A DNA stretch of 64,000 nucleotides from the NCBI RefSeq assembly GCF_014490445.1, contig NZ_JACTUZ010000003.1:1-64000 (forward strand), read 5' to 3'. Shown here piece after piece: positions 1 to 64,000 of this stretch. Made by a program: the position numbers and the translations under genes. Origin of the DNA: Pseudoroseomonas ludipueritiae (GTDB lineage Bacteria > Pseudomonadota > Alphaproteobacteria > Acetobacterales > Acetobacteraceae). The notes beneath the pieces are model-generated. The model did not search any database. It was not told the origin of the DNA and saw only the letters and a list, made by a program, of their open reading frames with translations. The first letter of the stretch is position 1; every line of letters begins with the position of its first letter.

Positions 1-804
1 GCGGGCGAGCACCGCGCGGCCCTGGGCGAGGTCGTGCAGCGCGGCGCCGGCGCAGCGGCCGCGATCGTCGGTCAGCAGTTCCAGCGCCGGGTGGCGGTCC
101 AGCAGGGTGATGCCCGGCTGCAGCAGCACGGCCTCGCGCAGCGCCCGCATCATCTCCAGCCCGGTGAAGTCGCGGTAGGAGAGCAGCCGCGCCGCCGTCG
201 CGCCGCCCGGCTTCTTGCGCAACAGGGTGCCGCCCATGCGGTCGCTGCCTTCCGTGAGGTCGAAGCCCATGCCCTCCTGGATCAGCCAGCGGATCACGCC
301 CGGCCCATCGGAGACCAGCGCGGCCACCAGCGCCTTGTCGGCGGCGAAATGGCCCGCGCGCAGCGTGTCCTCGAAATGGCGCTGGAGGCTGTCCTCAGGC
401 CCGACGGCGGCCTGGATGCCGCCTTCGGCCATCACCGTGTTGCTGTCGCCGAGGCGTAGCTTGGTGGCCAGGGTGACCCGCGCCCCCGCCCTCGCCGCCG
501 TCAGCGCTGCGACACAGCCTGCCCCGCCGCCGCCGATCACCAGCACATCCGCGTCCAGCATGGGCGCGCCGGCGATGTCCACATCCTCGATCAGGGAATC
601 GGATTGCAGCAGCGCGGCCAGCTCCGCCCGGCACGGCAGGCCGGCACTGGCGCCGACGAGGAGCGGCACCATCGCGCCGGGCTGCCGGTCGGGATGGAAG
701 CCTTCCAGCAGTTCCGGCACCGGCAGCGCCAGGGCCTGCGCGGGCGCGGGCACCCTGGCGCGCCAGGCGGCCAGTGCCTCGGCATGCAGGATGCCGCCGT
801 TCAT
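1..804 (-). CDS. Fumarate reductase/succinate dehydrogenase-type flavoprotein, 3' part missing
   Basis: The gene starts with ATG at 804 and stays open for 268 codons to the window edge, so the C-terminal half is missing. Residues 86-97 form an FAD-binding Rossmann start (DVLVIGGGGAG). The segment SNTVMAEGGI (about 121-130) and the following DSLQRHFEDT match the FAD-contacting and early catalytic-domain region of fumarate reductase, succinate dehydrogenase and L-aspartate oxidase flavoproteins. An N-terminal extension of about 85 residues before the FAD motif is unusual for these families. The start overlaps the stop of the Fe-S gene as ATGA, so the two are translationally coupled and probably form an electron-transfer pair acting on a dicarboxylate or related acid. 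The substrate cannot be read from this fragment. Confidence 0.8.
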   Translation of the reverse strand, partial: MNGGILHAEALAAWRARVPAPAQALALPVPELLEGFHPDRQPGAMVPLLVGASAGLPCRAELAALLQSDSLIEDVDIAGAPMLDADVLVIGGGGAGCVAALTAARAGARVTLATKLRLGDSNTVMAEGGIQAAVGPEDSLQRHFEDTLRAGHFAADKALVAALVSDGPGVIRWLIQEGMGFDLTEGSDRMGGTLLRKKPGGATAARLLSYRDFTGLEMMRALREAVLLQPGITLLDRHPALELLTDDRGRCAGAALHDLAQGRAVLAR

Positions 805-1475
805 GGCCGCACCGGCGGATTGGTGCCGGGTGCCTCGAAATCGATCGGCTGCCCGCCCTGGTCGATCTCGCGCAGGCGTGTGATCAGGTCGGCGGGGCGC
901 AGGGTGAGCGAGGCGCTCATGCGCCGCACGAACTGGCCCAGATGCGCCGGGTCGATATGTTCCGGGCAGGCGGCGACGCAGAGGTTGCACATCACGCAGT
1001 GGTCGAAGAGCGCCGCCGCGGTGAAGGCCTGCCCTTCCGCGGCGAGGTTCACCATCCGCTGCACCTCGATGCCCTTGGGGCAGGCGCGGTCGCAGCCGCT
1101 GCAATGGCGGCAGTTCCTGGCCTCGGGGAAGACGGCATCGATCTGCTCCAACGCCGTCCAACTATCCGTGAGCGCATGGAGGTCATAGGCATGCGGGCGG
1201 CGGGCCGGAAAATGGTCGAGAAAGGAAACCTGCATCCCTTCCTCCACCTGCGTCTCGCAGGCAAGGGCCGTGCCGGCCAGGCGTTCGCCCTGCCGCCGCA
1301 CCAGCACCCGGCACGCGCCGCAGACGCCCTGCCCCATGCAGCCGACATTCTCGGTCAGCGGCAGCCCTGCGGCGGCCCAGGCCTGTAGCAGGGAGGCTCC
1401 GGCTTCGGCCAGTATCGGATGACCGTCGAAGACGAGGCTCACCTTCGGCCCGGCCTCGGTTCCGCTGTCACTCAA
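801..1475 (-). CDS. Fumarate reductase/succinate dehydrogenase-like iron-sulfur protein
   Basis: The 224-residue protein has a plant-type [2Fe-2S] site (C46, C52, C55, C73) followed by two ferredoxin motifs: C122-x2-C125-x2-C128-x3-C132-P and C160-x2-C163-x2-C166-x3-C170-P. This is the layout of an SdhB/FrdB-like electron carrier. The frame is open upstream to 1796 but without family resemblance. I chose TTG at 1475 because GGGGAGG lies five bases before it and the ferredoxin fold begins just after. It is the first gene of a two-gene unit with the flavoprotein. No membrane-anchor subunit is visible in the window, so the quinone or other redox partner is unknown. Confidence 0.75.
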   Translation of the reverse strand: MSDSGTEAGPKVSLVFDGHPILAEAGASLLQAWAAAGLPLTENVGCMGQGVCGACRVLVRRQGERLAGTALACETQVEEGMQVSFLDHFPARRPHAYDLHALTDSWTALEQIDAVFPEARNCRHCSGCDRACPKGIEVQRMVNLAAEGQAFTAAALFDHCVMCNLCVAACPEHIDPAHLGQFVRRMSASLTLRPADLITRLREIDQGGQPIDFEAPGTNPPVRP

Positions 1476-1952
1476 GAGCGCCTCCCCGAAAGTACATGCT
1501 GTGCAGGCATACAGCGCGCCACCGATATAAATCCCCTCGGGTAAAGCCGTTTCGCGGGCGCGATGCGTGGCCGGCCGGGGCGGGAGAACAAATCCCTCCA
1601 ACGAAGGGACGCCAAACTGCAACAAGGGACAGCTTGCGGATATGGCGGAATGCTTGACCGTCCCGTGGGCAGCGCGCGCCTCCCTCCCCGCGGGAGAACA
1701 AGGCACCTGGGCTGCCGGCGCGGATGACAGTTCAGTGCCCCGATCCGGCTGGGGCCGTGATGCCGCCGATCTTACAAACAACAATGCTGACGGCACAAGT
1801 TTTAGCTGTTACGCAAGTCCGTCGCCCGGCCGCAACTGCCTTCCTCGTGGCACTGCGGCTGGAGCCGCGGCTTCATGCCTGACGGCCTCGGCAATGCACT
1901 GCGGCCGCATCCGTCCACCAAGGACAGGGCTCCTTGATTCTCGGAGATTTTC
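1476..1952. other. Divergent intergenic region between redox pair and transporter operon
   Basis: This stretch of 477 bases separates two divergent units and must hold their promoters. I found no strong sigma70-like hexamer pair and no clear operator. It is noticeably less GC-rich around 1780-1815. A reading frame upstream of the Fe-S gene continues into it but resembles nothing. Confidence 0.5.
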
Positions 1953-3434
1953 ATGATCCTGATGTCACCCGCTGAACCAACGTCGAATCGCAAGTTGATG
2001 TGGTTCGGCGTTGCGCTGCTGGCCTATCTGGCGGTGCTGATGCTGCCCACGCCGGCGGGGCTGAGCGCCTCGGGTCAGGTGGCTCTTGGGCTGCTGGCCC
2101 TGGTGATCATCCTCTGGATCAGTGAATGCGTGTCTCCGGCGGCCAGCGCCATCGTGCTCACCGGCATGGCGGTGCTGGGACTGATGGGCAAGCCGCTGAC
2201 CGAGGGCGGCAAGGCCATGAGTTCGGCGGATGCGCTGGGGCAGATGCTTTCCGGCTATTCCTCCTCCGCCGTGCTGCTCGTTGCCGGGGCATTGTTCCTG
2301 GCCGTGGCCCTGAAGCTGACGGGGCTGGACCGGCGCGTGGCGCTGCTGGTGATGTCGCGCGTCGGCATCTCCCCGGCGCGGCTGACGCTGGGCGCCATGA
2401 TCGTCGGCTTCGTGCTGGCGCTGTTCATTCCCTCCGCCACGGCGCGCGTCGGCGCGGTTATCCCGATCATGGTGGGGATCACCACCGCCCTCGGCCTGCC
2501 CGTGACAAGCAGCCTCGGCGCCACATTGATGATCGTGACGGCGCAGGTCTGCTCCATCTTCAATATGGCGATCAAGACCGGCGCGGCGCAGAACCTGATC
2601 AGCCTGAACTTCATGCAGGCTTCCTTCGGCCGCAGCATGACCTGGGGCGAATGGTTCCTCACCGCCCTGCCCTTCACCCTGTCCATGTGCGCCGTGCTCT
2701 TCGTTGTCTCCCTGGTGCTGCTGCGGCCGCATGTGCCGCCGGTGGAGGAAGCGAAGCAGCGCCTGGCGGATGAGGTCGCGCAGCTCGGCCCCGTGACGCC
2801 CGCCGAGTGGCGGCTGATGCTGGTGGCGCTGCTGCTGCTGGTGCTCTGGTCCACCGAGGGCGTGCTGCACCCGCTGGATACCACCACGACCACCCAGCTC
2901 GGCATCGCGCTGCTGCTGATGCCGCGCATCGGCGTCATGACCTGGGCACAGGCCGAGAAGCAGGTTCCCTGGGGCACGATCGTGCTCTTCGCGGCCGGCA
3001 TCTCGCTCGGCATCCTGCTCTCGCGCACCGGCGCCGCCTCCTGGCTGGCGGGCGTGACGCTGGGGCGGCTCGGCCTGGATGCGATGCCGGTGGCGCTGGT
3101 GGTGGGGGCGCTCTCCCTCTTCAGCATCCTGCTGCACCTGGGCTTCGCCTCGGCCACCGGGCTGGCGAGCACGCTGATCCCGATCATGATCGCCTTCGCC
3201 CAGACCCTCCCCTATGGGCAGGACACCATTTTCGGCATCGTGATGATCCAGGCCATGGTGGTGTCCTTCGGCTTCATCCTGCCCACCAATGCGCCGCAGA
3301 ACATGCTGTGCTACGCGACGGGCGCCTTCTCGACGCTGCAATTCGCGAAGGTCGGGATCGTGATCACGCTGGCGGGACTGGCGCTGCTCGTCCTGTTCTC
3401 CGCAACCATCTGGCCGATGATGGGAGTGCTGTGA
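1953..3434 (+). CDS. DASS/SLC13-family anion (dicarboxylate-type) transporter
   Basis: The 493-residue integral membrane protein is strongly hydrophobic throughout, with roughly 11-13 predicted membrane segments. Two related signature regions are visible: IPSATARVGAVIPIMVGI (about residues 160-177) and, near the C-terminus, LPTNAPQNMLCYATG. These correspond to the paired SNT-type substrate and sodium loops of the divalent anion:sodium symporter family, whose members carry succinate, malate, citrate, tartrate or sulfate. GGAGA lies six bases before the ATG. The stop overlaps the ATG of the next gene by one base, so transporter and dehydrogenase are probably co-translated. An organic acid substrate is inferred from that partner and from the divergent fumarate-reductase-like pair. 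Confidence 0.85.
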   Translation: MILMSPAEPTSNRKLMWFGVALLAYLAVLMLPTPAGLSASGQVALGLLALVIILWISECVSPAASAIVLTGMAVLGLMGKPLTEGGKAMSSADALGQMLSGYSSSAVLLVAGALFLAVALKLTGLDRRVALLVMSRVGISPARLTLGAMIVGFVLALFIPSATARVGAVIPIMVGITTALGLPVTSSLGATLMIVTAQVCSIFNMAIKTGAAQNLISLNFMQASFGRSMTWGEWFLTALPFTLSMCAVLFVVSLVLLRPHVPPVEEAKQRLADEVAQLGPVTPAEWRLMLVALLLLVLWSTEGVLHPLDTTTTTQLGIALLLMPRIGVMTWAQAEKQVPWGTIVLFAAGISLGILLSRTGAASWLAGVTLGRLGLDAMPVALVVGALSLFSILLHLGFASATGLASTLIPIMIAFAQTLPYGQDTIFGIVMIQAMVVSFGFILPTNAPQNMLCYATGAFSTLQFAKVGIVITLAGLALLVLFSATIWPMMGVL

Positions 3435-4408
3435 TGCAGGGCAAGGTCGCAATCATCGGCGCCGGGCTGGTCGGTGCCGCCGCCGGATATCTCCTGGCGA
3501 ATGTGCCGGGGGTCAGTGAGGTCGTGCTGCTGGACATGGACCAGACACGGGCGAGGTCGGAGGCCGCGGATATCGCCCATGCCGCCGCCTTCGGCAGCCC
3601 GGCCCTCATCCGGGCGGCCGGGGATTACGCCGACCTGGCGGGCGCGCAGGTGGTGGTGGTGACGGCCGGCACCAGCCTGAAGCCCGGCCAGACCCGGCTG
3701 GACCTGCTGGCGGCGAATGTCGGCGTCGTGGCCTCGGTGCTGGAGCGGGTGCTGGCGGTGGTGCCGGATACGGTGCTGCTCTTCGCCACCAACCCGGTGG
3801 ATGTGATGCCGGCCGTGGCGGTGCGGTACTTCGGGGTGCCGCGCGGGCGTGCCATCGGCACCGGCTGCGCCCTCGACTCCGCCCGCTTCCGCGACCGCCT
3901 GGCGCGGCATCTCGGCGTCTCGCCCAGTTCGGTCCATGCCAACGTTCTGGGCGAGCACGGGGATTCCGAGGTGCTGCACTGGAGCGGCGCGCAGATCGCC
4001 GGCATGCCGCTGATCGATTTCGCCGCGAAGCTGGGCCACCCCCTGCCGCCCGAGACCCGGGAAGCCATGACAAAGGAGGTCAGGACCTCCGCCTACCGGA
4101 TCAAGGAAGGCAAGGGCGTCTCGAATTTCGGCATCGGCGGCTGCATCGCGCGGCTCACCCGGGCCATCGTGAATGACGAACACGTGGTCTTCAGCGTCTC
4201 CACCTTCATGGAGGAGCTGATGGGGGTGCAGGAGACCTGCGTCTCGCTGCCCCATGTGCTGTCCGCCCAGGGGGCCTCGGAGCCATTCCTGCCGCCGCTC
4301 GACAGGGCGGAGGAAGCGGCGCTGCGGCACAGCGCCGGCGTGCTGCGCCAGGCGATCCAGGCCGGGCTCGGGGCGCTCCCGCCCAAGGGGCCGGGTGTCC
4401 GGGCTTAA
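3434..4408 (+). CDS. L-lactate/malate dehydrogenase-family 2-hydroxyacid dehydrogenase
   Basis: The 324-residue protein has the NAD-binding glycine motif (GAGLVG, residues 9-14) and an acidic residue after beta2 (LLDMD, about 32-36), favouring NAD. The NPVDVM motif, the catalytic Asp/Arg region (ALDSARFR) and the active-site histidine in LGEHGDSEV are all present, and Arg88 sits in the mobile loop. The loop residue that separates LDH (Gln) from MDH (Arg) is Leu82 here (AGTSLKPGQTR). Substrate may therefore be neither plain lactate nor malate, for example a bulkier 2-hydroxyacid. It overlaps the transporter stop by one base (TGATG), suggesting import followed by oxidation of the same acid. Family certain, substrate unknown. 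Confidence 0.85.
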   Translation: MQGKVAIIGAGLVGAAAGYLLANVPGVSEVVLLDMDQTRARSEAADIAHAAAFGSPALIRAAGDYADLAGAQVVVVTAGTSLKPGQTRLDLLAANVGVVASVLERVLAVVPDTVLLFATNPVDVMPAVAVRYFGVPRGRAIGTGCALDSARFRDRLARHLGVSPSSVHANVLGEHGDSEVLHWSGAQIAGMPLIDFAAKLGHPLPPETREAMTKEVRTSAYRIKEGKGVSNFGIGGCIARLTRAIVNDEHVVFSVSTFMEELMGVQETCVSLPHVLSAQGASEPFLPPLDRAEEAALRHSAGVLRQAIQAGLGALPPKGPGVRA

Positions 4409-4470
4409 GGCAACCACGGCCCCCGCGCCGCAATAACCACAGGCCGGGCAACCGGGGACGGGCAACGGAC

Positions 4471-7293
4471 ATGATGGACATAGGCGTGGGGCAGGACGGG
4501 GCGCAGCCCTATCGGCAGGCGGCGAGCGAGGTCCTGGCGGGCCTCGGCACCGACGCCCAGCGGGGATTGCCCGCCGAGGAGGCGCGGCGGCGGCTCTCCC
4601 GCCACGGCCGCAACGAGCTGGCCGGCGAGAAGCCTGTCCCCGCCTGGCGCAAGTTCCTGGCCCAGTTCCAGGACACGCTGGTGATCCTGCTGCTGGCCGC
4701 CGCCCTGATCTCCGCCACGCTCTGGCTGCTGGAGCGCGACGCGGCGCTGCCCTATGAGGCCATGGCGATCCTGGCCGTGGTGCTGCTCAATGCGTTGATG
4801 GGCTATTTCCAGCAGGCGCGGGCCGAGCGGGCGGTCGCCGCCCTGCGCCAGATGTCGGCCGCCCAGGCACGGGTGATCCGGGACGGCGCGCAGCGCGGCA
4901 TTCCGGCGGCGGAGCTGGTGCCCGGCGACCTCATCCTGGTCGAGGAAGGCGATACCATCCCGGCGGATGCGCGGGTCGTCCATTCCGCCACGCTGCAGGC
5001 CGCCGAGGCCACCCTGACGGGCGAGAGCCTGCCCGTCCCGAAGCAGGCCGAGGCCCTCATGGCCGAGGCGGGGCTGGGTGACCGGGCGAACATGATCTTC
5101 AGCGGCACGGCCGTGACCTATGGGCATGGCCGCGCCGTGGTCACGGCGACCGGCATGCACACGGAGATGGGCCGCATCGCCGGAATGCTGGCATCGGCAC
5201 CCGAGGAAAGGACGCCACTGCAGCGGGAGCTGGACCGCGTCGGCCGCATGCTCGGGATGATCGTCATCGCCATCGCCGTGGTGATGGTGGGCACCATCCT
5301 CCTGGTGGAGGATATCCATGGCGCGCGGGCCATCTTCGACGTGCTCATCCTCGGTGTCGCCCTGGCTGTCGCGGCGGTGCCGGAAGGGTTGCCGGCGGTG
5401 GTCACGGCGGTGCTCTCCATCGGCGTGCAGCGCATGGCCCGGCGCAAGGCCATCGTCCGCCACCTCGCTGCGGTGGAAACCCTGGGCTCGGCCGATGTCA
5501 TCGCCTCCGACAAGACCGGCACGCTGACCAGGAACGAGATGACGGTGCGCCGGGTGGTCACCGCCAGCGGCAACGTGGAGCTGGAGGGCGCCGGCTATGC
5601 CCCCCAGGGCGGGATACGGCAGGTGGAGGGAGGCGCCGTCGAGGGCAGCCTGCGCACGGAGCTTCTGCGCACGCTCCTGGCCGCGGAGCGCGCCAACAAC
5701 GCGGTGCTGCAGAAAGTGGAGGACGGGCGCTGGACCGTGCAGGGGGACCCGACCGAGGGCGCGCTGATCGTGGCCGCGCGCAAGGCGGGGCTGGAGGGCG
5801 AGGCGCTGGAGGCCCGCTTCCCCCGCATCGGGGAAGTGCCCTTCTCCTCCGAGCGCAAGCTCATGAGCACCCTGCACCGCGATGCCGAGCGCCAGAATTG
5901 CCTGACCGCCTTCACCAAGGGCGCGCCGGACGTGCTGCTGGAACGCTGCACGCATGAGCTGGTGGGAGAGGACACGCGCCCCCTGAGCGCCGGGCGCCGG
6001 GCCGCCATCATGAGCGCCAATGAGGAGCTTGCCGGCCAGGCGCTGCGCACCCTCGGCATCGCCTTCCGCTTGCTGCCGCAGGACATGGCCGCGCAGCATC
6101 ATCCTGACACGGCATTGGAGCAGGGGCTCGTCTTTCTGGGCCTGGTTGGCATGATCGACCCGCCGCGTGAGGAGGTGAAGCTGGCCGTGGCGCGGGCCCG
6201 GAGCGCCAGCATCCGCCCCATCATGATCACGGGCGACCATCCCAGGACGGCCGTGGCGATCGCCCGCGAGCTTGGCATCGCCCAGGATGGCGGCGTGGTG
6301 ACGGGGGCCGAGTTGCAGGCCATGCCGGATGACGCGCTGAGCCGCACCGTGCGCGAGGTCTCGGTCTATGCGCGCGTCAATCCCGAACACAAGCTGCGCA
6401 TCGTCAGGACGCTGCAGGGCCATGGCGCGACCATGGCGATGACGGGCGATGGCGTGAACGACGCGCCCGCCCTGAAGGCCGCCGATATCGGCGTGGCCAT
6501 GGGCATCACCGGCACCGACGTCTCGAAGGAGGCGGCGGATATCGTGCTGGCCGACGACAACTTCGCCACCATTGTCGCCGCCGTGGAGGAAGGCCGCGCC
6601 ATCTTCGCCAATATCCGCAAGTTCCTCCGCTACCTGCTATCCTCCAATATCGGCGAGGTCATGACGATGTTCTTCGGCGTGCTGCTCGCCGACCTCATCG
6701 GCCTGACGGCCCTGGCGCAGGGCGGTGTGGCGCTGCCGCTGCTGGCGACGCAGATCCTGTGGATCAACCTCGTCACCGATGGCGCGCCGGCCCTGGCGCT
6801 CGGCATGGACCCGGTGGACGCCGGCACCATGTCCCGGCCGCCGCGCCCCCGGGGGGAGAGCGTGGTCACCTACCGCATGTGGGCCGGCATCTTCTTCGTC
6901 GGCGCCGTCATGGCGGCGGGGACGCTGCTCATGCTCGACATGTCACTCCCGGGCGGGATGATCGAGGGTTCCGGCGATCTGCGCTACGGGCAGACCATGG
7001 CTTTCACGACACTGACGCTGTTCCAGCTCTTCAATGTCCTGAACGCCCGCTCCGACGAGGAAAGCGCCTTCCGGAACCTCTTCACCAATCATTGGCTTTG
7101 GGCCGCCATCCTGTTCTCCATGGCGCTTCATGCCGCGGTGATCTACCTGCCTTTGCTGCAGCAGGCCTTCTCCACCGTGCCGCTGAGCCCAGGCGACTGG
7201 CTGAGCTGCGTGGCCGCCGCGAGTTCGGTGCTCTGGTTGCGTGAGTTGAGCAAGCTGCTTGGCCGGGCGCGACCGGCGCGCTCACCGAGATAA
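4471..7293 (+). CDS. Cation-transporting P-type ATPase, probable Ca2+ (type II)
   Basis: The 940-residue protein has the full P2-type layout: N-terminal cation-ATPase domain, M1-M2, actuator domain with TGES, M3-M4 with PEGLP, and the phosphorylation motif DKTGTLT with the acylated Asp at about residue 347. These are followed by a nucleotide domain, the hinge TGDGVNDAPALK and six C-terminal membrane segments. M4 (AVPEGLPAVVTA) and M6 (WINLVTDGAPALALG) carry the Glu, Asn and Asp ligands expected for Ca2+ transport. Two ATGs, 4471 and 4474, are possible starts. It lies 62 bases after the dehydrogenase but is functionally unrelated and may have its own promoter. Likely role is Ca2+ efflux at the inner membrane. 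Confidence 0.88.
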   Translation: MMDIGVGQDGAQPYRQAASEVLAGLGTDAQRGLPAEEARRRLSRHGRNELAGEKPVPAWRKFLAQFQDTLVILLLAAALISATLWLLERDAALPYEAMAILAVVLLNALMGYFQQARAERAVAALRQMSAAQARVIRDGAQRGIPAAELVPGDLILVEEGDTIPADARVVHSATLQAAEATLTGESLPVPKQAEALMAEAGLGDRANMIFSGTAVTYGHGRAVVTATGMHTEMGRIAGMLASAPEERTPLQRELDRVGRMLGMIVIAIAVVMVGTILLVEDIHGARAIFDVLILGVALAVAAVPEGLPAVVTAVLSIGVQRMARRKAIVRHLAAVETLGSADVIASDKTGTLTRNEMTVRRVVTASGNVELEGAGYAPQGGIRQVEGGAVEGSLRTELLRTLLAAERANNAVLQKVEDGRWTVQGDPTEGALIVAARKAGLEGEALEARFPRIGEVPFSSERKLMSTLHRDAERQNCLTAFTKGAPDVLLERCTHELVGEDTRPLSAGRRAAIMSANEELAGQALRTLGIAFRLLPQDMAAQHHPDTALEQGLVFLGLVGMIDPPREEVKLAVARARSASIRPIMITGDHPRTAVAIARELGIAQDGGVVTGAELQAMPDDALSRTVREVSVYARVNPEHKLRIVRTLQGHGATMAMTGDGVNDAPALKAADIGVAMGITGTDVSKEAADIVLADDNFATIVAAVEEGRAIFANIRKFLRYLLSSNIGEVMTMFFGVLLADLIGLTALAQGGVALPLLATQILWINLVTDGAPALALGMDPVDAGTMSRPPRPRGESVVTYRMWAGIFFVGAVMAAGTLLMLDMSLPGGMIEGSGDLRYGQTMAFTTLTLFQLFNVLNARSDEESAFRNLFTNHWLWAAILFSMALHAAVIYLPLLQQAFSTVPLSPGDWLSCVAAASSVLWLRELSKLLGRARPARSPR

Positions 7294-7754
7294 GGCCAGG
7301 TCCGGCAGGCAAGCTGACCTGAGGCCACCATCCTGCCCGTGGCGGCCTCGCAGCAACGGATAGTTCGAGGTGCCGGCCTGCTTCGGGGCCGCATAACCGC
7401 CCCGATAACCGCCTCAGCGGGTGCTCAACGGCAAAACACCCGATCGGCCCTTGGCCGAATGCCTGAGGCCCGCTCCAAGCTCATTCGCCGCTAAAGGGCG
7501 AGCTTGGCTTGAAGACATCGCCAAAGCCTGCCCCCAGCAGAGAATACCAGGGACACGTCGCAACCAGGCAGACGCAGTACGCGTCGACCTTGCTGTCAAT
7601 GAACCGGGCGCCGTTGTCCCGACAATGTTCGCATGGCGGACGAAAACCACACCACAGCCCGCCAAAGTACCGCTAGACATCCAAGGCCGGTGAAAGCGCG
7701 TCCATGAGTACGGTGGCTCAGCCGGGACTACTGCCGCCACAACCCTCCAGCCCG
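7294..7754. other. Gene-free region between convergent ATPase and cyo operon
   Basis: No supported gene was found. A weak inverted repeat, GAGGCC at 7321-7326 and GGCCTC at 7344-7349, lies just past the ATPase stop. It lacks a T-run and is only a possible terminator. Short open frames of 90 codons or fewer resemble no family I know, and GC content falls below that of the neighbouring genes. Confidence 0.4.
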
Positions 7755-8162
7755 TCAAGGCCGTGTCAGAGCCTCGTGTGGCGACATCGGCATCATGTTC
7801 TGATCCATGTGATACATGACCCATATTGATCCGACCAGCGTCACGACGACCAGTGTGAGAGTGAAGACCAGGGAGACGAAGGTCCACCCGCCTTCCGACT
7901 TGGTGTTCATGTGCAGGAAGTAGATCATGTGGACCAGGATCTGCGCCACGGCGAAGGCCATGATCACGATGCTGGTCTTCGTCGTGTCGTCCAGCACATT
8001 GCCCATGACGAGCCAGAACGGGATCGCCGTGAGGACAACGGACAGGATGAACCCGGTCATGTAGCTCCGGGCCGTGCCATGCGGTGGCCCGCCATGTGCT
8101 GGCGTGGCGCTGCCGTGCTTGTCCGAGGCGTGGGCCGAGCCTGATTTGGCAGTCACACTCAT
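7755..8162 (-). CDS. cyoD: Cytochrome o ubiquinol oxidase subunit IV
   Basis: The 135-residue protein has a polar, His/Gly-rich N-terminus and three membrane helices (around residues 32-52, 62-82 and 95-117). The motif QILVHMIYFLHMN is typical of CyoD. It is the last gene of the cyo cluster, and its start overlaps the cyoC stop (ATGA). Subunit IV stabilises the CuB site during assembly in the known enzyme. No cyoE (haem O synthase) follows, so that gene must lie elsewhere. Confidence 0.9.
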   Translation of the reverse strand: MSVTAKSGSAHASDKHGSATPAHGGPPHGTARSYMTGFILSVVLTAIPFWLVMGNVLDDTTKTSIVIMAFAVAQILVHMIYFLHMNTKSEGGWTFVSLVFTLTLVVVTLVGSIWVMYHMDQNMMPMSPHEALTRP

Positions 8163-8785
8163 CGCATCGATCCCATCAGGTAGACGAAGGTGAAAACGCC
8201 GATCCAGATCACGTCAAGGAAATGCCAGAACATGGAGAGGCACATGATCCGCCGCTGGTTATCGGCGTTCAGGCCATACCGCCGGACCTGGACCATCAAT
8301 GTGACGAGCCAGATGATACCGAAGGTCACATGCAGCCCATGCGTGCCGACCAGAACGTAGAAGGACGACAGGAAGGCACTGCGCTGCGGCGTTGCCCCTT
8401 CGGAGATCAGATGGCCGAACTCGTAGAGTTCGATTCCCACAAACAGGGCGCCCAGCAATCCTGTTGCCGTGAGCCAGCGCAGGGTGCCGCGCAGTCCGCC
8501 CTTCTCCATCTCCAGCATCGCGAAGCCGTAGGTGATGGAAGACACCAGCAGAAGGCCCGTGTTGAAGGCGACAAGCCTGAGATCGAAGAGGTCCGCCCCC
8601 GAAGGGCCGGCGGCGTAGTTACGGCCGAGCACCCCGTAGCAGGCGAAAAGCACCGCGAAGATCAGGCAGTCGCTCATCAGATAGAGCCAGAAGCCGATCA
8701 GCGTGCCCCCGTCGCCGTGGGCATGGTCCTCCTGCTCATAGAATACCGGGGCGGTGGCACCAGGCGGCGCGGCCTTCTCATGCAT
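8159..8785 (-). CDS. cyoC: Cytochrome o ubiquinol oxidase subunit III
   Basis: The 208-residue protein has five membrane helices, matching CyoC rather than the seven-helix CoxC. Family-typical segments are FWLYLMSDCLIFAVLF near residue 35, HGLHVTFGIIW near 150 and FWHFLDVIWIGVFTFVYL at the C-terminus. It begins four bases after cyoB ends and overlaps cyoD. In the complex it packs beside subunit I in the inner membrane. Confidence 0.92.
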   Translation of the reverse strand: MHEKAAPPGATAPVFYEQEDHAHGDGGTLIGFWLYLMSDCLIFAVLFACYGVLGRNYAAGPSGADLFDLRLVAFNTGLLLVSSITYGFAMLEMEKGGLRGTLRWLTATGLLGALFVGIELYEFGHLISEGATPQRSAFLSSFYVLVGTHGLHVTFGIIWLVTLMVQVRRYGLNADNQRRIMCLSMFWHFLDVIWIGVFTFVYLMGSMR

Positions 8786-8789
8786 CGGA

Positions 8790-10799
8790 TCAGGCCCTCG
8801 CCGCCAGTTGTGCCGTTCGCTGGCTCTCGAGCCGAGCGATCTCTTCGGCCGGAACCGTGTAGCCCCGGTTGTAGTTGAAGGTATGGATGATGGCGGCCGC
8901 GATCAGCGCCACGAAGGACACCACTGCCAGCCACCAGATGTACCAGATCAGGGCAAAGCCGAGCACGGTGCTGAGCGCCGCCAGCACAACGCCGGCACCG
9001 GTGTTGCGCGGCATGTGGAGTGACCTGAATTCGCTGATTGGCCTGTCATACCCGCGCTTCTTCATATCCCACCAGGCGTCCAGGTCATGGACGACAGGCG
9101 TGAAGGCGAAGTTATAGGGCGGAGGCGGCGACGACGTGGACCACTCGAGGGTTCGCCCGCCCCAGGGATCGCCGGTAAGGTCACGAAGCTGAGCGCGCCG
9201 GAAGAAGCTGACGACCAGCTGCACCACAAAGGCCAGGATCCCCGCCATGATGATGAAGGCTCCGATCGCGGCGACCGTGAGATAAGGCTGCACGGCCGGG
9301 TCATCGAAATGCTGCGTCCGGCGCGTCTCGCCCATCAGGCCCAGAACATAGATCGGGGTGAAGACGGTCCAGAATCCGACCAGCCAGCACCAGAAGCTCA
9401 CCTTGCCCCAGAATGGATCGAGCTTGTAGCCAAAGGCCTTCGGGAACCAGTACTGGATGCCCGCCAGCAGCCCGAACACGACACCGCCGATAATGACATT
9501 GTGGAAATGCGCCACCAGGAAGAGGCTGTTGTGCAGGACGAAGTCAGCAGGCGGGACCGCGAGCAGCACGCCGGTCAGGCCACCGATGACGAAGGTCGGG
9601 ATGAAGCCCATGACCCAGATGAAGGGGCCTTCGAACCGGATCCGGCCACGGTACATCGTGAACAGCCAGTTGAAGACCTTCGCGCCGGTCGGGATCGAGA
9701 TGATCATGGTCGTGATGCCGAAGAAGGCATTCACATTGGCGCCGGAGCCCATGGTGAAGAAGTGGTGCAGCCAGGTCAGCCAGGAAACAAGGGCGATGAC
9801 GGCGGTCGCATAGACCATCGACGTATAGCCGAACAGACGCTTGCTGCAGAAGGTCGAGACGATCTCAGAATAGATGCCAAAGGCAGGCAGAACCAGGACA
9901 TAGACCTCAGGGTGCCCCCAGATCCAGATCAGGTTCATGTACAACATCGAATTGCCGCCGAAGTCGTTGGTGAAGAAATGCGTTCCCACGTAACGGTCGA
10001 GGGCCAGGAGCGTCAGGGTCGCGGTCAGCACCGGAAAGATGGTGATGATGATGGCGTTGCTGGCCAGCGTGGTCCAGCAGAAGACCGGCATCTTCATCAT
10101 CGTCATGCCGGGAGCGCGCATCTTGATGATCGTCGCGATCAGGTTGACGCCGGATAATGTGGTACCGACACCCGCGACCTGGAGCCCCCAGATCCAGTAA
10201 TCGACCCCGACACCAGGGCTATAGGCCGCGCCGGACAGTGGTGGATAGCCGAGCCAGCCGGTCCGGGCGAACTCGCCGACAAAGAGCGACAGCATGGTCA
10301 GAACGGCGCCGCCGACGGTCATCCAGAAGCTGAAATTGTTCAGGAACGGAAAGGCAACATCCCGAGCGCCGATCTGCAAGGGCACCACGTAGTTCATCAC
10401 CCCTGTCACGAAAGGCATCGCCATGAAGAAGATCATGATCGTGCCATGCGCGGTGAAGACCTGGTCATAGTGGTGGGGAGGCAGATAACCCTCCGCCGCA
10501 CCGACCGAGAGGGCCTTCTGCGTCACCATCATGATCGCGTCGGCGAAGCCGCGCAGCAGCATGATGATGGCGAGAATGATGTACATGATGCCGATCTTCT
10601 TATGATCGACGCTGGTGAACCATTCCCGCCAGAGATAGCCCAGTTTGCCGTACCACAGGACAGCGCCCAGCAGCGCCAGCCCGGCCACAGCCACAACCAC
10701 GAAGGTCCAGAGCAGGATCGGCTCATGGTACGGGATCGCCTCAAGCGTCAGGCGTCCGAACAGGAACTGTTTCAGGTCGAGATGATCGAACATGGGCAA
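8790..10799 (-). CDS. cyoB: Cytochrome o ubiquinol oxidase subunit I
   Basis: The 669-residue haem-copper oxidase has about 15 membrane helices. It shows the low-spin haem region [15 protein letters not shown], the CuB and cross-linked His/Tyr region [15 protein letters not shown], the His pair WLTWLHHFF and the haem ligands in [12 protein letters not shown]. The extra N-terminal helix and the C-terminal region after the core match CyoB rather than cytochrome c oxidases. It catalyses quinol oxidation with O2 reduction and proton pumping. Gene order A-B-C-D with short gaps indicates one operon. Confidence 0.95.
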
Positions 10800-10808
10800 T
10801 CCCGTCGG

Positions 10809-12050
10809 TCAGTGCTGGTGGCCGGTTGAGGGGGTATTCAGCTGGTTGGGCGCAGGAGCCTCGCCAGCGCCCTGTGGGGCACGGTCTTGTGCTGCCCCGG
10901 GCGCGGCCGGCCCATCGCTCACTCCGCCGCGCGCCCTCTCCTGGTCTCGCGGCATCATGCCTTCAGGCTGGGTGTCCGACCTTGAGGGGCGGCCCGAGGC
11001 CGGGACCGTGGCACCCGGCGGTTCGCTCCCGCTCTCCAGGCGACGGTTGTCGTATTCCAGGCGGCCGCGATGCTCATCGCTGTCCTTGCCGCCGCCCCCC
11101 ATGCTGTCGATATGGTGCATCTCAGCGACGCACATCTGCCCCTGTTCGGGACACATGCCGACGATGGCGTCGAAGATCCTATCGGCGACGGCCCCATAAT
11201 AGCGGACCGGCTCGGCTTCGCTGGGCTTCTCGAGCGTGAGATAGGCGTCGCGGTCGAGGGAGCCCCCGGCGGCTTTCGCGTTCGCAACCCACTGGCTGAA
11301 CCCATCGGATGACAGGCCTCGGAAGCCGAAGTTCATGCGGGAAAAGCCTGAACCGCTGTAATGCGCGGACAGCCCCCTGAAGTTCCCCTCCTTGTTGATC
11401 ACCGCATGGAGCTTCGTCTCCATGCCAGGCATGGCGTAGATCATGCCGGCGAGCGCGGGGACGTAGAAGGTGTTCCAGACGGAGGAAGACGTGATGCGGA
11501 AGGCGATGGGCCGGTCCACCGGCGCCGCCATCTCATTCACGCTCGCGATGCCATACTCCGGGTAGATGAACAGCCACTTCCAGTCGAGCGCGACGACCTG
11601 CACGTCGAGCGGCTTTGTGTCCGCCGGGATCGGTCGCTTGGGGCCGAGGCGCGACAACGGCCGGAATGGGTCAAGCGTATGCGTGCTGATCCAGGTCATC
11701 GCCCCGAGGGCCATGACGATCAGCAGCGGGATGGTCCAGATGACCACCTCGAGCCGCGTCGAATGGTGCCAGTCAGGATCATAGTTCGCCTTCGGGTTCG
11801 AAGCGCGATAGCGCCGCGCGAACAGGAAGGTGAGGACGATAACCGGCACGATGACAAGCAACATGAGCGCCGTGGAGGCGATGATGAGGTTCCGCTGCTG
11901 CACCGCCACGTCACCTGACGGATCCATGACAACCAGATTGCACCCCGAGAGGAGGGCGCCGGACCCGAGCAGTGCGACAAGCCGCGTGACGCGGCTGACC
12001 CGGAGCCTGGGCGGGTTCTGGGCGGCAGGCTTTGCTTGAGGTTTGTCCAT
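10809..12050 (-). CDS. cyoA: Cytochrome o ubiquinol oxidase subunit II, lipoprotein
   Basis: From ATG 12050 the protein has 413 residues: a signal peptide ending in lipobox LLSGC (Cys about 37), two membrane helices and a periplasmic cupredoxin-like domain. The segment VWNTFYVPALAGMIYAMPGM corresponds to the degenerate CuA loop of quinol oxidases. An upstream in-frame ATG at 12122, three bases after the MFS gene, is an alternative start. I prefer 12050 because 12122 would put 60 residues before the lipobox. After the family-conserved part there is a C-terminal tail of roughly 95 residues rich in Pro, Gly, Ser, Arg and Glu, ending in His-Gln-His. It looks disordered and is longer than in E. 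coli CyoA. Confidence 0.9.
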   Translation of the reverse strand: MDKPQAKPAAQNPPRLRVSRVTRLVALLGSGALLSGCNLVVMDPSGDVAVQQRNLIIASTALMLLVIVPVIVLTFLFARRYRASNPKANYDPDWHHSTRLEVVIWTIPLLIVMALGAMTWISTHTLDPFRPLSRLGPKRPIPADTKPLDVQVVALDWKWLFIYPEYGIASVNEMAAPVDRPIAFRITSSSVWNTFYVPALAGMIYAMPGMETKLHAVINKEGNFRGLSAHYSGSGFSRMNFGFRGLSSDGFSQWVANAKAAGGSLDRDAYLTLEKPSEAEPVRYYGAVADRIFDAIVGMCPEQGQMCVAEMHHIDSMGGGGKDSDEHRGRLEYDNRRLESGSEPPGATVPASGRPSRSDTQPEGMMPRDQERARGGVSDGPAAPGAAQDRAPQGAGEAPAPNQLNTPSTGHQH

Positions 12051-12125
12051 CACCGTCTCTTCACGATCAGCCGACACGCGGAGCAGTGCGTGGCCGGTCA
12101 AGGGGCTGTGTGAGGCCTGCATGGG

Positions 12126-13469
12126 TCAAACCTGCCGGACTTCCGAGCGCGACAGGCTGAGCACCAAAAGGGTCGTGACCGCGCCGGACAGCAGGTAAAG
12201 TCCGACGCAGGCAAGTCCGTAACGCGCAGACAGGAACAGCACGATCAAGGGCGCGAAGCCGGCACCGAGCAACCAGGAAAGGTCGCTTGTCAGCGCGGCT
12301 CCGGTGTAACGGAAGCGTGGATCCAGTCGGGATGTCACCGCTCCGGATGACTGGCCATAGGAAAGGCCAAGCAGTGCAAATCCGGCATTGACGTAGATGG
12401 TTTGCCCGATGGCATTCTCCTCAATGATCAAGGGCGCAATCGTGCTGCAAATCGCAAAGACTGCGATCAGGCCGGCTGAGATCATGAGAAGCTTGCGGCG
12501 TCCCATCTGGTCGGCAATCAGGCCGGAAGCCACGATCGCGCCGGCGCAGATGAACGCCCCTGATGTCTGCACCATCAGGAACTCGCCCACCGAGCGCTGC
12601 GTGAACAGGTCTATCCAACTGATGGGAAAGACTGCCACGAGATGGAACAAGGCAAAGCTTGCGAGCGGAATCAGGGCACCAATCAGGAGTTCGCGCGAAT
12701 GGTTCCGGATCAGGGGAAGGATCGGTGACGGCTCAAGTCGTCCCAGGTCCAGAAGCCGAGAAAACTCCTCGGTCGCTACCAGCCGCAGGCGCGAGAACAA
12801 GGCGACAACATTGACGGCGAAGGCGCAGAAGAAGGGATACCGCCAGCCCCAGCTCAGAAAATCTTCCTCGGATAGATTGAGCAAGAAAAACGAGAAAAGG
12901 ACGGCTGCGACAGCGAAACCCAGCGGCGCTCCCAATTGCGCTATGCCTGCATAGAGGCCACGGCGCTCGACCGGCGCGTTCAACGCCAGCAGGGAGGCAA
13001 GCCCGTCCCATGCCCCGCCGAGGGCTAGCCCCTGGCCTATGCGCAGAATGCTCAAAAGATACAGCGACCAGGCACCGATCTGCGCGTAGCTTGGCAGAAA
13101 AGAGATGGCCATGGTCGAGAAGCCAAGAAGGAAGAGCGCAACAGTGAGCTTTACGCTGCGGCCGTACCGCCGGTCGACTGCCGTGAAGATTACCGTGCCG
13201 ATCGGCCGTGCCACGAAAGCGAGCGAGAAGATCGCGAAGGAATAAAGCGTCGCAGTGACGGGTTCCGCGAAGGGCAGGAAGACCTTCGGGAAGACCACGA
13301 CGGCCGCAATGGCGAACACGAAAAAGTCGAAATACTCGGCGGCGCGGCCGATGATGACGCCAATGGCAATCTCGCTCGGATCGACCTTGTGATCGGTAGA
13401 TACCAAACGTGCGTCGCGTTCCGCCGCCGCAGAATTGGGGTTTGGTCCTTGGACATTGTCGCTTGCCAT
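12126..13469 (-). CDS. MFS transporter, metabolite:H+ symporter type, upstream of cyo
   Basis: The 447-residue protein has twelve predicted membrane helices, with an MFS loop 2-3 motif in degenerate form (VDRRYGRSVKL) and a second one near residue 325 (ADQMGRRKLLM). The opening AIGVIIGRAAEYFDFFVFAIAAVV is typical of MHS-type symporters such as ProP, ShiA and KgtP. Its stop lies a few bases before an in-frame ATG of cyoA, so it is probably the first gene of the oxidase operon. From memory, an MFS gene directly before cyoA is a recurring arrangement in alphaproteobacteria. The substrate is unknown. Confidence 0.82.
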   Translation of the reverse strand: MASDNVQGPNPNSAAAERDARLVSTDHKVDPSEIAIGVIIGRAAEYFDFFVFAIAAVVVFPKVFLPFAEPVTATLYSFAIFSLAFVARPIGTVIFTAVDRRYGRSVKLTVALFLLGFSTMAISFLPSYAQIGAWSLYLLSILRIGQGLALGGAWDGLASLLALNAPVERRGLYAGIAQLGAPLGFAVAAVLFSFFLLNLSEEDFLSWGWRYPFFCAFAVNVVALFSRLRLVATEEFSRLLDLGRLEPSPILPLIRNHSRELLIGALIPLASFALFHLVAVFPISWIDLFTQRSVGEFLMVQTSGAFICAGAIVASGLIADQMGRRKLLMISAGLIAVFAICSTIAPLIIEENAIGQTIYVNAGFALLGLSYGQSSGAVTSRLDPRFRYTGAALTSDLSWLLGAGFAPLIVLFLSARYGLACVGLYLLSGAVTTLLVLSLSRSEVRQV

Positions 13470-14529
13470 TGTGGCGCCCCAAATTGTTACGACAGGTTTC
13501 GAGACGCCGTATTCTATGTCAATACGTGGCGGCGTTCAGAAGCGTCTGGAAGTGTAAAGATCACTTGAAAGGACGATCTCCGGCGTCACCGTTAGCGCGG
13601 CTTGTTGGATCTTGATCCGGTCGGATGACGTGGGCAGGCGGCGGATGCCGAGGAAGAATCGAGTTGCCGTCTCGTAGGCGCGCCACAACCTAACCTTCAC
13701 ATCAAGGCTGAGACGAGCCTCGGCGTCGTGACCTCCACATCATCAACAAAGAGCACTTCTGCGGGTTGGTTTGGAATCGAGGCATTCTCCAAGAAAACAG
13801 AAGCTCTTTGAGGGCTGCCTCGATAGCTCGGAGTTCTGGCCAGAGCCTTGCCGCAGGTAGGTCAAGAGGAACTGCAACAGGAAAGACGTATATAGATCAT
13901 CGGCTTCTGTAGGGCCTGTCTGGTTAGGCACACCTCATGGCCATCTTCTTGAACGCTGATGGTTGCCCAGCACGCAGCTAACAACGCAAAGACTGTACCC
14001 GCGATCTCGCGGATACGCTGCCAGAAGGGCGAATAGCCGATGTCAGCGCACCTTGGGTGCTGCTAGGCTGCCCTTGTTGGTCAAGCGGAGAAGCGTTTTT
14101 GTTGACCCTCTGCTCGACCTGTTCCACCGCTGTTCCGCTGAGGCGATGAACCAGTTCCTCTATGCAGGTACCGACGTATTCTAAGGCATCGACCCTGATC
14201 GCAAGGTGTTGCTTCATCAGTTCACGGCGCGGCGCGGTGGCCAGGATAGCAAGATACAGTCAGGCATCACGGTCGCTGGAGATCGGACCTGCCGAAACAC
14301 CGGGACTACTCGGGCGAGGCCGCCTGGACCTGACATATGAATGACGGTGGGTCCGACGACCGCCCACATCTGCCACGCCTTGACGTTTCCGTGGCCCAGG
14401 AGTTTGAGCCAGTTCGTTGCATCGCTGTGGAAAACAGAATCGCTTTCGTCAGCAGCATCCGCAGGTTGAGGGCGGGGGATAGCTTATCGAGTATCGAGAG
14501 CGACCAACCACCGGCATGCCCACCCTGCT
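13470..14529. other. Gene-poor, apparently eroded region
   Basis: About 1.06 kb without a supported gene. GC content is visibly lower than in the flanks and all frames are broken by stops. On the minus strand near 13560-13735 a short stretch reads like protein (for example FFLGIRRLPTSSDRIKIQQAAL) but cannot be assigned. A degraded gene or mobile element remnant is possible and unproven. Confidence 0.4.
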
Positions 14530-15705
14530 CTAGGCGGATCCTACCGGGCAACTCGCTCTGATCGAGGTGCCATGTCCGGGCGTCGACTGAACCGCAAGCG
14601 TGCCACCAACCAGCCGGAGCCTTTCACGCATCCCGATAAGTCCGACACCGCGCGGCTTCGCTCCGTCAACGATGCCTAGCCCGTTGTCGGTAACGGTCAC
14701 AACCAGATGCGTGCAGCCGCCCACTGCTGTCTCGGTTTGCATGTTGATGCAAACAAAGCTTGCCCTGGCGTGCCGGTAAACATTGGTGAGCGCCTCCTGC
14801 ACCACCCGGAACAGGATAATCTCTCCTTCAGGCACAACTCTGGGCAGATCGGTACTCGCCACTTCCGGCCGCTGATCCCGGACCACCGTGACGACGCCAC
14901 TACGCTCGCTGAAGCCTTCCGCATACCATCCCAAAGCGGCGCCTAGTCGGACCTCGTCAAGGAGCGGCGGATGCAGCAGGTAAGAGAGGGTGCGAATCTC
15001 GTCCTCACACTGCTTCAACAGGACCAATGCATTCGCAAGTGGATCTGTTATACCCGCCTCTGAATCCGCATCTCCCCTGCGCTGCGCCGCATGGATCGAC
15101 AATGTCGCTGCCAGCAGATTCTGTGCAGTCTGGTCGTGCAAGTCGCGTGCGATCCGCCTGCGCTCGCTGTCCTGGCTCCGCAACATGCTCGCCGTGAGGT
15201 TTCGGAGCGTCTCTGCTGCCTGATACTGCTCGGTAACTTCACGCGCCGTGCACATCAAGCTGGCCGGCCGGCCAAATTCGTCACGCTGACATACCGCGTG
15301 GCGGAAAGTAATCCAGCGCGGATCTTCCTGGTCACTGCCCAGGCACAAGGTCACTTGCGTTGTCTTTCCATCAGGCAGCGCTGCACAGCCATCACGATGT
15401 TCTTTGAACATGGCCTGCTGGCTCTGGGCCATCCGGTTGAGCATCGCGGCCTCACTCACCTCGCCACTGGCGCCTGTGAAGACGGCGACTTCCGGCGAAG
15501 TGTTGAGAAGAGTGATCCGATTGTCGTGCAGGTCCACCGCGTACAGCAGGCCAGAGACAATGGAGGCCATGGTGCGCAGGGTGCGGAAACTACCGTCTTG
15601 CTGCACACCAGGCCAGAGAGCACGACAGATCAGAGTCGTGACGTCATCTGCGGCATTGCTGATTGATATAGAGCGAGCCTGGACCGACGTCAGCTTCATG
15701 CCCAT
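14530..15705 (-). CDS. NarL-type sensor histidine kinase with N-terminal PAS-like domain
   Basis: The 391-residue protein appears cytoplasmic, with no clear membrane helices. A PAS-like sensor domain covers about residues 45-160. The HisKA_3 dimerisation domain carries the motif ERRRIARDLHDQTAQNLL with phospho-acceptor His190. The C-terminal ATPase has the N box (EALTNVYRHA), G1 (DNGLGI) and G2 (GVGLIGMRERL). No response regulator is adjacent. The only NarL-family regulator in the window is at 34465-35133, about 19 kb away, and is a candidate partner. The signal is unknown. Confidence 0.88.
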   Translation of the reverse strand: MGMKLTSVQARSISISNAADDVTTLICRALWPGVQQDGSFRTLRTMASIVSGLLYAVDLHDNRITLLNTSPEVAVFTGASGEVSEAAMLNRMAQSQQAMFKEHRDGCAALPDGKTTQVTLCLGSDQEDPRWITFRHAVCQRDEFGRPASLMCTAREVTEQYQAAETLRNLTASMLRSQDSERRRIARDLHDQTAQNLLAATLSIHAAQRRGDADSEAGITDPLANALVLLKQCEDEIRTLSYLLHPPLLDEVRLGAALGWYAEGFSERSGVVTVVRDQRPEVASTDLPRVVPEGEIILFRVVQEALTNVYRHARASFVCINMQTETAVGGCTHLVVTVTDNGLGIVDGAKPRGVGLIGMRERLRLVGGTLAVQSTPGHGTSIRASCPVGSA

Positions 15706-16041
15706 CCCTCACGCAGGGCCTGCCAAGAAATATGGCATTCCGCCGCGCCTAAAGCGACAAAAAACGTTACCCTTCCGTTGGAAGGATGCAATGTCGGCTC
15801 GTTTCTTACATTTCCTTGCAGCATGCTAGCTCGGACAAGGGATGCTGCAATAGCCCGCTGGCAGGCTGCGAAGCGGGAACATTGGATGACCCTTTCGCAT
15901 CCTGACACCGCCACGCGGGCGTCGAGCTGCTTCAGGCAGCCGCCTGTCCTTACTGCCTCAGCAGGGCGGCATGGTCAGCGTGACGTGTGTTGCAGCACGC
16001 TCGGCCATGCCAGTCTTCGACACATGCGAGGTCCGTCATGC

Positions 16042-16079
16042 CTTCGGCCAGCCGCTTGCCCAAGAGCGGCTGGCCGAGG
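16042..16079 (-). terminator. Strong hairpin downstream of the 16130-17830 antiporter gene
   Basis: Perfect inverted repeat with arms CGGCCAGCCGCT (16045-16056) and its complement (16065-16076) and an 8-base loop. Flanking bases can extend it by about three pairs. It lies 50-90 bases past the stop of the minus-strand antiporter, where a terminator is expected, but no T-run follows. The remainder of 15706-16129 shows no gene. Confidence 0.5.
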
Positions 16080-16129
16080 CGGTGGGGAGCGGTGAAAGCA
16101 GCCGGCCGGGAAAGAGGTGTCTTCTGCCG

Positions 16130-17830
16130 TCAGCCGGTAAAGAGCATGACGAAGTAGCCGCCCACCGTCAGCAACACGCCGGAAACGGCGTAGCCTACCG
16201 GAAACCCGAGCCACGGGACGCTGCTGCCTGCTTCGGCTGCTGCCTCCCGCGCCGGGCCCGAATGGCTGCGTGCCCCGGCGGTGGCACCCATCAGTAGAAC
16301 CGGATGAATACGGAAGAGGTAGAGGCCGAGAACCCATACGATGAAGGGCGGAACCGAACAGGCCAGGAAGCCGATAATGAAGATGGACAACGCCAGAGTC
16401 CCGTTCAGTTGCGTCACCAGGGCGCCGCCAGAATTGACGCCGACGATGGCCACAAAGACCACAAGCCCCATATCCTCCAGGATGTTGCGCGCGGCGTTCG
16501 GCGTGTTTCCGAAGTAGCGGAGGCGTGACACCAGCGCTGAGACGATGATGCCGGAGAGCAGGAGGCCGCCGGCATTGCCGAGGCCGACATTGGAACCGAA
16601 GGCAGGAAACTGGATCAACCCAATCAGGAACCCCAGGATCATGCCGGCGCAGAGTGTCAGCAGATCGGTCGCCGTGCTCGGCCGTGCCAGCGGCCCGAGC
16701 AGCGCCGAAGCCCGGCTTAGCGCCGCCTTGCTGCCAATCACCGATAGAAGATCGCCACGTTTTAGTCGCGTCTGAGTGCCGATTGGTACCGGATGGCCGC
16801 CGCGTTCGATGGCGGTGAGCTGTATCTGCCCAGCGAGATCCGAACGGGCGTAGTCGCCCAGTTGTCGGCCCACTGCTTCTGGGTGGGTGAGCAAGATGGT
16901 GCCCTGGTCCAGCGGCACGGTCAGTGCCGCGCTGTCCGCGACCTCCGGGCCAATCAGGCCCATGCGGTCCGTCATCTCGCCTAATGGCCCGCCGAGTACG
17001 ACGATGTCACCTAGCCGCATCACCAACTCTGGATCGGCGCCGAGGTTCTGGCCAGCCCGCCGTATGTTCGCGACCCGGTACATCGGGTACCGCTGACGGA
17101 AATCATGCACCGAGAGGCCGGCCACAGAATCATTATCGAGCCGATAAGCGCGCGCGGTGGTGGGACGATAGGCGGTGAGACCTGCCTCATCCACGTTGTT
17201 GACCCCGTGCTCCGCCTCGTACTCCCGCGCCAGGGCACGCGCATCCATTCCCCACCAGCGCGGCAGGTACTTGCAGATCAGAATGATGCCGACCGTTCCC
17301 CAGATATAGGTGATGCCGTACGAAAGCGCGATCATGGCGCTCACATCTTCAACCGATGTGCCTGGGCGGAGGGCCACAGCACCGGAGGTAATCGCCTGCT
17401 CTGCTGAGCCGATGGCAGCGGACATCGTCTGCGAACCCGCCAGCATGCCACCCGCCACGCCCTGCGGCAGATCGAGCAGCACGGCACCCGCGACAACGAT
17501 CGCACCTCCGACCACGCAAGAAACGACCGCCAGGATGGTATAGGCGATGGCATCGCGGTTCAGTGAGTTCAGAAAGGAGGGGCCGACACGCAATCCCACG
17601 CCATACATGAAGAGGTAGTAGAACAAGCTCTTGGTGAAATCATCCAACTTCAGGGCGACGCCGTTCGCCGCGGCCCAGGCAGACAGGCCACAGCCGACGA
17701 CGATGGCGGAGGCGACCATTCCAAGCCCGTAGCCGCGCAGGCTGACCCTGCCTACCCCCACGGCGAGCCCCACGACCAGGAACAACAGAATATAGGGATT
17801 TGACTCAAGGAACTGGAACAAGCCATGCAT
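16130..17830 (-). CDS. Aspartate:alanine exchanger (AAE)-family antiporter with central RCK_C pair
   Basis: The 566-residue protein has two homologous membrane halves of about five helices each. Between them are two RCK_C/TrkA_C-like domains (about residues 200-380), seen as the paired patterns ending LGDIVVLGG and LKRGDLLSVIG. Repeated signatures FMYGVGLRVGPSF and FVAIVGVNSGGALV are typical of the YidE/AspT duplication family. AspT exchanges an amino acid for its decarboxylation product and so drives a proton-motive cycle. The gene is divergent from glutamate decarboxylase across a 394-base promoter region, and a second family member follows that enzyme. Glutamate/GABA exchange is inferred from this context only. 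Confidence 0.85.
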   Translation of the reverse strand: MHGLFQFLESNPYILLFLVVGLAVGVGRVSLRGYGLGMVASAIVVGCGLSAWAAANGVALKLDDFTKSLFYYLFMYGVGLRVGPSFLNSLNRDAIAYTILAVVSCVVGGAIVVAGAVLLDLPQGVAGGMLAGSQTMSAAIGSAEQAITSGAVALRPGTSVEDVSAMIALSYGITYIWGTVGIILICKYLPRWWGMDARALAREYEAEHGVNNVDEAGLTAYRPTTARAYRLDNDSVAGLSVHDFRQRYPMYRVANIRRAGQNLGADPELVMRLGDIVVLGGPLGEMTDRMGLIGPEVADSAALTVPLDQGTILLTHPEAVGRQLGDYARSDLAGQIQLTAIERGGHPVPIGTQTRLKRGDLLSVIGSKAALSRASALLGPLARPSTATDLLTLCAGMILGFLIGLIQFPAFGSNVGLGNAGGLLLSGIIVSALVSRLRYFGNTPNAARNILEDMGLVVFVAIVGVNSGGALVTQLNGTLALSIFIIGFLACSVPPFIVWVLGLYLFRIHPVLLMGATAGARSHSGPAREAAAEAGSSVPWLGFPVGYAVSGVLLTVGGYFVMLFTG

Positions 17831-17979
17831 CTAGCGGCCCTTCTCAACAGCCTTGTCAGTGACGGAATGCTCGCGCTGCGTTAGGCCCGAGGGCATCGGG
17901 CAAAACCCGTGTTGTCTGTGCGGAATGACCTGAGACAGCCGACATTGCTCATATTTTCTTTGCTGCCGGCTTGCTCACG

Positions 17980-17995
17980 CCCGGTAGTTACCGGG
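17980..17995. promoter_or_regulatory. Inverted repeat in the divergent antiporter/gad promoter region
   Basis: Perfect 7-base arms CCCGGTA and TACCGGG are separated by GT. It lies in the 394-base region (17831-18224) between two divergent genes that look functionally linked, which suits a shared operator. No regulator gene is adjacent, and I could not define promoter hexamers. Confidence 0.35.
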
Positions 17996-18224
17996 ATGCA
18001 GAGCGTCCCGCGGCGGTCCACCGCCTATCCCGGGTCGCGCAACTCGGTTCGATTCTACGTCCTGATGTTTGGCTGGCTGCCGCGAATACAGGAGGCAGGA
18101 TGCACTGATGAGGACCACGGCCGCCGTGCCGGCTCCGGTCCCTTCCGCCTGTTTATCGGGGTTGCACCCGATGGGCAGCACCCGGGGCGCTCCAGAAGAT
18201 GCTTGCGTAGCAAGGAGGCATACC

Positions 18225-19622
18225 ATGACAGAGCAACCTCATCGCATGGTAGCGGAACAGCCAGAGAAGATGACACCCTGGGATATGTTCAACTTGGAGG
18301 TACCCCAGGACCATATGCCGATGCACGGTGTGCCCGCGCGTGTCGCCAAGGCGGTGGTCAACAGCGAATCCTGGACCGACGCCCGGCCGACGATGAACCT
18401 ATCCTCCTTCGTGACCACCTTCACCGAGCCCGAATCAGAAGAGTTGATGCGGGAGCACTTTCTGAAGAACTACATCGACCATGATATGTACCCGCAGCTC
18501 TTCGCCATGGAGCAGCGAATGGTGCGTTGGCTGCACCGGCTGTGGCATGGGCCGAGTGATGTCACCCCGTATGGCACCGCCACAGTGGGCTCTTCAGAGG
18601 CCTGCATGCTGGCGGGGCTGGCGCATAAGTGGAACTGGCGCCAGGCCAGGGAGGCAGCGGGCAAGGATGCAACACGCCCGAACATGGTCACGGGCGGCAA
18701 TGTACAGATCGTTTGGAAGAAGTTCCTGCGCTACTTCGACGTCGAGCCTCGGATCGCGCCGCTGAAGCCGGGCAATTACCGGCTGACCACGGAGCATCTC
18801 GATCGTCTGGTTGACGAAAACACCATCGCGGTGGTCGCGATCGCCGGGCAGACCTTCACCGGCGAAGATGACGATATCCAGGAGATTCACGACTGGCTGG
18901 ATGCTTATGAGAAGCGCACCGGCCACAGCGTGCCCCTCCATATCGACGGTGCCTCAGGCGGCTTCGTCAACCCCTTCTGCTACCCGGACTACAAATGGGA
19001 TTTTGCACTGCCACGGGTGCAGTCCATCAATGCTTCGGGGCACAAGTTCGGCCTGGTTCCGCCAGGGCTGGGCTGGGTGATCTTCCGTGATGACAAGGTT
19101 TTCAACAAAGACCTCATCTTCTACGTCAACTATCTTGGCGGTGAGATGCCGACGGCAACGCTGAATTTCAGCCGGAACGCATTCCAGATCGCGTTGCAAT
19201 ATTATACCTTCATTCGCCTGGGCTTCGATGGCTTCACGCGGATCATGAAACAGACGGTGCAGAACGCCGTGCATCTGCGCGACCGCCTGGTGGCCAGCGG
19301 ACTCTTCACCATCATGAACGAAACCCAGCGCATTCCCGTCGTGGCGCTGACCCTGAAGCCGGAGTTCGCGAACTTCAATGAGTTCGATATCTCGGCAAAG
19401 GTCCGTGAGCGTGGCTGGGTGATCTCGGCCTATTCGATGCCGCCGGACGCTCAGACGGTGAACTCGCTGCGTGTGGTGGTCCGGCCGCATCTGAACAGCA
19501 ACACGCTCGGCATCCTTGCCGATGACATCATTCATGCTTGCCAGTGGCTGCAGCAGCATGGCGGCAACGCGACACCTCCAGCTCTGCACGACACGTACAA
19601 GTCCAGCCCTGCCAAGTGCTGA
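18225..19622 (+). CDS. gadB: Glutamate decarboxylase (PLP-dependent)
   Basis: The 465-residue length matches E. coli GadA/GadB (466). HIDGASGGF (residues 239-247) supplies the Asp that pairs with the PLP ring nitrogen, and INASGHKFG carries the Schiff-base Lys274. The N-terminal region with FVTTF and the substrate-binding stretch VGSSEACMLAGLAHKW are also GAD-like. The ATG at 18225 has AAGGAGG seven bases upstream; the frame is open earlier but without similarity. The C-terminus ends YKSSPAKC rather than the HisThr ending of E. coli GadB that closes the active site at neutral pH, so the pH response may differ. The reaction is glutamate plus H+ to GABA plus CO2. An AAE-type antiporter follows after 18 bases. 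Confidence 0.93.
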   Translation: MTEQPHRMVAEQPEKMTPWDMFNLEVPQDHMPMHGVPARVAKAVVNSESWTDARPTMNLSSFVTTFTEPESEELMREHFLKNYIDHDMYPQLFAMEQRMVRWLHRLWHGPSDVTPYGTATVGSSEACMLAGLAHKWNWRQAREAAGKDATRPNMVTGGNVQIVWKKFLRYFDVEPRIAPLKPGNYRLTTEHLDRLVDENTIAVVAIAGQTFTGEDDDIQEIHDWLDAYEKRTGHSVPLHIDGASGGFVNPFCYPDYKWDFALPRVQSINASGHKFGLVPPGLGWVIFRDDKVFNKDLIFYVNYLGGEMPTATLNFSRNAFQIALQYYTFIRLGFDGFTRIMKQTVQNAVHLRDRLVASGLFTIMNETQRIPVVALTLKPEFANFNEFDISAKVRERGWVISAYSMPPDAQTVNSLRVVVRPHLNSNTLGILADDIIHACQWLQQHGGNATPPALHDTYKSSPAKC

Positions 19623-19640
19623 AGGCAGAGACGGAATAAC

Positions 19641-21335
19641 ATGGAGCGAATCCACGCACTGCTGCAGCAGGCGCCTGAGCTCGCAATCTTCGCCGCCCTC
19701 GCCGTCGGTGTGCCGCTTGGCAGGCTGCAGCTTGGCCGTTTCGCGCTGGGGAACGCGGCGGCAGTGCTGTTGGTGGCGGTTGTTCTTGGCATTACCTTGA
19801 CCGGGCCGGCCGGGGTGGTGCTGCCCACCACACTGAAGACCTTTGCCTTCGGCCTCTTTGTCTTCTCCGTGGGCTTCTCCGGCGGGCCGCAGTTCTTCGC
19901 CTCGCTGAGTTGGCGCACGCTCGATACGGTGGCGGTGGCATTGACGGTCGCCGTCGTTGGCCTGTTGTCCAGCATTGCCATGGCGCGGTTGCTGGGCTTC
20001 GATAAGGGCACCGCCGCAGGCTTGGCCGCTGGATCGCTGACGGAGACGGCACTTCTCGGTACTGCCAGCGGCGCTCTGGCGCAGCTGGCTTTGCCGGCAG
20101 CCGAAATCCATGCGCTTGAGGGGCGGGCGGCGGTTGCATTCGCCCTGACATATGTCTTTGGCACCATCGCCGTGGTATTTTTCTGCTCACAGGTCGCGCC
20201 CCGGCTGATGCGTGTTGACCTGCAGCAGGCGGCCCGCGCTTTGGAAAGCCGCATTGCTGCCAGCGGCAATGCACCGCGGCACGGCCTCGCGTATCGGCGG
20301 ATCGATGCACGTGGCTTCCGGGTTACGACCGGAGCTGGACAGCGTATCGATGAGATCGAGGCGGCATTGGCCGAAGGCCATGGCTGCATCGAACATCTGA
20401 GGCGAGATGGCCAGCCGGTGCCGGTGGCTGCTGGCGAGCGGCTGCAGGTTGGTGACGAGGTGGTGGTAGCCGGGCGGCGTCCTGCCATCGTTGTCGCTGC
20501 TGGGCTAATTGGGCAGGAACTGGAGGGCTGGGACCTTCTGGCGCCGCTGGAGACCTTCAGTGCCGAGGTGGTGGTAACCCGGAAGGAACTCTCGGGCCGC
20601 AGCCTGCAGGAGGTAAGCGCTGAACTCGGTGAAAACGCTCACGGGGTTTTCCTCACATCGATCATCCGCCAGGGGCAGGAGATCGCCATCCTGCCAGACC
20701 AGGTGGTGTTGCAGGGCGATCTGGCGCGCCTTGTGGGGCCACGTCCGGCAGTCGAGAAAGTTATCGCCGCTGTCGGTCGTCGTCGCCAAGCCGGTGAACG
20801 CTCTGACATAGCAATGCTTGGCATCGGTCTTGCCTTGGGGACGTTGCTGGGCCTGCTGTCATTCGAGGTAGGAGGTATCCCGCTGAGCCTTGGCTCGGGC
20901 GGAGCTATCTTGGTGGCCGGCCTTGTCGCGGGCTGGTACCACGCCCGCAACCCGCTGATCGGTGATCTGCCGCCGCAGGCCGCGCGGGTGCTGTGGGATG
21001 TGGGCCTCACGGTGTTCGTCGCCATCATCGGGTTGAATGCCGGACCAGCGGCGCTGGCCGCGCTCGCCACGCAGGGGCTGCCCGTACTGGCGGCCGGGGT
21101 GGTGGTAGCTGTGCTGCCGCTCTTTGCTGCGCTGATTGTAGGCCGTTGGCTGCTTCGCATGGATCCCGTGATCCTTTGCGGTGCGATTGCGGGCGCGCAG
21201 ACCCAGGATGCGGCCATGTTGGCTGTCTCAGATGCAGCCGAGAGTTCAACTCCGGTACTCGGGTTCACCGTCGCCTATGCTGTCGGCAACATTCTGTTGA
21301 CCATGATTGGCCCGCTCGTCGTGGCAATGAGCTGA
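19641..21335 (+). CDS. Second AAE-family antiporter, co-transcribed with glutamate decarboxylase
   Basis: The 564-residue protein has the same architecture as the divergent neighbour at 16130-17830: membrane half, two RCK_C-like domains (about 205-385) and a second membrane half. The paired signatures are FVFSVGFSGGPQFF and FVAIIGLNAGPAAL, and the C-terminal CGAIAGAQTQDAAM is also family-typical. It begins 18 bases after gadB, so it is almost certainly in the same operon. The two paralogues are clearly diverged rather than a recent duplication. Likely role, inferred, is exchange of glutamate for GABA or a related pair, since no GadC-type (APC family) antiporter is present here. Confidence 0.85.
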   Translation: MERIHALLQQAPELAIFAALAVGVPLGRLQLGRFALGNAAAVLLVAVVLGITLTGPAGVVLPTTLKTFAFGLFVFSVGFSGGPQFFASLSWRTLDTVAVALTVAVVGLLSSIAMARLLGFDKGTAAGLAAGSLTETALLGTASGALAQLALPAAEIHALEGRAAVAFALTYVFGTIAVVFFCSQVAPRLMRVDLQQAARALESRIAASGNAPRHGLAYRRIDARGFRVTTGAGQRIDEIEAALAEGHGCIEHLRRDGQPVPVAAGERLQVGDEVVVAGRRPAIVVAAGLIGQELEGWDLLAPLETFSAEVVVTRKELSGRSLQEVSAELGENAHGVFLTSIIRQGQEIAILPDQVVLQGDLARLVGPRPAVEKVIAAVGRRRQAGERSDIAMLGIGLALGTLLGLLSFEVGGIPLSLGSGGAILVAGLVAGWYHARNPLIGDLPPQAARVLWDVGLTVFVAIIGLNAGPAALAALATQGLPVLAAGVVVAVLPLFAALIVGRWLLRMDPVILCGAIAGAQTQDAAMLAVSDAAESSTPVLGFTVAYAVGNILLTMIGPLVVAMS

Positions 21336-21808
21336 AGCGCGCTGGGGAAGAGTAACTGGAGGTGCGTGCAAGGCTTCCCTGGCTGAACACGCCGCCACGG
21401 TGGAGATGTTCGGCTGACGGTTCGTCAATATGGCCGTTCCATACCGTTCGTGGCGGACAAGTTGCTCTGACCCAGGTTGTGGATTCGTGATCAGGAGTTG
21501 TCTCCACGGGCCGCGCCTCAGTGGGCGTTGCGTAAATGTCCGGTAGCTATGCTTCACCCAAATGCATGGCACCGCTTTTGTGCCATCGAATGCCCCCTCC
21601 CCCGGTACAGCTCCTCCAGGTGCTGGCCACTGCGGATCGCCCATTGCCGCACCTGGCCGCCGGGCTCAGCGCCGTTGGGTTCATCCTGGCGCTTTCGCCC
21701 TAGGCCGGAGGGATCAAGCAGATCTCGCAGCAGCTCAATCCGCCGCCATGACTGGCGAATCAGGCCATCACGGCGTTGCATCGCAGGGTACCGGCGGCAG
21801 GGTGGCCT
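21336..21808. other. Intergenic region without recognisable gene
   Basis: About 470 bases between convergent genes. Open frames of up to about 150 codons occur on both strands, as expected by chance at this GC content, and none resembles a known family. No terminator hairpin with a T-run was seen. Confidence 0.4.
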
Positions 21809-22279
21809 TCAGCGGAAGGAGATCACCATTACGTCGCCGCCGAGGCTCAGCATCAATCCCTCGCGCCGCGTCCGGAGCCGCAGCACCACACCCGCGCCAT
21901 TTTCCATCCACATACCGCCGCCGCTGACATCGCCGATCGCGTAGCCCGCGCGCGCCCGGCCGTAAGTGCCGGCGAAGTCCTGGAGATTGTTCAGGTTGTA
22001 GACCTCGCCATCCGCCTCCAGGCGGGATGCGCCGATGCCGCCTACACCGAGGCCGGTCACCCTGAACGGGTAATCGCTCCCGCGGAAACGCAGCGTGCCG
22101 TGGCCCGCATCCCCACTGCCAATGAACGCGACCTGGACTTCCTCAATGGTCAGCGTTGCATCGGCAGCGCGGGGTGAGGATCCGTCGGGTCCGCTGGATG
22201 ATGGGGCGCAGCCGGTAGCGGCACCCAGCAGGAAAGCAAGCGCGACGGCGGTACGGCGGCGGGAAAGCATCGGGATCAT
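21809..22279 (-). CDS. Small lipoprotein, paralogue of the 23100-23615 product
   Basis: The 156-residue protein has a signal peptide with Arg-rich start (MLSRRR) and a lipobox-like AATGC. The mature part is Gly-rich and beta-like, with segments GTLRFRGSDYPFRVTGLG, GEVYNL, GTYGRARAGYAIGD and GVVLRLRTRREGLMLSLGG. The product at 23100-23615 shares the same order of motifs. The start at 22279 has GGAGA seven bases upstream. I know similar proteins as conserved envelope proteins of unknown function in proteobacteria. It is the last minus-strand gene of the sulfatase/Bat cluster. Confidence 0.65.
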   Translation of the reverse strand: MIPMLSRRRTAVALAFLLGAATGCAPSSSGPDGSSPRAADATLTIEEVQVAFIGSGDAGHGTLRFRGSDYPFRVTGLGVGGIGASRLEADGEVYNLNNLQDFAGTYGRARAGYAIGDVSGGGMWMENGAGVVLRLRTRREGLMLSLGGDVMVISFR

Positions 22280-22387
22280 GTGACATCTCCGGGCGTTGCG
22301 AACCGTAGCCAACACCGCGCACGACAGGCATGGTATCAGGGTAATGCCTGAGAGCAGGCAGGAAATCTCCTGAGGCCATACCCGTGC

Positions 22388-23068
22388 TCAAGCGGCATTC
22401 CCGACGATGCGCGTTAGCACCGCCTCTATGCCGTTTAGCGCGATCTGCACGCCCACACAGACCAGCAGGAATGCTGAGAGCTTGGTCGCGACCAGCGTGC
22501 CGTTACTCCCCAGCCAGTTGGCCAGGGTGTCCGCGTGTCGGTAGCAGATCCAGACCAGCATTGCGACGGCTGCCGCAATGAGGAAGGCCACCAGCGCCGC
22601 CGCTAGCAACCGATGCTCGGAATTATCCTGGGCAGCACTTGCGGACAGCGCGATGGCGGCGGCAATCGAGCCCGGCCCGGTGGTCAGTGGCATGGTCAGC
22701 GGAAAGAAGGCCTGGCGCAGGGCGCTCGTGCGCGTGGACGGCTCGACTGCTTCGGCCGGCTCGGCTGGTTCAGCCACCAGCATCTGCCATCCGGTCATCA
22801 CTACCACTGCGCCCCCGGCGATGCGAAGCGCCTCAAGCGAGATGCCAAAGAAGGCCAGCAATCGCGCACCCAACAGCATCGAGGCCAGAAGCAGGACGAA
22901 GCTGTTGCGGGAGACTATGCGCGCGAGCTGCCGCCGTTCGGGCTTGGCGAGGCCGCTGGTTGCCGCCTGGAACACGAAGGCAGTGCCAGCGGGGTTGATG
23001 ATGCTAACCAGCGTCGAGACACCGAATAGCCATTCACCCAGCACTCGGGCGAGCAGGAAGCCGTCCAT
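22388..23068 (-). CDS. MarC-family membrane protein
   Basis: The 226-residue protein has six predicted membrane helices in two halves joined by a polar linker of Pro/Glu/Ala/Thr (about residues 105-125). Family signatures are INPAGTAFVFQAAT near the N-terminus and PLTTGPGSIAAAIALS after the linker. The ATG at 23068 has GAAGGAAA upstream; the frame is open earlier without similarity. The MarC/NAAT family is annotated as putative small-molecule or amino acid transporters, and its function is not settled. It lies between the two paralogous envelope proteins in the same orientation. Confidence 0.85.
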   Translation of the reverse strand: MDGFLLARVLGEWLFGVSTLVSIINPAGTAFVFQAATSGLAKPERRQLARIVSRNSFVLLLASMLLGARLLAFFGISLEALRIAGGAVVVMTGWQMLVAEPAEPAEAVEPSTRTSALRQAFFPLTMPLTTGPGSIAAAIALSASAAQDNSEHRLLAAALVAFLIAAAVAMLVWICYRHADTLANWLGSNGTLVATKLSAFLLVCVGVQIALNGIEAVLTRIVGNAA

Positions 23069-23099
23069 ATCAGTGTTTCCTTCAAGCTGATGCCCCAGT

Positions 23100-23615
23100 T
23101 CAGTCCTGAAACGCGGCATCGAGGCCCGCCGGCGCGATGCGCAGCAGAGCGCCTTCATGCTGCGACCGTAGCCGCAGCAACACGCCCGCGGCATTGCGCA
23201 GCCGCAGCGGGTGCGGGCCGGAACTTCCTTCCGGCGCTGACGCCGTCGGCTCCTCCTGGTAGTTCCCCGGGAAATCCTCCAGCCTCTTCAGGCCGAAGAT
23301 CTCCCCGCTTGCGCTGACCGATGCGAGCCCGAGGCTGCCGACTTCAATGCCACTGATCTTCACCGCGTAATCCTTGCCGCGGAAATGCAGCCGCCCGCCT
23401 CCGAAGCTTCCGCCAAGCACCAGCAGGCCAACATGCACCAGCTCGATCTCCAGCGTCGCATCCGGGTTGGGATCGGAGTGGCGCCGCGGCTGCGCGGCGG
23501 CCGGCCAGTGGTGCAGCAGCGAAGCCACGCCCAGCAGGAAGCCGCGGCGGCCATGGCGTGGCGCTGGATCAGATCTCCGGGGCGACGCAGTCGTTGCCTC
23601 GGCTTGTGAAACCAT
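23100..23615 (-). CDS. Exported protein with Tat-like signal, paralogue of the 21809-22279 lipoprotein
   Basis: The 171-residue protein starts at ATG 23615, overlapping the preceding lipoprotein gene by 47 bases. Residues 23-41 (RRGFLLG followed by a hydrophobic stretch and AAAQ) look like a twin-arginine signal peptide. The mature part repeats the pattern of its paralogue: ATLEIELVHVGL, GRLHFRGKDYAVKISGIEVGSLG, GEIFGL, FPGNYQ and GVLLRLRSQHEGALLRI. A shorter start is possible but would lose the Arg pair. No enzymatic motif is visible; a periplasmic structural or ligand-binding role is only a guess. Confidence 0.6.
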   Translation of the reverse strand: MVSQAEATTASPRRSDPAPRHGRRGFLLGVASLLHHWPAAAQPRRHSDPNPDATLEIELVHVGLLVLGGSFGGGRLHFRGKDYAVKISGIEVGSLGLASVSASGEIFGLKRLEDFPGNYQEEPTASAPEGSSGPHPLRLRNAAGVLLRLRSQHEGALLRIAPAGLDAAFQD

Positions 23616-23910
23616 GCACGACATTGTCTGCCACCTCGAACGTAACGTCGCAGCTGTATGTCTGCACGTTGTAGCCGCCGGCCCAACCCCAGCCGCCGAG
23701 TGCTTCGCCCACCACCTTGCGGCGCTCATACTGCAGGAAGCGCCTGCTTCCGGCCTGGTATACGCGGACCGGCACGCCGAGCGCGGCAACCAGCTCGCCT
23801 TCCGAACGGCCGACATAAGGCGCGAGGCGGCTCTCGAAGCCTGCCCTGGTCGCGCAGCCGGAAAGCACCAGCAACAGGACTGAAGCGGCGGATAGCGGCA
23901 GTCGCGGCAT
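23569..23910 (-). CDS. Small lipoprotein of unknown function
   Basis: The 113-residue protein has a clean lipoprotein signal: a hydrophobic stretch followed by LSGC (Cys19). AAAGGAG lies six bases before the ATG. The mature part contains YVGRSEGELVAALGVPVRVYQAGSRRFLQYE and one further Cys pair (YSCDV, NDCV). A short helix-turn followed by beta strands resembles SmpA/BamE-like small outer-membrane lipoproteins, but this is not firm. It sits between the HAD phosphatase and the Tat-exported protein in one minus-strand run. Confidence 0.7.
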   Translation of the reverse strand: MPRLPLSAASVLLLVLSGCATRAGFESRLAPYVGRSEGELVAALGVPVRVYQAGSRRFLQYERRKVVGEALGGWGWAGGYNVQTYSCDVTFEVADNVVHGFTSRGNDCVAPEI

Positions 23911-23976
23911 GCGACTTCTCCTTTCTTGGAAATCAACCGCAACGCGGATCTGAGGCTGGCCGCAGGATCGCGGGCA

Positions 23977-24990
23977 TCATAGAGGAGGGAATACGGTGGA
24001 CCAGTCCTGCCGCATCGATACGACGCTCCAGCCGCGCACGGGTGCCTGGTCCAGTGCGCGGTCCAGCCTGCCGATCGGGCTCTGCCGGTCATAGGCAACC
24101 TCACGGGCCGCGTCGTCATGATGCACCACCAGCCCCAGCCGGCGCCCCGGGGGGGCCGTGACGTACTGCAGCATCTCAAGATCGCCGTCGGAATTGCCGA
24201 ATGCGGCGATCGGCCGGCGGCCGATGAACTTGCCGATCGCTACCGGCTTGCCTGGCCCGTCGTCGATGAAGTCCATCTCGGCCAAACGATGGAGTTCCGG
24301 CTGCCCACCTTGCGGGAAGCGGAAGACGCTGCGGATGCTGGAGCCGATGACGCGCTGCGGCGGAATGCCGTACGCCCGCTCGCTCCAGGCACGGACGAAC
24401 TCGATGCCGCCGCCGGAGACGATGTAGTTCGCGAAGCCATTTCGTTCGAGCAGCGCCAGCAGCTCCAGCATCGGCTGATAAATGGTGGTCAGGTAGGGCC
24501 GGTGGAACTTCGGATGCCGGGCGGTGGAGAGCCAGGCATTGACCTCTTCCTCGAAGGCCTCTGGAGTGCTGCCGGCATGCGTCGCGAGCATCAGCTCCAT
24601 GATGCCGCGTGAGCCAAGTGCGGCCAGCTCAGCTTCGTCGCGCTTCAGGGCGGTGCGGAACGGTTCCGTGGTGCTCCATTCCGGGTGATGCGGCGCCATC
24701 TGCCGTATCCGGTCCAGCGCGAACTCGAACTGTACCGTGGGAATCTCGCACCACAAGGTGCCGTCGTTGTCGAAGACCGCGATGCGGGCAGGCGGAGGCA
24801 CGAAGTCCGGCCCCCCTTCCCGCGTGACGGCCTCGACGAAGTCGATGATCGCCTGGCGGGCGGCACTGGGCTTCCAGGAGGGCAGCGCTTCCGAAGCAGG
24901 TTGCGCCCCGGCCGGACGCGGCGCGACGAAGGCAAGCAAACCAAGTGTGCCGAGGGTGCGGCGGCTCAGACCGGTTGGGCGAGGAGGCAT
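23977..24990 (-). CDS. Exported HAD-superfamily phosphatase-like protein
   Basis: The 337-residue protein has a Tat-like signal (LSRRTLGTLGLLAF, cleavage near AGA). HAD motif I is FDNDGTLWCE, motif II is IVSGGG, and motif IV is AAFGNSDGDLEML. These indicate a phosphoserine-phosphatase-like hydrolase with a large helical cap. I chose ATG 24990 because GGAGA precedes it. An in-frame ATG at 25020 overlaps the batD stop (ATGA) and is an alternative. Periplasmic location is inferred from the signal. It follows the Bat genes in the same unit; the substrate is unknown. Confidence 0.78.
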   Translation of the reverse strand: MPPRPTGLSRRTLGTLGLLAFVAPRPAGAQPASEALPSWKPSAARQAIIDFVEAVTREGGPDFVPPPARIAVFDNDGTLWCEIPTVQFEFALDRIRQMAPHHPEWSTTEPFRTALKRDEAELAALGSRGIMELMLATHAGSTPEAFEEEVNAWLSTARHPKFHRPYLTTIYQPMLELLALLERNGFANYIVSGGGIEFVRAWSERAYGIPPQRVIGSSIRSVFRFPQGGQPELHRLAEMDFIDDGPGKPVAIGKFIGRRPIAAFGNSDGDLEMLQYVTAPPGRRLGLVVHHDDAAREVAYDRQSPIGRLDRALDQAPVRGWSVVSMRQDWSTVFPPL

Positions 24991-25016
24991 GGCACGATCT
25001 CCAGGGTGGAAGGTTT

Positions 25017-26384
25017 TCATCGATGCCAGCCCGGCAGGATGAGGCGTGGCGGGGGCGTGGGGGAACCAGCCGGGTTGAGAGAAGGCAGCGCCGCCTCCCG
25101 CCTGCCAGGGCTGCGCCTCCGCAGCCGCCGGCGCGCCTTCACTGCCGCGGCCGCCAGGCCAGCGCCGTTCCAGGCCCGCCCGGGAGCCTGGGCCGGTGCC
25201 GCGAAGCAGAGGTCCGACAGCCTGGCCGCTTCTGCTGCCAAGGCTGGGCTCCGGCTCAGCCGGGCCAGCTCAGGCAGGGTGGGCAAGTGCGGCGGCGGCA
25301 GGATGAGCGCCGCCCAGCGCAGCAGCGCCGCCATCGCGGGGCGCGCTGCATTGGCATGGCAGGCTCGGCGCAGCGCGGCGAAGGCGGCCGCTTCCGGCGT
25401 CTCGGCCGGCATGAGGCGCCGTGGCAGCTTGCCATGCCGGACAGCCCACCAGCCGAGCAGGCCCAGGATCAGGGCCAACAGGACCAGCATGGCCGGTGCG
25501 GTCCTCCACCAGGGGCGGGAATGGGGCGCCACGGGCACGGCGACCGCCTCGATCACCAGCGGTGCGATGGCAAGTTCGGTCAGCGCGCCGCTGTCCGGGT
25601 TGAACCATTGCAGTTGACTGCCCGGCAGCACGAAGCGGCCGGGGCGCTGCGGCACGAAGGCGGCGCTGTCGATACGCTGGGCCCTCAGCACGCCACGCTC
25701 ACTGCTGTCCTCCAGCCGCGGCGGGTCCGGGTAGGCGCGCATGCCCGAAGGTGCCTGCCAGTCGACGGCCGGCAGAACCATGCTGGTGGTGTCGCTGACC
25801 CGCAGCGTGATACGGCGGGTCAGAGCCTCACCCACCGGCACACGCGCGGGGTCCCCCTGAACTTCGCTGGTCAGGCTGGCTTCGGGCGAAGTGACCAGGC
25901 GGTGCAGGTCGCGCACACCGGGTGGCAGCCGCACCTCAAAGGTGAGAGGCTGGCTTTCGGCCTGAGCGGTGATGCTGCCGCCGTCGTCGCCGATGACCGG
26001 GGCAACAAGCTTCAGCGCAGGGAAGACCAGTGATCCGGTCTGCAGCGGGAAAAGGTCGTAGCGGTGCTGCAGCAGCACATAGCTCACGCCCCCCTCGCGC
26101 TCCGTGCCCGGTGTCGTGCTGCCGTTCGGAAGCACAACGGCGTGGCCGGTCATGGCAGGATCGGGAAAGCTGGGTGAGCCACCGAAGCGCACCCGTGTCC
26201 GCAGGATGGCGGTGAGGCCGACATGCTGGCCGAACCACAGCGGGCCAGGCTGGTCAGGCACGACACGCAGCTCCAGCGCCGGCTGGGCGCGGAGAGGAGC
26301 GGGCAGCAACATCGCGGCGGCCAGCAGCAGCGGGCCAGGCAAGGGTGCAACCAGTCTGGAAAAGGCCGGCGGGAGGGCCCTCAT
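25017..26384 (-). CDS. BatD-like membrane protein
   Basis: The 455-residue protein has a signal peptide, a large beta-rich periplasmic region, a membrane helix near residues 293-312 and a cytoplasmic Ala/Arg-rich tail. The pattern SYVLLQHRYDLFPLQTGSLVFPALKL is typical of BatD oxygen-tolerance proteins. Its ATG overlaps the stop of the BatB/C gene as ATGA. Bat proteins work with MoxR ATPases in envelope stress or assembly, with biochemical roles still poorly defined. Confidence 0.8.
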   Translation of the reverse strand: MRALPPAFSRLVAPLPGPLLLAAAMLLPAPLRAQPALELRVVPDQPGPLWFGQHVGLTAILRTRVRFGGSPSFPDPAMTGHAVVLPNGSTTPGTEREGGVSYVLLQHRYDLFPLQTGSLVFPALKLVAPVIGDDGGSITAQAESQPLTFEVRLPPGVRDLHRLVTSPEASLTSEVQGDPARVPVGEALTRRITLRVSDTTSMVLPAVDWQAPSGMRAYPDPPRLEDSSERGVLRAQRIDSAAFVPQRPGRFVLPGSQLQWFNPDSGALTELAIAPLVIEAVAVPVAPHSRPWWRTAPAMLVLLALILGLLGWWAVRHGKLPRRLMPAETPEAAAFAALRRACHANAARPAMAALLRWAALILPPPHLPTLPELARLSRSPALAAEAARLSDLCFAAPAQAPGRAWNGAGLAAAAVKARRRLRRRSPGRREAALPSLNPAGSPTPPPRLILPGWHR

Positions 26385-27949
26385 GGCGGCGCTTCCTCAA
26401 GTTGCTCGGCGAAGCGCCGCCGCAGGAAATCCGCGGGACTGCCACCCACGCGTCTCATCCAAAGGGCGGTGATCTCGGAATCCGACAGTCCGTCCTGCGG
26501 GGCTGGCGGCGCCCCCGGTCGCGGCGGCGGCGGCTGTGGACCCTGGCGGTCGACCACCGTGGCATCCGCCTTCTCGTTCATCTGGTCACTCGACTGCCGG
26601 GCCCGCTCGGCGTCCAGTGCCTGCTGATAGGCGAGGAAGGCGCTCGCAATGGCACGGTTGGCCTGAGCAGCCGGGAAGTCAGGCCGGAGCGCCAGGGCAC
26701 GGTCGTAGGCGTCGAGCGCCGCCTGCCAGGCATGTGGTTGCAGCAGTGCCGCATTGCCGCGGTTGAACCAGGCCTCCGGCGTGTCCAGCGCCGAGAATTC
26801 GGCAATGGCACGGGCATAGTCGCCGGCGCGGTAGGCAGCGGCCCCGCGCCAGGCAGGGTCGCTGAACAAATCCATGGCGGCGGCGAAGTCGCCTCGCTCA
26901 TAGGCGAGGCGTCCGCGTTGGTCATCGGTCAGGAACCAGCGTGCCAACCAGCCGAAATGCTCCTGCCCGGGACTTGGCGACTGAGCCAGGGCCGGGGCCG
27001 ACAGCAGCCCCACCAGCAGCGCGGGCAACAGAAAGCCACGGCGTGACCAGAGCAGGGCCAATGGCAGGAGCAGCCAGGCGATGGCATAGCCTGAATCGCG
27101 CCAGCGCAGGTCCGGGTCCTGAGCAGTTGCGGCCGCGACATGCCGGCGCGCTGCCGCCAGCACGGCTTGGAGGTCGGCATCGTCCGGGGTCGCGGCAATG
27201 CGTGTGGCGCCACGCGCCCCATCCAGCGCGCCGGCCGCCGTGTTGCCGGTTGCCAGCACCAGGACGGCATGCCGGCTGCCACGGAGGGCAGCGGCGAACC
27301 CATCGCCGGCCGCCGCCGGTACCCGGCTGGTGAGCAGCAAAATGGTGCCGACGCCCTCTTTGTCAGTTCCTCCCGCCCGCTGGCGCTCCAGCTGGTGCCG
27401 CGCCAACCGGAGCGCCGCCGCGGGATCGTCGCCGTCGCGCGGCATCAGCCCGGGTGCCAGCGCGTCCAGGTAGAGGCCCAGCAGTGTCGCGTCGGCGGTC
27501 GGCGGCAGCACCAGATGCGCTGTGCCGGCATAAGCCAGGAGGCCGGTGCGGGCGGTGCCGCGCATCGCCATCAGGTCGCGGATCTTGCGCCGGGCTGCGT
27601 CCAACCTTGGAGCAGCGGCGGTCGAGAGGTCGAGCGCTATCATCATCGGCGCATCATCGGCCAGGCCCGGTTGAGCCTCACGCCGCCAGCTCGGCCCGGC
27701 GAGTGCCAGGCTGGCCAGCACGAGCAACGCCCAGAGGCAGGGCAGCGGCCTTATCCAGCGCCGCCGGCCCTGGCCAAGCAGCAGATGCGGTAGCAGCGCC
27801 GGTGCGACCACACCCTGCCAGCCGCCGCGGCGTGGCTGCCGCTTCCAGGCCAGCAATGCGGCCAGCGTCGCCGGCAGGAGCAGCAACAGCCACCAGGGCC
27901 GCAGCCAGTGCGACGCGGCCCAGGCCTCGGCCATGGATGCGTCAGCCAT
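26381..27949 (-). CDS. BatB/BatC-like fusion: VWA domain plus TPR domain
   Basis: The 522-residue protein has two N-terminal membrane helices, a von Willebrand A domain (about 90-290), another membrane helix near 310-330 and a C-terminal TPR region (about 345-460). The TPR is followed by a Gln/Pro-rich linker and a conserved tail. In many bacteria the VWA (BatB) and TPR (BatC) parts are separate genes. The MIDAS motif reads DLSTA instead of DxSxS, so metal binding is doubtful. The ATG at 27949 has GGAGG upstream and overlaps batA by 8 bases. Its stop overlaps batD as ATGA. Confidence 0.8.
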   Translation of the reverse strand: MADASMAEAWAASHWLRPWWLLLLLPATLAALLAWKRQPRRGGWQGVVAPALLPHLLLGQGRRRWIRPLPCLWALLVLASLALAGPSWRREAQPGLADDAPMMIALDLSTAAAPRLDAARRKIRDLMAMRGTARTGLLAYAGTAHLVLPPTADATLLGLYLDALAPGLMPRDGDDPAAALRLARHQLERQRAGGTDKEGVGTILLLTSRVPAAAGDGFAAALRGSRHAVLVLATGNTAAGALDGARGATRIAATPDDADLQAVLAAARRHVAAATAQDPDLRWRDSGYAIAWLLLPLALLWSRRGFLLPALLVGLLSAPALAQSPSPGQEHFGWLARWFLTDDQRGRLAYERGDFAAAMDLFSDPAWRGAAAYRAGDYARAIAEFSALDTPEAWFNRGNAALLQPHAWQAALDAYDRALALRPDFPAAQANRAIASAFLAYQQALDAERARQSSDQMNEKADATVVDRQGPQPPPPRPGAPPAPQDGLSDSEITALWMRRVGGSPADFLRRRFAEQLEEAPP

Positions 27950-28946
27950 GCCGCACCTCCCGCCGCATGGCGGTGGCAAGCAGCGCGGCCATCGCCAGCA
28001 GGGCAAAGCCGGCCAGCGGCCAATGGAACAGCGGCGCGCGCGGCTGGGCCACCTGGCTTGCGAAGCGCTGCGGCTCGATGCGGTCGATCTCGGCGTAGAT
28101 GCCAGCCAGCGAGGCGGCGTCGGTGGCGTGAAAATGCCGCCCCCCCGCGGCTGCCGCGATAGCCTCGAGACCCGGGATGTCGAGCGCCGCCTCGCCCACG
28201 GCCGCCGGATCGCCCATGGAGACGGCATAGATGCGGATGCCGAGGCCCGCGGCGATCTGCGCGGCGCGCAGTGGCGGCACCTTGCTGCCGGTGTCGTTGC
28301 CATCGGTCAGCAGGATGAGGAGCCGGCCTTGAGCCTCTGCCTTCTCGAAGCTCTGCGCGGCAAGGCCGATGGCTTCGCCGATCATGGTCTGCGGGCCGGC
28401 CAGACGTGGCTGCACCTCAGCCAGCAACTCCAAGAGGGTATCGTGGTCGTCGCTGAAAGGGGCCAGCACGAAGGCGGCGCTACCGAAGACGATCACCCCG
28501 ATGCGGTCCGCGGGCCGGCGCGCGATGAAGTCGCGTAGCACCGCCTGCGCGGCGGACAGCCTGCTCTCCCGGGTCCCGGCTGGAGTGGTGAAGTCCTGCG
28601 TTTCCATTGAGCCCGAGAGATCGAGGGCCAGCATCAGGTCACGGCCGCTGGATTGGCGCGTGACCGGCGGCTCCAGCCGCTGCGGCGCGGCAAGGGCCAG
28701 CAGCAGCAGCAGCCAGGCAGCCGCGGAGAGGCAGTGCTGCCAAAGGCGCCGCGTCGGGTCGGGCGGCAGTGGCCGCGCCGCGTCCGCCGCAAGCCGGCGC
28801 AGGGCCGGGAAGCGCAGCGCCCAGCGGCGGTCGCGCCAGACTGGCAGCAGCAGCCGCAGCAGCCAGGGCAAAGGCAGAAGAGCCAGCACCCAGCCATGCG
28901 CCAGTACCAGGGCGCTGAGGCCGAGCTGCTCAGCCAGCGCGGTCAT
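27942..28946 (-). CDS. BatA-like VWA-domain membrane protein
   Basis: The 334-residue protein has N-terminal membrane helices, a VWA domain with an intact MIDAS (DLSGSM, then a Thr in GPQTMIGEAIG and the Asp in LLTDGNDTG), and a C-terminal membrane helix. This layout matches BatA and related aerotolerance proteins. It overlaps DUF4381 upstream by 17 bases and the BatB/C fusion downstream by 8. It presumably presents the VWA domain in the periplasm to a partner with MoxR acting as ATPase; the partner is unknown. Confidence 0.85.
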   Translation of the reverse strand: MTALAEQLGLSALVLAHGWVLALLPLPWLLRLLLPVWRDRRWALRFPALRRLAADAARPLPPDPTRRLWQHCLSAAAWLLLLLALAAPQRLEPPVTRQSSGRDLMLALDLSGSMETQDFTTPAGTRESRLSAAQAVLRDFIARRPADRIGVIVFGSAAFVLAPFSDDHDTLLELLAEVQPRLAGPQTMIGEAIGLAAQSFEKAEAQGRLLILLTDGNDTGSKVPPLRAAQIAAGLGIRIYAVSMGDPAAVGEAALDIPGLEAIAAAAGGRHFHATDAASLAGIYAEIDRIEPQRFASQVAQPRAPLFHWPLAGFALLAMAALLATAMRREVRHG

Positions 28947-29391
28947 GGAATTCGAGCCAGCGCCGGGCCGCTGCCAGGGCCAGTTCCGCAGCGGCGGGGC
29001 GATAAGCGATCATCGCCAAGGCACGCGCCTCCTCCGGCCGCAGCCGGGCGCGTGGCGCGCTTCGATTGAGCCAGGCCGCCCAGGCCTCGCCGCTCAGCGC
29101 CGCGACTTCAGAGCGCGGATGTGCCGCAAGGGCAGCCCGCTTGATCAATGCTGGAAGTGCCGCCCAGTCACCCCGGGCCGAGGCCTCTTCCACCGCGTGG
29201 CGCGCCGCGCGCCGCCAGGCATCGCGCCGCCAGCGGCGCCACATGCGCCAGAGGAAGGCCAGCAGAAGCCCCAGGAGCAGCAGCCCGAGAAATGCCCATG
29301 CCGGCGTCGCCGGCCAGAGCGGGACCGGCGGGGGCAGCAGGATGTCCTGCATCTTCTCGAGGCTGGGCATCGGCGGCAGGTCGGGATTCAC
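28930..29391 (-). CDS. DUF4381-family membrane protein
   Basis: The 153-residue protein has one membrane helix (AFLGLLLLGLLLAFLW) followed by an Arg/Ala-rich cytoplasmic helical domain, the DUF4381 layout. I chose GTG at 29391, which overlaps the DUF58 stop as GTGA. The frame is open further upstream but only antisense-like sequence is there. DUF4381 proteins are standard members of MoxR-DUF58-Bat operons. Confidence 0.75.
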   Translation of the reverse strand: MNPDLPPMPSLEKMQDILLPPPVPLWPATPAWAFLGLLLLGLLLAFLWRMWRRWRRDAWRRAARHAVEEASARGDWAALPALIKRAALAAHPRSEVAALSGEAWAAWLNRSAPRARLRPEEARALAMIAYRPAAAELALAAARRWLEFHDRAG

Positions 29392-30350
29392 GGTGCCCGC
29401 CCCCCGCCGCCGGTGGCTGTCCGCCGTTGCCCCATCTGACGGCGCAACTGCGCCGCCGGCTCCGCATCGGTGCCGATCGGCAGCACCGGTACCGCGTGCC
29501 GCCTGCCGGCGCCGCAAAGTGCCTCAAGCCGCGCCGCGACGCCCGTACGAACGCGCTGGCCGAGGTTGCTGGCCGCCGGGTCAAGCAGAGCAGGTCCGCT
29601 TCCGTCATCGGCGAGGCCGCGCCACGGCGGTGCCGGTAACTCCGCTTCCAGCGGGTCCGAGACCGGAATCACCATGAGCTCGTTGTGCCGCCGCAGCCGG
29701 TCGAGCGCGGCCCTGGTGCCAGCGTCGGCCGCGAAAAGGTCGACAACCAGCAAAATCAGCGCATCGTGGGGCGCCAATGTGGCGGTGTGCTGCAATGCCT
29801 TGTTGAGCGCGGCGGGGCCCGAGGGGGCAGTGGGCATTGCCGGCAAGCGTGCGGCTAAAGCCAGAACCGACTGCAGGATCTGCATAACCGCGGCTCGGCT
29901 CCGCGCCGGCCGGATCTCCCGCACCGTATCACTGCTGAACAGAACGGCACCGACACGGTCGCCGGCCGCCAGACAGCGCCATGCGGCCAGCGCTACGACC
30001 TCAGCGGCTCGCGTCACCTTGGTGGCGGTCCGGCTGCCGAAGAACATCGCCGGGGACAGGTCCACCACCAGGAAGACCGGGCGGTCGCGTTCCTCTGTGA
30101 AGATCCTGCTCTGCGGCCGGCCGGTACGGGCCGTGGCACGCCAATCCATCTGCCGCAGGTCGTCGCCCGGCCGGTAAGCGCGGATCTCCTCGAAGCTGAG
30201 GCCGCGGCCGCGGATGCGGGAAGCGCGGCGGCCCGGCAGCAGCGCCCTCACCGCCTGGCCGGCCCGGAAAGAGAAGCCGCGGGCACCGTGCTGCAGGCGA
30301 ATCAGGTCCGCGAGATCCGGCAGCAGGCCCGGGGTGGGCGGCGCCGCCAT
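29388..30350 (-). CDS. DUF58-family protein of the MoxR operon
   Basis: The 320-residue protein has the DUF58 core signature RAYRPGDDLRQMDWRATARTG (about residues 57-77) followed by a VWA-like fold with VVDLSPAMFFG. It is cytoplasmic, with no helices predicted. It starts one base after the end of moxR and is coupled to DUF4381. It fits an adaptor between the MoxR ATPase and the membrane Bat proteins. Confidence 0.85.
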   Translation of the reverse strand: MAAPPTPGLLPDLADLIRLQHGARGFSFRAGQAVRALLPGRRASRIRGRGLSFEEIRAYRPGDDLRQMDWRATARTGRPQSRIFTEERDRPVFLVVDLSPAMFFGSRTATKVTRAAEVVALAAWRCLAAGDRVGAVLFSSDTVREIRPARSRAAVMQILQSVLALAARLPAMPTAPSGPAALNKALQHTATLAPHDALILLVVDLFAADAGTRAALDRLRRHNELMVIPVSDPLEAELPAPPWRGLADDGSGPALLDPAASNLGQRVRTGVAARLEALCGAGRRHAVPVLPIGTDAEPAAQLRRQMGQRRTATGGGGRAP

Positions 30351-30351
30351 G

Positions 30352-31365
30352 TCAGGCCACCGCCACCAGAGTCAGCAGCCGGGCCAGCACATCATCCGGC
30401 GTGACGCGGTCGGCATTGGCCTCGTAGGAGAGAACCAGCCGGTGGCGCAGCACGGCGGCGGCCACGGCGCGCACATCATCCGGCTCCACGTGATCGCGGC
30501 CCGCCAGCCAGGCACGGGCGCGCGAGGCACGGCCGAGGCCGATGCTGGCGCGCGGGCTGGCGCCCACTTCGATCCAGCGGCCTAGCTCGGCATCGTAGTC
30601 GGCGGCCCGCCGAGTGGCACAAACGAGGGCCACGACGTAATCGTCGATCGCTTCCGCGACGTGCATATGCCGCAGCGAAACACGCGCATCAAAGATCGCC
30701 TGCTGCGGAATGGGCTCGCCAGCCGGCGCCGCCGGCTGTGCCTCCTCGCCCCGGACGAGCTGCAGAACTGCCTTCTCCTCCGTCTCGCTCGGATAGCCCA
30801 CCCGCAGATGAAGCAGGAAACGGTCGAGCTGCGCCTCCGGCAGCGGATAGGTGCCTTCCTGCTCGATCGGGTTCTGCGTTGCCATCACGGTGAAGAGCGG
30901 CGGCAGGGCATGGCTGGTTCCGGCGACGGTGACCTGACGCTCTTCCATCGCCTCCAGCAGCGCCGACTGCACCTTGGCCGGCGCTCGGTTGATCTCGTCC
31001 ACCAAGATCAGATTGCCGAAAATCGGGCCCTTCTCGAAACGGAAGGCGGCTTCGCCGCCCGCCTGGTGGTAGACCTCACTGCCGATGACGTCAGTCGGCA
31101 GGAGGTCCGGCGTAAACTGGATGCGGCGGAAATCGGCCTCAAGGGCTGAGGCCAATGACTTCACTGCCCGCGTCTTGGCAACCCCGGGCAGCCCTTCCAA
31201 CAGCACGTTGCCATCGGCCAGAAGGGCGATCAGGAGATGCTCGATGACCGCCTGCTGGCCGATGATAGCGCGGCCCATGCGGGTACGCAGCTCGGCGAAG
31301 GCCGCACGCGCAGCATCGCTGGCAGCCTCCGAACCGGCAGGCAACTGGGGGGCCGCGCTGGACAT
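30352..31365 (-). CDS. moxR: MoxR-family AAA+ ATPase
   Basis: The 337-residue protein has Walker A in LLEGLPGVAKTRAVKS (the usual GxxGxxKT) and Walker B ILVDEINRAPAKVQ. The insert LEAMEERQVTVAGT and sensor 1 VMATQNPIEQEGTYPLPEAQLDRF are characteristic of MoxR. MoxR proteins act as chaperone-like ATPases for metalloenzyme or complex maturation together with VWA proteins. The ATG overlaps the sulfatase stop by one base (TGATG), tying the sulfatase to this operon. Confidence 0.92.
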   Translation of the reverse strand: MSSAAPQLPAGSEAASDAARAAFAELRTRMGRAIIGQQAVIEHLLIALLADGNVLLEGLPGVAKTRAVKSLASALEADFRRIQFTPDLLPTDVIGSEVYHQAGGEAAFRFEKGPIFGNLILVDEINRAPAKVQSALLEAMEERQVTVAGTSHALPPLFTVMATQNPIEQEGTYPLPEAQLDRFLLHLRVGYPSETEEKAVLQLVRGEEAQPAAPAGEPIPQQAIFDARVSLRHMHVAEAIDDYVVALVCATRRAADYDAELGRWIEVGASPRASIGLGRASRARAWLAGRDHVEPDDVRAVAAAVLRHRLVLSYEANADRVTPDDVLARLLTLVAVA

Positions 31366-33005
31366 CAGTGGGACGCCACCCTTCCGGCTGCCTCAGTCAG
31401 CATCTTCAGGTACCGGTCCACGTTGAACGAGGCCGGCGCCTGACGTGGCGGAAAGTCCTTGAAGGTCCCCAGCCATTTGGCCGAGGTTTCCTGCGCCACC
31501 AGGATCAGGAAGGAGTTCTGGATCAGCCAGTGGTAGTAATTGTTGGAGTCGGTCGGAGCCCGCTCCATCGGGTCCATCTTGAGATCGATGATCAACGGGA
31601 TGCGCAGATGGACGAAAGGATCCATCCAAACACGGAAGCCATGCGAGCGCTGTTCGGCGAAGACGAACTTCCAGCGCCCTTTCCGAACCGCCACCAGCTC
31701 GCCGTCATCGTCAAAGTAGAAGAACTCGTCGCGCGGACTCGGTGCGTCACCGGTCAAGGTTGGCAACTGGTTATAGCCATCCAGGTGCACCTTGAAGGTA
31801 CGTCCGCTGACGGCATGACCAGCCAGCAGCTTTTCCTTGATGTCCGGTACGCCGGCGGCAGCCAGCAGGGTCGGCATCCAGTCATTCGCGCCGACAACTC
31901 CGGTGACGACCTTGCCGGCTGGAATACGGCCGGGCCACCGAATAGCGCAGGGCACCCGGAAGCCGCCTTCCCAGTTCGTGTCCTTTTCGCTGCGGAACGG
32001 CGTGATGGCGCCGTCCGGCCACTCGTTGAAATGCGGGCCGTTGTCGGTGGAGTAGACCACGATCGTATCATTGGCGATGCCGAGGTCATCGAGCTTCTTC
32101 AGGATCTGCCCGACGTGGTCGTCATGCTGCACCATGCCATCCGCGTAGAAGCCAAGGCCCGTCTTGCCGTTGTAGCTCTCCGGTACGTGCGTATAGATGT
32201 GCATGCGGGTTGCATTGTGCCAGATGAAGAAAGGGCGGCCGGCCTGGTGCTGGCGATCGATGAAGTTGATGCAGGCCGCCGTGGTCTCGTCGTCGATGGT
32301 CTCCATCCGCTTGCGGTTCAGCGGCCCGGTATCTTCCACACGGCCATCCGCATAGCTACGGATGACGCCGCGGGGGCCCCAGCGGCGACGGAACGCAGGG
32401 TCCTGCGGATAATTCGGACGCTCCGGCTCTTCCTCCGCGTTCAAGTGATACAGGTTGCCGAAGAACTCATCGAAACCATGCTGCGTCGGGAGGAACTCGT
32501 CCTTGTCGCCCAGATGGTTCTTGCCGAACTGCCCGGTTGCATAGCCGAGCGGCTTCAGCATCTGGGCGATGGTGGGGTCGTTGGCGTCCAGGCCGATATC
32601 GGCGCCAGGGCTGCCGACCTTGGTCAAGCCGGTACGCACCGGCGATTGGCCGGTAATGAACGCAGCGCGGCCCGCCGTGCAGGACTGCTCGCCATAGTAG
32701 TCGGTGAAGGTCGCGCCTTCCCGGTGAATACGATCGATATTGGGTGTGCTGAAGCCAGTCACGCCGCCATTGTTGTGGCTGATGTTCCACAGCCCGATAT
32801 CGTCGCCGAAGATGACAAGGATATTGGGAGGGCGGCCACTGCCAGCCGCCGGCGCTGCCGACGGGGCCGTGGGAGCAGGGCTGGGAGCCTGCGCCTGGGC
32901 AAGTAACGGCGTACCAATGCTGGCCAGGGCCGATGCGCCAGCGGCGCCGCCGAGGAGGATGTTGCGCCTGTTCAGGCGCGATTCTTTCGGTGGCTGGTGT
33001 GGCAT
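31365..33005 (-). CDS. Exported arylsulfatase-type sulfatase
   Basis: The 546-residue protein has a Tat signal (LNRRNILLGGAAG, residues 11-23) and a Pro/Ala linker to about 58. It then has the sulfatase N-terminal metal site (NILVIFGDDIG) and the formylglycine motif CTAGRAAFITG with Cys109 as the residue to be oxidised. Further conserved parts are YSTDNGPHFNEWPDG, with Asp-Asn for metal binding, and the lysine in WEGGFRVP. The maturation enzyme lies 13 bases upstream. Export by Tat fits folding and Cys oxidation in the cytoplasm before secretion. Substrate (aryl, alkyl or glycan sulfate) is unknown. AAGGAGA lies ahead of the ATG. Confidence 0.9.
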   Translation of the reverse strand: MPHQPPKESRLNRRNILLGGAAGASALASIGTPLLAQAQAPSPAPTAPSAAPAAGSGRPPNILVIFGDDIGLWNISHNNGGVTGFSTPNIDRIHREGATFTDYYGEQSCTAGRAAFITGQSPVRTGLTKVGSPGADIGLDANDPTIAQMLKPLGYATGQFGKNHLGDKDEFLPTQHGFDEFFGNLYHLNAEEEPERPNYPQDPAFRRRWGPRGVIRSYADGRVEDTGPLNRKRMETIDDETTAACINFIDRQHQAGRPFFIWHNATRMHIYTHVPESYNGKTGLGFYADGMVQHDDHVGQILKKLDDLGIANDTIVVYSTDNGPHFNEWPDGAITPFRSEKDTNWEGGFRVPCAIRWPGRIPAGKVVTGVVGANDWMPTLLAAAGVPDIKEKLLAGHAVSGRTFKVHLDGYNQLPTLTGDAPSPRDEFFYFDDDGELVAVRKGRWKFVFAEQRSHGFRVWMDPFVHLRIPLIIDLKMDPMERAPTDSNNYYHWLIQNSFLILVAQETSAKWLGTFKDFPPRQAPASFNVDRYLKMLTEAAGRVASH

Positions 33006-33018
33006 GGATCTCTCCTTG

Positions 33019-33993
33019 TCAGGGACTGAGCCGACGAACGCAGCGGAAGCCCAGATGGCTCATGGCGCTGTCGACCATCTGTGGCTGCCGCCCTGCTGGG
33101 CGGTACCGCCGGCAATAATCAGGGGAGCAGAGGAAGGAGCCGCCCTTCACGACCTTGCGCGGTATGCGCAGGTGCGGCTGCCGTGGATCGTAGCTGCGCC
33201 TTTCGCGGTCCGGCGCTGCGCAGCAGGGCGAGACGACCGGATCATCCTCATGGCGCGACGCATACCAGTCGTCCGTCCATTCCCACACATTACCAATCAT
33301 GTCGTGCAGCCCGTACCCGTTTGCCGGATAGCTGCCGACCGGCGAGGTGCCGGCATGGCCGTCGGCCGCAAGGTTCAGCCAGGGGAATGAGCCCTGCCAC
33401 GTATTGGCCATATGCATGCCTTTGGGCACAAGCTCCGCACCCCAGGCGAACTCGGCGCCGTCAAGGCCGCCACGCGCGGCGAACTCCCATTCAGCCTCCG
33501 TGGGCAAAGCCTTGCCTGCCCAATTGGCGAAGGCCACGGCATCCTCATGGGCGATATGCACCACTGGATGATTTTCCCGGCCCTTCGTGCTGCTCCGCAG
33601 CCCTTCAGGATGCCGCCAGCAGGCGCCGGGAACATAGCTCCACCAGTTGCGCAGGTCGTTTGTCTTGACGGGGCGCGGAGGCGGGGTGAACACCAGTGCA
33701 CCCGGCACGAGGGCTGCGGGCGACGCGCCGGGATAAAGCGCCGGATCGAGTGGCCGCTCCGCCACGCTACGGTAGCCTGTTTCCGACACAAAGGCAGCGA
33801 AGTCGCCATTGGTGACCGGCCGTGTGTCAATCCAGAACGAGCGGACCTGACGGTGATGAGCCGGGCCTTCCTCGGGGTAGTGGTGGTCCGAGCCCATCAG
33901 GAATGTGCCACCGCGCAAGAAGACCATGGGCGACCCGCGGGCCACGTCATCCGATGAAGCGACTTGTGCGCCGGCGCAGCAGCCTGATGCCAT
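33019..33993 (-). CDS. Formylglycine-generating enzyme (sulfatase-modifying factor)
   Basis: The 324-residue protein covers the FGE-sulfatase domain from MVFLRGGTFLMGSD to LGFRCVRR. The catalytic pair is Cys289 and Cys294 in GGSFLCSPDYCRRYRPAGR, matching the copper-binding cysteines of aerobic FGE. NVWEWTDDWY and LPTEAEWEFAARGG are further signatures. It oxidises the active-site Cys of sulfatases to formylglycine using O2, here most likely the sulfatase immediately downstream. It is the first gene of the long minus-strand cluster, so the promoter should lie in 33994-34464. The N-terminus has a CC pair (MASGCC) of no known role. Confidence 0.92.
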   Translation of the reverse strand: MASGCCAGAQVASSDDVARGSPMVFLRGGTFLMGSDHHYPEEGPAHHRQVRSFWIDTRPVTNGDFAAFVSETGYRSVAERPLDPALYPGASPAALVPGALVFTPPPRPVKTNDLRNWWSYVPGACWRHPEGLRSSTKGRENHPVVHIAHEDAVAFANWAGKALPTEAEWEFAARGGLDGAEFAWGAELVPKGMHMANTWQGSFPWLNLAADGHAGTSPVGSYPANGYGLHDMIGNVWEWTDDWYASRHEDDPVVSPCCAAPDRERRSYDPRQPHLRIPRKVVKGGSFLCSPDYCRRYRPAGRQPQMVDSAMSHLGFRCVRRLSP

Positions 33994-34464
33994 CAGCCTT
34001 GCTCCTCTGCCTCCGCGACGGGCACGCCCGGAGAAGCGAAAGGCTAGAAGGGGGTCGAGGTGGAGCGTATCGGGTTAAACCCTGATGGTTTTCAAATACG
34101 GGCCTGAGGCCCTGGAGCACGGCTTTTATCCAGCCCCTCATAACATTGATGTGAATAACTGGAGGCGGTGAGACAAAGTCAGAAAGGGAGGAAGGCACGA
34201 CCTTGTCTATATTGCTGATCTTCAGGCCTGCAATGCCGCAGGGCGCCCTTGCCTCAGAGCATTGCAGAACCGAACGGACCATGGCTACAATCCTGTAGCG
34301 CTTCCGGATGCGATGGTGGCGGGCAGAGGATGCCGAAACTGACTTGCTCGTACTACCTATCTTCCCACCCTGGATTACGGGATTGGCCCGATCATCACGG
34401 GTTCAGCTCCTGATCTAGGATCGGATGATGACATGTCGTCAGGTCTAGCGGAGCAACGCGACCC
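33994..34464. other. Divergent intergenic region between sulfatase cluster and response regulator
   Basis: No gene seen in 471 bases. A 9-base inverted repeat (CTGCAATGC at 34228-34236, GCATTGCAG at 34259-34267) encloses GGGCGCCC, which is itself palindromic. It could be an operator or a hairpin in a leader. Promoters for both flanking units must be here but no convincing hexamers were found. Confidence 0.4.
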
Positions 34465-35133
34465 ATGCCTCACCAGAGCGGCCCGGTGCGCATACTCATC
34501 GCGGACGACCACGATGTCGTCCGACATGGACTCCGCGCGATGCTGGAGGCGCATGCCAATTGGGAGGTTTGCGGCGAGGCGCTGAACGGGCGTGAGGCCG
34601 TCGAGCTGGCTGCGCAGCTTCTTCCAGATATCGCCATTCTCGACATCTCCATGCCGAGCCTGAATGGCCTCGACGCTACCCGCATGATTCGGAAATCCTC
34701 GCCGAAGACCGAGGTGCTGATCTTCACCATGCATGACAGCGAGCAGCTGATCCGGGAAGTGCTGTCGGCAGGTGCCAAGGGGTATCTCCTCAAGTCCGAC
34801 GCGGCGCGCTCGATGGTCGCTGCGGTGGAGGCACTGTCGGTCCACCGGCCGTATTTTAACTGGAAGGTGAGCGAAACCATCCTCGATGGCTTCCTGCGCG
34901 CCGCGGTGGCGCCGATGGCCGGTGGCACCGCCGGCGAGCCTCTCACTCCGCGTGAACGTGAGATCGTGCAGTTGCTTGCTGAGGGCCTTAGCAACAAGGA
35001 AGTCGCCACCCGGCTCGACATCAGCATCAAGACAGTGGAGACGCATCGCTCCACGGTGATGCGCAAGGTGGATGCGCATTCGGTTGTCGATCTCGTGCGC
35101 TACGCGCTGCGCAACAATCTGACCTCGATCTGA
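34465..35133 (+). CDS. NarL/FixJ-type response regulator
   Basis: The 222-residue protein has a receiver domain with the acidic pair in IADDHD (13-17), phospho-acceptor Asp60 in AILDISMPSLNG, Thr in IFTMHD and Lys in GYLLKSD. A LuxR-type helix-turn-helix follows (LTPREREIVQLLAEGLSNKEVATRLDISIKTVETHRS). The kinase is not adjacent; the only HisKA_3 kinase in the window is at 14530-15705. It is divergent from the sulfatase/Bat cluster and upstream of several exported-protein genes, so those are candidate targets by position only. Confidence 0.92.
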   Translation: MPHQSGPVRILIADDHDVVRHGLRAMLEAHANWEVCGEALNGREAVELAAQLLPDIAILDISMPSLNGLDATRMIRKSSPKTEVLIFTMHDSEQLIREVLSAGAKGYLLKSDAARSMVAAVEALSVHRPYFNWKVSETILDGFLRAAVAPMAGGTAGEPLTPREREIVQLLAEGLSNKEVATRLDISIKTVETHRSTVMRKVDAHSVVDLVRYALRNNLTSI

Positions 35134-35170
35134 CAAAGGACGCAGGCTGTTCGGAGAAGCGCTGCGTCCA

Positions 35171-35193
35171 CCTGCCGTGGAATCCACGGCAGG
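35171..35193. terminator. Perfect hairpin between convergent genes
   Basis: Arms CCTGCCGTGG and CCACGGCAGG (10 pairs) enclose an AAT loop. It lies 38 bases past the response regulator stop and 88 bases past the stop of the convergent gene at 35281. Position and symmetry suit a bidirectional terminator, although no T-run follows on either strand. Confidence 0.55.
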
Positions 35194-35280
35194 ATCAAAG
35201 CGCAAGAGGCTCGCCAACAGGCCCTACGCCGACAGCAGCGGCATCGCCTTCTACGGGAGGCGACGGGGGTCGCTCCACGC

Positions 35281-35847
35281 TCAGCCGGCTGGTGGTGCCA
35301 CGTGAAGGGACACGGCATCTGTGAAGGTGACGTCCAGCTCGTCTCCTGGCTTCAGGCTGGGCAGCAGGTTGAGCATCGGTTGATGCCGTACCGTGAAGCG
35401 GCGCGGCACTCGGTCGGGACCGATCACGGCGATGCTGCGCCCCGCGACGTCGACGCCCTCGACGCGGACCCGCACCCGTTCACGATGTACCAGGAGGCCT
35501 CCGGGCTTTTCGCCCTGCTCGGCACGCGCGGCGCTGGTGGTCGAGGGGGGGCGTGGGTCACCAGGCTGGGCGATCTCTGCCGCAAAGGTGCTGACAACCC
35601 GTAGAACGACACGGTCACCGGGCTTGAGCTGCGGCAGGTTGCGTAGCTCGGGGGGCGCCTTGACCGAGAGCAGCGCGCCGGTTTCGTCGCGCAGCAGGAC
35701 ATCACGGCTGGTGAGGTCCACGCTCTCAACAACGGCATTCACCGCATCGTTGCCGATAACGGCGGCCGGCTGGGCCATTGGCCGCTGCGGCTCCACGGTG
35801 AAGGCCCCGAGCAGGGCCAGGAGGGGGAGAGTCGCACGGATGCGCAT
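35281..35847 (-). CDS. Exported protein with two tandem repeat units, unknown function
   Basis: The 188-residue protein has a signal peptide (cleavage near AQP, about 25-27). The mature part contains two copies of one pattern: first VVESVDLTSRDVLLRDETG followed by LRNLPQLKPGDRVVLRV, then VEGVDVAGRSIAVIGPD followed by LNLLPSLKPGDELDVTF. Each looks like a small beta-barrel unit of about 55 residues. No metal-binding or catalytic motif is visible. It lies 39 bases after the end of the outer-membrane protein gene at 35887 and may be co-transcribed with it. Confidence 0.7.
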   Translation of the reverse strand: MRIRATLPLLALLGAFTVEPQRPMAQPAAVIGNDAVNAVVESVDLTSRDVLLRDETGALLSVKAPPELRNLPQLKPGDRVVLRVVSTFAAEIAQPGDPRPPSTTSAARAEQGEKPGGLLVHRERVRVRVEGVDVAGRSIAVIGPDRVPRRFTVRHQPMLNLLPSLKPGDELDVTFTDAVSLHVAPPAG

Positions 35848-35886
35848 TGCGTTTTTTCCTTGTTCTTCCGGGGACGCGGGCGGCTG

Positions 35887-36840
35887 TCAGAATTTCCCGG
35901 AGATGGAGAAGAAGACACCGCCGCCATGTGGCCGGTTCTGTGCGCCGAACTCGGTGACCCAGCGCAGGGATGCGTTGATCTCGGTCTCGCCGAGTTTGAA
36001 GGCGTAGCGGGCCATGGGGCCAGCTGAGAAAACGCGGCCGCGGAACCCACCCAGCCGGTCGGCCAATCCGCCCTCATCATCCGTGATCTGTTTCAGGGCT
36101 GATCCGGCGACGCCGATGCCGAAGCCTTTGGCGACATCAATACTGGCGGAGGCATCCAGGTGCAGGATGGCGCCGCTGGTGTAGTCGGTCTTGGCGTTAC
36201 GTGTGTTGATGTCGAGGCCGAGATTGAAGGACAGATCCAGCCCGCTGGAGGGATGCAGGTAGGTATAGGCAACGGTCGGCGTGAAGGTCCAGTAGCCCAT
36301 GCTCACATTGGCCAGGGAGGAGCCATCGTAGAGACCAGTCGGCGCGAAGATGTCCAGCCGCGCCTGGAAGAAGTTCGTGCCGCTCCGGTAGCCGAGCATG
36401 GCGGGGGTGATGATGATGTCACCCGGATTGAAGTCTTTGTCGGTGTCCCTTATCGGGCCGGCATAGGCACGGGCGCGCATGTACTGCACCGGAATGGTCA
36501 GCCCCATGGCGTAGGTGAAGTTGCCCATGTCGAGCTTCGGAACCCAGATCGCGCTGTAGGAGAGGCTGGCGAAATCGACATCCAGGCCGGCCCGGATCTC
36601 CCCCGCGACCGGCAGGTTCAGTCCACGACTTGCCGAAGCATAGTAGTAGAGCGGCGCTGACGACCAATAGAGGCCCGGGTCCCAAGGAACGATGCCAGCT
36701 TTTGGCGTGGCGAAGGCCCCGCTGATGTAATGCCCGCCGCCGCCCTCCGAGGCTTCGGCGCCGCCCACGAAGGCCGTGCCCCAGGCGAGAGCCAGCAGCC
36801 CGGTGCAAACTCTGCGCATCGTAGGCGCGTGATACGTCAT
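35887..36840 (-). CDS. Outer-membrane beta-barrel protein of the phenol meta-pathway transporter family
   Basis: The 317-residue protein has a signal peptide and a mature start SEGGGGHYISGAFATP. It has many alternating hydrophobic strands and a C-terminal Phe (FFSISGKF), the usual outer-membrane insertion signal. GGGHY at the mature start and the length match COG4313/PF13557-type putative channel proteins. GGAAAGG precedes the ATG at 36840. The transported compound is unknown. A second barrel-like protein lies divergently at 37126. Confidence 0.72.
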   Translation of the reverse strand: MTYHAPTMRRVCTGLLALAWGTAFVGGAEASEGGGGHYISGAFATPKAGIVPWDPGLYWSSAPLYYYASASRGLNLPVAGEIRAGLDVDFASLSYSAIWVPKLDMGNFTYAMGLTIPVQYMRARAYAGPIRDTDKDFNPGDIIITPAMLGYRSGTNFFQARLDIFAPTGLYDGSSLANVSMGYWTFTPTVAYTYLHPSSGLDLSFNLGLDINTRNAKTDYTSGAILHLDASASIDVAKGFGIGVAGSALKQITDDEGGLADRLGGFRGRVFSAGPMARYAFKLGETEINASLRWVTEFGAQNRPHGGGVFFSISGKF

Positions 36841-37125
36841 GCGCTTGCCCTTTCCATGAGCGGCGGCACTCCGCCCTGACCAGCGAGAGTGCGCAAGCTG
36901 CCCCGGTTTGGGCATCCTGGCTTTACTGCAGACGCGCCGGGATTTTGCCGTAGTCTCGCCAAGCTGCCGGGGTGTGCGGGAAGTGCGGCCGCGTCTGGGG
37001 TAAACCTCGGCGGCGGATCAGGAATACACCTGATGTGCATGGAGACGACGGACAGGCTGTAGTGGGTAAGCGTCATGGGGGCGGGCTGCCCTTGTGTGGC
37101 ATCGAGCCGGGGGACGCGGGAGAAC

Positions 37126-37968
37126 ATGCGAAAGATGAGGCAGAATCGGGCTTCCCATTGGTGCGGCGCGGCCATGACAGGGCTTGCGCTCCTCTGCGCC
37201 GCAACGCCGGGCCAGGCCCAGAGCAGCGACCAGTCGGACCGGCATTCAGTGGATGAATTGTCGCGCCAGGTCGCCAATCCAATCGCGCACCTGATCAGTG
37301 TCCCGCTGCAGAACAACATGGATTTCGGCGCCGGGCAGAAGAACTCGATGCAGGACACGCTGAACATCCAGCCGGTGATCCCGCTCGAGCTGGGCAATGG
37401 CTGGGGCGTGGTGACCCGCGTCATCTTGCCGGTGATGTATCATGGTAGTGCCTATACGGGTGACGAGTACCGCAGCGGCCTCGGTGATACGAGCCTCAGC
37501 CTGTTCTTTCATGGCCCGCTGGAGCAGGGCAAGCCGATGATCGGCTTGGGGCCGATCATCCGTGTTCCGACCGCAACCGACGACCAGCTCGGCAACCGGC
37601 GCTGGGGCGCGGGCCCCACCATGATTATGGTGCAGCAGAGCCCGCGCTGGACCTTGGGTCTCCTCGCATCCCATGTCTGGTCCTTCGGCGATTCACCCGG
37701 CAGACCTGACTTCAACGCCACGTCGGTGCAGCCCTTCGTGGCGCATACCTTCAGTGGCGGCTTCTCGCTGAGCGCCACGACCGAAACCGTTTATGACTGG
37801 ACCACCCGCCAATGGACGGTGCCGCTCAACTTGCAGGCGGCGCAGATCGTCAAGCTTGGCCCTCTTCCGGTCAGCCTGTTCTTCGGGCCGCGTGTCTATC
37901 TGCAGCGCCCCAAAGGGGGGCCGGACTGGGGCCTGCGCTTCGGCGTGCAGTTCCTGTTTCCGACCTGA
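37126..37968 (+). CDS. Exported beta-barrel-like protein, putative outer-membrane transporter
   Basis: About 280 residues from ATG 37126; an in-frame start at 37075 is also possible. A hydrophobic signal stretch is followed by AQSSDQSD and then a strand-rich body with repeated aromatic/glycine patterns such as IQPVIPLELGNGWGVVTRVILPV and LGPIIRVPTATDDQLG. These resemble PF13557-like neutral outer-membrane channels. It ends FGVQFLFPT, with the Phe near but not at the C-terminus. It is divergent from the barrel gene at 35887. Confidence 0.65.
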   Translation: MRKMRQNRASHWCGAAMTGLALLCAATPGQAQSSDQSDRHSVDELSRQVANPIAHLISVPLQNNMDFGAGQKNSMQDTLNIQPVIPLELGNGWGVVTRVILPVMYHGSAYTGDEYRSGLGDTSLSLFFHGPLEQGKPMIGLGPIIRVPTATDDQLGNRRWGAGPTMIMVQQSPRWTLGLLASHVWSFGDSPGRPDFNATSVQPFVAHTFSGGFSLSATTETVYDWTTRQWTVPLNLQAAQIVKLGPLPVSLFFGPRVYLQRPKGGPDWGLRFGVQFLFPT

Positions 37969-38047
37969 CCCCTTTAACGGGTGCGGGTTCCTCCTGACTC
38001 GTGAACCTCGGAACTTCCCAGGTCAGCGCTCAGGGAGGCTTTGTGGG

Positions 38048-39022
38048 CTACCCCCGTGGCGGCGGCACGGCAATCCAGGCAACGCTGCCGCCTTCCATGA
38101 CTGGCTGTAGCCAATCGTTGCCGCAGTGATCGAAGCTGATCGGTCCAATCACCTCTGGCACGCACCCCGTGGGCGGCTGCGTGAACCGGGTGCCTAGCGC
38201 GTATCGGGCACCTGGCGGCACCGGGGCGGGGTTGGGAGCCGCAGGCGAGGCCTGGCTTTGCTGCGCCGGTGCGGTGTTGCGGGCAGAGCGGTCGGCCGAA
38301 GCGGCCGCCTGCTCCGCGGACCCCTGCGCTGCCCCTGCCGCGTGCTGGGCCCGGCTGGCTGCCGCTGACGCCGCCGCGGCTGATTTCCGGGCCTCTTCAG
38401 CGGAGGCGTCATTGGCGGTGCTGCCCGATGGCGCAGTGGCAGGTGGCGGCGGCGTGACGATCACGGTGGTCGGTGTGTCGGCCCTGTTGATCGCGCCGGC
38501 CACCAGCCCGGCGGTCGTGCCGGCGATCAGGCCGCCAGCAATCACCGCCCCGGCATCCCAGCCGTAGCCGCCGCCGCCATAGGCGGGGTAGGGCATTGGG
38601 GGCGGTAAGGGCGGGGGCGGCGGCGGCGGGCGAAAGCCGCCCCCACCGGCGGGTGGCGGACGCCCGCCGGCGGGCGGCGGATGCCCACCAGCCGGCCCCC
38701 GGCGCCCCGCGACCACCGTGTTCCCGGCATTGATGGTAACCTGATGTCCGCCCCGGATCTCATTGTGCTGGGCGATACGGTTGCGTGCGCCTCCAGCCGG
38801 ACCATGCGGCCCGCCGCCTCCAGGATGGACGTTGCTGGGCAGCGGACGCTGCTCCCCACGCCGCACTGCGCCGGCCGATGGGTGGAAGCCGGCGCCGGCG
38901 AAGCCCGCGGCAGGTCGATGAAAGCCGCCTCCGCCGAACCCATGTCCCCCACCGCCGAGCCGCGCTGTGGCCGGCGAAGCGAGCAACAAGCCGCTAAGTG
39001 CCAGGGCTGTGGCGCGTCTCAT
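38048..39022 (-). CDS. Exported Gly/Pro/Ala-rich protein, unknown function
   Basis: The 324-residue protein has a signal peptide followed by low-complexity blocks: a Gly/His/Phe-rich start (GGGGHGFGGGGFHRP), a Pro-rich region with seven consecutive prolines near 131-137, a glycine-zipper-like membrane stretch (AGAVIAGGLIAGTTAGLVAGAI) and an Ala/Ser-rich coiled-coil-like segment. A folded-looking C-terminal domain contains two cysteines (GCVPEV, DHCGNDW). Its ATG overlaps the stop of the DUF2092 gene (ATGA). Similar proteins often sit beside DUF2092 genes; the role is unknown. Confidence 0.65.
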   Translation of the reverse strand: MRRATALALSGLLLASPATARLGGGGHGFGGGGFHRPAAGFAGAGFHPSAGAVRRGEQRPLPSNVHPGGGGPHGPAGGARNRIAQHNEIRGGHQVTINAGNTVVAGRRGPAGGHPPPAGGRPPPAGGGGFRPPPPPPPLPPPMPYPAYGGGGYGWDAGAVIAGGLIAGTTAGLVAGAINRADTPTTVIVTPPPPATAPSGSTANDASAEEARKSAAAASAAASRAQHAAGAAQGSAEQAAASADRSARNTAPAQQSQASPAAPNPAPVPPGARYALGTRFTQPPTGCVPEVIGPISFDHCGNDWLQPVMEGGSVAWIAVPPPRG

Positions 39023-39834
39023 GGATCACCTCCATCTTGCCGTCGAGCGAAGGGAACTGGCCGAGTGCCGGGCGGCTGGCGGAAACTGAAGAAGCTCTCG
39101 TCAATGCTAGGCCCGATCCGCCAGGCATCGAAGCGCAGCAGAGTCCGCCGTCCATCGCGATTCACGCTGACCATCAATGGTAGGGGCAAGTCAGCCTGTG
39201 CCACCCACAACTCCCAGGCGACCGGGCCGCTCTGCAGGATCAGGTGCCATGCGGGATGCCCCGAGATTTCGGTGCTCGACACGACCTCGCCGGAAGTGCC
39301 CGGCGCCAGCCGCGCATGGGGGTCGGAGACCAGCAAGGTTCCAAGCTCCAGCGGCACGCCGAGCTGGTCCTCCAGCAACGGGACGGCCTGGTCGAGGCTG
39401 GCCGGCGCCGGCTCTTCGGCAAAGACCTGCTGGGGGATCGCATGCACGGTGACCTTGCGGCCGTCGTAATAAACATCCGCCAGCACAGCGTCGCCGCGGA
39501 TGTCGGCGCGCAGCCTGTCCGGACGGCGGATTGCCAGCGTGATGTCGGAAAGCAGCGAGGCTGTGCGGCCATCGGCCAGCGCAACCTCCCGCAACACGGT
39601 CAGCTCCACCGCCAAACTGGGCGCCGCCGCCAGGCCGCGCGACATGGCACGCAGCAGCTGGTCGGCTTCGTCGCTCAACCCGGCAGGAGAGGCAGGTGCC
39701 GGCGCTGGGAGAACAGGTGCTGGCGAGGCCGCGGGCGGCGCCGGGTCACTCGTCGTCTGCGCCGGTACCGCCGTGATGCCGGACAGCAGAAAGGCCGCCA
39801 CCAGCGGTAATCCCCTCCCCGCGCCTTTCCGCAT
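39019..39834 (-). CDS. DUF2092-family exported protein
   Basis: The 271-residue protein has a signal peptide, a Pro/Ala-rich linker (27-52) and a domain from ADQLLRAMSRGLAAAPSLAVELTVLREV to the end. The features RRPDRLRADIRGD, VYYDGRKVTVHAI and the Phe-rich end DESFFSF are DUF2092 hallmarks. The fold resembles LolA/LppX-like lipoprotein carriers, so a periplasmic lipid or hydrophobic ligand role is possible. It is the first gene of a coupled pair with the 38048 gene. Confidence 0.8.
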   Translation of the reverse strand: MRKGAGRGLPLVAAFLLSGITAVPAQTTSDPAPPAASPAPVLPAPAPASPAGLSDEADQLLRAMSRGLAAAPSLAVELTVLREVALADGRTASLLSDITLAIRRPDRLRADIRGDAVLADVYYDGRKVTVHAIPQQVFAEEPAPASLDQAVPLLEDQLGVPLELGTLLVSDPHARLAPGTSGEVVSSTEISGHPAWHLILQSGPVAWELWVAQADLPLPLMVSVNRDGRRTLLRFDAWRIGPSIDESFFSFRQPPGTRPVPFARRQDGGDP

Positions 39835-40141
39835 GTCAATCTCCTCCCCAGCGTTGTCCGCAGCTTGGTGCGGAAATCTTAGGGGGTAGCCCTTCGATGG
39901 ATGATCGGGTGGATACCTGATCGAGATAGCAGAAATCCCTTAGGCTCCCACGCCTGCGGTGCATTCGCGAGAGAGTCCGTTCCGCTCACGGCACCTTCTG
40001 CCTGACCGCAGCACAAGGCCGGTTCAGGAGCTGGCAGGCCGCAGAAGTACGGCCTCACTGTTGGGCAGGCATCGTCGCAGCGGCTGATATCGATGAGAGC
40101 GTGAAGAACCGTGCTGCGACCACGGGGGCCAAGGGCACGGC
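39835..40141. other. Intergenic region
   Basis: About 300 bases upstream of the DUF2092 gene. No gene or clear promoter found. The decayed hydantoinase B sequence may begin as early as about 40090 (a short in-frame stretch IDESVKNRAATT). Confidence 0.35.
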
Positions 40142-40780
40142 CCGCTGCGGCCGGCTGACGTGGTCGCGTTGAACAACCCCTTCAACGGTCGCCCGCGCCT
40201 GCCCGATGTCGCGGTGGCCACCCCGGTCTTCGACGCCGCGTGGCGCGCAATCCTGTTCTTCCTGCGCGGGCACCATGCCGACATCGGCGGCATCACCTCT
40301 GGCGCGACACCAGCTGGAGGAGAGCGTTGTGGCCGCTGCGTGTCCACACCACGGTGGAATTCACCGGCACCAGCCCGCAGAATCCCACGAACTTCATCAC
40401 CCCGCCGGCGGTGACGCGCGGTCGTGCTCTACGTGTTCCGCTGCTTGGTGGGCACGAAGATCCCCCTCAATGACAGATGCCTCAAGCCGATCCGGCTCCT
40501 GATCCCGCCCTGCACCTTCCTGCCGCCGGGGCTCGGGTGGTGCCGGGCAGCACCGCGGCGGCAACGGGTCGGTCCGGCGCCTGCGCTTCATGGAGCCGAA
40601 GACCGCCGTGATCGTGGCATCGCACCGCGAGGTCGCGCCCTTCGGCCTGGATGGCGGGGCGGACGGCGCCGCGGGACAACAATGGGTTGAACGAGCGGAT
40701 GGCTCGCGGCGGGAACTATCAGGCACTGCGCGGGTCGAGTTGTGGCTGGGGCACGTGTTCGAACCGCGACTGCCGATGGT
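40142..40780 (+). pseudogene. Hydantoinase B/oxoprolinase-family remnant, frameshifted and deleted
   Basis: Four plus-strand pieces in shifting frames follow the order of a HyuB-type protein. Piece one (from about 40148) reads DVVALNNPFNG then LPDVAVATPVFDAAW and GHHADIGGITSG. Piece two (about 40345-40415) reads VEFTGTSPQNPTNFITPPA. Piece three (about 40424-40520) reads LYVFRCLVGTKIPLNDRCLKP. Piece four (from about 40590) reads EPKTAVIVASHREVAPFGL then GQQWVERADGS. Intact proteins run to about 500-570 residues, so much of the coding sequence is lost as well as shifted. Such enzymes hydrolyse hydantoins or 5-oxoproline. It is not functional as written unless the assembly is at fault. Confidence 0.8.
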
Positions 40781-41025
40781 GGGGGCGTCGGGGCCGCCTG
40801 GGCGGCGCCTCCCCCTCCCCTTCCCTCGCAACAGGCATGGACCAGGGTGCCCCCTGCCTCCCCGCGCCGGGAACCCGCGCGTCGTTTCAGCAGGAACATG
40901 CCCGGCATGACAACCTATCGGAGGCACGGGAGGAAGTCGTCAAGCCATCTGAATTCCTACTTGCTACTTCCGTGTGAGAAACAGGAGCAAGATGGCATTG
41001 CATCGCCAGAGCGAGGGTGACGAGA

Positions 41026-41733
41026 TTAGACTCTACTAGAAGCATCGCTGTTTAAAAGCGCCAACAAGGGCCGACTGCCTTCATCGATATCGCGGATCAT
41101 CGCCGTGCGAACCCCTTCTGCATCACCATTCGACAATGCCGTCAGCGCTTCCTGGTGCCCGTTGTACAGAGGCGCCACTTCATAGAGGCGGCTGAGCAGC
41201 GGCCCACATTGCATCCAGAGATTTTCCACCAACCCGAGGAGCACGGGCATCGCCGCAAGGCGGCATATACCAAAGTGGAATTTCTCGTTCGCCTGAACAG
41301 CAGCAACAAAGTTCTTGGCTCGCTCAGCTTCCATCATCGACGCGTGTACCGCAGTCAGCGCCCCTATATCGGCCGGTGTGACGCGATGTGCTGCCGCCAG
41401 CGCAGCCTCGCCTTCCAGCTGGCAGCGTAGATGGCGGATCTCCAGGAACCTTTCCCGGCTGATGGAGGGGACCACCACGGTTCCGCGCTCGTCCATGGAC
41501 AGGGCTTGCTCCGACACCAAGCGGAGCAAGGCCTCACGCACAGGTGTTGCACTGATGCCGAGTTGCGCTGCCAGCGGCCGCAACTGCAACTTCTCCCCCG
41601 GCTTCAGGCGGCTCAGCATCAGTGCGGACCGCAAGGCGCGATAGGCTCTTTCACTCAGACTCTCGCGCGGGACGGGGTCAAGCACTCTGCCGGAGCTTGA
41701 CCGGGGCAACCGCGGCGCAGGCGCTTTTGTCAT
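41026..41733 (-). CDS. GntR-family regulator, FadR/FCD subfamily
   Basis: The 235-residue protein has an N-terminal winged helix-turn-helix (LSERAYRALRSALMLSRLKPGEKL, then LAAQLGISATPVREALLRL) and a C-terminal all-helical FCD domain. Metal/effector-site residues are visible around EIRHLRCQLEGEAA and NEKFHFGI, while GHQEALTALSNGDAEGVR is typical of the last helices. I chose ATG 41733; an in-frame TTG at 41745 is an alternative. It is divergent from the TPP enzyme/ABC importer operon and is the likely repressor of it, acting through the palindrome at 41760-41769. Confidence 0.88.
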   Translation of the reverse strand: MTKAPAPRLPRSSSGRVLDPVPRESLSERAYRALRSALMLSRLKPGEKLQLRPLAAQLGISATPVREALLRLVSEQALSMDERGTVVVPSISRERFLEIRHLRCQLEGEAALAAAHRVTPADIGALTAVHASMMEAERAKNFVAAVQANEKFHFGICRLAAMPVLLGLVENLWMQCGPLLSRLYEVAPLYNGHQEALTALSNGDAEGVRTAMIRDIDEGSRPLLALLNSDASSRV

Positions 41734-41759
41734 TGACAAGCTCAATGCCAGAATTTCAC

Positions 41760-41769
41760 TGTTATAACA
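41760..41769. promoter_or_regulatory. Candidate GntR operator
   Basis: TGTTATAACA is a perfect 10-base palindrome in the 76-base gap between the GntR gene and the TPP enzyme gene. It has the TGT-N4-ACA form seen in FadR-subfamily operators. A TTGACA hexamer at 41733-41738 lies upstream on the plus strand, but at non-standard spacing from TTATAA. Confidence 0.45.
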
Positions 41770-41809
41770 AATGACGCGGCCACAGCGTCAATGAGGGAGG
41801 GAGACCGCC

Positions 41810-43543
41810 ATGGATACCGCCATGCCGGCCAACAGGCCCGGCGTGAACGAGTCCGTCGCCATGCGCTTGGCCACTGCCTTTCGCCGTCACGGGGTTGAGA
41901 TTGTCTTCGGGCAGAGCATCCCCTCCAGCTTCTTTCTGGCAGCGCCTCAGGCCGGTATCCGGCAGGCGACCTATCGCGCCGAGAATGCCGGCGGCACGAT
42001 GGCGGATGGTTACGCACGCATCAGCGGCCGCACCGGCGTGGTGGCAGCGCAGAACGGTCCTGCCGCGACCTTGCTGGTGCCGCCACTGGCGGAGGCACTG
42101 AAAGCCTCCATCCCCATCGTTGCCCTGGTCCAGGACGTGGCGCGCGACACCACGGAGAAGAACGCCTTCCAGGAACTCGATCATCTGAAGCTGTTCGACG
42201 GCTGCACAAAGTGGGCCCGGCGCATCGACCACGCCTCCCGCGTTGAGGAGATGGTTGATCTGGCCTTCGCGCAAGCCAATGGTGGCCGCCCGGGTCCCGT
42301 GGCGCTGATCCTGCCGGCCGACCTGCTGACCGAGACAGCCCGCGCCGCCGAGAAGCGGCAGGCCGACCTTGGCCGATACCCCTTGGACCGCAGTGTAGCG
42401 GACCCGGCGGCGGTGCGAGAAGCAGCGAGGCTGCTCGCGGCGGCCCGCGCGCCGCTGGTGATCGCCGGTGGCGGCGTGCATGCCTCTGGCGCCTGCGAGG
42501 CTCTGGCGATGTTGCAGGAGCATGGGCACCTGCCGGTCGCCACCACGGTTATGGGCAAAGGCGCTGTGGCGGAAACGCATCCATTATCGCTCGGCGTGGT
42601 CGGCTACTTCATGGGGCATGGCGCCCGCGGCCGGGCACTGCGGCCACTGGTTGAGGAAGCGGATGTCGTGTTGCTGGTCGGCAACCGGGCCAACCAGAAC
42701 GGTACCGACAGTTGGAAGCTGTACCCGCAGAACGCCCGCTACATCCAGATCGACATCGACAGCACGGAGATTGGCCGAAATTACGAGGCACTTCGCCTCG
42801 CCGGTGATGCGAAGCTGACGCTGCAAGCGCTGCACGACGCGATGCTGGCCGAGGATCTTTCACACCGCGCCAACGCACGCTCCAGGATGGAGGCCCATAT
42901 CCGAGAGGGCGTCGAAGACTGGCGCCGCTTCACCCACCACATCCGCACGAATGACCGCGAACCGATCCGCCCCGAGCGCGTCATGCAGGCGCTGGAAAAC
43001 ATCATCGACGCTGACACCATCGTCGCCGCCGATGCCAGCTACTCCTCCATCTGGGTCGCGAACTACCTGACGGCGCAGCGGCCTGGCATGCGCTTTCTGA
43101 CGCCGCGAGGACTGGCCGGCCTCGGCTGGGGCCTGCCGCTGGCCATCGGGGCAAAGCTGGCAGCCCCGGCTCGGAAGGTGGTGTGCCTCGCCGGCGATGG
43201 TGGCTTCGCCCATACCTGGGCGGAGCTGGAGACGGCCCTCCGGCTCAAGCTCGACATTCCAGTAGTTGTGCTCAACAATCAAATCCTCGGATATCAGAAA
43301 CATGCCGAGGACGTGATCTTTGGGGCCCATACTGAAGCCTGTCACTTCGCGCCTGTAGACCATGCGGCAATCGCCCGCGCCTGCGGCTGCCATGGCATAC
43401 GCGTGGAGCGTGCGGCCGATCTCGATGCCGCCTTGCAAGAGGCCTGGCAGCAGGATCGGCCCACCGTGGTGGATGTCATCACCGACCCCGATGCGCGTCC
43501 GCCGGTGACCTTCTACGACAACACATACCCTTCCCCCTTCTGA
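41810..43543 (+). CDS. Thiamine diphosphate enzyme, acetolactate synthase large subunit-like
   Basis: The 577-residue protein has three domains: PYR (1-180) with the catalytic Glu in RAENAGGTMADGYARISG, a central domain (about 205-340) and PP with the ThDP motif GDGGFAHTWAELETA followed by NN (about 465-495). Length and layout match the acetolactate synthase, glyoxylate carboligase, benzoylformate decarboxylase and oxalyl-CoA decarboxylase group. No small subunit is nearby, and the gene heads a catabolic-looking operon, so biosynthetic acetolactate synthase is unlikely. A 2-oxoacid lyase or carboligase acting on the imported compound is inferred. It is divergent from the GntR regulator. Confidence 0.85.
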   Translation: MDTAMPANRPGVNESVAMRLATAFRRHGVEIVFGQSIPSSFFLAAPQAGIRQATYRAENAGGTMADGYARISGRTGVVAAQNGPAATLLVPPLAEALKASIPIVALVQDVARDTTEKNAFQELDHLKLFDGCTKWARRIDHASRVEEMVDLAFAQANGGRPGPVALILPADLLTETARAAEKRQADLGRYPLDRSVADPAAVREAARLLAAARAPLVIAGGGVHASGACEALAMLQEHGHLPVATTVMGKGAVAETHPLSLGVVGYFMGHGARGRALRPLVEEADVVLLVGNRANQNGTDSWKLYPQNARYIQIDIDSTEIGRNYEALRLAGDAKLTLQALHDAMLAEDLSHRANARSRMEAHIREGVEDWRRFTHHIRTNDREPIRPERVMQALENIIDADTIVAADASYSSIWVANYLTAQRPGMRFLTPRGLAGLGWGLPLAIGAKLAAPARKVVCLAGDGGFAHTWAELETALRLKLDIPVVVLNNQILGYQKHAEDVIFGAHTEACHFAPVDHAAIARACGCHGIRVERAADLDAALQEAWQQDRPTVVDVITDPDARPPVTFYDNTYPSPF

Positions 43544-43698
43544 TGCAGTTCCTCCGCGAGACCTGCGCCGTGCCGGCTTGGAGCTGCAGGAGGTGCCGCA
43601 GCCGCAGCCACAGGACAGCAGAAAGTTGACGCTCCCTGCTGCGGCCGAGAGACGGCTGAACCCGAATATACGGACGATAGAACAGGGAGGAAAATAAG

Positions 43699-44916
43699 AT
43701 GAACACGCGGCGTTGGACACGGAGAGTTACGCTGGGCCTCCTGCTCAGCACGGGTATCGCGGCAGCACAGCCGGCCGGCGCCGAGGTTCGCTTCGGCGCT
43801 TTGTATCCCTTCAGCGGTGAACTGGCGGTGCTCGGCGACGAGAGCTGGCGCGGGCTGGAACTGGCTGTCGAGGAACGCAACGCAGCAGGTGGCATCAAGG
43901 GCGAGAAGATCGTGCTGATGCGCGGAGACGCGGTGGACAACAACCAGGCGGTGGCCGAGGCGCGGCGGTTAATCTCGGTGGGTGGCGTCAAGGCGATCTT
44001 CGGCACCTACTCCTCCGCGCGCGCCCAGGTGGCGAGCCAGGTGGCGGAGCTGGCACGCATTCCATACTTCGAGATGGGCGCGGTCTCAGATGCCATCACC
44101 GAGCGCAAGTTCCGTTACCTGTTCCGCACCAATCCCACCGCCCGCAACATGGCCGAACGCTCTGTCGACATGGTGGTGAACGCCGTGGCCAAGGGCCTTT
44201 CTGTGGAGCCGGGCAGCCTCAACGTCGCCATCATCCATGAGGATAGCCTCTATGGCACCACGGTTGGGCGCTATCAGACGGCCTATGCCAAGGAGCGCGG
44301 GCTGAAGATCGTCGAGACGATGCCTTATCCGGCCAACGTCGTTGACATGTCGTCGCTGATCCTGCGGCTGCAGGCAGCCAAGGCTGATGTTGTGCTGCAA
44401 ACCTCCTATCAGAACGACACGGTGTTGTTCTTCCGCCAAGCCAGGGAGGCCGGCTTCAAGCCGCGCGCCATCATCGGCGGCGGCGGCGGCTACTCGCTGC
44501 GCGAGACCATGCAGGCGGTAGGCCAGGAGGTGATGGAAGGTGTGCTGAACGTCGACTTCACGCAGATCGCCACGAATCCGCAGGCTGCGCCGGGCATCGA
44601 CAAATTCGTTGAGGCCTACCGCGCGAAGTACAACATGGAGCCGCGCTCAGGCCACAGCCTTGGCAACTACGTCGGCGCCAAGGTCTTCCTTGAAGCTGTG
44701 GCGAGCGCAAAATCCACCTCAGCCGATGACATCCGTGCTGCCGTGGCCGCGGTGGACATCCCTGATGGCGGTACTGCGGAAGGCTGGGGCGTGAAGTTCG
44801 GCGCGGACGGGCAGAATGAGCGCGCCAAGATGATGGGCCTGCAGTGGCAGGACGGCAAGCTGGTCACCGTCTTTCCGCCAGAAGCAGCGGTATCTGAGAT
44901 CCGCCTGAACCGCTGA
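43699..44916 (+). CDS. Branched-chain amino acid-type ABC transporter substrate-binding protein
   Basis: The 405-residue protein has an N-terminal signal with an Arg pair (RRWTRRVTLGLLLSTG, cleavage near AGA). It is followed by a type I periplasmic binding fold starting VRFGALYPFSGELAVLGDESWRGLELAVEERNAAGGIKG, the classic Peripla_BP_6 opening. AGGGAGG lies eight bases before the ATG. It is followed by permeases and ATPases of the same transporter. Members bind branched amino acids, amides, urea, aromatic acids or other small acids; the ligand here is not evident. Confidence 0.9.
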   Translation: MNTRRWTRRVTLGLLLSTGIAAAQPAGAEVRFGALYPFSGELAVLGDESWRGLELAVEERNAAGGIKGEKIVLMRGDAVDNNQAVAEARRLISVGGVKAIFGTYSSARAQVASQVAELARIPYFEMGAVSDAITERKFRYLFRTNPTARNMAERSVDMVVNAVAKGLSVEPGSLNVAIIHEDSLYGTTVGRYQTAYAKERGLKIVETMPYPANVVDMSSLILRLQAAKADVVLQTSYQNDTVLFFRQAREAGFKPRAIIGGGGGYSLRETMQAVGQEVMEGVLNVDFTQIATNPQAAPGIDKFVEAYRAKYNMEPRSGHSLGNYVGAKVFLEAVASAKSTSADDIRAAVAAVDIPDGGTAEGWGVKFGADGQNERAKMMGLQWQDGKLVTVFPPEAAVSEIRLNR

Positions 44917-44940
44917 AGACCGGGAAGGAGCCCGCCCCGC

Positions 44941-45816
44941 ATGGACACCTTCGTGCAACTGGTGCTGAATGGGTTGATGCTGGGCGGGCTTTTCGCCATC
45001 ATCAGCGTCGGGTTGACATTGATCTTCGGCATCATCCGCCTGGTCAATTTCGCCCATGGCGAGTTGCTGATGGTGGGCATGTATCTCACCTGGATCGGCG
45101 CCACCAAGCTCGGGGTGCATCCTTATCTTCTGGCGCCTCCGGTGGTGCTGGTGCTCTTCGTGCTCGGGCTGCTGATCCAGCGTTTCATCCTGCAACCGCT
45201 GTTGGAAGCGCGGGATGCGCATGTGCAGATTTTCGCCACGGTCGGCTTATCCACCGCGCTCATCAACCTGGCACTGCTGGTGTTCGGCGCCGACCTCTAC
45301 GCGACACCCTCCAGCGGTGTGCGCGACTCCATCTCCTTTGGGCCGTACCGTGTCCTGGTAGGGCAGTTGGTGATGTTCGTCTGCGGCATCCTCGTGGTTA
45401 CCGCGCTGCACCTGTTCATGGAACGCAGCTATCTCGGGCGGGCCATCCGCGCCACGGCGCAGCACCGCGCCGCGGCACAGCTGATGGGTGTGGATGTGAA
45501 GCGCATCTACATGGTGACCTTCGGCATCGGCGCTGCCTGTGTCGGGGTGGCGGCGGTTCTGGTGGCGCCGATCTATCCGACCTCCCCCACAGTGGGCACC
45601 TACTTCGTGCTCACTGCTTTCGTGGTCGTGGTGCTGGGTGGCATGGGCAGCCTGCACGGCGCCTTCGTCGGCGCGCTGATCATCGGCCTCGTGGACAGCC
45701 TCAGCGGCTTCTACATCGCGCCGGACCTGAAGGAGGTGGTGATCTTCGCCTTGTTCATCGGAATCCTGTTGCTGCGGCCGACAGGCCTGTTCGGCCTCGG
45801 CCGTGGCTCCGAATAA
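44941..45816 (+). CDS. LivH-type ABC transporter permease
   Basis: The 291-residue protein has about eight membrane helices. It opens MDTFVQLVLNGLMLGGLFAIISVGLTLIFGIIRLVNFAHGEL, the LivH hallmark with the FAHGE motif (given here only as a family pattern at residues 1-42). Further on are RAIRATAQHRAAAQLMGVD, matching the coupling-helix region that contacts the ATPase, and the conserved VLGGMGSLHGAFVGAL. It starts 24 bases after the binding-protein gene. Confidence 0.92.
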   Translation: MDTFVQLVLNGLMLGGLFAIISVGLTLIFGIIRLVNFAHGELLMVGMYLTWIGATKLGVHPYLLAPPVVLVLFVLGLLIQRFILQPLLEARDAHVQIFATVGLSTALINLALLVFGADLYATPSSGVRDSISFGPYRVLVGQLVMFVCGILVVTALHLFMERSYLGRAIRATAQHRAAAQLMGVDVKRIYMVTFGIGAACVGVAAVLVAPIYPTSPTVGTYFVLTAFVVVVLGGMGSLHGAFVGALIIGLVDSLSGFYIAPDLKEVVIFALFIGILLLRPTGLFGLGRGSE

Positions 45817-45826
45817 GGATCGGCCC

Positions 45827-47632
45827 ATGAACGACATGACGGTGCCCGCCACACAGCGGCCGGCGCGCCGCGTTGACGCCGCCAGCATCGGCGTTGCCGC
45901 CCTTCTGGCGCTGATCCTTGCCGTGCCTTTGCTGGTGGGTGACGATTTCGTATCCCATGTCTTCATCACCATCTGCCTGTATGGTGCGCTGGCGACGGCC
46001 TGGAACATCGTTGGCGGCTTTGCCGGGCAGCTTTCCCTCGGGCACGCGATTTTCTATGGCATCGGGGCCTATACCGCTGCATTGCTGGTGCCCTACGGCA
46101 TCTCGCCCTGGATCGGCATGTTGGGCGGCGCACTTGTCTCGGCGCTGGTGGGGGTGGGCATCGGCCTGCCCTGCTTCCGCCTGCGCGGGCCCTTCTTTGC
46201 GCTGGCGACCATCGCCTTCCTGCAGGTCATACGCCTCCTGGCACTGCACTTCACCGGCCTTACCGGCGGCGCTGTTGGCTTGATGGTGCCGCTGCAGACC
46301 GGCTGGCAGTGGATGATCTTCTTTGATCGCTGGCCTTCACTGCTGATCGCCTTCGGGATGCTCGCCTTTACACTGGCGGTGAGTGGATGGATCCGCCACT
46401 CTCGCTTCGGCTATTACCTGGTGGCGACGCGGGAGCGTGAGCCTGCGGCGGCGGCGGCCGGGGTCAACACACTGCGCATCCGCTTGGCGGCCGTGGCGGT
46501 GTCGGCGGCGCTGACCTCCATGGTCGGCACCTTCCACGGCATGTACCTGACTTTCATCGAGCCGGAGGCGATGTTCTCCCTCGCCTTTTCCGTCCAGATC
46601 GCGATGTTCGCTCTCATAGGTGGCATCGGGACGGTGCTGGGGCCGCTTTTCGGCACATTGCTGGTCGTGCCCCTCACAGAACTGGCGCGTGGCTGGCTCG
46701 GTGCCTCGGCACTTGGGTTGCACGGCTTTGTCTACGGCACGGTGCTGGTGCTGATTGTTCTGTTCCTGCCGGACGGTCTGGCGGGGTTGCTTCGCCGCAA
46801 GACGGCGTCCGATGCCGCGGATGTAGAGGCCGGTGCTCCTGCTGCCAGCGTCCCGGCGGAAGCCCGCCCCGCTCGTCCGCCGCTGGGCGAGCCCATCCTG
46901 GTGGCCGAACACCTGAACAAGCGCTTCGGTGGCCTCGCCGTTACAACGGACGTGAGCCTGTCGCTGCGGCAGGGTGAGGTGCTTGGCATCATCGGCCCCA
47001 ATGGCGCCGGCAAGACCACGCTGTTCAACCAGCTATCCGGCTTCCTTGCGCCACAGAGCGGCGTGGTGCGGGTGCGGCTGGCAGATGGTAGCCTCGTGAC
47101 GCCGGCGACGCCGCATGGCTTTGCCCATGCCGGCGTCGGCCGCACGTTCCAGATCGTCCAGCCGTTCGCGGCCATGACGGTGCTGGAGAATATCATGATC
47201 GGCGCCTTCCACCGCCACCCTGGCCGGGCCGAGGCGCGCGAGAAGGCGTTGGAAACCGCCGCGCGCATGGGGCTGTGGTCGCAGCGTGACCTGGAAGCAC
47301 GCTCGCTCACCATCGGTGGGCTGAAGCGGCTGGAGGTCGCGCGCGTCATGGCGATGGAGCCGCGTATCCTGCTGCTGGACGAGGTGATGGCCGGCCTGAA
47401 CCAGACCGATGTCCGCCGCGCCATTCGCATGATCGAGCAGATCCGTGACGACGGCGTGAGTATCATCGCCATCGAGCACGTGATGCAGGCCATCATGGCC
47501 CTTTCGGATCACGTGGTGGTGCTGAATTCCGGCCGGGTTATCGCGGAGGGCCAGCCGAAGGAGGTAGTGCGCGATCCCATGGTGATCGAAGCTTATCTCG
47601 GGAAGGATTTCGTCGATGCTCACCCTGCATGA
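45827..47632 (+). CDS. LivM-LivG fusion: ABC permease joined to ATPase
   Basis: The 601-residue protein joins two normally separate subunits. Residues 1-325 are a LivM-type permease with about nine to ten helices (SLGHAIFYGIGAYTAALL, GLPCFRLRGPFFALATIAF, GTVLGPLFGTLLVVPL). After an Ala/Pro-rich linker (about 328-355) comes a LivG-type ATPase with Walker A GPNGAGKTTLFN, signature LTIGGLKRLEVARVMA and Walker B ILLLDEVMAGLN. The signature reads TIGGLKR rather than the canonical LSGGQ, a variant common in LivG. I chose ATG 45827 with AAGGAT upstream. An in-frame ATG at 45803 overlaps the permease gene. Its end overlaps livF by 17 bases. Confidence 0.9.
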   Translation: MNDMTVPATQRPARRVDAASIGVAALLALILAVPLLVGDDFVSHVFITICLYGALATAWNIVGGFAGQLSLGHAIFYGIGAYTAALLVPYGISPWIGMLGGALVSALVGVGIGLPCFRLRGPFFALATIAFLQVIRLLALHFTGLTGGAVGLMVPLQTGWQWMIFFDRWPSLLIAFGMLAFTLAVSGWIRHSRFGYYLVATREREPAAAAAGVNTLRIRLAAVAVSAALTSMVGTFHGMYLTFIEPEAMFSLAFSVQIAMFALIGGIGTVLGPLFGTLLVVPLTELARGWLGASALGLHGFVYGTVLVLIVLFLPDGLAGLLRRKTASDAADVEAGAPAASVPAEARPARPPLGEPILVAEHLNKRFGGLAVTTDVSLSLRQGEVLGIIGPNGAGKTTLFNQLSGFLAPQSGVVRVRLADGSLVTPATPHGFAHAGVGRTFQIVQPFAAMTVLENIMIGAFHRHPGRAEAREKALETAARMGLWSQRDLEARSLTIGGLKRLEVARVMAMEPRILLLDEVMAGLNQTDVRRAIRMIEQIRDDGVSIIAIEHVMQAIMALSDHVVVLNSGRVIAEGQPKEVVRDPMVIEAYLGKDFVDAHPA

Positions 47633-48320
47633 TGTCCAGGCAGGCTACGGCCGCACGACCATCCTCCATGGCATCAATATCGAGGTGCGCTCAGGCGAGG
47701 TCGTCACCATCGTTGGCGCCAATGGCGCGGGCAAGACCACCACGCTGCGCACCATTGCCGGGCTGGTACGGCCGAGTGCCGGGCGCATCACCTTCGAGGG
47801 CGAGGAGATCGGCCGCCTGTCGCCGCACGAGGTGGTCGCGCGCGGCATCACCCTGATTCCGGAAGGGAGGCAACTGTTTCCCTTTATGAGCGTACGCGAC
47901 AATCTTCGCATGGGTGCCTATACGCCACATGCCCGCGCCCGAATGGAACAGACCATGGAGGAGGTGCTGGAGCTGTTTCCCCGGGTCAGGGAACGGCTCG
48001 ACCAGCATGCCGGCTCCCTTTCGGGCGGGGAGCAACAGATGGTGGCGATCGCGCGCGGCATGATGGCACGGCCGAAGCTGCTGATGTTCGATGAACCCTC
48101 GCTCGGCCTCGCCCCCATCATTGTCTCCCAGGTTTTCGATGTGGTGGAGCGCATCGTGCAAACCGGCGTCACGGTTCTGCTGGTGGAGCAGAATGTGTTC
48201 CGCACCCTTTCTATCGCCGACCGCGGCTACGTCTTGGAGAATGGCGAGATCACCATGAGCGATAGCGGTTCTGCTTTGTTGCGCGACGATCATGTGCGCC
48301 GCGCTTATCTCGGAATCTGA
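47616..48320 (+). CDS. LivF-type ABC transporter ATPase
   Basis: The 234-residue protein has Walker A VGANGAGKTTTLRTI, signature LSGGEQQMVAIARGMM, Walker B LLMFDEPSLGLAP and the LivF-typical IPEGRQLFPFMSVRDNLRMGAY. It completes the importer (binding protein, two permeases, two ATPases) started at 43699. Confidence 0.93.
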   Translation: MLTLHDVQAGYGRTTILHGINIEVRSGEVVTIVGANGAGKTTTLRTIAGLVRPSAGRITFEGEEIGRLSPHEVVARGITLIPEGRQLFPFMSVRDNLRMGAYTPHARARMEQTMEEVLELFPRVRERLDQHAGSLSGGEQQMVAIARGMMARPKLLMFDEPSLGLAPIIVSQVFDVVERIVQTGVTVLLVEQNVFRTLSIADRGYVLENGEITMSDSGSALLRDDHVRRAYLGI

Positions 48321-48327
48321 GAGCGTG

Positions 48328-49119
48328 ATGTCCATGCAGGATCTGGCTACCCGCCCAAGCCATGCCGGCCGCTGCGTACTGGTCACCGGTGCAGGTCAGG
48401 GTATCGGCGCCGCCATCGCCATGGCTTTTGGCCGCCGCGGCGCGGCTGTCGGGGTGCTGGACGCGTCTTCCGACCGTGCCGAGGATGTATCCAGGGCGAT
48501 CCAGGGGAATGGCGGCAGGGCGTGTGCCGCCACGGCGGATGTGGCTGACTATGCGGCGCTTTCGGCAGCGGTGGATGCCCTGCAGGCTGAACTCGGTGTG
48601 CCTTTCGACACATTGGTGAACAATGCCGGCATCTCGCCCAAGCATGACGGGCGGGCGCACGAGGCATGGGAGATGGCGCCGGATGAATGGAACCGCGTTG
48701 TCGCCGTCAACCTCAGTGGCTGCTTCAACGCCATCCGCCTGCTTACGCCGGCAATGCGTGCGGCAGGGCACGGCAGCATCGTCAACATGTCCTCGATCGC
48801 CGGCCGGACCTATTCCATGGTGGTTGGCGCCCATTATGCCGCCACCAAGGCCGCACTGATCGGCTTGACCAAGCATCTGGCCGGCGAACTCGGTCCCTAT
48901 GGCATTCGTGTCAATGCGATTGCACCGGGCCGCATCGATACCCCGCTGATCCGGACGGTGCCGGACGAGGTGAACCAGCGCCAGGTGGCGGCTACGCCAC
49001 TGCGGCGGCTCGGCAAGCCGGAGGAAGTAGCAGACCTGGCGCTTTACCTTGCTTCCGGCGAGGCATCCTTCGTCACCGGGCAGGTCGTGGATGTCGCCGG
49101 CGGAATGATGATGACCTGA
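48328..49119 (+). CDS. Short-chain dehydrogenase/reductase
   Basis: The 263-residue classical SDR has the cofactor motif TGAGQGIG, the NNAG motif, catalytic Ser in NMSSIAG and the Tyr-x3-Lys pair in HYAATKAAL. The residue after beta2 (VLDAS) is Asp, favouring NAD. The start could be ATG 48328 or 48334. It begins eight bases after livF, so it belongs to the importer operon and probably oxidises or reduces the imported compound or the product of the TPP enzyme. Confidence 0.88.
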   Translation: MSMQDLATRPSHAGRCVLVTGAGQGIGAAIAMAFGRRGAAVGVLDASSDRAEDVSRAIQGNGGRACAATADVADYAALSAAVDALQAELGVPFDTLVNNAGISPKHDGRAHEAWEMAPDEWNRVVAVNLSGCFNAIRLLTPAMRAAGHGSIVNMSSIAGRTYSMVVGAHYAATKAALIGLTKHLAGELGPYGIRVNAIAPGRIDTPLIRTVPDEVNQRQVAATPLRRLGKPEEVADLALYLASGEASFVTGQVVDVAGGMMMT

Positions 49120-49307
49120 GGTCAGGATTGGTGGGCGCATGGGCAAGCGCGGCAGTCCCGCCCTGGCCCGGCCAGGCAGTATTTCGTTGCAAAGTGGGTT
49201 GTGTCGGGGACAGTTTAGCATGCTCCTGACATCCGGCAGGTCCCCGGTCCAGGCGTCGCCGAGGCAGCAGGGCGTAATCCACAGTTACCGGATCATCAGG
49301 AGGTTCC

Positions 49308-49622
49308 ATGTCCGCCACTGCTCCCACGATCATCTATGTCACTTACCAGGGCAGCGCGACGACACGTTTCGACCGTGGCTACTATGTCGGGACCCATCTG
49401 CCTCTGGTCATGAAAGCCTGGGAGGGGCACGGCCTGGAGAGTGCCGCCGCTTTCTTTCCGGCCGCCGCGCAGGACGGAACCATCGCGATCTGTGAACTTC
49501 GCTTTCGTGATGATGCAGCACTCGCAGCTTCACTTGCTTCGGCTGACACTTCTGAAGTCATGGCCGACGTTGCGCGTTTCACTGACGTGAAGCCTGTATT
49601 GGCACGTGCCGTGTCGGTGTGA
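49308..49622 (+). CDS. EthD-family small protein
   Basis: The 104-residue protein has the EthD-type ferredoxin-like dimeric fold pattern: IIYVTYQGSATTRFDRGYYVGTHLPLVMKAWEGHGLES, with the YY-x3-HLPL segment typical of the family (quoted as residues 8-45 in general terms). AGGAGG lies a few bases before the ATG. EthD proteins accompany ether or aromatic degradation systems, some acting as monooxygenase-like or helper proteins. It follows the importer operon after 188 bases and may be a separate unit. Confidence 0.75.
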   Translation: MSATAPTIIYVTYQGSATTRFDRGYYVGTHLPLVMKAWEGHGLESAAAFFPAAAQDGTIAICELRFRDDAALAASLASADTSEVMADVARFTDVKPVLARAVSV

Positions 49623-49911
49623 CGGGATGATGTGTCGTGTCTTCTCGCTGAGCCAGGTTGATACGCTTCCATGCCCTTGGCGCGGAATGAGCGGGGCCGC
49701 GACATAGCCGAAGCGGCCTCAGCGCCGGGCAAAACCATCGTCGGTGTGAGGTATGGCTGTCTCGCGGCTCAGCACTTCTGCGTCGAGATCAAGATGATTC
49801 TCATCCTGACCGGCGGCGCCTGGAGTGCCGGATCAATTCCCCAAGATCCTGATTGTCGGTGCTCTGGTCATCCTTGGAGCACGGGACGCACATCCAGGCG
49901 CCGACAGAGCC

Positions 49912-50604
49912 TTAGATCAGTTCCTTCACCCGCTCGTAGGTATTGTCCAGGTGCTTTCCCAGGATGTGAGCCAGCGCTTCTCCGTCGCGCGCCTTCAGGC
50001 TCCGGATCATCTCCTCGTGCTCGGCAACGGCATCGGCCCATTTCTCCGGGCCGGCATTGCCAATGAAGCGGATATGTTTCATGCGGGACTGGATCGCTTC
50101 ATGTGCCCAGATCAGCGTCGCATTACCCGGTAGTGCCACGATGCCTGTATGGATGGACTGATTCAGCTTGAAATAGGCAAGGCGGTCCTGGGCCTTGTAA
50201 CACTGCATCATCCCATGGTGCAGCGCTTCGATAGCCGCGATGCCGGCGGCGGAGCCTTCGGAGCAGGCCAGGCGGCCTGCCAGCATCTCCAGGGATTTCA
50301 GGACGACCAGGCTGTCGGCCACATCCTTGCGCGTCAGCCGGCGCACCACCGCACCCCGGGCTGGCACCAGTTCCACCAGCCCTTCGCCGGCAAGCACCCG
50401 CACGGCCTCCCGCAGCGGTGTGCGGGAGACGCCAAGCTGCGCGCAAAGCGCCACCTCATTCAGCCGGGCACCGGCCGGGATAAGGCCCTGGGTGATGAGG
50501 TCTCTGAGCCTGACCGCCACCTCCTCCTGCAACGGGCGGCGGATGATTGGCCCATCCGCCGGGGCGGCTGCTTGTTGCGGATGCGCGTCCCATTCCGCGT
50601 CCAT
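49912..50604 (-). CDS. GntR-family regulator, FadR/FCD subfamily, of the pdxA2-tct operon
   Basis: The 230-residue protein has the winged helix (LQEEVAVRLRDLITQGLIPAGARLNE, then LCAQLGVSRTPLREAVRVLAGEG, residues about 25-75) and an FCD ligand domain with HTGIVALPGN, plus an AEHEEMIRSLKARDGEALAHIL segment near the C-terminus. I chose ATG 50604; the frame is open further upstream, through the promoter of the divergent operon. It is divergent from pdxA2 with a matching palindrome in the 109-base gap, so it very likely represses that operon and itself in response to an organic acid. Confidence 0.88.
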   Translation of the reverse strand: MDAEWDAHPQQAAAPADGPIIRRPLQEEVAVRLRDLITQGLIPAGARLNEVALCAQLGVSRTPLREAVRVLAGEGLVELVPARGAVVRRLTRKDVADSLVVLKSLEMLAGRLACSEGSAAGIAAIEALHHGMMQCYKAQDRLAYFKLNQSIHTGIVALPGNATLIWAHEAIQSRMKHIRFIGNAGPEKWADAVAEHEEMIRSLKARDGEALAHILGKHLDNTYERVKELI

Positions 50605-50650
50605 GACTGGGCTTCCTAAACGATGCTGCTGAGAGGCCTGGCTTACCACG

Positions 50651-50681
50651 TTGACTCCGAAAATACTGTATGCAGTATAAT
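50651..50681 (+). promoter_or_regulatory. Promoter with overlapping GntR operator
   Basis: TTGACT (50651-50656) and a perfect TATAAT (50676-50681) with 19-base spacing form a sigma70-like promoter for the plus-strand operon. The perfect palindrome ATACTG-TATG-CAGTAT (50663-50678) fills the spacer and overlaps the -10, so a bound regulator would block RNA polymerase. The adjacent FadR-subfamily gene is the obvious regulator. The ATG of pdxA2 is 33 bases past the -10. Confidence 0.7.
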
Positions 50682-50713
50682 CGGACAGGGGTTTACCAGA
50701 AGGGCCCATCTCC

Positions 50714-51742
50714 ATGAGGATGCAGGCTGCATTTTCCGCCAAGCCTCGGATCGCCTTGGCCATGGGCGACGCGGCCGGTATCTCGCCTGAACTCGCGGCC
50801 AAGGTCCTGGCCGATGACGATGTCCGCGCGGCGGCCTCGATCACCGTCTTCGGAGATGCCCGTGTGCTGGCCGAGGGCGCGCGGGTGGCTGGCCTCGATC
50901 TGGACATCGACATCGCGGCGGATGTTCCGGCATCAGCCCCTCGGACGGAGCGGCCACTCCTGATCGACCTGGCCCATTGCGACCCGGCCGAGGTTCCGCT
51001 GGGGCAGATCTCCGAAGCTGGCGGCCGCTTTGCCACGGAGAACTTCCGCCGGGCGCTGGCGATGGCCGCCGCCGGCGAGGCCGATGCGGTCTGCTTCACG
51101 CCCTTCAACAAGGCGGCGATGCGGCTGGTGACCCCTGGCTATGAGGACGAGATCGGCTTCACCGCGGAGGCCATCGGCTTCCATGGCGTGGCCAAGGAGT
51201 TCAACGTGCTGGAAGGGCTGTGGAATGCCCGTGTCACCTCGCACGTGCCGCTCAAGGATGTTGCCTCCCTGCTCAGCCGGCAGACCATCCTGGACAACCT
51301 GCGCCTGACCCATGATGCCTTGCGGGCGGCGGGCATCGCGCGCCCGCGCATCGCCGTTGCCGCGCTCAACCCGCATGCCGGCGACAATGGCAATTTCGGC
51401 CGCGAGGAGATCGAGGTCATCGGCCCCGCCGTCGAGGAGGGCAAGGCGCAGCAGATCGGCTGCGACGGCCCTTTCCCGGCCGATACGGTGTTCGTGCGCG
51501 CCCGGCGCGGAGACTTCGATGCCGTGCTGACGATGTACCACGACCAGGGGCAGATCGCGATGAAGCTGATTGGTTTCGAGGCGGGGGTCACGCTGATGGG
51601 CGGCTTCCCCTTCCCGATCTGCACCGCCGCGCATGGCACCGCCTATGACATCGCGGGGCGGGGAATCGCCCATCCGGGCGCCATGCGCAACGCGCTGCTG
51701 CTCGCGGCCCGCATGGCGGCCAGGGAGGTTGCGGGTCCCTAG
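50714..51742 (+). CDS. pdxA2: PdxA2-like 4-phosphate dehydrogenase (PdxA family)
   Basis: The 342-residue protein matches the PdxA fold, with three metal-binding histidines in TSHVPLKDV, NPHAGDNGNFG and MYHDQGQIAMK. The N-terminal motif IALAMGDAAGISPELAAK corresponds to GDPAGIGPE of PdxA, with variations typical of the PdxA2 group. Known PdxA2 enzymes oxidise D-threonate or D-erythronate 4-phosphate in four-carbon sugar-acid catabolism, after a DUF1537 kinase. No such kinase is in the window. Placement ahead of a tripartite tricarboxylate transporter and under a GntR regulator supports catabolism rather than vitamin B6 synthesis. Confidence 0.85.
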   Translation: MRMQAAFSAKPRIALAMGDAAGISPELAAKVLADDDVRAAASITVFGDARVLAEGARVAGLDLDIDIAADVPASAPRTERPLLIDLAHCDPAEVPLGQISEAGGRFATENFRRALAMAAAGEADAVCFTPFNKAAMRLVTPGYEDEIGFTAEAIGFHGVAKEFNVLEGLWNARVTSHVPLKDVASLLSRQTILDNLRLTHDALRAAGIARPRIAVAALNPHAGDNGNFGREEIEVIGPAVEEGKAQQIGCDGPFPADTVFVRARRGDFDAVLTMYHDQGQIAMKLIGFEAGVTLMGGFPFPICTAAHGTAYDIAGRGIAHPGAMRNALLLAARMAAREVAGP

Positions 51743-51806
51743 ATCCACCGAAACACCGCAGAGAACCCCAAAGGGGCGTGCGGAGCATCCAGGAGGAAAG
51801 AGTTCC

Positions 51807-52808
51807 ATGAAGCTTGTCCCGACGGCGGCGCTTGCCGCTGGTGCTGCCTTGCTTGCGATCTTCCCGGCGGAGGCCCAGACGACCTGGAAGCCGACGAGGC
51901 CGGTGGAATTCGTCGTCACCTCCGGCGCCGGGGGTGGAACCGATGTCTTCGCCCGCACCGTGCAGGCCGCCATCACCAAGCACGATCTGATCCCGACTTC
52001 CGTGGTGGTGTCCAACAAGGGCGGCGGCTCGGGCGTCGAGGGCTTCGTCTACGGCACCGGCGCCAAGGGTGACCCGCACAAGGTGATCTTCGGCACCAAC
52101 AATGCCTGGACCCTGCCGATGGTCGCCAAGGTCAACTGGAAGGTCACCGACCTGACGCCGGTGGCCATCATGGCCTTCGACGAATTCATGCTCTGGGTGA
52201 AGCAGGACGCCCCCTACAAGACCGCCGCCGACCTGGTGGCGGCGGCGCGGGAGAAGCCGGGGTCGATCCGCATGGGCGGCAGCCAGACCCATGACACCGA
52301 CCAGACCCTGACCATGCTGATCCAGCGCGCGGCCGGGGTGCGCTTCAACTACATCCCCTACCGTGGCGGCGGCGAGGTCGGCGTGCAACTCGCCGGCGGG
52401 CATATCGAGGCCAATACCAACAATCCGTCCGAGAGCATCGGCGGCTGGCGCGGCGGGCAGGTGCGTCCGGTCTGCGTCTTCCGGCGCGAGCCGCTGCCCC
52501 AGGGCGGCAAGGTGACGGAGACCCAGGGCTGGTCCGACATCCCGACCTGCGCCAGCCAGGGCGTGGCGGTGGAGGAATTCCGCATGCCCCGCACCGTCTT
52601 CCTGCCCCCCGGCGCGCCGGCGGCGGCGCAGGCCTATTGGAGCGAGGTGTTCCGCAAGGTGAGCGAGACGCCGGAATGGCAGGATTACATCCAGCGCACC
52701 AGCCAGAGCGGCCGCTTCATCGGCAGCGACGAGATGCGCGGCGTCATCCAGGCGGAGGAGACCGCCACGCGCGAGGTCTTTGCCGCGGAAGGATGGCTGA
52801 CGAACTGA
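51807..52808 (+). CDS. tctC: Tripartite tricarboxylate transporter substrate-binding protein
   Basis: The 333-residue protein has a signal peptide cleaved near AEAQ and a mature start WKPTRPVEFVVTSGAGGGTDVFAR, typical of TctC/Bug proteins. NNPSESIGGWRGGQVRPVCVF matches the ligand-binding loop region. AGGAGGAAAG lies a few bases before the ATG. It is the periplasmic receptor for the TctA/TctB permease encoded just downstream. Ligand is probably a hydroxy or sugar acid, inferred from pdxA2. Confidence 0.9.
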   Translation: MKLVPTAALAAGAALLAIFPAEAQTTWKPTRPVEFVVTSGAGGGTDVFARTVQAAITKHDLIPTSVVVSNKGGGSGVEGFVYGTGAKGDPHKVIFGTNNAWTLPMVAKVNWKVTDLTPVAIMAFDEFMLWVKQDAPYKTAADLVAAAREKPGSIRMGGSQTHDTDQTLTMLIQRAAGVRFNYIPYRGGGEVGVQLAGGHIEANTNNPSESIGGWRGGQVRPVCVFRREPLPQGGKVTETQGWSDIPTCASQGVAVEEFRMPRTVFLPPGAPAAAQAYWSEVFRKVSETPEWQDYIQRTSQSGRFIGSDEMRGVIQAEETATREVFAAEGWLTN

Positions 52809-52829
52809 CCGGCGGGAAGGAGAGGCGGC

Positions 52830-53312
52830 ATGCTGTCCCGACTGCATCTCGAACTGATCTTCGCCGGCCTGGTGTTCCTGATTGGCCTGGGCGGCCTCTA
52901 CGGCTCGGCCGAGTTGAACACGGGCTGGGCGTCGGACGGGCCGCAAGCCGGCTTCTTCCCTTTCCGCGTCGCCCTGATCCTGATGGCGGCGGCGGTGCTG
53001 GTGGCGGTGCAGGCCTGGCGCGGCCGGGCCGCGCTGCGCCAGGTGCCGGTGGCCGACCATGCGGGCCTCGGGCGCGTGCTATGGTTCGGCCTGCCGATCA
53101 TCGGCATGGTGGCGCTGGCCCAGTGGCTTGGCCTCTATGTCGCCATGGCGGCCTATCTGCTGTTCACCATCCGGCTGCGCGGCCGCCGCCCCTGGACAAC
53201 CTGCCTCGGCGTCGCGCTCGGGGTGCCTATCGTCACCTTCATCGTGTTCGAGCGGTGGTTCCAGGTGCCCCTGCTCAAAGGGCCGCTCGAAATCATGCTC
53301 GGCCTGGGCTGA
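52830..53312 (+). CDS. tctB: Tripartite tricarboxylate transporter small membrane subunit
   Basis: The 160-residue protein has four predicted membrane helices, with the second pair separated by a polar loop (LRQVPVADHAGLGR). GWASDGPQAGFFPF near residue 33 is the typical TctB pattern (GPGFFP-like). It is placed between tctC and tctA as in the standard operon, 21 bases after tctC. Confidence 0.88.
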   Translation: MLSRLHLELIFAGLVFLIGLGGLYGSAELNTGWASDGPQAGFFPFRVALILMAAAVLVAVQAWRGRAALRQVPVADHAGLGRVLWFGLPIIGMVALAQWLGLYVAMAAYLLFTIRLRGRRPWTTCLGVALGVPIVTFIVFERWFQVPLLKGPLEIMLGLG

Positions 53313-53322
53313 GGGGAACGCC

Positions 53323-54855
53323 ATGTTCGCCAATCTCGAAGCATTGGTTCATGGCTTCAGCGTCGCGCTCACCGCCTACCACGTCCTGCTGATCGTGTCC
53401 GGGGTGCTGCTCGGCATCCTGGTGGGCGTGCTGCCGGGCCTCGGCGCCCCCAATGGCGTGACGCTGCTGCTGCCACTGACCTTCTCGATGGACCCCGTCT
53501 CGGCCATCATCCTCCTGACCAGCCTGTATTGGGGCGCGCTCTTCGGCGGCTCCACCACCTCGATCCTGTTCAATATCCCGGGCGAGCCTTCCTCCGTCGC
53601 CACCACCTTCGACGGATATCCGATGGCGCGGCAGGGGCGCGCGACGGAGGCGCTGACCTATGCCTTCCTTTCCGCGGGCTTCGGCGCCCTGGTCGGCATC
53701 ATCGTCATCACGCTGCTCTCCACGGCCGTCGCCTCCTTCGCGCTGCGCTTCGGGCCGCCGGAATATTTCGCGGTCTATCTGCTCGCCTTCGCTTCCTTCA
53801 TCGCCTTCGGTGGCGGCGCGCCGCTCAAGACGATCGTGTCGCTCTGCCTCGGCTTCGGCTTCGGCATGATGGGGACGGACACGGTCTCCGGCTCCATGCG
53901 CCTGACCTTCGGGCTGGACGAGCTGATCCGTGGCATCTCCTTCCTGGTGGTGGTGATCGGCCTCTTCGGGCTCGGCGAGCTGCTGCTGACCATCGAGGAG
54001 GGACCCGAATTCAAGGGCGCCAGCGGCCGCATCGACCCACGCGCCATGCTGCGCGCGGCGGCGCGGATGCCGCGCTACTGGCTGGCCATGCTGCGCGGCA
54101 GCGCGGTGGGCGTCTGGATGGGCGTCACACCGGGCGGGCCGACCGCCGCCTCCTTCATGTCCTACGGCATCGCCCGCCGCGTCTCGCGCAACCGCGGCCG
54201 CTTCGGCAAGGGGGAGCCGGAGGGCGTGATCGCGCCGGAAACCGCCGACCATTCCGCCGGCACGGCGGCGATGCTGCCGATGCTCTCCCTCGGCATTCCC
54301 GGCTCCGCCACCTCGGCGGTGATGCTGGGCGGGCTGATGATCTGGGGGCTGAACCCGGGGCCGATGCTCTTTGCCGAGCAGAAGGATTTCGTCTGGGGCA
54401 TGATCGCCTCGATGTACCTGGGCAATGTCGTCGGCGTCGTGCTGGCCCTGGCGACGGTGCCGCTCTTCGCCGCGATGCTCTCCATCTCCTTCTCGATCAT
54501 CGGGCCGATCATCGTCACGGTCTGCCTGGTGGGCGCCTATACCGTGGCCGGGGCCGGCTTCGACCTGTGGCTGGCGCTGCTTTTCGGCATCGCCGGCTAC
54601 CTGATGAAGAAGCTCGACTATCCGCTTGCGCCCTTGGTGCTGGCCATGGTCATCGGTGACAAGGCGGAAGATGCCTTTCGGCAGTCGATGCTGGTGTCCA
54701 ACGGCTCCCTGAGCATCCTGTGGTCGAACTGGCTGGTGGGCACGCTGACCACCTTGGCCATCCTGTTCCTGCTCTGGCCTCTCCTGGCCGTGCTGCTGCG
54801 CCGCCGGCCGGCGGAGAGCCTCGCCCTGGCAGCCCATCCGGAGCAGGACGCATGA
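53323..54855 (+). CDS. tctA: Tripartite tricarboxylate transporter large membrane subunit
   Basis: The 510-residue protein has about 12 membrane helices. Duplicated motifs VLPGLGAPNGVTLLLPLTFSM near residue 30 and GVTPGGPTAASFMSYGIARR near 270 are the TctA signatures, along with FNIPGEPSSVATTFDGYPMA and LGIPGSATSAVMLGGLMIWG. ATG 53323 lies just after the tctB stop, preceded by GAGGGG. It forms the ion-coupled channel subunit with TctB. Confidence 0.93.
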   Translation: MFANLEALVHGFSVALTAYHVLLIVSGVLLGILVGVLPGLGAPNGVTLLLPLTFSMDPVSAIILLTSLYWGALFGGSTTSILFNIPGEPSSVATTFDGYPMARQGRATEALTYAFLSAGFGALVGIIVITLLSTAVASFALRFGPPEYFAVYLLAFASFIAFGGGAPLKTIVSLCLGFGFGMMGTDTVSGSMRLTFGLDELIRGISFLVVVIGLFGLGELLLTIEEGPEFKGASGRIDPRAMLRAAARMPRYWLAMLRGSAVGVWMGVTPGGPTAASFMSYGIARRVSRNRGRFGKGEPEGVIAPETADHSAGTAAMLPMLSLGIPGSATSAVMLGGLMIWGLNPGPMLFAEQKDFVWGMIASMYLGNVVGVVLALATVPLFAAMLSISFSIIGPIIVTVCLVGAYTVAGAGFDLWLALLFGIAGYLMKKLDYPLAPLVLAMVIGDKAEDAFRQSMLVSNGSLSILWSNWLVGTLTTLAILFLLWPLLAVLLRRRPAESLALAAHPEQDA

Positions 54856-54913
54856 GGAATGCCATGCCTGCCGGCCGGTACGGCTGCGCTTCACGCATCC
54901 TCACCCGGAAAGC

Positions 54914-55096
54914 GACAGCCGGAAAAAGGCCGCGAGGCTCTTCAGGAAACAACTGAAGGAGCGGGCCGATGGTGCCGTCACCGCGCAGGTCTTCGGCAAT
55001 GGCGTGCTGGGCAGCGGCCAGGCCAGCACCGCCCCGGCCCGCGGCGGCACGCCGGATATCGCCAGCACTGCGGCGCGGGTCGAAAAGGCCCGCTGA
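54914..55096 (+). pseudogene. Fragment of a TRAP transporter binding protein (DctP-like)
   Basis: A frame of about 60 codons ends at TGA 55094-55096. It contains AARLFRKQLKERADGAVTAQV, FGNGVLGSGQ and GGTPDIASTAAR in order. This follows the early part of DctP proteins, where a helix with Glu-Arg-x-x-Gly precedes a beta strand, then a Leu-Gly motif, then Gly-Thr-x-Asp. The remaining 250 or more residues are absent. It lies in the 342-base gap between tctA and the SAF gene, so an older transporter gene probably stood here and was replaced or deleted. Confidence 0.6.
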
Positions 55097-55197
55097 TGCG
55101 CGGCGTCATGCCGTTCCTGCTGGTTCCGCTGCCGCAGACCGTCCCACGCCATTGCGCCGGTTCCGCTGAAGCCCGTTCCCCAGACCAAGAGATTGCC

Positions 55198-56580
55198 ATG
55201 AACCATGAGATCCTGTTCCGCAGCCTGGGCGACCGCCGCTTCCGCGTCGGCGTCACCGGCGCCAAGGGCAGCTTCAGCCGGACCCTGCTTTCGCAGATCC
55301 GGGCTGTGCCGCAATTGCAACTGGCGGCGCTGTGCGACCTGGACCCGCAGGGGGTCCTGACGGTGCTGCGGGAACTCGGCTTTCCATCGGAGGCGGCCCT
55401 GCTCTGCGAGGATGCCGGCGCCGCCCGGCAGGCCGCCGGGGCCGGCAGGATCGTCGTGCTGCGCGACCATGCGCTCCTGGCCGCTGTGCCGCTCGACATC
55501 GTGGTGGAAGCGACCGGGCAGCCGGAGGCCGGGGCGCAGGTCGCGATGGAAGCGATCCGGCGCAATGTGCATGTGGCCATGGTCACGAAGGAAACGGATT
55601 CGGTTGTCGGGCCGCATCTGAACCAGCTCGCGAAGGAGCATGGCGTTGTCTACACCACCGCCGATGGCGACCAGCCGGCCAACCTGATCGGCCTTGTCAC
55701 CTGGGCGCGGCTGCTGGGCTTCGATGTGGTGGCCGCGGGGAAGTCCAGTGAATACGACTTCATCTTCGACCATGCGACCGGTGTCGTGACCCAGACGGAC
55801 CAGCGCTGCACCGCACCCGCCCTGGCCGATCTCTGGACATTGGGCGAGGACATCCCGGCGCGCCTGGCGGAACGCTCGGCGGCCCTGGCTGCCCTGCCGC
55901 AGAGCGCGACGCCGGATTATTGCGAAATGAATATCGTGGCCAATTCCACCGGCCTGCTGCCCTCGCGGGACGCGCTCAATTACCCGGTCTGCCGCATCTC
56001 CGAACTGGCGGATATCTTCATACCCCGCGCCGAGGGCGGCATCCTGGACCGGACCGGGGTGGTGGATGTGTTCAACTGCCTGCGCCGGCCGGAGGAAGTC
56101 AGCTTCGGCGGCGGCGTCTTCGTCATCGTCCGCTGCGGCGATGCCGTGGTCTGGGAGATGCTGCGGGAGAAGGGGCATGTGGTCAGCCGCAATGGCCGCT
56201 ATGCCTGCATCTTCCAGCCCTACCACCTGATGGGGCTGGAGACGCCCGTCTCGCTGCTCTCCGCGGCGGGACAGGGGCGCGCCTCGGGCAGCGATACCCA
56301 GCGCTCGCATGCCGTCATGGTCGCCCGCGCGGATCGCGACTTCCAGGCCGGGGAAGTGCTCGAGATGGGCGGGCACCACCATGTCATGACCGGCTGCACC
56401 GCGCTTCTGCTGCCGGCCACCGAGGCGGAAGGCCTGGTGCCCTTCTACCTTGCCGCCCACAAGCGGCTGCGCGTCGATCTTCCACGCGGTACCCTGCTGC
56501 GCGAGGACATGGTTGATCTTGAAGGCTCGGTGATGCAGCGGTTGCGCCGGTCCGTCAGCCTTCAGCCGCCCAAGGACTGA
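55198..56580 (+). CDS. SAF-domain, homoserine-dehydrogenase-like oxidoreductase
   Basis: The 460-residue protein begins with a Rossmann domain (VGVTGAKGSFSRTLLSQI, residues 18-35, then LCDLDPQ). It continues with a catalytic domain containing VVEATGQPEAG, MVTKETDSVVGP and GKSSEYDF. A C-terminal SAF domain (about 355-450) holds ARADRDFQAGEVLEMGG and LPRGTLLREDMVDL. This is the COG4091 layout, found in catabolic operons for sugar acids. The ATG at 55198 fits the homology. It is the last recognisable gene of the GntR-regulated operon and is a candidate dehydrogenase for the transported acid. Confidence 0.8.
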   Translation: MNHEILFRSLGDRRFRVGVTGAKGSFSRTLLSQIRAVPQLQLAALCDLDPQGVLTVLRELGFPSEAALLCEDAGAARQAAGAGRIVVLRDHALLAAVPLDIVVEATGQPEAGAQVAMEAIRRNVHVAMVTKETDSVVGPHLNQLAKEHGVVYTTADGDQPANLIGLVTWARLLGFDVVAAGKSSEYDFIFDHATGVVTQTDQRCTAPALADLWTLGEDIPARLAERSAALAALPQSATPDYCEMNIVANSTGLLPSRDALNYPVCRISELADIFIPRAEGGILDRTGVVDVFNCLRRPEEVSFGGGVFVIVRCGDAVVWEMLREKGHVVSRNGRYACIFQPYHLMGLETPVSLLSAAGQGRASGSDTQRSHAVMVARADRDFQAGEVLEMGGHHHVMTGCTALLLPATEAEGLVPFYLAAHKRLRVDLPRGTLLREDMVDLEGSVMQRLRRSVSLQPPKD

Positions 56581-56708
56581 AATTCTCCCACGAGCGGCGC
56601 GGCCAGGGCACCCTGGCGAGGGTTGCCAGGGCACCGCGCCCATCCACGCGCCGGGAGGCGAAACAGCCGTTTCCAGGAGCAGCCCCTCCCCGCTCCTGGA
56701 GCGCGTCG

Positions 56709-56900
56709 GTGGAAGCCGTCTCGATATCGCCGGATGCCGTGACCATCGCCGCCGTGACATCCTGCACCAACACCTCCGACCTCAGCCTGCTGGTTGCCGC
56801 CGCGCTGCTCGCCTCGCCACCCCTGGCCGTGGCCTATGCCATCGCCGGACGCGCCGCGCCGGGTATCGGCCAGGACCTGCTGGGGGCCACGCGTGAGGTG
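56709..56900 (+). pseudogene. Aconitase-family remnant with internal deletion
   Basis: Within one plus frame, VTIAAVTSCTNTSDLSLLVAA (the [4Fe-4S] Cys and substrate region of AcnA-type aconitase) is followed directly by LLASPPLAVAYAIAG, which lies about 100 or more residues later in intact enzymes. The rest of the frame to 57254 has no resemblance. Neither flank shows more aconitase sequence. The 56581-57272 gap otherwise holds nothing I recognise. Confidence 0.7.
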
Positions 56901-57272
56901 AGCCTGATCCAGGCCGGCGGCATGCCCCGGCCGTCCTGCGCCGTGCCCTGGCCGCCGACCGTGATCGCTGCGGGCGGGAAGCGCCTGCCGACCTGTTGCC
57001 CCGGGGCGGCAGGCATGGCAGGGAAAGGTGAGGCGCGGTCCCTGCTGCGGCGGCTCAACGGCCCGCAAGGCCCCGATGTTCGAGGCTTTTACGCCACGCT
57101 CAGGCTCAAGAGGCAATCGGTGATCCGGTGTGCCACGCCCCACTTCAAAGGAGCAGGCGAGCAGCTTTACCGTGGAGGCCATAATACCACCCGTCCACGC
57201 TACTTTCCGCTGGCCGAAACCTCATATGAGCGACAGAAGCACTGCTGGCCCTGAAAGGTGACGAACAACACC

Positions 57273-58331
57273 ATGAATGATGCGAATATCAACGTCGCTC
57301 CAAGGCTCACGGAACTGGCGCATGGCGGTGGCTGTGGCTGCAAGCTGGCGCCGTCCGTGTTGCAGAAGTTGCTTTCCCGCCAGCCTGCGGCCCAGCCCTT
57401 CAGCCAGCTCCTCGTCGGCACGGAAACGGCGGATGACGCGGCGGTCTGGCAGGTGGACGAGAACCTGACGGTGATCGCCACCACGGATTTCTTCATGCCC
57501 ATGGTGGACAACCCGCGCGATTTCGGGCGCATCGCCGCCACCAACGCGATCTCCGACATCTACGCCATGGGCGGGCGGCCCATCATGGCGCTCGCCATCC
57601 TTGGCATGCCGATCAGCAAGCTGCCGCCGGAAGTGATCGCGGAGGTGCTGGAAGGCGGCGCTTCGGTCTGCGCCGAGGCCGGCATTCCGGTCGCCGGTGG
57701 CCACTCGATCGACTCCCTGGAGCCGATCTATGGCCTGGCCGTCATCGGCCTGGGGCACCCCAAGCAGCTGCGCCGCAACAGCGGGGCACAGCCGGGCGAC
57801 GCGCTGATCCTGACCAAGGGCATCGGCGTCGGCATCTATTCCGCCGCCATCAAGCGGCAGGCTTTGCCGGAAGGCGGCTATGAGGAGATGCTGGCCTCGA
57901 CCACGCTGCTGAACCGCATCGGCTCCAGCCTGGCCAGCGATCCCGCCGTGCATGGCATCACCGATGTCACCGGCTTCGGCCTGCTCGGCCATGGGCTGGA
58001 GATGGCGCGCGGCTCCAGCGTCACCCTGACCATAGAGCAGGATGCCGTGCCGCTTCTGGCCCAGGCGGAGGCCCTGGCGCAGCAGGGCTTCGTCACCGGC
58101 GCCTCGCACCGCAACTGGGACAGCTACAGCAGCGGCGTGACCCTGCCGGAAGGCTGCCCGGACTGGCGCCGCCTGCTGCTGACGGACCCGCAGACTTCAG
58201 GCGGGCTGCTGATCTCCTGCGCAGCGGAGGCAGCGCCCGCCCTGGTCGGCCGCATCCGCGAAGCTGGCTACCCGCTGGCGCGCCAGATCGGCACCATCAC
58301 GGCCGGCCAGCCATGCGTGGTGGTGCGGTAA
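57273..58331 (+). CDS. selD: Selenide, water dikinase (selenophosphate synthetase)
   Basis: The 352-residue protein has the N-terminal catalytic motif [10 protein letters not shown] (Cys21, Cys23, Lys24); the usual Cys/Sec position is a Cys here, so it is not itself a selenoprotein. The AIR-synthase-like fold continues with [38 protein letters not shown] and the C-terminal [13 protein letters not shown] at 57258 is an alternative start. It makes selenophosphate from selenide and ATP, the selenium donor for SelA. The SelA/SelB/SelC genes lie 2-6 kb away on the opposite strand. Confidence 0.95.
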
Positions 58332-58353
58332 CCGGCGCCATCCCCGCTTGTTC

Positions 58354-58388
58354 TATAATGGCGGCGCAGGCGCGGGGCCGCCCCGCGC
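58354..58388 (+). promoter_or_regulatory. TATAAT element followed by GC hairpin between selD and the next gene
   Basis: TATAAT at 58354-58359 is followed by a hairpin with arms GCGCGGGG (58370-58377) and CCCCGCGC (58381-58388) and a CCG loop. The hairpin has no T-run. It may be a terminator for selD or part of the leader of the small exported protein gene at 58432. No good -35 hexamer precedes the TATAAT. Confidence 0.4.
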
Positions 58389-58431
58389 GTTGTGCCTGGT
58401 ACCGGCGCCCGCTTCACAGGAGTTGAACCCC

Positions 58432-58767
58432 ATGCGTCCACAGCCGAAGGTGATCGCGTTTCTGGCCGCGCTGGCCTTGGCCTCGCCCGCCCTGGCCCAG
58501 AATCCGCCTTCCGCGCAGAGCCTCGATACGCGGCCGGGCTGCGGCCAGAACAACCGCGCCGAGCCGGGCACCCAGCCGCAGAAGGAAAGCGGTGATGGCA
58601 CCGCGCCCGGCAATGCCGGCTCCACGGGCTGGAGCGGCGGCACCGGCGGTTCCTATATCGGCACCAACCCCGCAGGGGCGACCGGCGCATCCCGGACCTG
58701 GCAGCCGCCGACGGCGCGCGGCCTCGACCCCATCGGCGCCCCGAAGCGCGCCGCCCCGGTCTGCTGA
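58432..58767 (+). CDS. Small exported protein, unknown function
   Basis: The 111-residue protein has a signal peptide (cleavage after ALAQ, about 23). The mature part is rich in Gly, Pro, Thr and Asn, without predicted secondary structure. It has one Cys near the start (RPGCGQNN) and Cys as the last residue. CAGGAG precedes the ATG. It follows selD by 100 bases in the same direction but shows no motif linking it to selenium. Confidence 0.6.
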   Translation: MRPQPKVIAFLAALALASPALAQNPPSAQSLDTRPGCGQNNRAEPGTQPQKESGDGTAPGNAGSTGWSGGTGGSYIGTNPAGATGASRTWQPPTARGLDPIGAPKRAAPVC

Positions 58768-58781
58768 AGGCGCGCCCAGGC

Positions 58782-59162
58782 TCAATGCGGCTTCAGTTCC
58801 TCCAATTGAAGCCGCAGCCCATCCGCGTTGAAGAACTCACCTTCGCGGATCAGGGTGCGGTCCTCGTGCAGCTTGCGGGTCAGGGCGCCAAGCCTCGCGC
58901 GAGCCTCGGCATCCCGCACCAGCCCTTCCCGCCCGGCACGGAAGAACACGGCGCCGGACCATGCCACCCCGGCACCGGCGAAAAGCGATACCATCTCCGG
59001 CCAGCGCGTCTCGTCCCCCACCACATGCAGCCAGGCGGAGCGCAGTGGCTCCACTGTCGTCTCGGTGATGCGCACCAGCACAAAGAGCATGGTGAAATCG
59101 CCCACCTCGCCATGGGTGCCGGCGATCCATTCGTCGAAGTCGGTCTGGATGGGGGCGGTCAT
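58782..59162 (-). CDS. Conserved-looking cytoplasmic protein, unknown function
   Basis: The 126-residue protein has no signal peptide or membrane helix. The sequence alternates helices and strands (FTMLFVLVRITETTVEPLRSAWLHVV, GAGVAWSGAVFFRAGREGLV). Composition is that of a real gene rather than an antisense frame. It is convergent with the small exported gene at 58432. I do not recognise the family. Confidence 0.6.
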   Translation of the reverse strand: MTAPIQTDFDEWIAGTHGEVGDFTMLFVLVRITETTVEPLRSAWLHVVGDETRWPEMVSLFAGAGVAWSGAVFFRAGREGLVRDAEARARLGALTRKLHEDRTLIREGEFFNADGLRLQLEELKPH

Positions 59163-60548
59163 GATGCTGTCCCGGATGGCAAGGAATGGGCCACGATACA
59201 GAGGCTTACCAATTTGATGTTAAAAGACATTGTTCCGTAATACCGAAAGAAATACCCGGCCTGATTGGCCCATGCTAACCGCGAAAGCGGAGGGCGGCTG
59301 AGCAAAATCCTTGTTCAGCTTCCGCTCGCTTTGATACCGTTCCGCCCATGAGCCAATCATCCCCCTCCCCGTGTCAGCCGACAGGCGCGCGGCGATGGCA
59401 GCGACATGGGCGCTGCTGGAGCGGAGTAGCGCCTAGAGCGCCAGATGTACGGCGGCGGCAGCGCCTTGTGGTCCAGCCATGATCGACCAGAGCGAACAGG
59501 CCGCCCTTCTGGCCCAAGTTCCCGCCGTTCAGCGGGTGCCCCTCCATGACCAGCGTATTGTGGACGCCGCAGGACCGCACTGTGGCGCCACGGTATTCCC
59601 GGGCCGTCCATTCGCCTTCACCAGCCGGACCCCAGGTGCGAGATCAGGTTGCTCATGCGGATGATCTAACCGCGCGGCAGGAGCGCGGCCATGCCAACAA
59701 TTATGGCGGGTATCTCAAGGTGTAGGCTTAGGCACTATATTGAGGGATTATCGTGCGGCGATGGTGCGGAAGCAGGCCGCAGCAGGATGGGAAGCGGAGA
59801 TAACTACTTCCTGCTTAGCCTCCTCGGGCAGAGTTGAGGGCGAGCAGGTAAGTGGCACCGTCATGGCTCAACGTTGCAAAGCGGCTGTCCCAAAGGTTCT
59901 GTGTCCACTTCAGGAAGGTCAGTGCGTGCGGATTGCCGCGCTTCGCCCCACGAAGACGCGGCGCCAGGATATGCATCGCTGCGAGGATCAGGCCAGCGCA
60001 AGTCCAAGGCTGCGGAGCGAGTGGAGGACGTGGTTCCCAAGGCTGAGCAGCACGTCCGCTGCGTGTACCTCTGCCCACTTCGGCGGTTCTGAGCGTACCA
60101 AACGTGGGCCATGGCTTCGAATGGCCGGGTGGTCGCGTGAGCCTTCGCCGCCCGCTTCAGCCGCTTCTCGGTGTTGAGGTCGCGCCCGGCCGCACCGGAT
60201 GAGGGTGGCATCCCATTGCTGGTAGGCGCAAGCCGACGACACGCGCGGGTATTATCCTATGGGTGGTGTCTTTTATCGACCACCATGTTCGTAGCGGTAG
60301 ATCCACCGCTTCGATCTATTCGGCACGGTCTGAAGATGCGGGCCGCCGCCTTCGCCCAGGCAGTAAAGCTTCTCTCCCGGTGCCGCCGCCGCACCCGCCT
60401 ATCGGTCAGCACCGGACCTTCCGATGCCCGGTATCCCGCATAGGCCGGGTCGAATGTCCCTCAACAAAGGGCTTCAACAGGAACAAAGCGGGACATCCAA
60501 TCCACCCGATGTTCTTGGACTTATTTGAGCCTATTTAAGATTGGGTAT
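59163..60548. other. Long stretch without recognisable gene
   Basis: About 1.39 kb, mixed in GC content and lower around 60230-60330 and 60500-60545. Frames of up to about 145 codons occur on both strands but none has family features. Short minus-strand segments near 59860-60240 read like decayed coding sequence, possibly a lost transposase or other gene; I could not assign them. The 3' end of selB and of the tRNA-Sec gene lies at its right edge. Confidence 0.4.
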
Positions 60549-62573
60549 TGGCGGAAGAGAATGGGAGTCGAACCCACCCGGGACAGTCTCGCTGCCCCAC
60601 CCGGATTTGAAGTCCGGACGCCCCACCAGGAGCGACTCTCTTCCATCCGCGGGCGGCGAGCCGAATTGGTCCGCCCGATGCGGGTTGATGCGCCGAAGAT
60701 CGCCCCGGCGCAAGGTCACACCGTGGCGGTCGAAGAAGTCCAGGATCTGGATGGCGACCTTGCGGCCATTGTCCATGCGGTCCCGGAAGGCGGCGGCGGT
60801 GAAGACGCCATCTGGCGCCTGGGCGGCCACGTCGCGCGCGATGGCCACCATCTCCGCCGTGGTGGCGCGCTGGAAGAAATGGTCATGCGCGACCTGGTCC
60901 ACCCGCCCCAGCCGGGCGCAGGCCTTCAGCACGCGGCGGACCTCGGCCTCCGCCACCTCGAAATGATTGGCGATGTCGCGCACGCGCGGTGGGCGGAAGC
61001 GCGCCTCCCCGCCCAGCAGCGGCAGGATGCGGGCGAAGAGCTCCTCATCCGCCGGGTCCAGCCGCACCTCATGGCCGGGTAGGCGCACGAAGGCGCCTTC
61101 CAGCACCACGGAGCCGGCGCGGGCCTCGCGCTCCAGCGCCGCGCGGAAGGCCGGCGCGGGCAGGAGGGGCCGCACCAGCATCCGCAACCTTTCGCGCCCG
61201 ATGCCCTGGATATCCGGGTTTTCCTCATGGAAGCGCCCGGTTTCGGCCAGCAGGCTCTGGCGGAAGGCTTCCCAGTGTTCCGGCAGCAGGGCCAGGCGCG
61301 CTCCGGCGGTCTCGATCACCACGGCCCGCAAGGCATCGGTCAGCGCCTGCCCCTCAGCGCGCGTCAGGGCATGGTCGCGGGCGAAGGCCAGGGCATCGGC
61401 ATGGAAGGGCGGCAGGCGCAGCAGCCCGGCCAGGGCATCGGCCGGCGCCCGCGCCGAAAGGGCCGTGAGCTGCGCGACGCGCTCCGGCGTGCGGCGCTTG
61501 CGGGCGGGCGGGCGCAGGTCCAGGCAGCGCCCGCCGCCGATGGTCCGCTGCGCCGAGACATCCCGCAGGATGAAGCGGTCCCCAGCCGCCGCGGCGATGG
61601 GCTGGTCCAGCACCACCTGCACCAGGCCGTTGCCGCCGGGCTGCAAGGGGTCCTCCAGCGGCACCAGCCGGGCGCCGACCTCGGCGCTGGCATGGTGCAG
61701 CCGCGCCGGGAACCAGGTGCCGAGCGGCTTGGGCTCGCTGGCCAGCACGCGGAAGGTGGCGTCGATGCGGTCGGTGGGTGCGTGCAGTTCCGGTGCCAGC
61801 ACCATGTCGCCGCGCCCGACGGCCTCCTTGGAAATCCCCTCCCCCACCAGGTTCAGGGCGCAGCGCTGCCCGGCGAGGCCCCGCTGGGCCGGGCGGTTCT
61901 GCGCGTGGATGGAGCGGATGCGGGCCGGGATGCCCCGTGGGCTGACCACCACCCCATCGCCCACCGCCACGGCGCCGGAGAGCACCGTGCCCGTCACCAC
62001 CGTGCCGGCGCCGGAGAGGGTGAAGCTGCGGTCCACCGAAAGCCGGAAGGCGCCCTGGTCCTCCGGCTGCGCGGTCTCGTCCTCGGCCCGGGCCAGGGCG
62101 GCGCGCAATGCTTCCATCCCCGCGCCGGTGCGGGCCGAGACCGGCAGGATCGGCACATCCGCCAGGGCGGTATCGGCCACCAGGTCGCGGATCTCGGCCG
62201 TCACGGCCTCAAGCCGCGCGGCATCGGCCAGGTCGGCCTTGCTCAGCGCCACCAGCCCACGGCGGATGCCGAGCAGGTCCAGGATGGCCAGGTGCTCCCG
62301 CGTCTGCGGCATCACCCCGTCATCGGCGGCCACCACCAGCAGGGCGAAGTCGATGCCGCCAGCGCCGGCCAGCATGGTATGCACGAAGCGTTCGTGGCCC
62401 GGCACGTCTACGAAGCCGGTGACATGCTCGCCTTCCCCGGCATAGGCGAAGCCGAGATCCACCGTGATCCCGCGCGCCTTTTCTTCCTTCAGCCGGTCGG
62501 TATCGACACCGGTCAGGGCTTTGACCAGCGCCGTCTTGCCATGGTCGATATGGCCCGCGGTGCCGACGATCAT
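60531..62573 (-). CDS. selB: Selenocysteine-specific elongation factor
   Basis: The 680-residue frame opens [22 protein letters not shown] (P-loop GHIDHGKT). It has [32 protein letters not shown], the GTPase domain, two beta-barrel domains and C-terminal winged-helix repeats, with the end [23 protein letters not shown] near residue 636 (quoted in parts as family pattern). SelB carries Sec-tRNA to UGA codons followed by a SECIS hairpin. The ATG overlaps the stop of the Sel1-repeat gene (ATGA). The stop TAG is at 60531-60533, past the whole tRNA-Sec gene, so the last 37 or so residues are encoded by tRNA sequence. Intact SelB usually ends about where the tRNA begins. Confidence 0.92.
60549..60644 (-). 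tRNA. selC: tRNA-Sec (anticodon TCA)
   Basis: The 96-base gene includes an encoded CCA (60551-60549). The 8-pair acceptor stem is GGAAGAGA with TCTCTTCC, characteristic of tRNA-Sec. The anticodon TCA is at 60610-60608 in loop CTTCAAA on a CCGGA/TCCGG stem. A long extra arm and the T loop in GGTTCGACTCC follow, and the discriminator is G. It reads UGA as selenocysteine. The gene lies within the 3' end of the selB frame on the same strand, starting about six codons after the conserved SelB C-terminus. Confidence 0.95.
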
Positions 62574-63361
62574 GCGCCCTCCTCCTCCAGCGGCAGGGCG
62601 GCCCGGCGGGCGGCCTCGGCCCTGCCGGCATCGTCCAGCCGCGCCCGTGCCGGGCCCAGGAAGGGCTGCGCCAGGCCGCTGCCACCCGCCTGCGCCCGCA
62701 GCAGCCAGGCCAGGGCGGTGACGGGATCGGCCTCCACGCCCGCGCCCAGGACATAGGCGGCGCCCAGCATGGCCTGTCCATCGGCATCGCCATGCCCGGC
62801 GCCCCGGCGCCACCAGCGCGCGGCTTCCGCCACATCCCGCTCCACCCCCAGCGCGTGGTGATAGAGCATGCCCATCCGGGTCATGGAGGAAGCGATACCC
62901 GCCTCCGCCGCCGCCAGTGCCCAGCGGTGCGCCTCCTCGGGGTCGGAGGGGATGACTTCGCCTTCCAGCAGCATCCAGCTCAGCATGTCCTGCGCCTGGG
63001 CGTCGCCCTGCTCCGCCGCCTGGCGATAGAGAGCGGCAGCGTGGGCCGGGTCGGCCTCCACCGCGTCTCCGCCGCCTTGCAGATACAGCGCGGCGAGGTT
63101 GCGCTGGCCGGCGGGATAGCCGGCCTCAGCGGCCAGGGTCAGCCATGTCAGCGCTAGGGCCGGGTTGCGTTCCACCCCCATGCCCTCGGCGAAGCAGGCG
63201 CCGATATTGGACTGCGCCCGCGCATCGCCCGCGCGCGCCAGCGGCTCCCAGAGGTTCAGTGCCTCGGCGTAATCGCCGCGCTGGAAGGCGGCCAGGGCGA
63301 GTTCCATCGGGTCGGGCGGCGGCGGCGCGGCGCGGCGCCGGAACAGGTCAAACAGCGCCAT
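62570..63361 (-). CDS. Sel1-like repeat (SLR/TPR) protein between selA and selB
   Basis: The 263-residue protein starts at ATG 63361, overlapping the selA end by 14 bases, and its stop overlaps selB as ATGA. After a short polar N-terminus it has about five to six Sel1 repeats ([88 protein letters not shown] and [21 protein letters not shown], each a separate repeat). No signal peptide is seen, so it should be cytoplasmic. Sel1 refers to a repeat name unrelated to selenium. Strict coupling to selA and selB suggests a role in selenocysteine biosynthesis or in selenoprotein assembly, by inference. Confidence 0.85.
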
Positions 63362-64000
63362 GGCTGGAAGGCAGCTTCGCGAGGTTGGAGAGGAAGCCCG
63401 CCTCATCCGTCAGGCAGCGCAGGTCGAGCACCAGCGCCCCGTCCCGCAGCCGGCCAATCACCGGCCGTGGCAGGTCGCGCAGCGCCGCGGCCAATGCTTC
63501 CAGCGCCCGCCCACCGGGCGCGGCCAGGCGCAGGCCGAAGCTGGGCAGCGTGTCCAGCGGCAGGGCGCCGGAGCCGATCTGGCTGTGGCAGGGCATCGCC
63601 TCCACCGCCACACCCGGCGGCAGGAGGCCGGCCAGGGCGGGCAGGATGCGCCGCGCCTGCGCCTCGATCTCCGCCTGCGGGCGGGAGAGCAGCCGCAGGG
63701 TCGGCAGCCGCTCGGCCAGCCGCTGCGGGTCGCGGTACAGCTTCAGCGTCGCTTCCAGCGCGGCCAGGCGGATCTTGTCCACACGCAGGGCTCGCTTCAT
63801 CGGGTTGCGGTTGATGGCCTCGATCAGCTCCCGCCGGCCGACGATGAAGCCCGCCTGCGGCCCACCCAGAAGCTTGTCGCCGGAGAAGGTGACAAGGTCC
63901 GCCCCCTCCTCCACCGCCTCCCGCACCGTGGGCTCCCGCGCCATGCCATAGGGCGAGAGATCGATCAGCGTGCCGGAACCGAGGTCGTTCAGCATGGGCA
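63348..64000 (-). CDS. selA: L-seryl-tRNA(Sec) selenium transferase, 5' part missing
   Basis: The reading frame enters from the window edge and gives about 217 C-terminal residues. The PLP lysine lies in [46 protein letters not shown] and [23 protein letters not shown] are also SelA signatures (quoted as separate patterns). It converts Ser-tRNA(Sec) to Sec-tRNA(Sec) with selenophosphate. It is the first visible gene of the selA-SLR-selB-selC unit; the start and any selenoprotein gene such as formate dehydrogenase would lie beyond the window. Confidence 0.93.

Follow-up and report, generated by a model that had tools for sequence, protein, structure and literature searches.

Why does a protein reading frame run through a complete tRNA gene, and is it kept open for a reason? 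This is the question raised by the 64,000-nucleotide stretch of DNA analysed here (the window). An earlier note on it had described a selB frame without a stop before selC, passing all 96 bases of the tRNA and ending at the TAG at 60531-60533, with the conserved SelB C-terminus about six codons before the tRNA. Both points were confirmed, the first by open reading frames, ARAGORN and Rfam and the second by alignment with relatives, and the nesting of selC in the selB frame is real in the window (Table 1). The frame spans all of selC in phase 0 and the TAG is its first in-frame stop. The tRNA-Sec carries the anticodon TCA and scores above the Rfam gathering score of 47, as a functional tRNA-Sec with a UCA anticodon should. 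SelB was identified by its match to NCBIfam TIGR00475 over residues 1-628 of 680 (420 bits against a cut-off of 242.25), with PF09107, the last winged-helix domain of SelB, at residues 589-628, and the region that can be aligned with relatives stops at residue 637, 18 nt 5' of the tRNA. The SelB extension thus comprises 43 codons (6 spacer, 32 tRNA and 5 tail).

Table 1. Features of the selB-selC region in the window.
Feature	Position	Strand	Basis or remark
selB, 680 aa	60531..62573	-	ORF list; TIGR00475; Pfam GTP_EFTU and SelB winged helices
In-frame spacer between conserved SelB core and tRNA, 18 nt (six codons)	60645..60662	-	
selC (tRNA-Sec), 96 nt with encoded CCA, 32 codons from GGA in the selB frame	60549..60644	-	ARAGORN; Rfam RF01852, 83.5 bits
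selB tail, five codons and stop	60531..60548	-	
Separating stretch between selC and ORF2, about 1.37 kb	59163..60530	-	ends approximate
ORF2, 126 aa	58782..59162	-	without NCBIfam or Pfam match
Sel1/TPR-repeat protein	62570..63406	-	TPR-type matches only, all below curated cut-offs
selA, 3' part, continuing past the window edge	63348..63998	-	TIGR00474
selD, on the strand opposite to selA, selB and selC	57258..58331	+	NF002098, 494 bits

The surrounding genes belong to a Sec-decoding system, made up of selA (partial in the window), selB, selC and selD plus a gene that carries a Sec codon in frame. On the minus strand the order is selA, the Sel1/TPR-repeat gene, selB and selC, and selD is on the plus strand. 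The selA part inside the window scored 242.4 bits over 216 aa against TIGR00474, for which the cut-off of 267.9 refers to the whole protein. The gene with the Sec codon is a Sec-type formate dehydrogenase alpha gene on the same contig beyond the window, in which a single in-frame TGA falls between positions 194 and 196 of TIGR01553, so the Sec system has a client. A tmRNA gene (233 bits) is also present in the genome. The Sel1/TPR gene and selB overlap at 62570-62573, where ATGA holds both the stop of the former and the start codon of the latter, and selB may therefore be translationally coupled to the gene upstream. Near selD, at 54859-56580, lies a gene for a protein with a DRL oxidoreductase catalytic domain (PF21135).

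The arrangement and the model of RNase P cleavage with a non-stop message are already known, as the coupling put forward in the earlier note is the hypothesis of Mukai 2021 (Int J Mol Sci 22:4605, PMC8124441). Mukai 2021 described tRNA-Sec nested in selB in Rhizobiales, some Rhodobacterales, Rhodospirillales and Caulobacterales, mentioned overlap-bearing Roseomonas lineages, and proposed that tRNA processing leaves a non-stop selB message, SelB and tRNA-Sec being alternative products. Passages in two reviews (PMC9312934 and PMC13188914) repeat this account, and no experimental test of the nested selB-selC model was found in searches of the open-licence PMC literature. Like the nested genes of Mukai 2021, in which a tRNA of 96 or 93 nt is read from GGA to CCA or CCN, the window has the whole tRNA-Sec within a same-strand selB ORF (96 nt with CCA, GGA first), and the small conserved ORF1 or ORF2 found downstream in those genes is represented by ORF2. 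Unlike in those genes, ORF2 is about 1.37 kb off selC, and the selB stop is written ATAG, so no start codon overlaps it; overlap with the start of the next ORF is found in many, not all, of the cases in Mukai 2021. What is new here is that the frame is kept with no detectable constraint on the residues, and that the link to ORF2 is cut in this genome.

Chance as the source of the overlap, which the earlier note had allowed for, could account for the window as a single locus, as nested tRNAs tend to be open in other reading frames as well: of the 51 distinct nested tRNAs in register, both alternative frames are closed by a stop in only 4, and after an insertion in the spacer the frame through the tRNA would stay open in 75% (+1), 86% (+2) or 95% (3 nt) of cases. 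One open frame is therefore weak evidence, and a test of phase over many loci was needed. Genes for tRNA-Sec were taken at E 1e-11 or better, because other tRNAs match weakly at E 0.001, where the first tRNA search matched all 145 genomes and all 14 controls. At the stricter threshold tRNA-Sec was found in 104 of 397 genomes of the window's family and in 55 of 385 genomes of a class sample. The 105 family loci comprised 19 nested, 5 with the stop inside the tRNA and 30 with the stop before it, together with 50 without a SelB frame upstream in the DNA taken and 1 uncalled by ARAGORN; for the 54 other class loci the numbers were 2 nested, 1 inside, 25 before and 26 without a SelB frame upstream. 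No SelB match was obtained for 76 of the 158 loci, and a profile search added just one, on the other strand; these loci may have a more divergent SelB, or the DNA taken may be too short. Named SelB loci (the best 80 of at least 572 candidates, ranked by similarity to an alignment of SelB proteins that were mostly nested) gave 49 nested, 24 with the stop before the tRNA, 2 with the stop inside and 5 without tRNA-Sec downstream.

Weak rows and 9 duplicates were left out. Among the 82 family and class loci with an upstream SelB match, 31 were excluded for identity below 45% or an alignment ending before residue 627, and these were 30 stop-before loci and 1 stop-inside locus. The resulting 117 distinct loci consist of 63 nested loci, 47 with the stop before the tRNA and 7 with the stop inside, showing that nesting is not essential. 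Nested genera include Roseomonas, Roseococcus, Rhizobium, Paracoccus, Phyllobacterium, Ancylobacter, Microvirga and others. On a quick SelB tree of the 117 rows (LG+G4, SH-aLRT, 31 of 114 inner branches weak) the nested trait changed at least 15 times. The window SelB, 80% identical to that of Roseomonas rosea, falls in a trait-bearing alphaproteobacterial lineage, a close clade of 19 tree rows (starred branch, support 98) in which 17 are nested, L006 has its stop inside the tRNA and L018 before it. A selB stop beyond selC in relatives, which the earlier note had proposed to look for, is thus consistent within one SelB lineage and not across the family, where 30 of the 105 loci stop before the tRNA.

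At all 63 distinct nested loci the tRNA is in phase 0, counted from its first base, across 19 different spacer lengths from 0 to 93 nt that are all multiples of three. The stop-before loci that could be phased (41 of 47, alignment reaching residue 637) were spread over phases 0, 1 and 2 as 15, 13 and 13; of the stop-inside loci, 2 belong to phase 0 and 5 to phase 1. Out-of-phase read-through of the whole tRNA was absent from the 117 distinct loci; five out-of-phase frames enter it and all stop inside. By parsimony, spacer length changed at least 32 times on the tree, and with a minimum of 18 length changes and three sizes equally likely the chance of in-phase survivors alone is about 2e-8, a rough figure in which length changes are treated as independent. 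The fixed phase over varied spacers, with shifted frames mostly open, makes the frame look selected. The shared phase exceeds what chance would give, and such a strictly kept frame favours some selected role.

These counts also bear on whether the extension is a relic without present function: a single loss of the stop, a phase 0 that was open by accident, and an arrangement not yet lost by its lineages, with no selection in this genome. With the tRNA open in all frames at most nested loci a single locus needs no selection; nesting has often been lost on the tree, and in the window coupling to ORF2 is already broken. Neutral drift should, however, leave out-of-phase read-through at some loci, and phase 0 has instead persisted despite many spacer-length changes. 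We consider a relic improbable.

Partial overlaps were seen in two forms. In Dyella and Luteibacter the selB stop lies at tRNA nucleotides 46-48 (PMC8124441), the same place as in L006 and L229, unlike the window frame, which crosses the whole tRNA. Four family loci (L024, L079, L085 and L116) enter selC in phase 1 and stop at tRNA nucleotide 54, and are a second, out-of-phase kind of partial overlap.

A fixed phase could also mean that the peptide itself is used, the phase-0 reading of the tRNA providing a near-constant C-terminal tail that aids SelB. The tRNA does keep the peptide nearly constant, and Mukai 2021 (PMC8124441) described C-terminal extensions that were retained after the tRNA had degenerated. 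We compared nested loci whose spacers were equally long and whose cores were at least 0.75 identical, in 17 pairs (7 in the case of the tail). The SelB core showed the third-position excess of a constrained protein, with changes at the three codon positions of 190/146/661 and a pN/pS of 0.20 (0.17-0.23). This excess was absent from the spacer (45/40/45, pN/pS 0.78, 0.60-1.01, against 0.75 and 0.79 in the wrong frames), the tRNA part (42/33/31, pN/pS 1.17) and the tail (17/15/13, pN/pS 1.28). Nor did nested tRNAs differ from non-nested ones (1/63 and 68/153, respectively, dropped as out of register, pre-deduplication): codon-position changes were 33/27/29 and 79/65/79 (p 0.89), and synonymous versus non-synonymous codon changes were 19/59 and 43/139. 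PF09107, moreover, ends before the extension. Selection at the protein level was thus not found in either comparison, and a functional peptide appears very improbable, while weak constraint on the spacer could still be present. The difference in pN/pS between the core and the three parts of the extension indicates that it is the open frame which is kept and not the residues, and translating through selC seems to matter rather than the peptide.

Another reason for an open frame would be translational coupling, in which ribosomes ending selB restart on ORF1 or ORF2 and the tRNA merely lies in the path. ORF1 (16 loci) or ORF2 (23 loci) is located just 3' of selC in 39 of the 63 distinct nested loci, of which 36 have ATGA or GTGA at the selB stop. 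ORF2 lies 10-45 nt past the tRNA in relatives, and among the nested relatives with ORF2 its start mostly overlaps the selB stop. In the 96-row clade, with gaps below 200 nt, the ratio of nested to not nested was 39:3 with an adjacent ORF1 or ORF2 and 24:24 without (Fisher 7e-6). Neither ORF was adjacent in any of the 7 stop-inside loci among the 117. As adjacency goes with nesting, coupling is suggested as part of the cause, and it is probably a contributor in many lineages. That adjacency is the only cause was rejected, since the raw table is strong but the kinship-aware test is not significant: branch-independent pairs were 4.8 for and 1.0 against in the 96-row clade with gaps below 200 nt (median p 0.219), and 4.1 for and 1.3 against over all rows (median p 0.375).

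The 24 nested loci without an adjacent ORF1 or ORF2 also speak against coupling as the general explanation, as phase 0 is kept there over 12 spacer lengths and at least 14 changes. Seven of them read ATGA or GTGA, with no ORF of at least 60 aa starting there. The Ancylobacter-type clade has six rows, four of them nested, in phase, at spacer lengths of 33, 48, 57 and 66 nt, and two in which nesting was lost and the frame moved to phase 1; none of the six has an adjacent ORF1 or ORF2, so coupling cannot hold the frame there. In the window, ORF2 starts 1371 nt past the selB stop, hence coupling is broken and nesting persists. We regard coupling as a rather unlikely explanation of the open frame.

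The stretch that separates selC from ORF2 has a lower G+C than selB (0.614 vs 0.721), and two ORFs within it gave no Pfam match. A close copy was not found among 17 genomes of the genus, where fragments of 28-111 bases alone matched. The sister row on the tree, L004 (support 87, not starred), has ORF2 directly at the selB stop, and the stretch therefore most likely arose in the window's lineage. Insertion targeted to the tRNA 3' end was rejected as its source, as the 21-nt tRNA end does not recur in the window at up to 3 mismatches; only four 17-nt places in the window's own genome resemble the tRNA end, with 2 mismatches each, all on other contigs.

The reading we tentatively prefer, as a plausible account that may well prove wrong, is that selB translation and tRNA-Sec maturation are mutually exclusive fates of one transcript. 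selB and selC would share a single RNA. Where ribosomes continue through selC, the tRNA sequence would be unwound and read as codons, termination at the stop just beyond the tRNA would release full-length SelB, and many relatives would then start ORF1 or ORF2 from the overlapping start codon. Where the tRNA folds first, RNase P would cut at its 5' end and 3' trimming would yield tRNA-Sec, leaving a selB message without a stop codon; ribosomes on this message would be rescued by tmRNA and the SelB product destroyed. The outcome would be that SelB is kept low relative to tRNA-Sec. That the two genes are co-transcribed, that their common RNA is cleaved, that ribosomes are rescued and that the amount of SelB is affected is inferred. 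A scan for sigma-70-like promoters found no site, but as 0.1 was expected by chance the result carries no weight.

In favour of alternative fates we counted the phase shared by all 63 nested loci, the pN/pS contrast between core and extension, the phase kept at the 24 loci without an adjacent ORF1 or ORF2 (the Ancylobacter-type clade among them), and the tmRNA and formate dehydrogenase alpha genes of this genome. Counted against it were the stop-before and stop-inside loci among the 117 with the repeated changes of the trait on the tree, the loss of nesting in two of the six Ancylobacter-type rows and, as far as the whole cause is concerned, the tracking of nesting by ORF1/ORF2 adjacency. A further possibility, somewhat unlikely, is that non-termination itself is what is kept, in one phase and with the residues free, so that the tRNA would act on the message that contains it as a switch controlled by processing, without regard to the gene downstream. 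With its ORF2 link lost, this genome would then be a natural experiment that separates the two roles.

If the alternative-fates model is true, a tRNA and its elongation factor would be balanced via one shared RNA. According to Mukai 2021 (PMC8124441) and passages of the 2022 review (PMC9312934), such gene control in bacteria is described for the selB-selC locus only. Our comparison narrows the choices, as the frame is held and the peptide is not, and as nesting outlasts the loss of downstream coupling; a small number of constructs would thereby suffice for a direct test of the 2021 hypothesis. Two other systems, both as cited in Mukai 2021, are comparable. In the mitochondrion of Armadillidium vulgare tRNA-Lys lies inside cox1, likewise a tRNA in a protein frame with alternative RNA fates proposed, but unlike selB-selC in a compact mitochondrial genome and with two products that are unlinked. 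The E. coli autoregulation of SelB by a SECIS-like element (Thanbichler and Boeck 2002) also holds SelB low; unlike in the model for the window, SelB there binds its own operon mRNA and no tRNA processing is involved.

Two minor observations concern the tRNA-Sec and SelB of relatives. In L124 (G358) and L169 (Pararoseomonas baculiformis), which are nested too, the tRNA-Sec anticodon arm GACGTCACGTCC replaces GACTTCAAATCC, with TCA kept. In L026 and L028, both from the window's genus, selC adjoins a SelB-like frame with merely 29-35% identity to the window SelB, and the genus may accordingly hold two SelB lineages.
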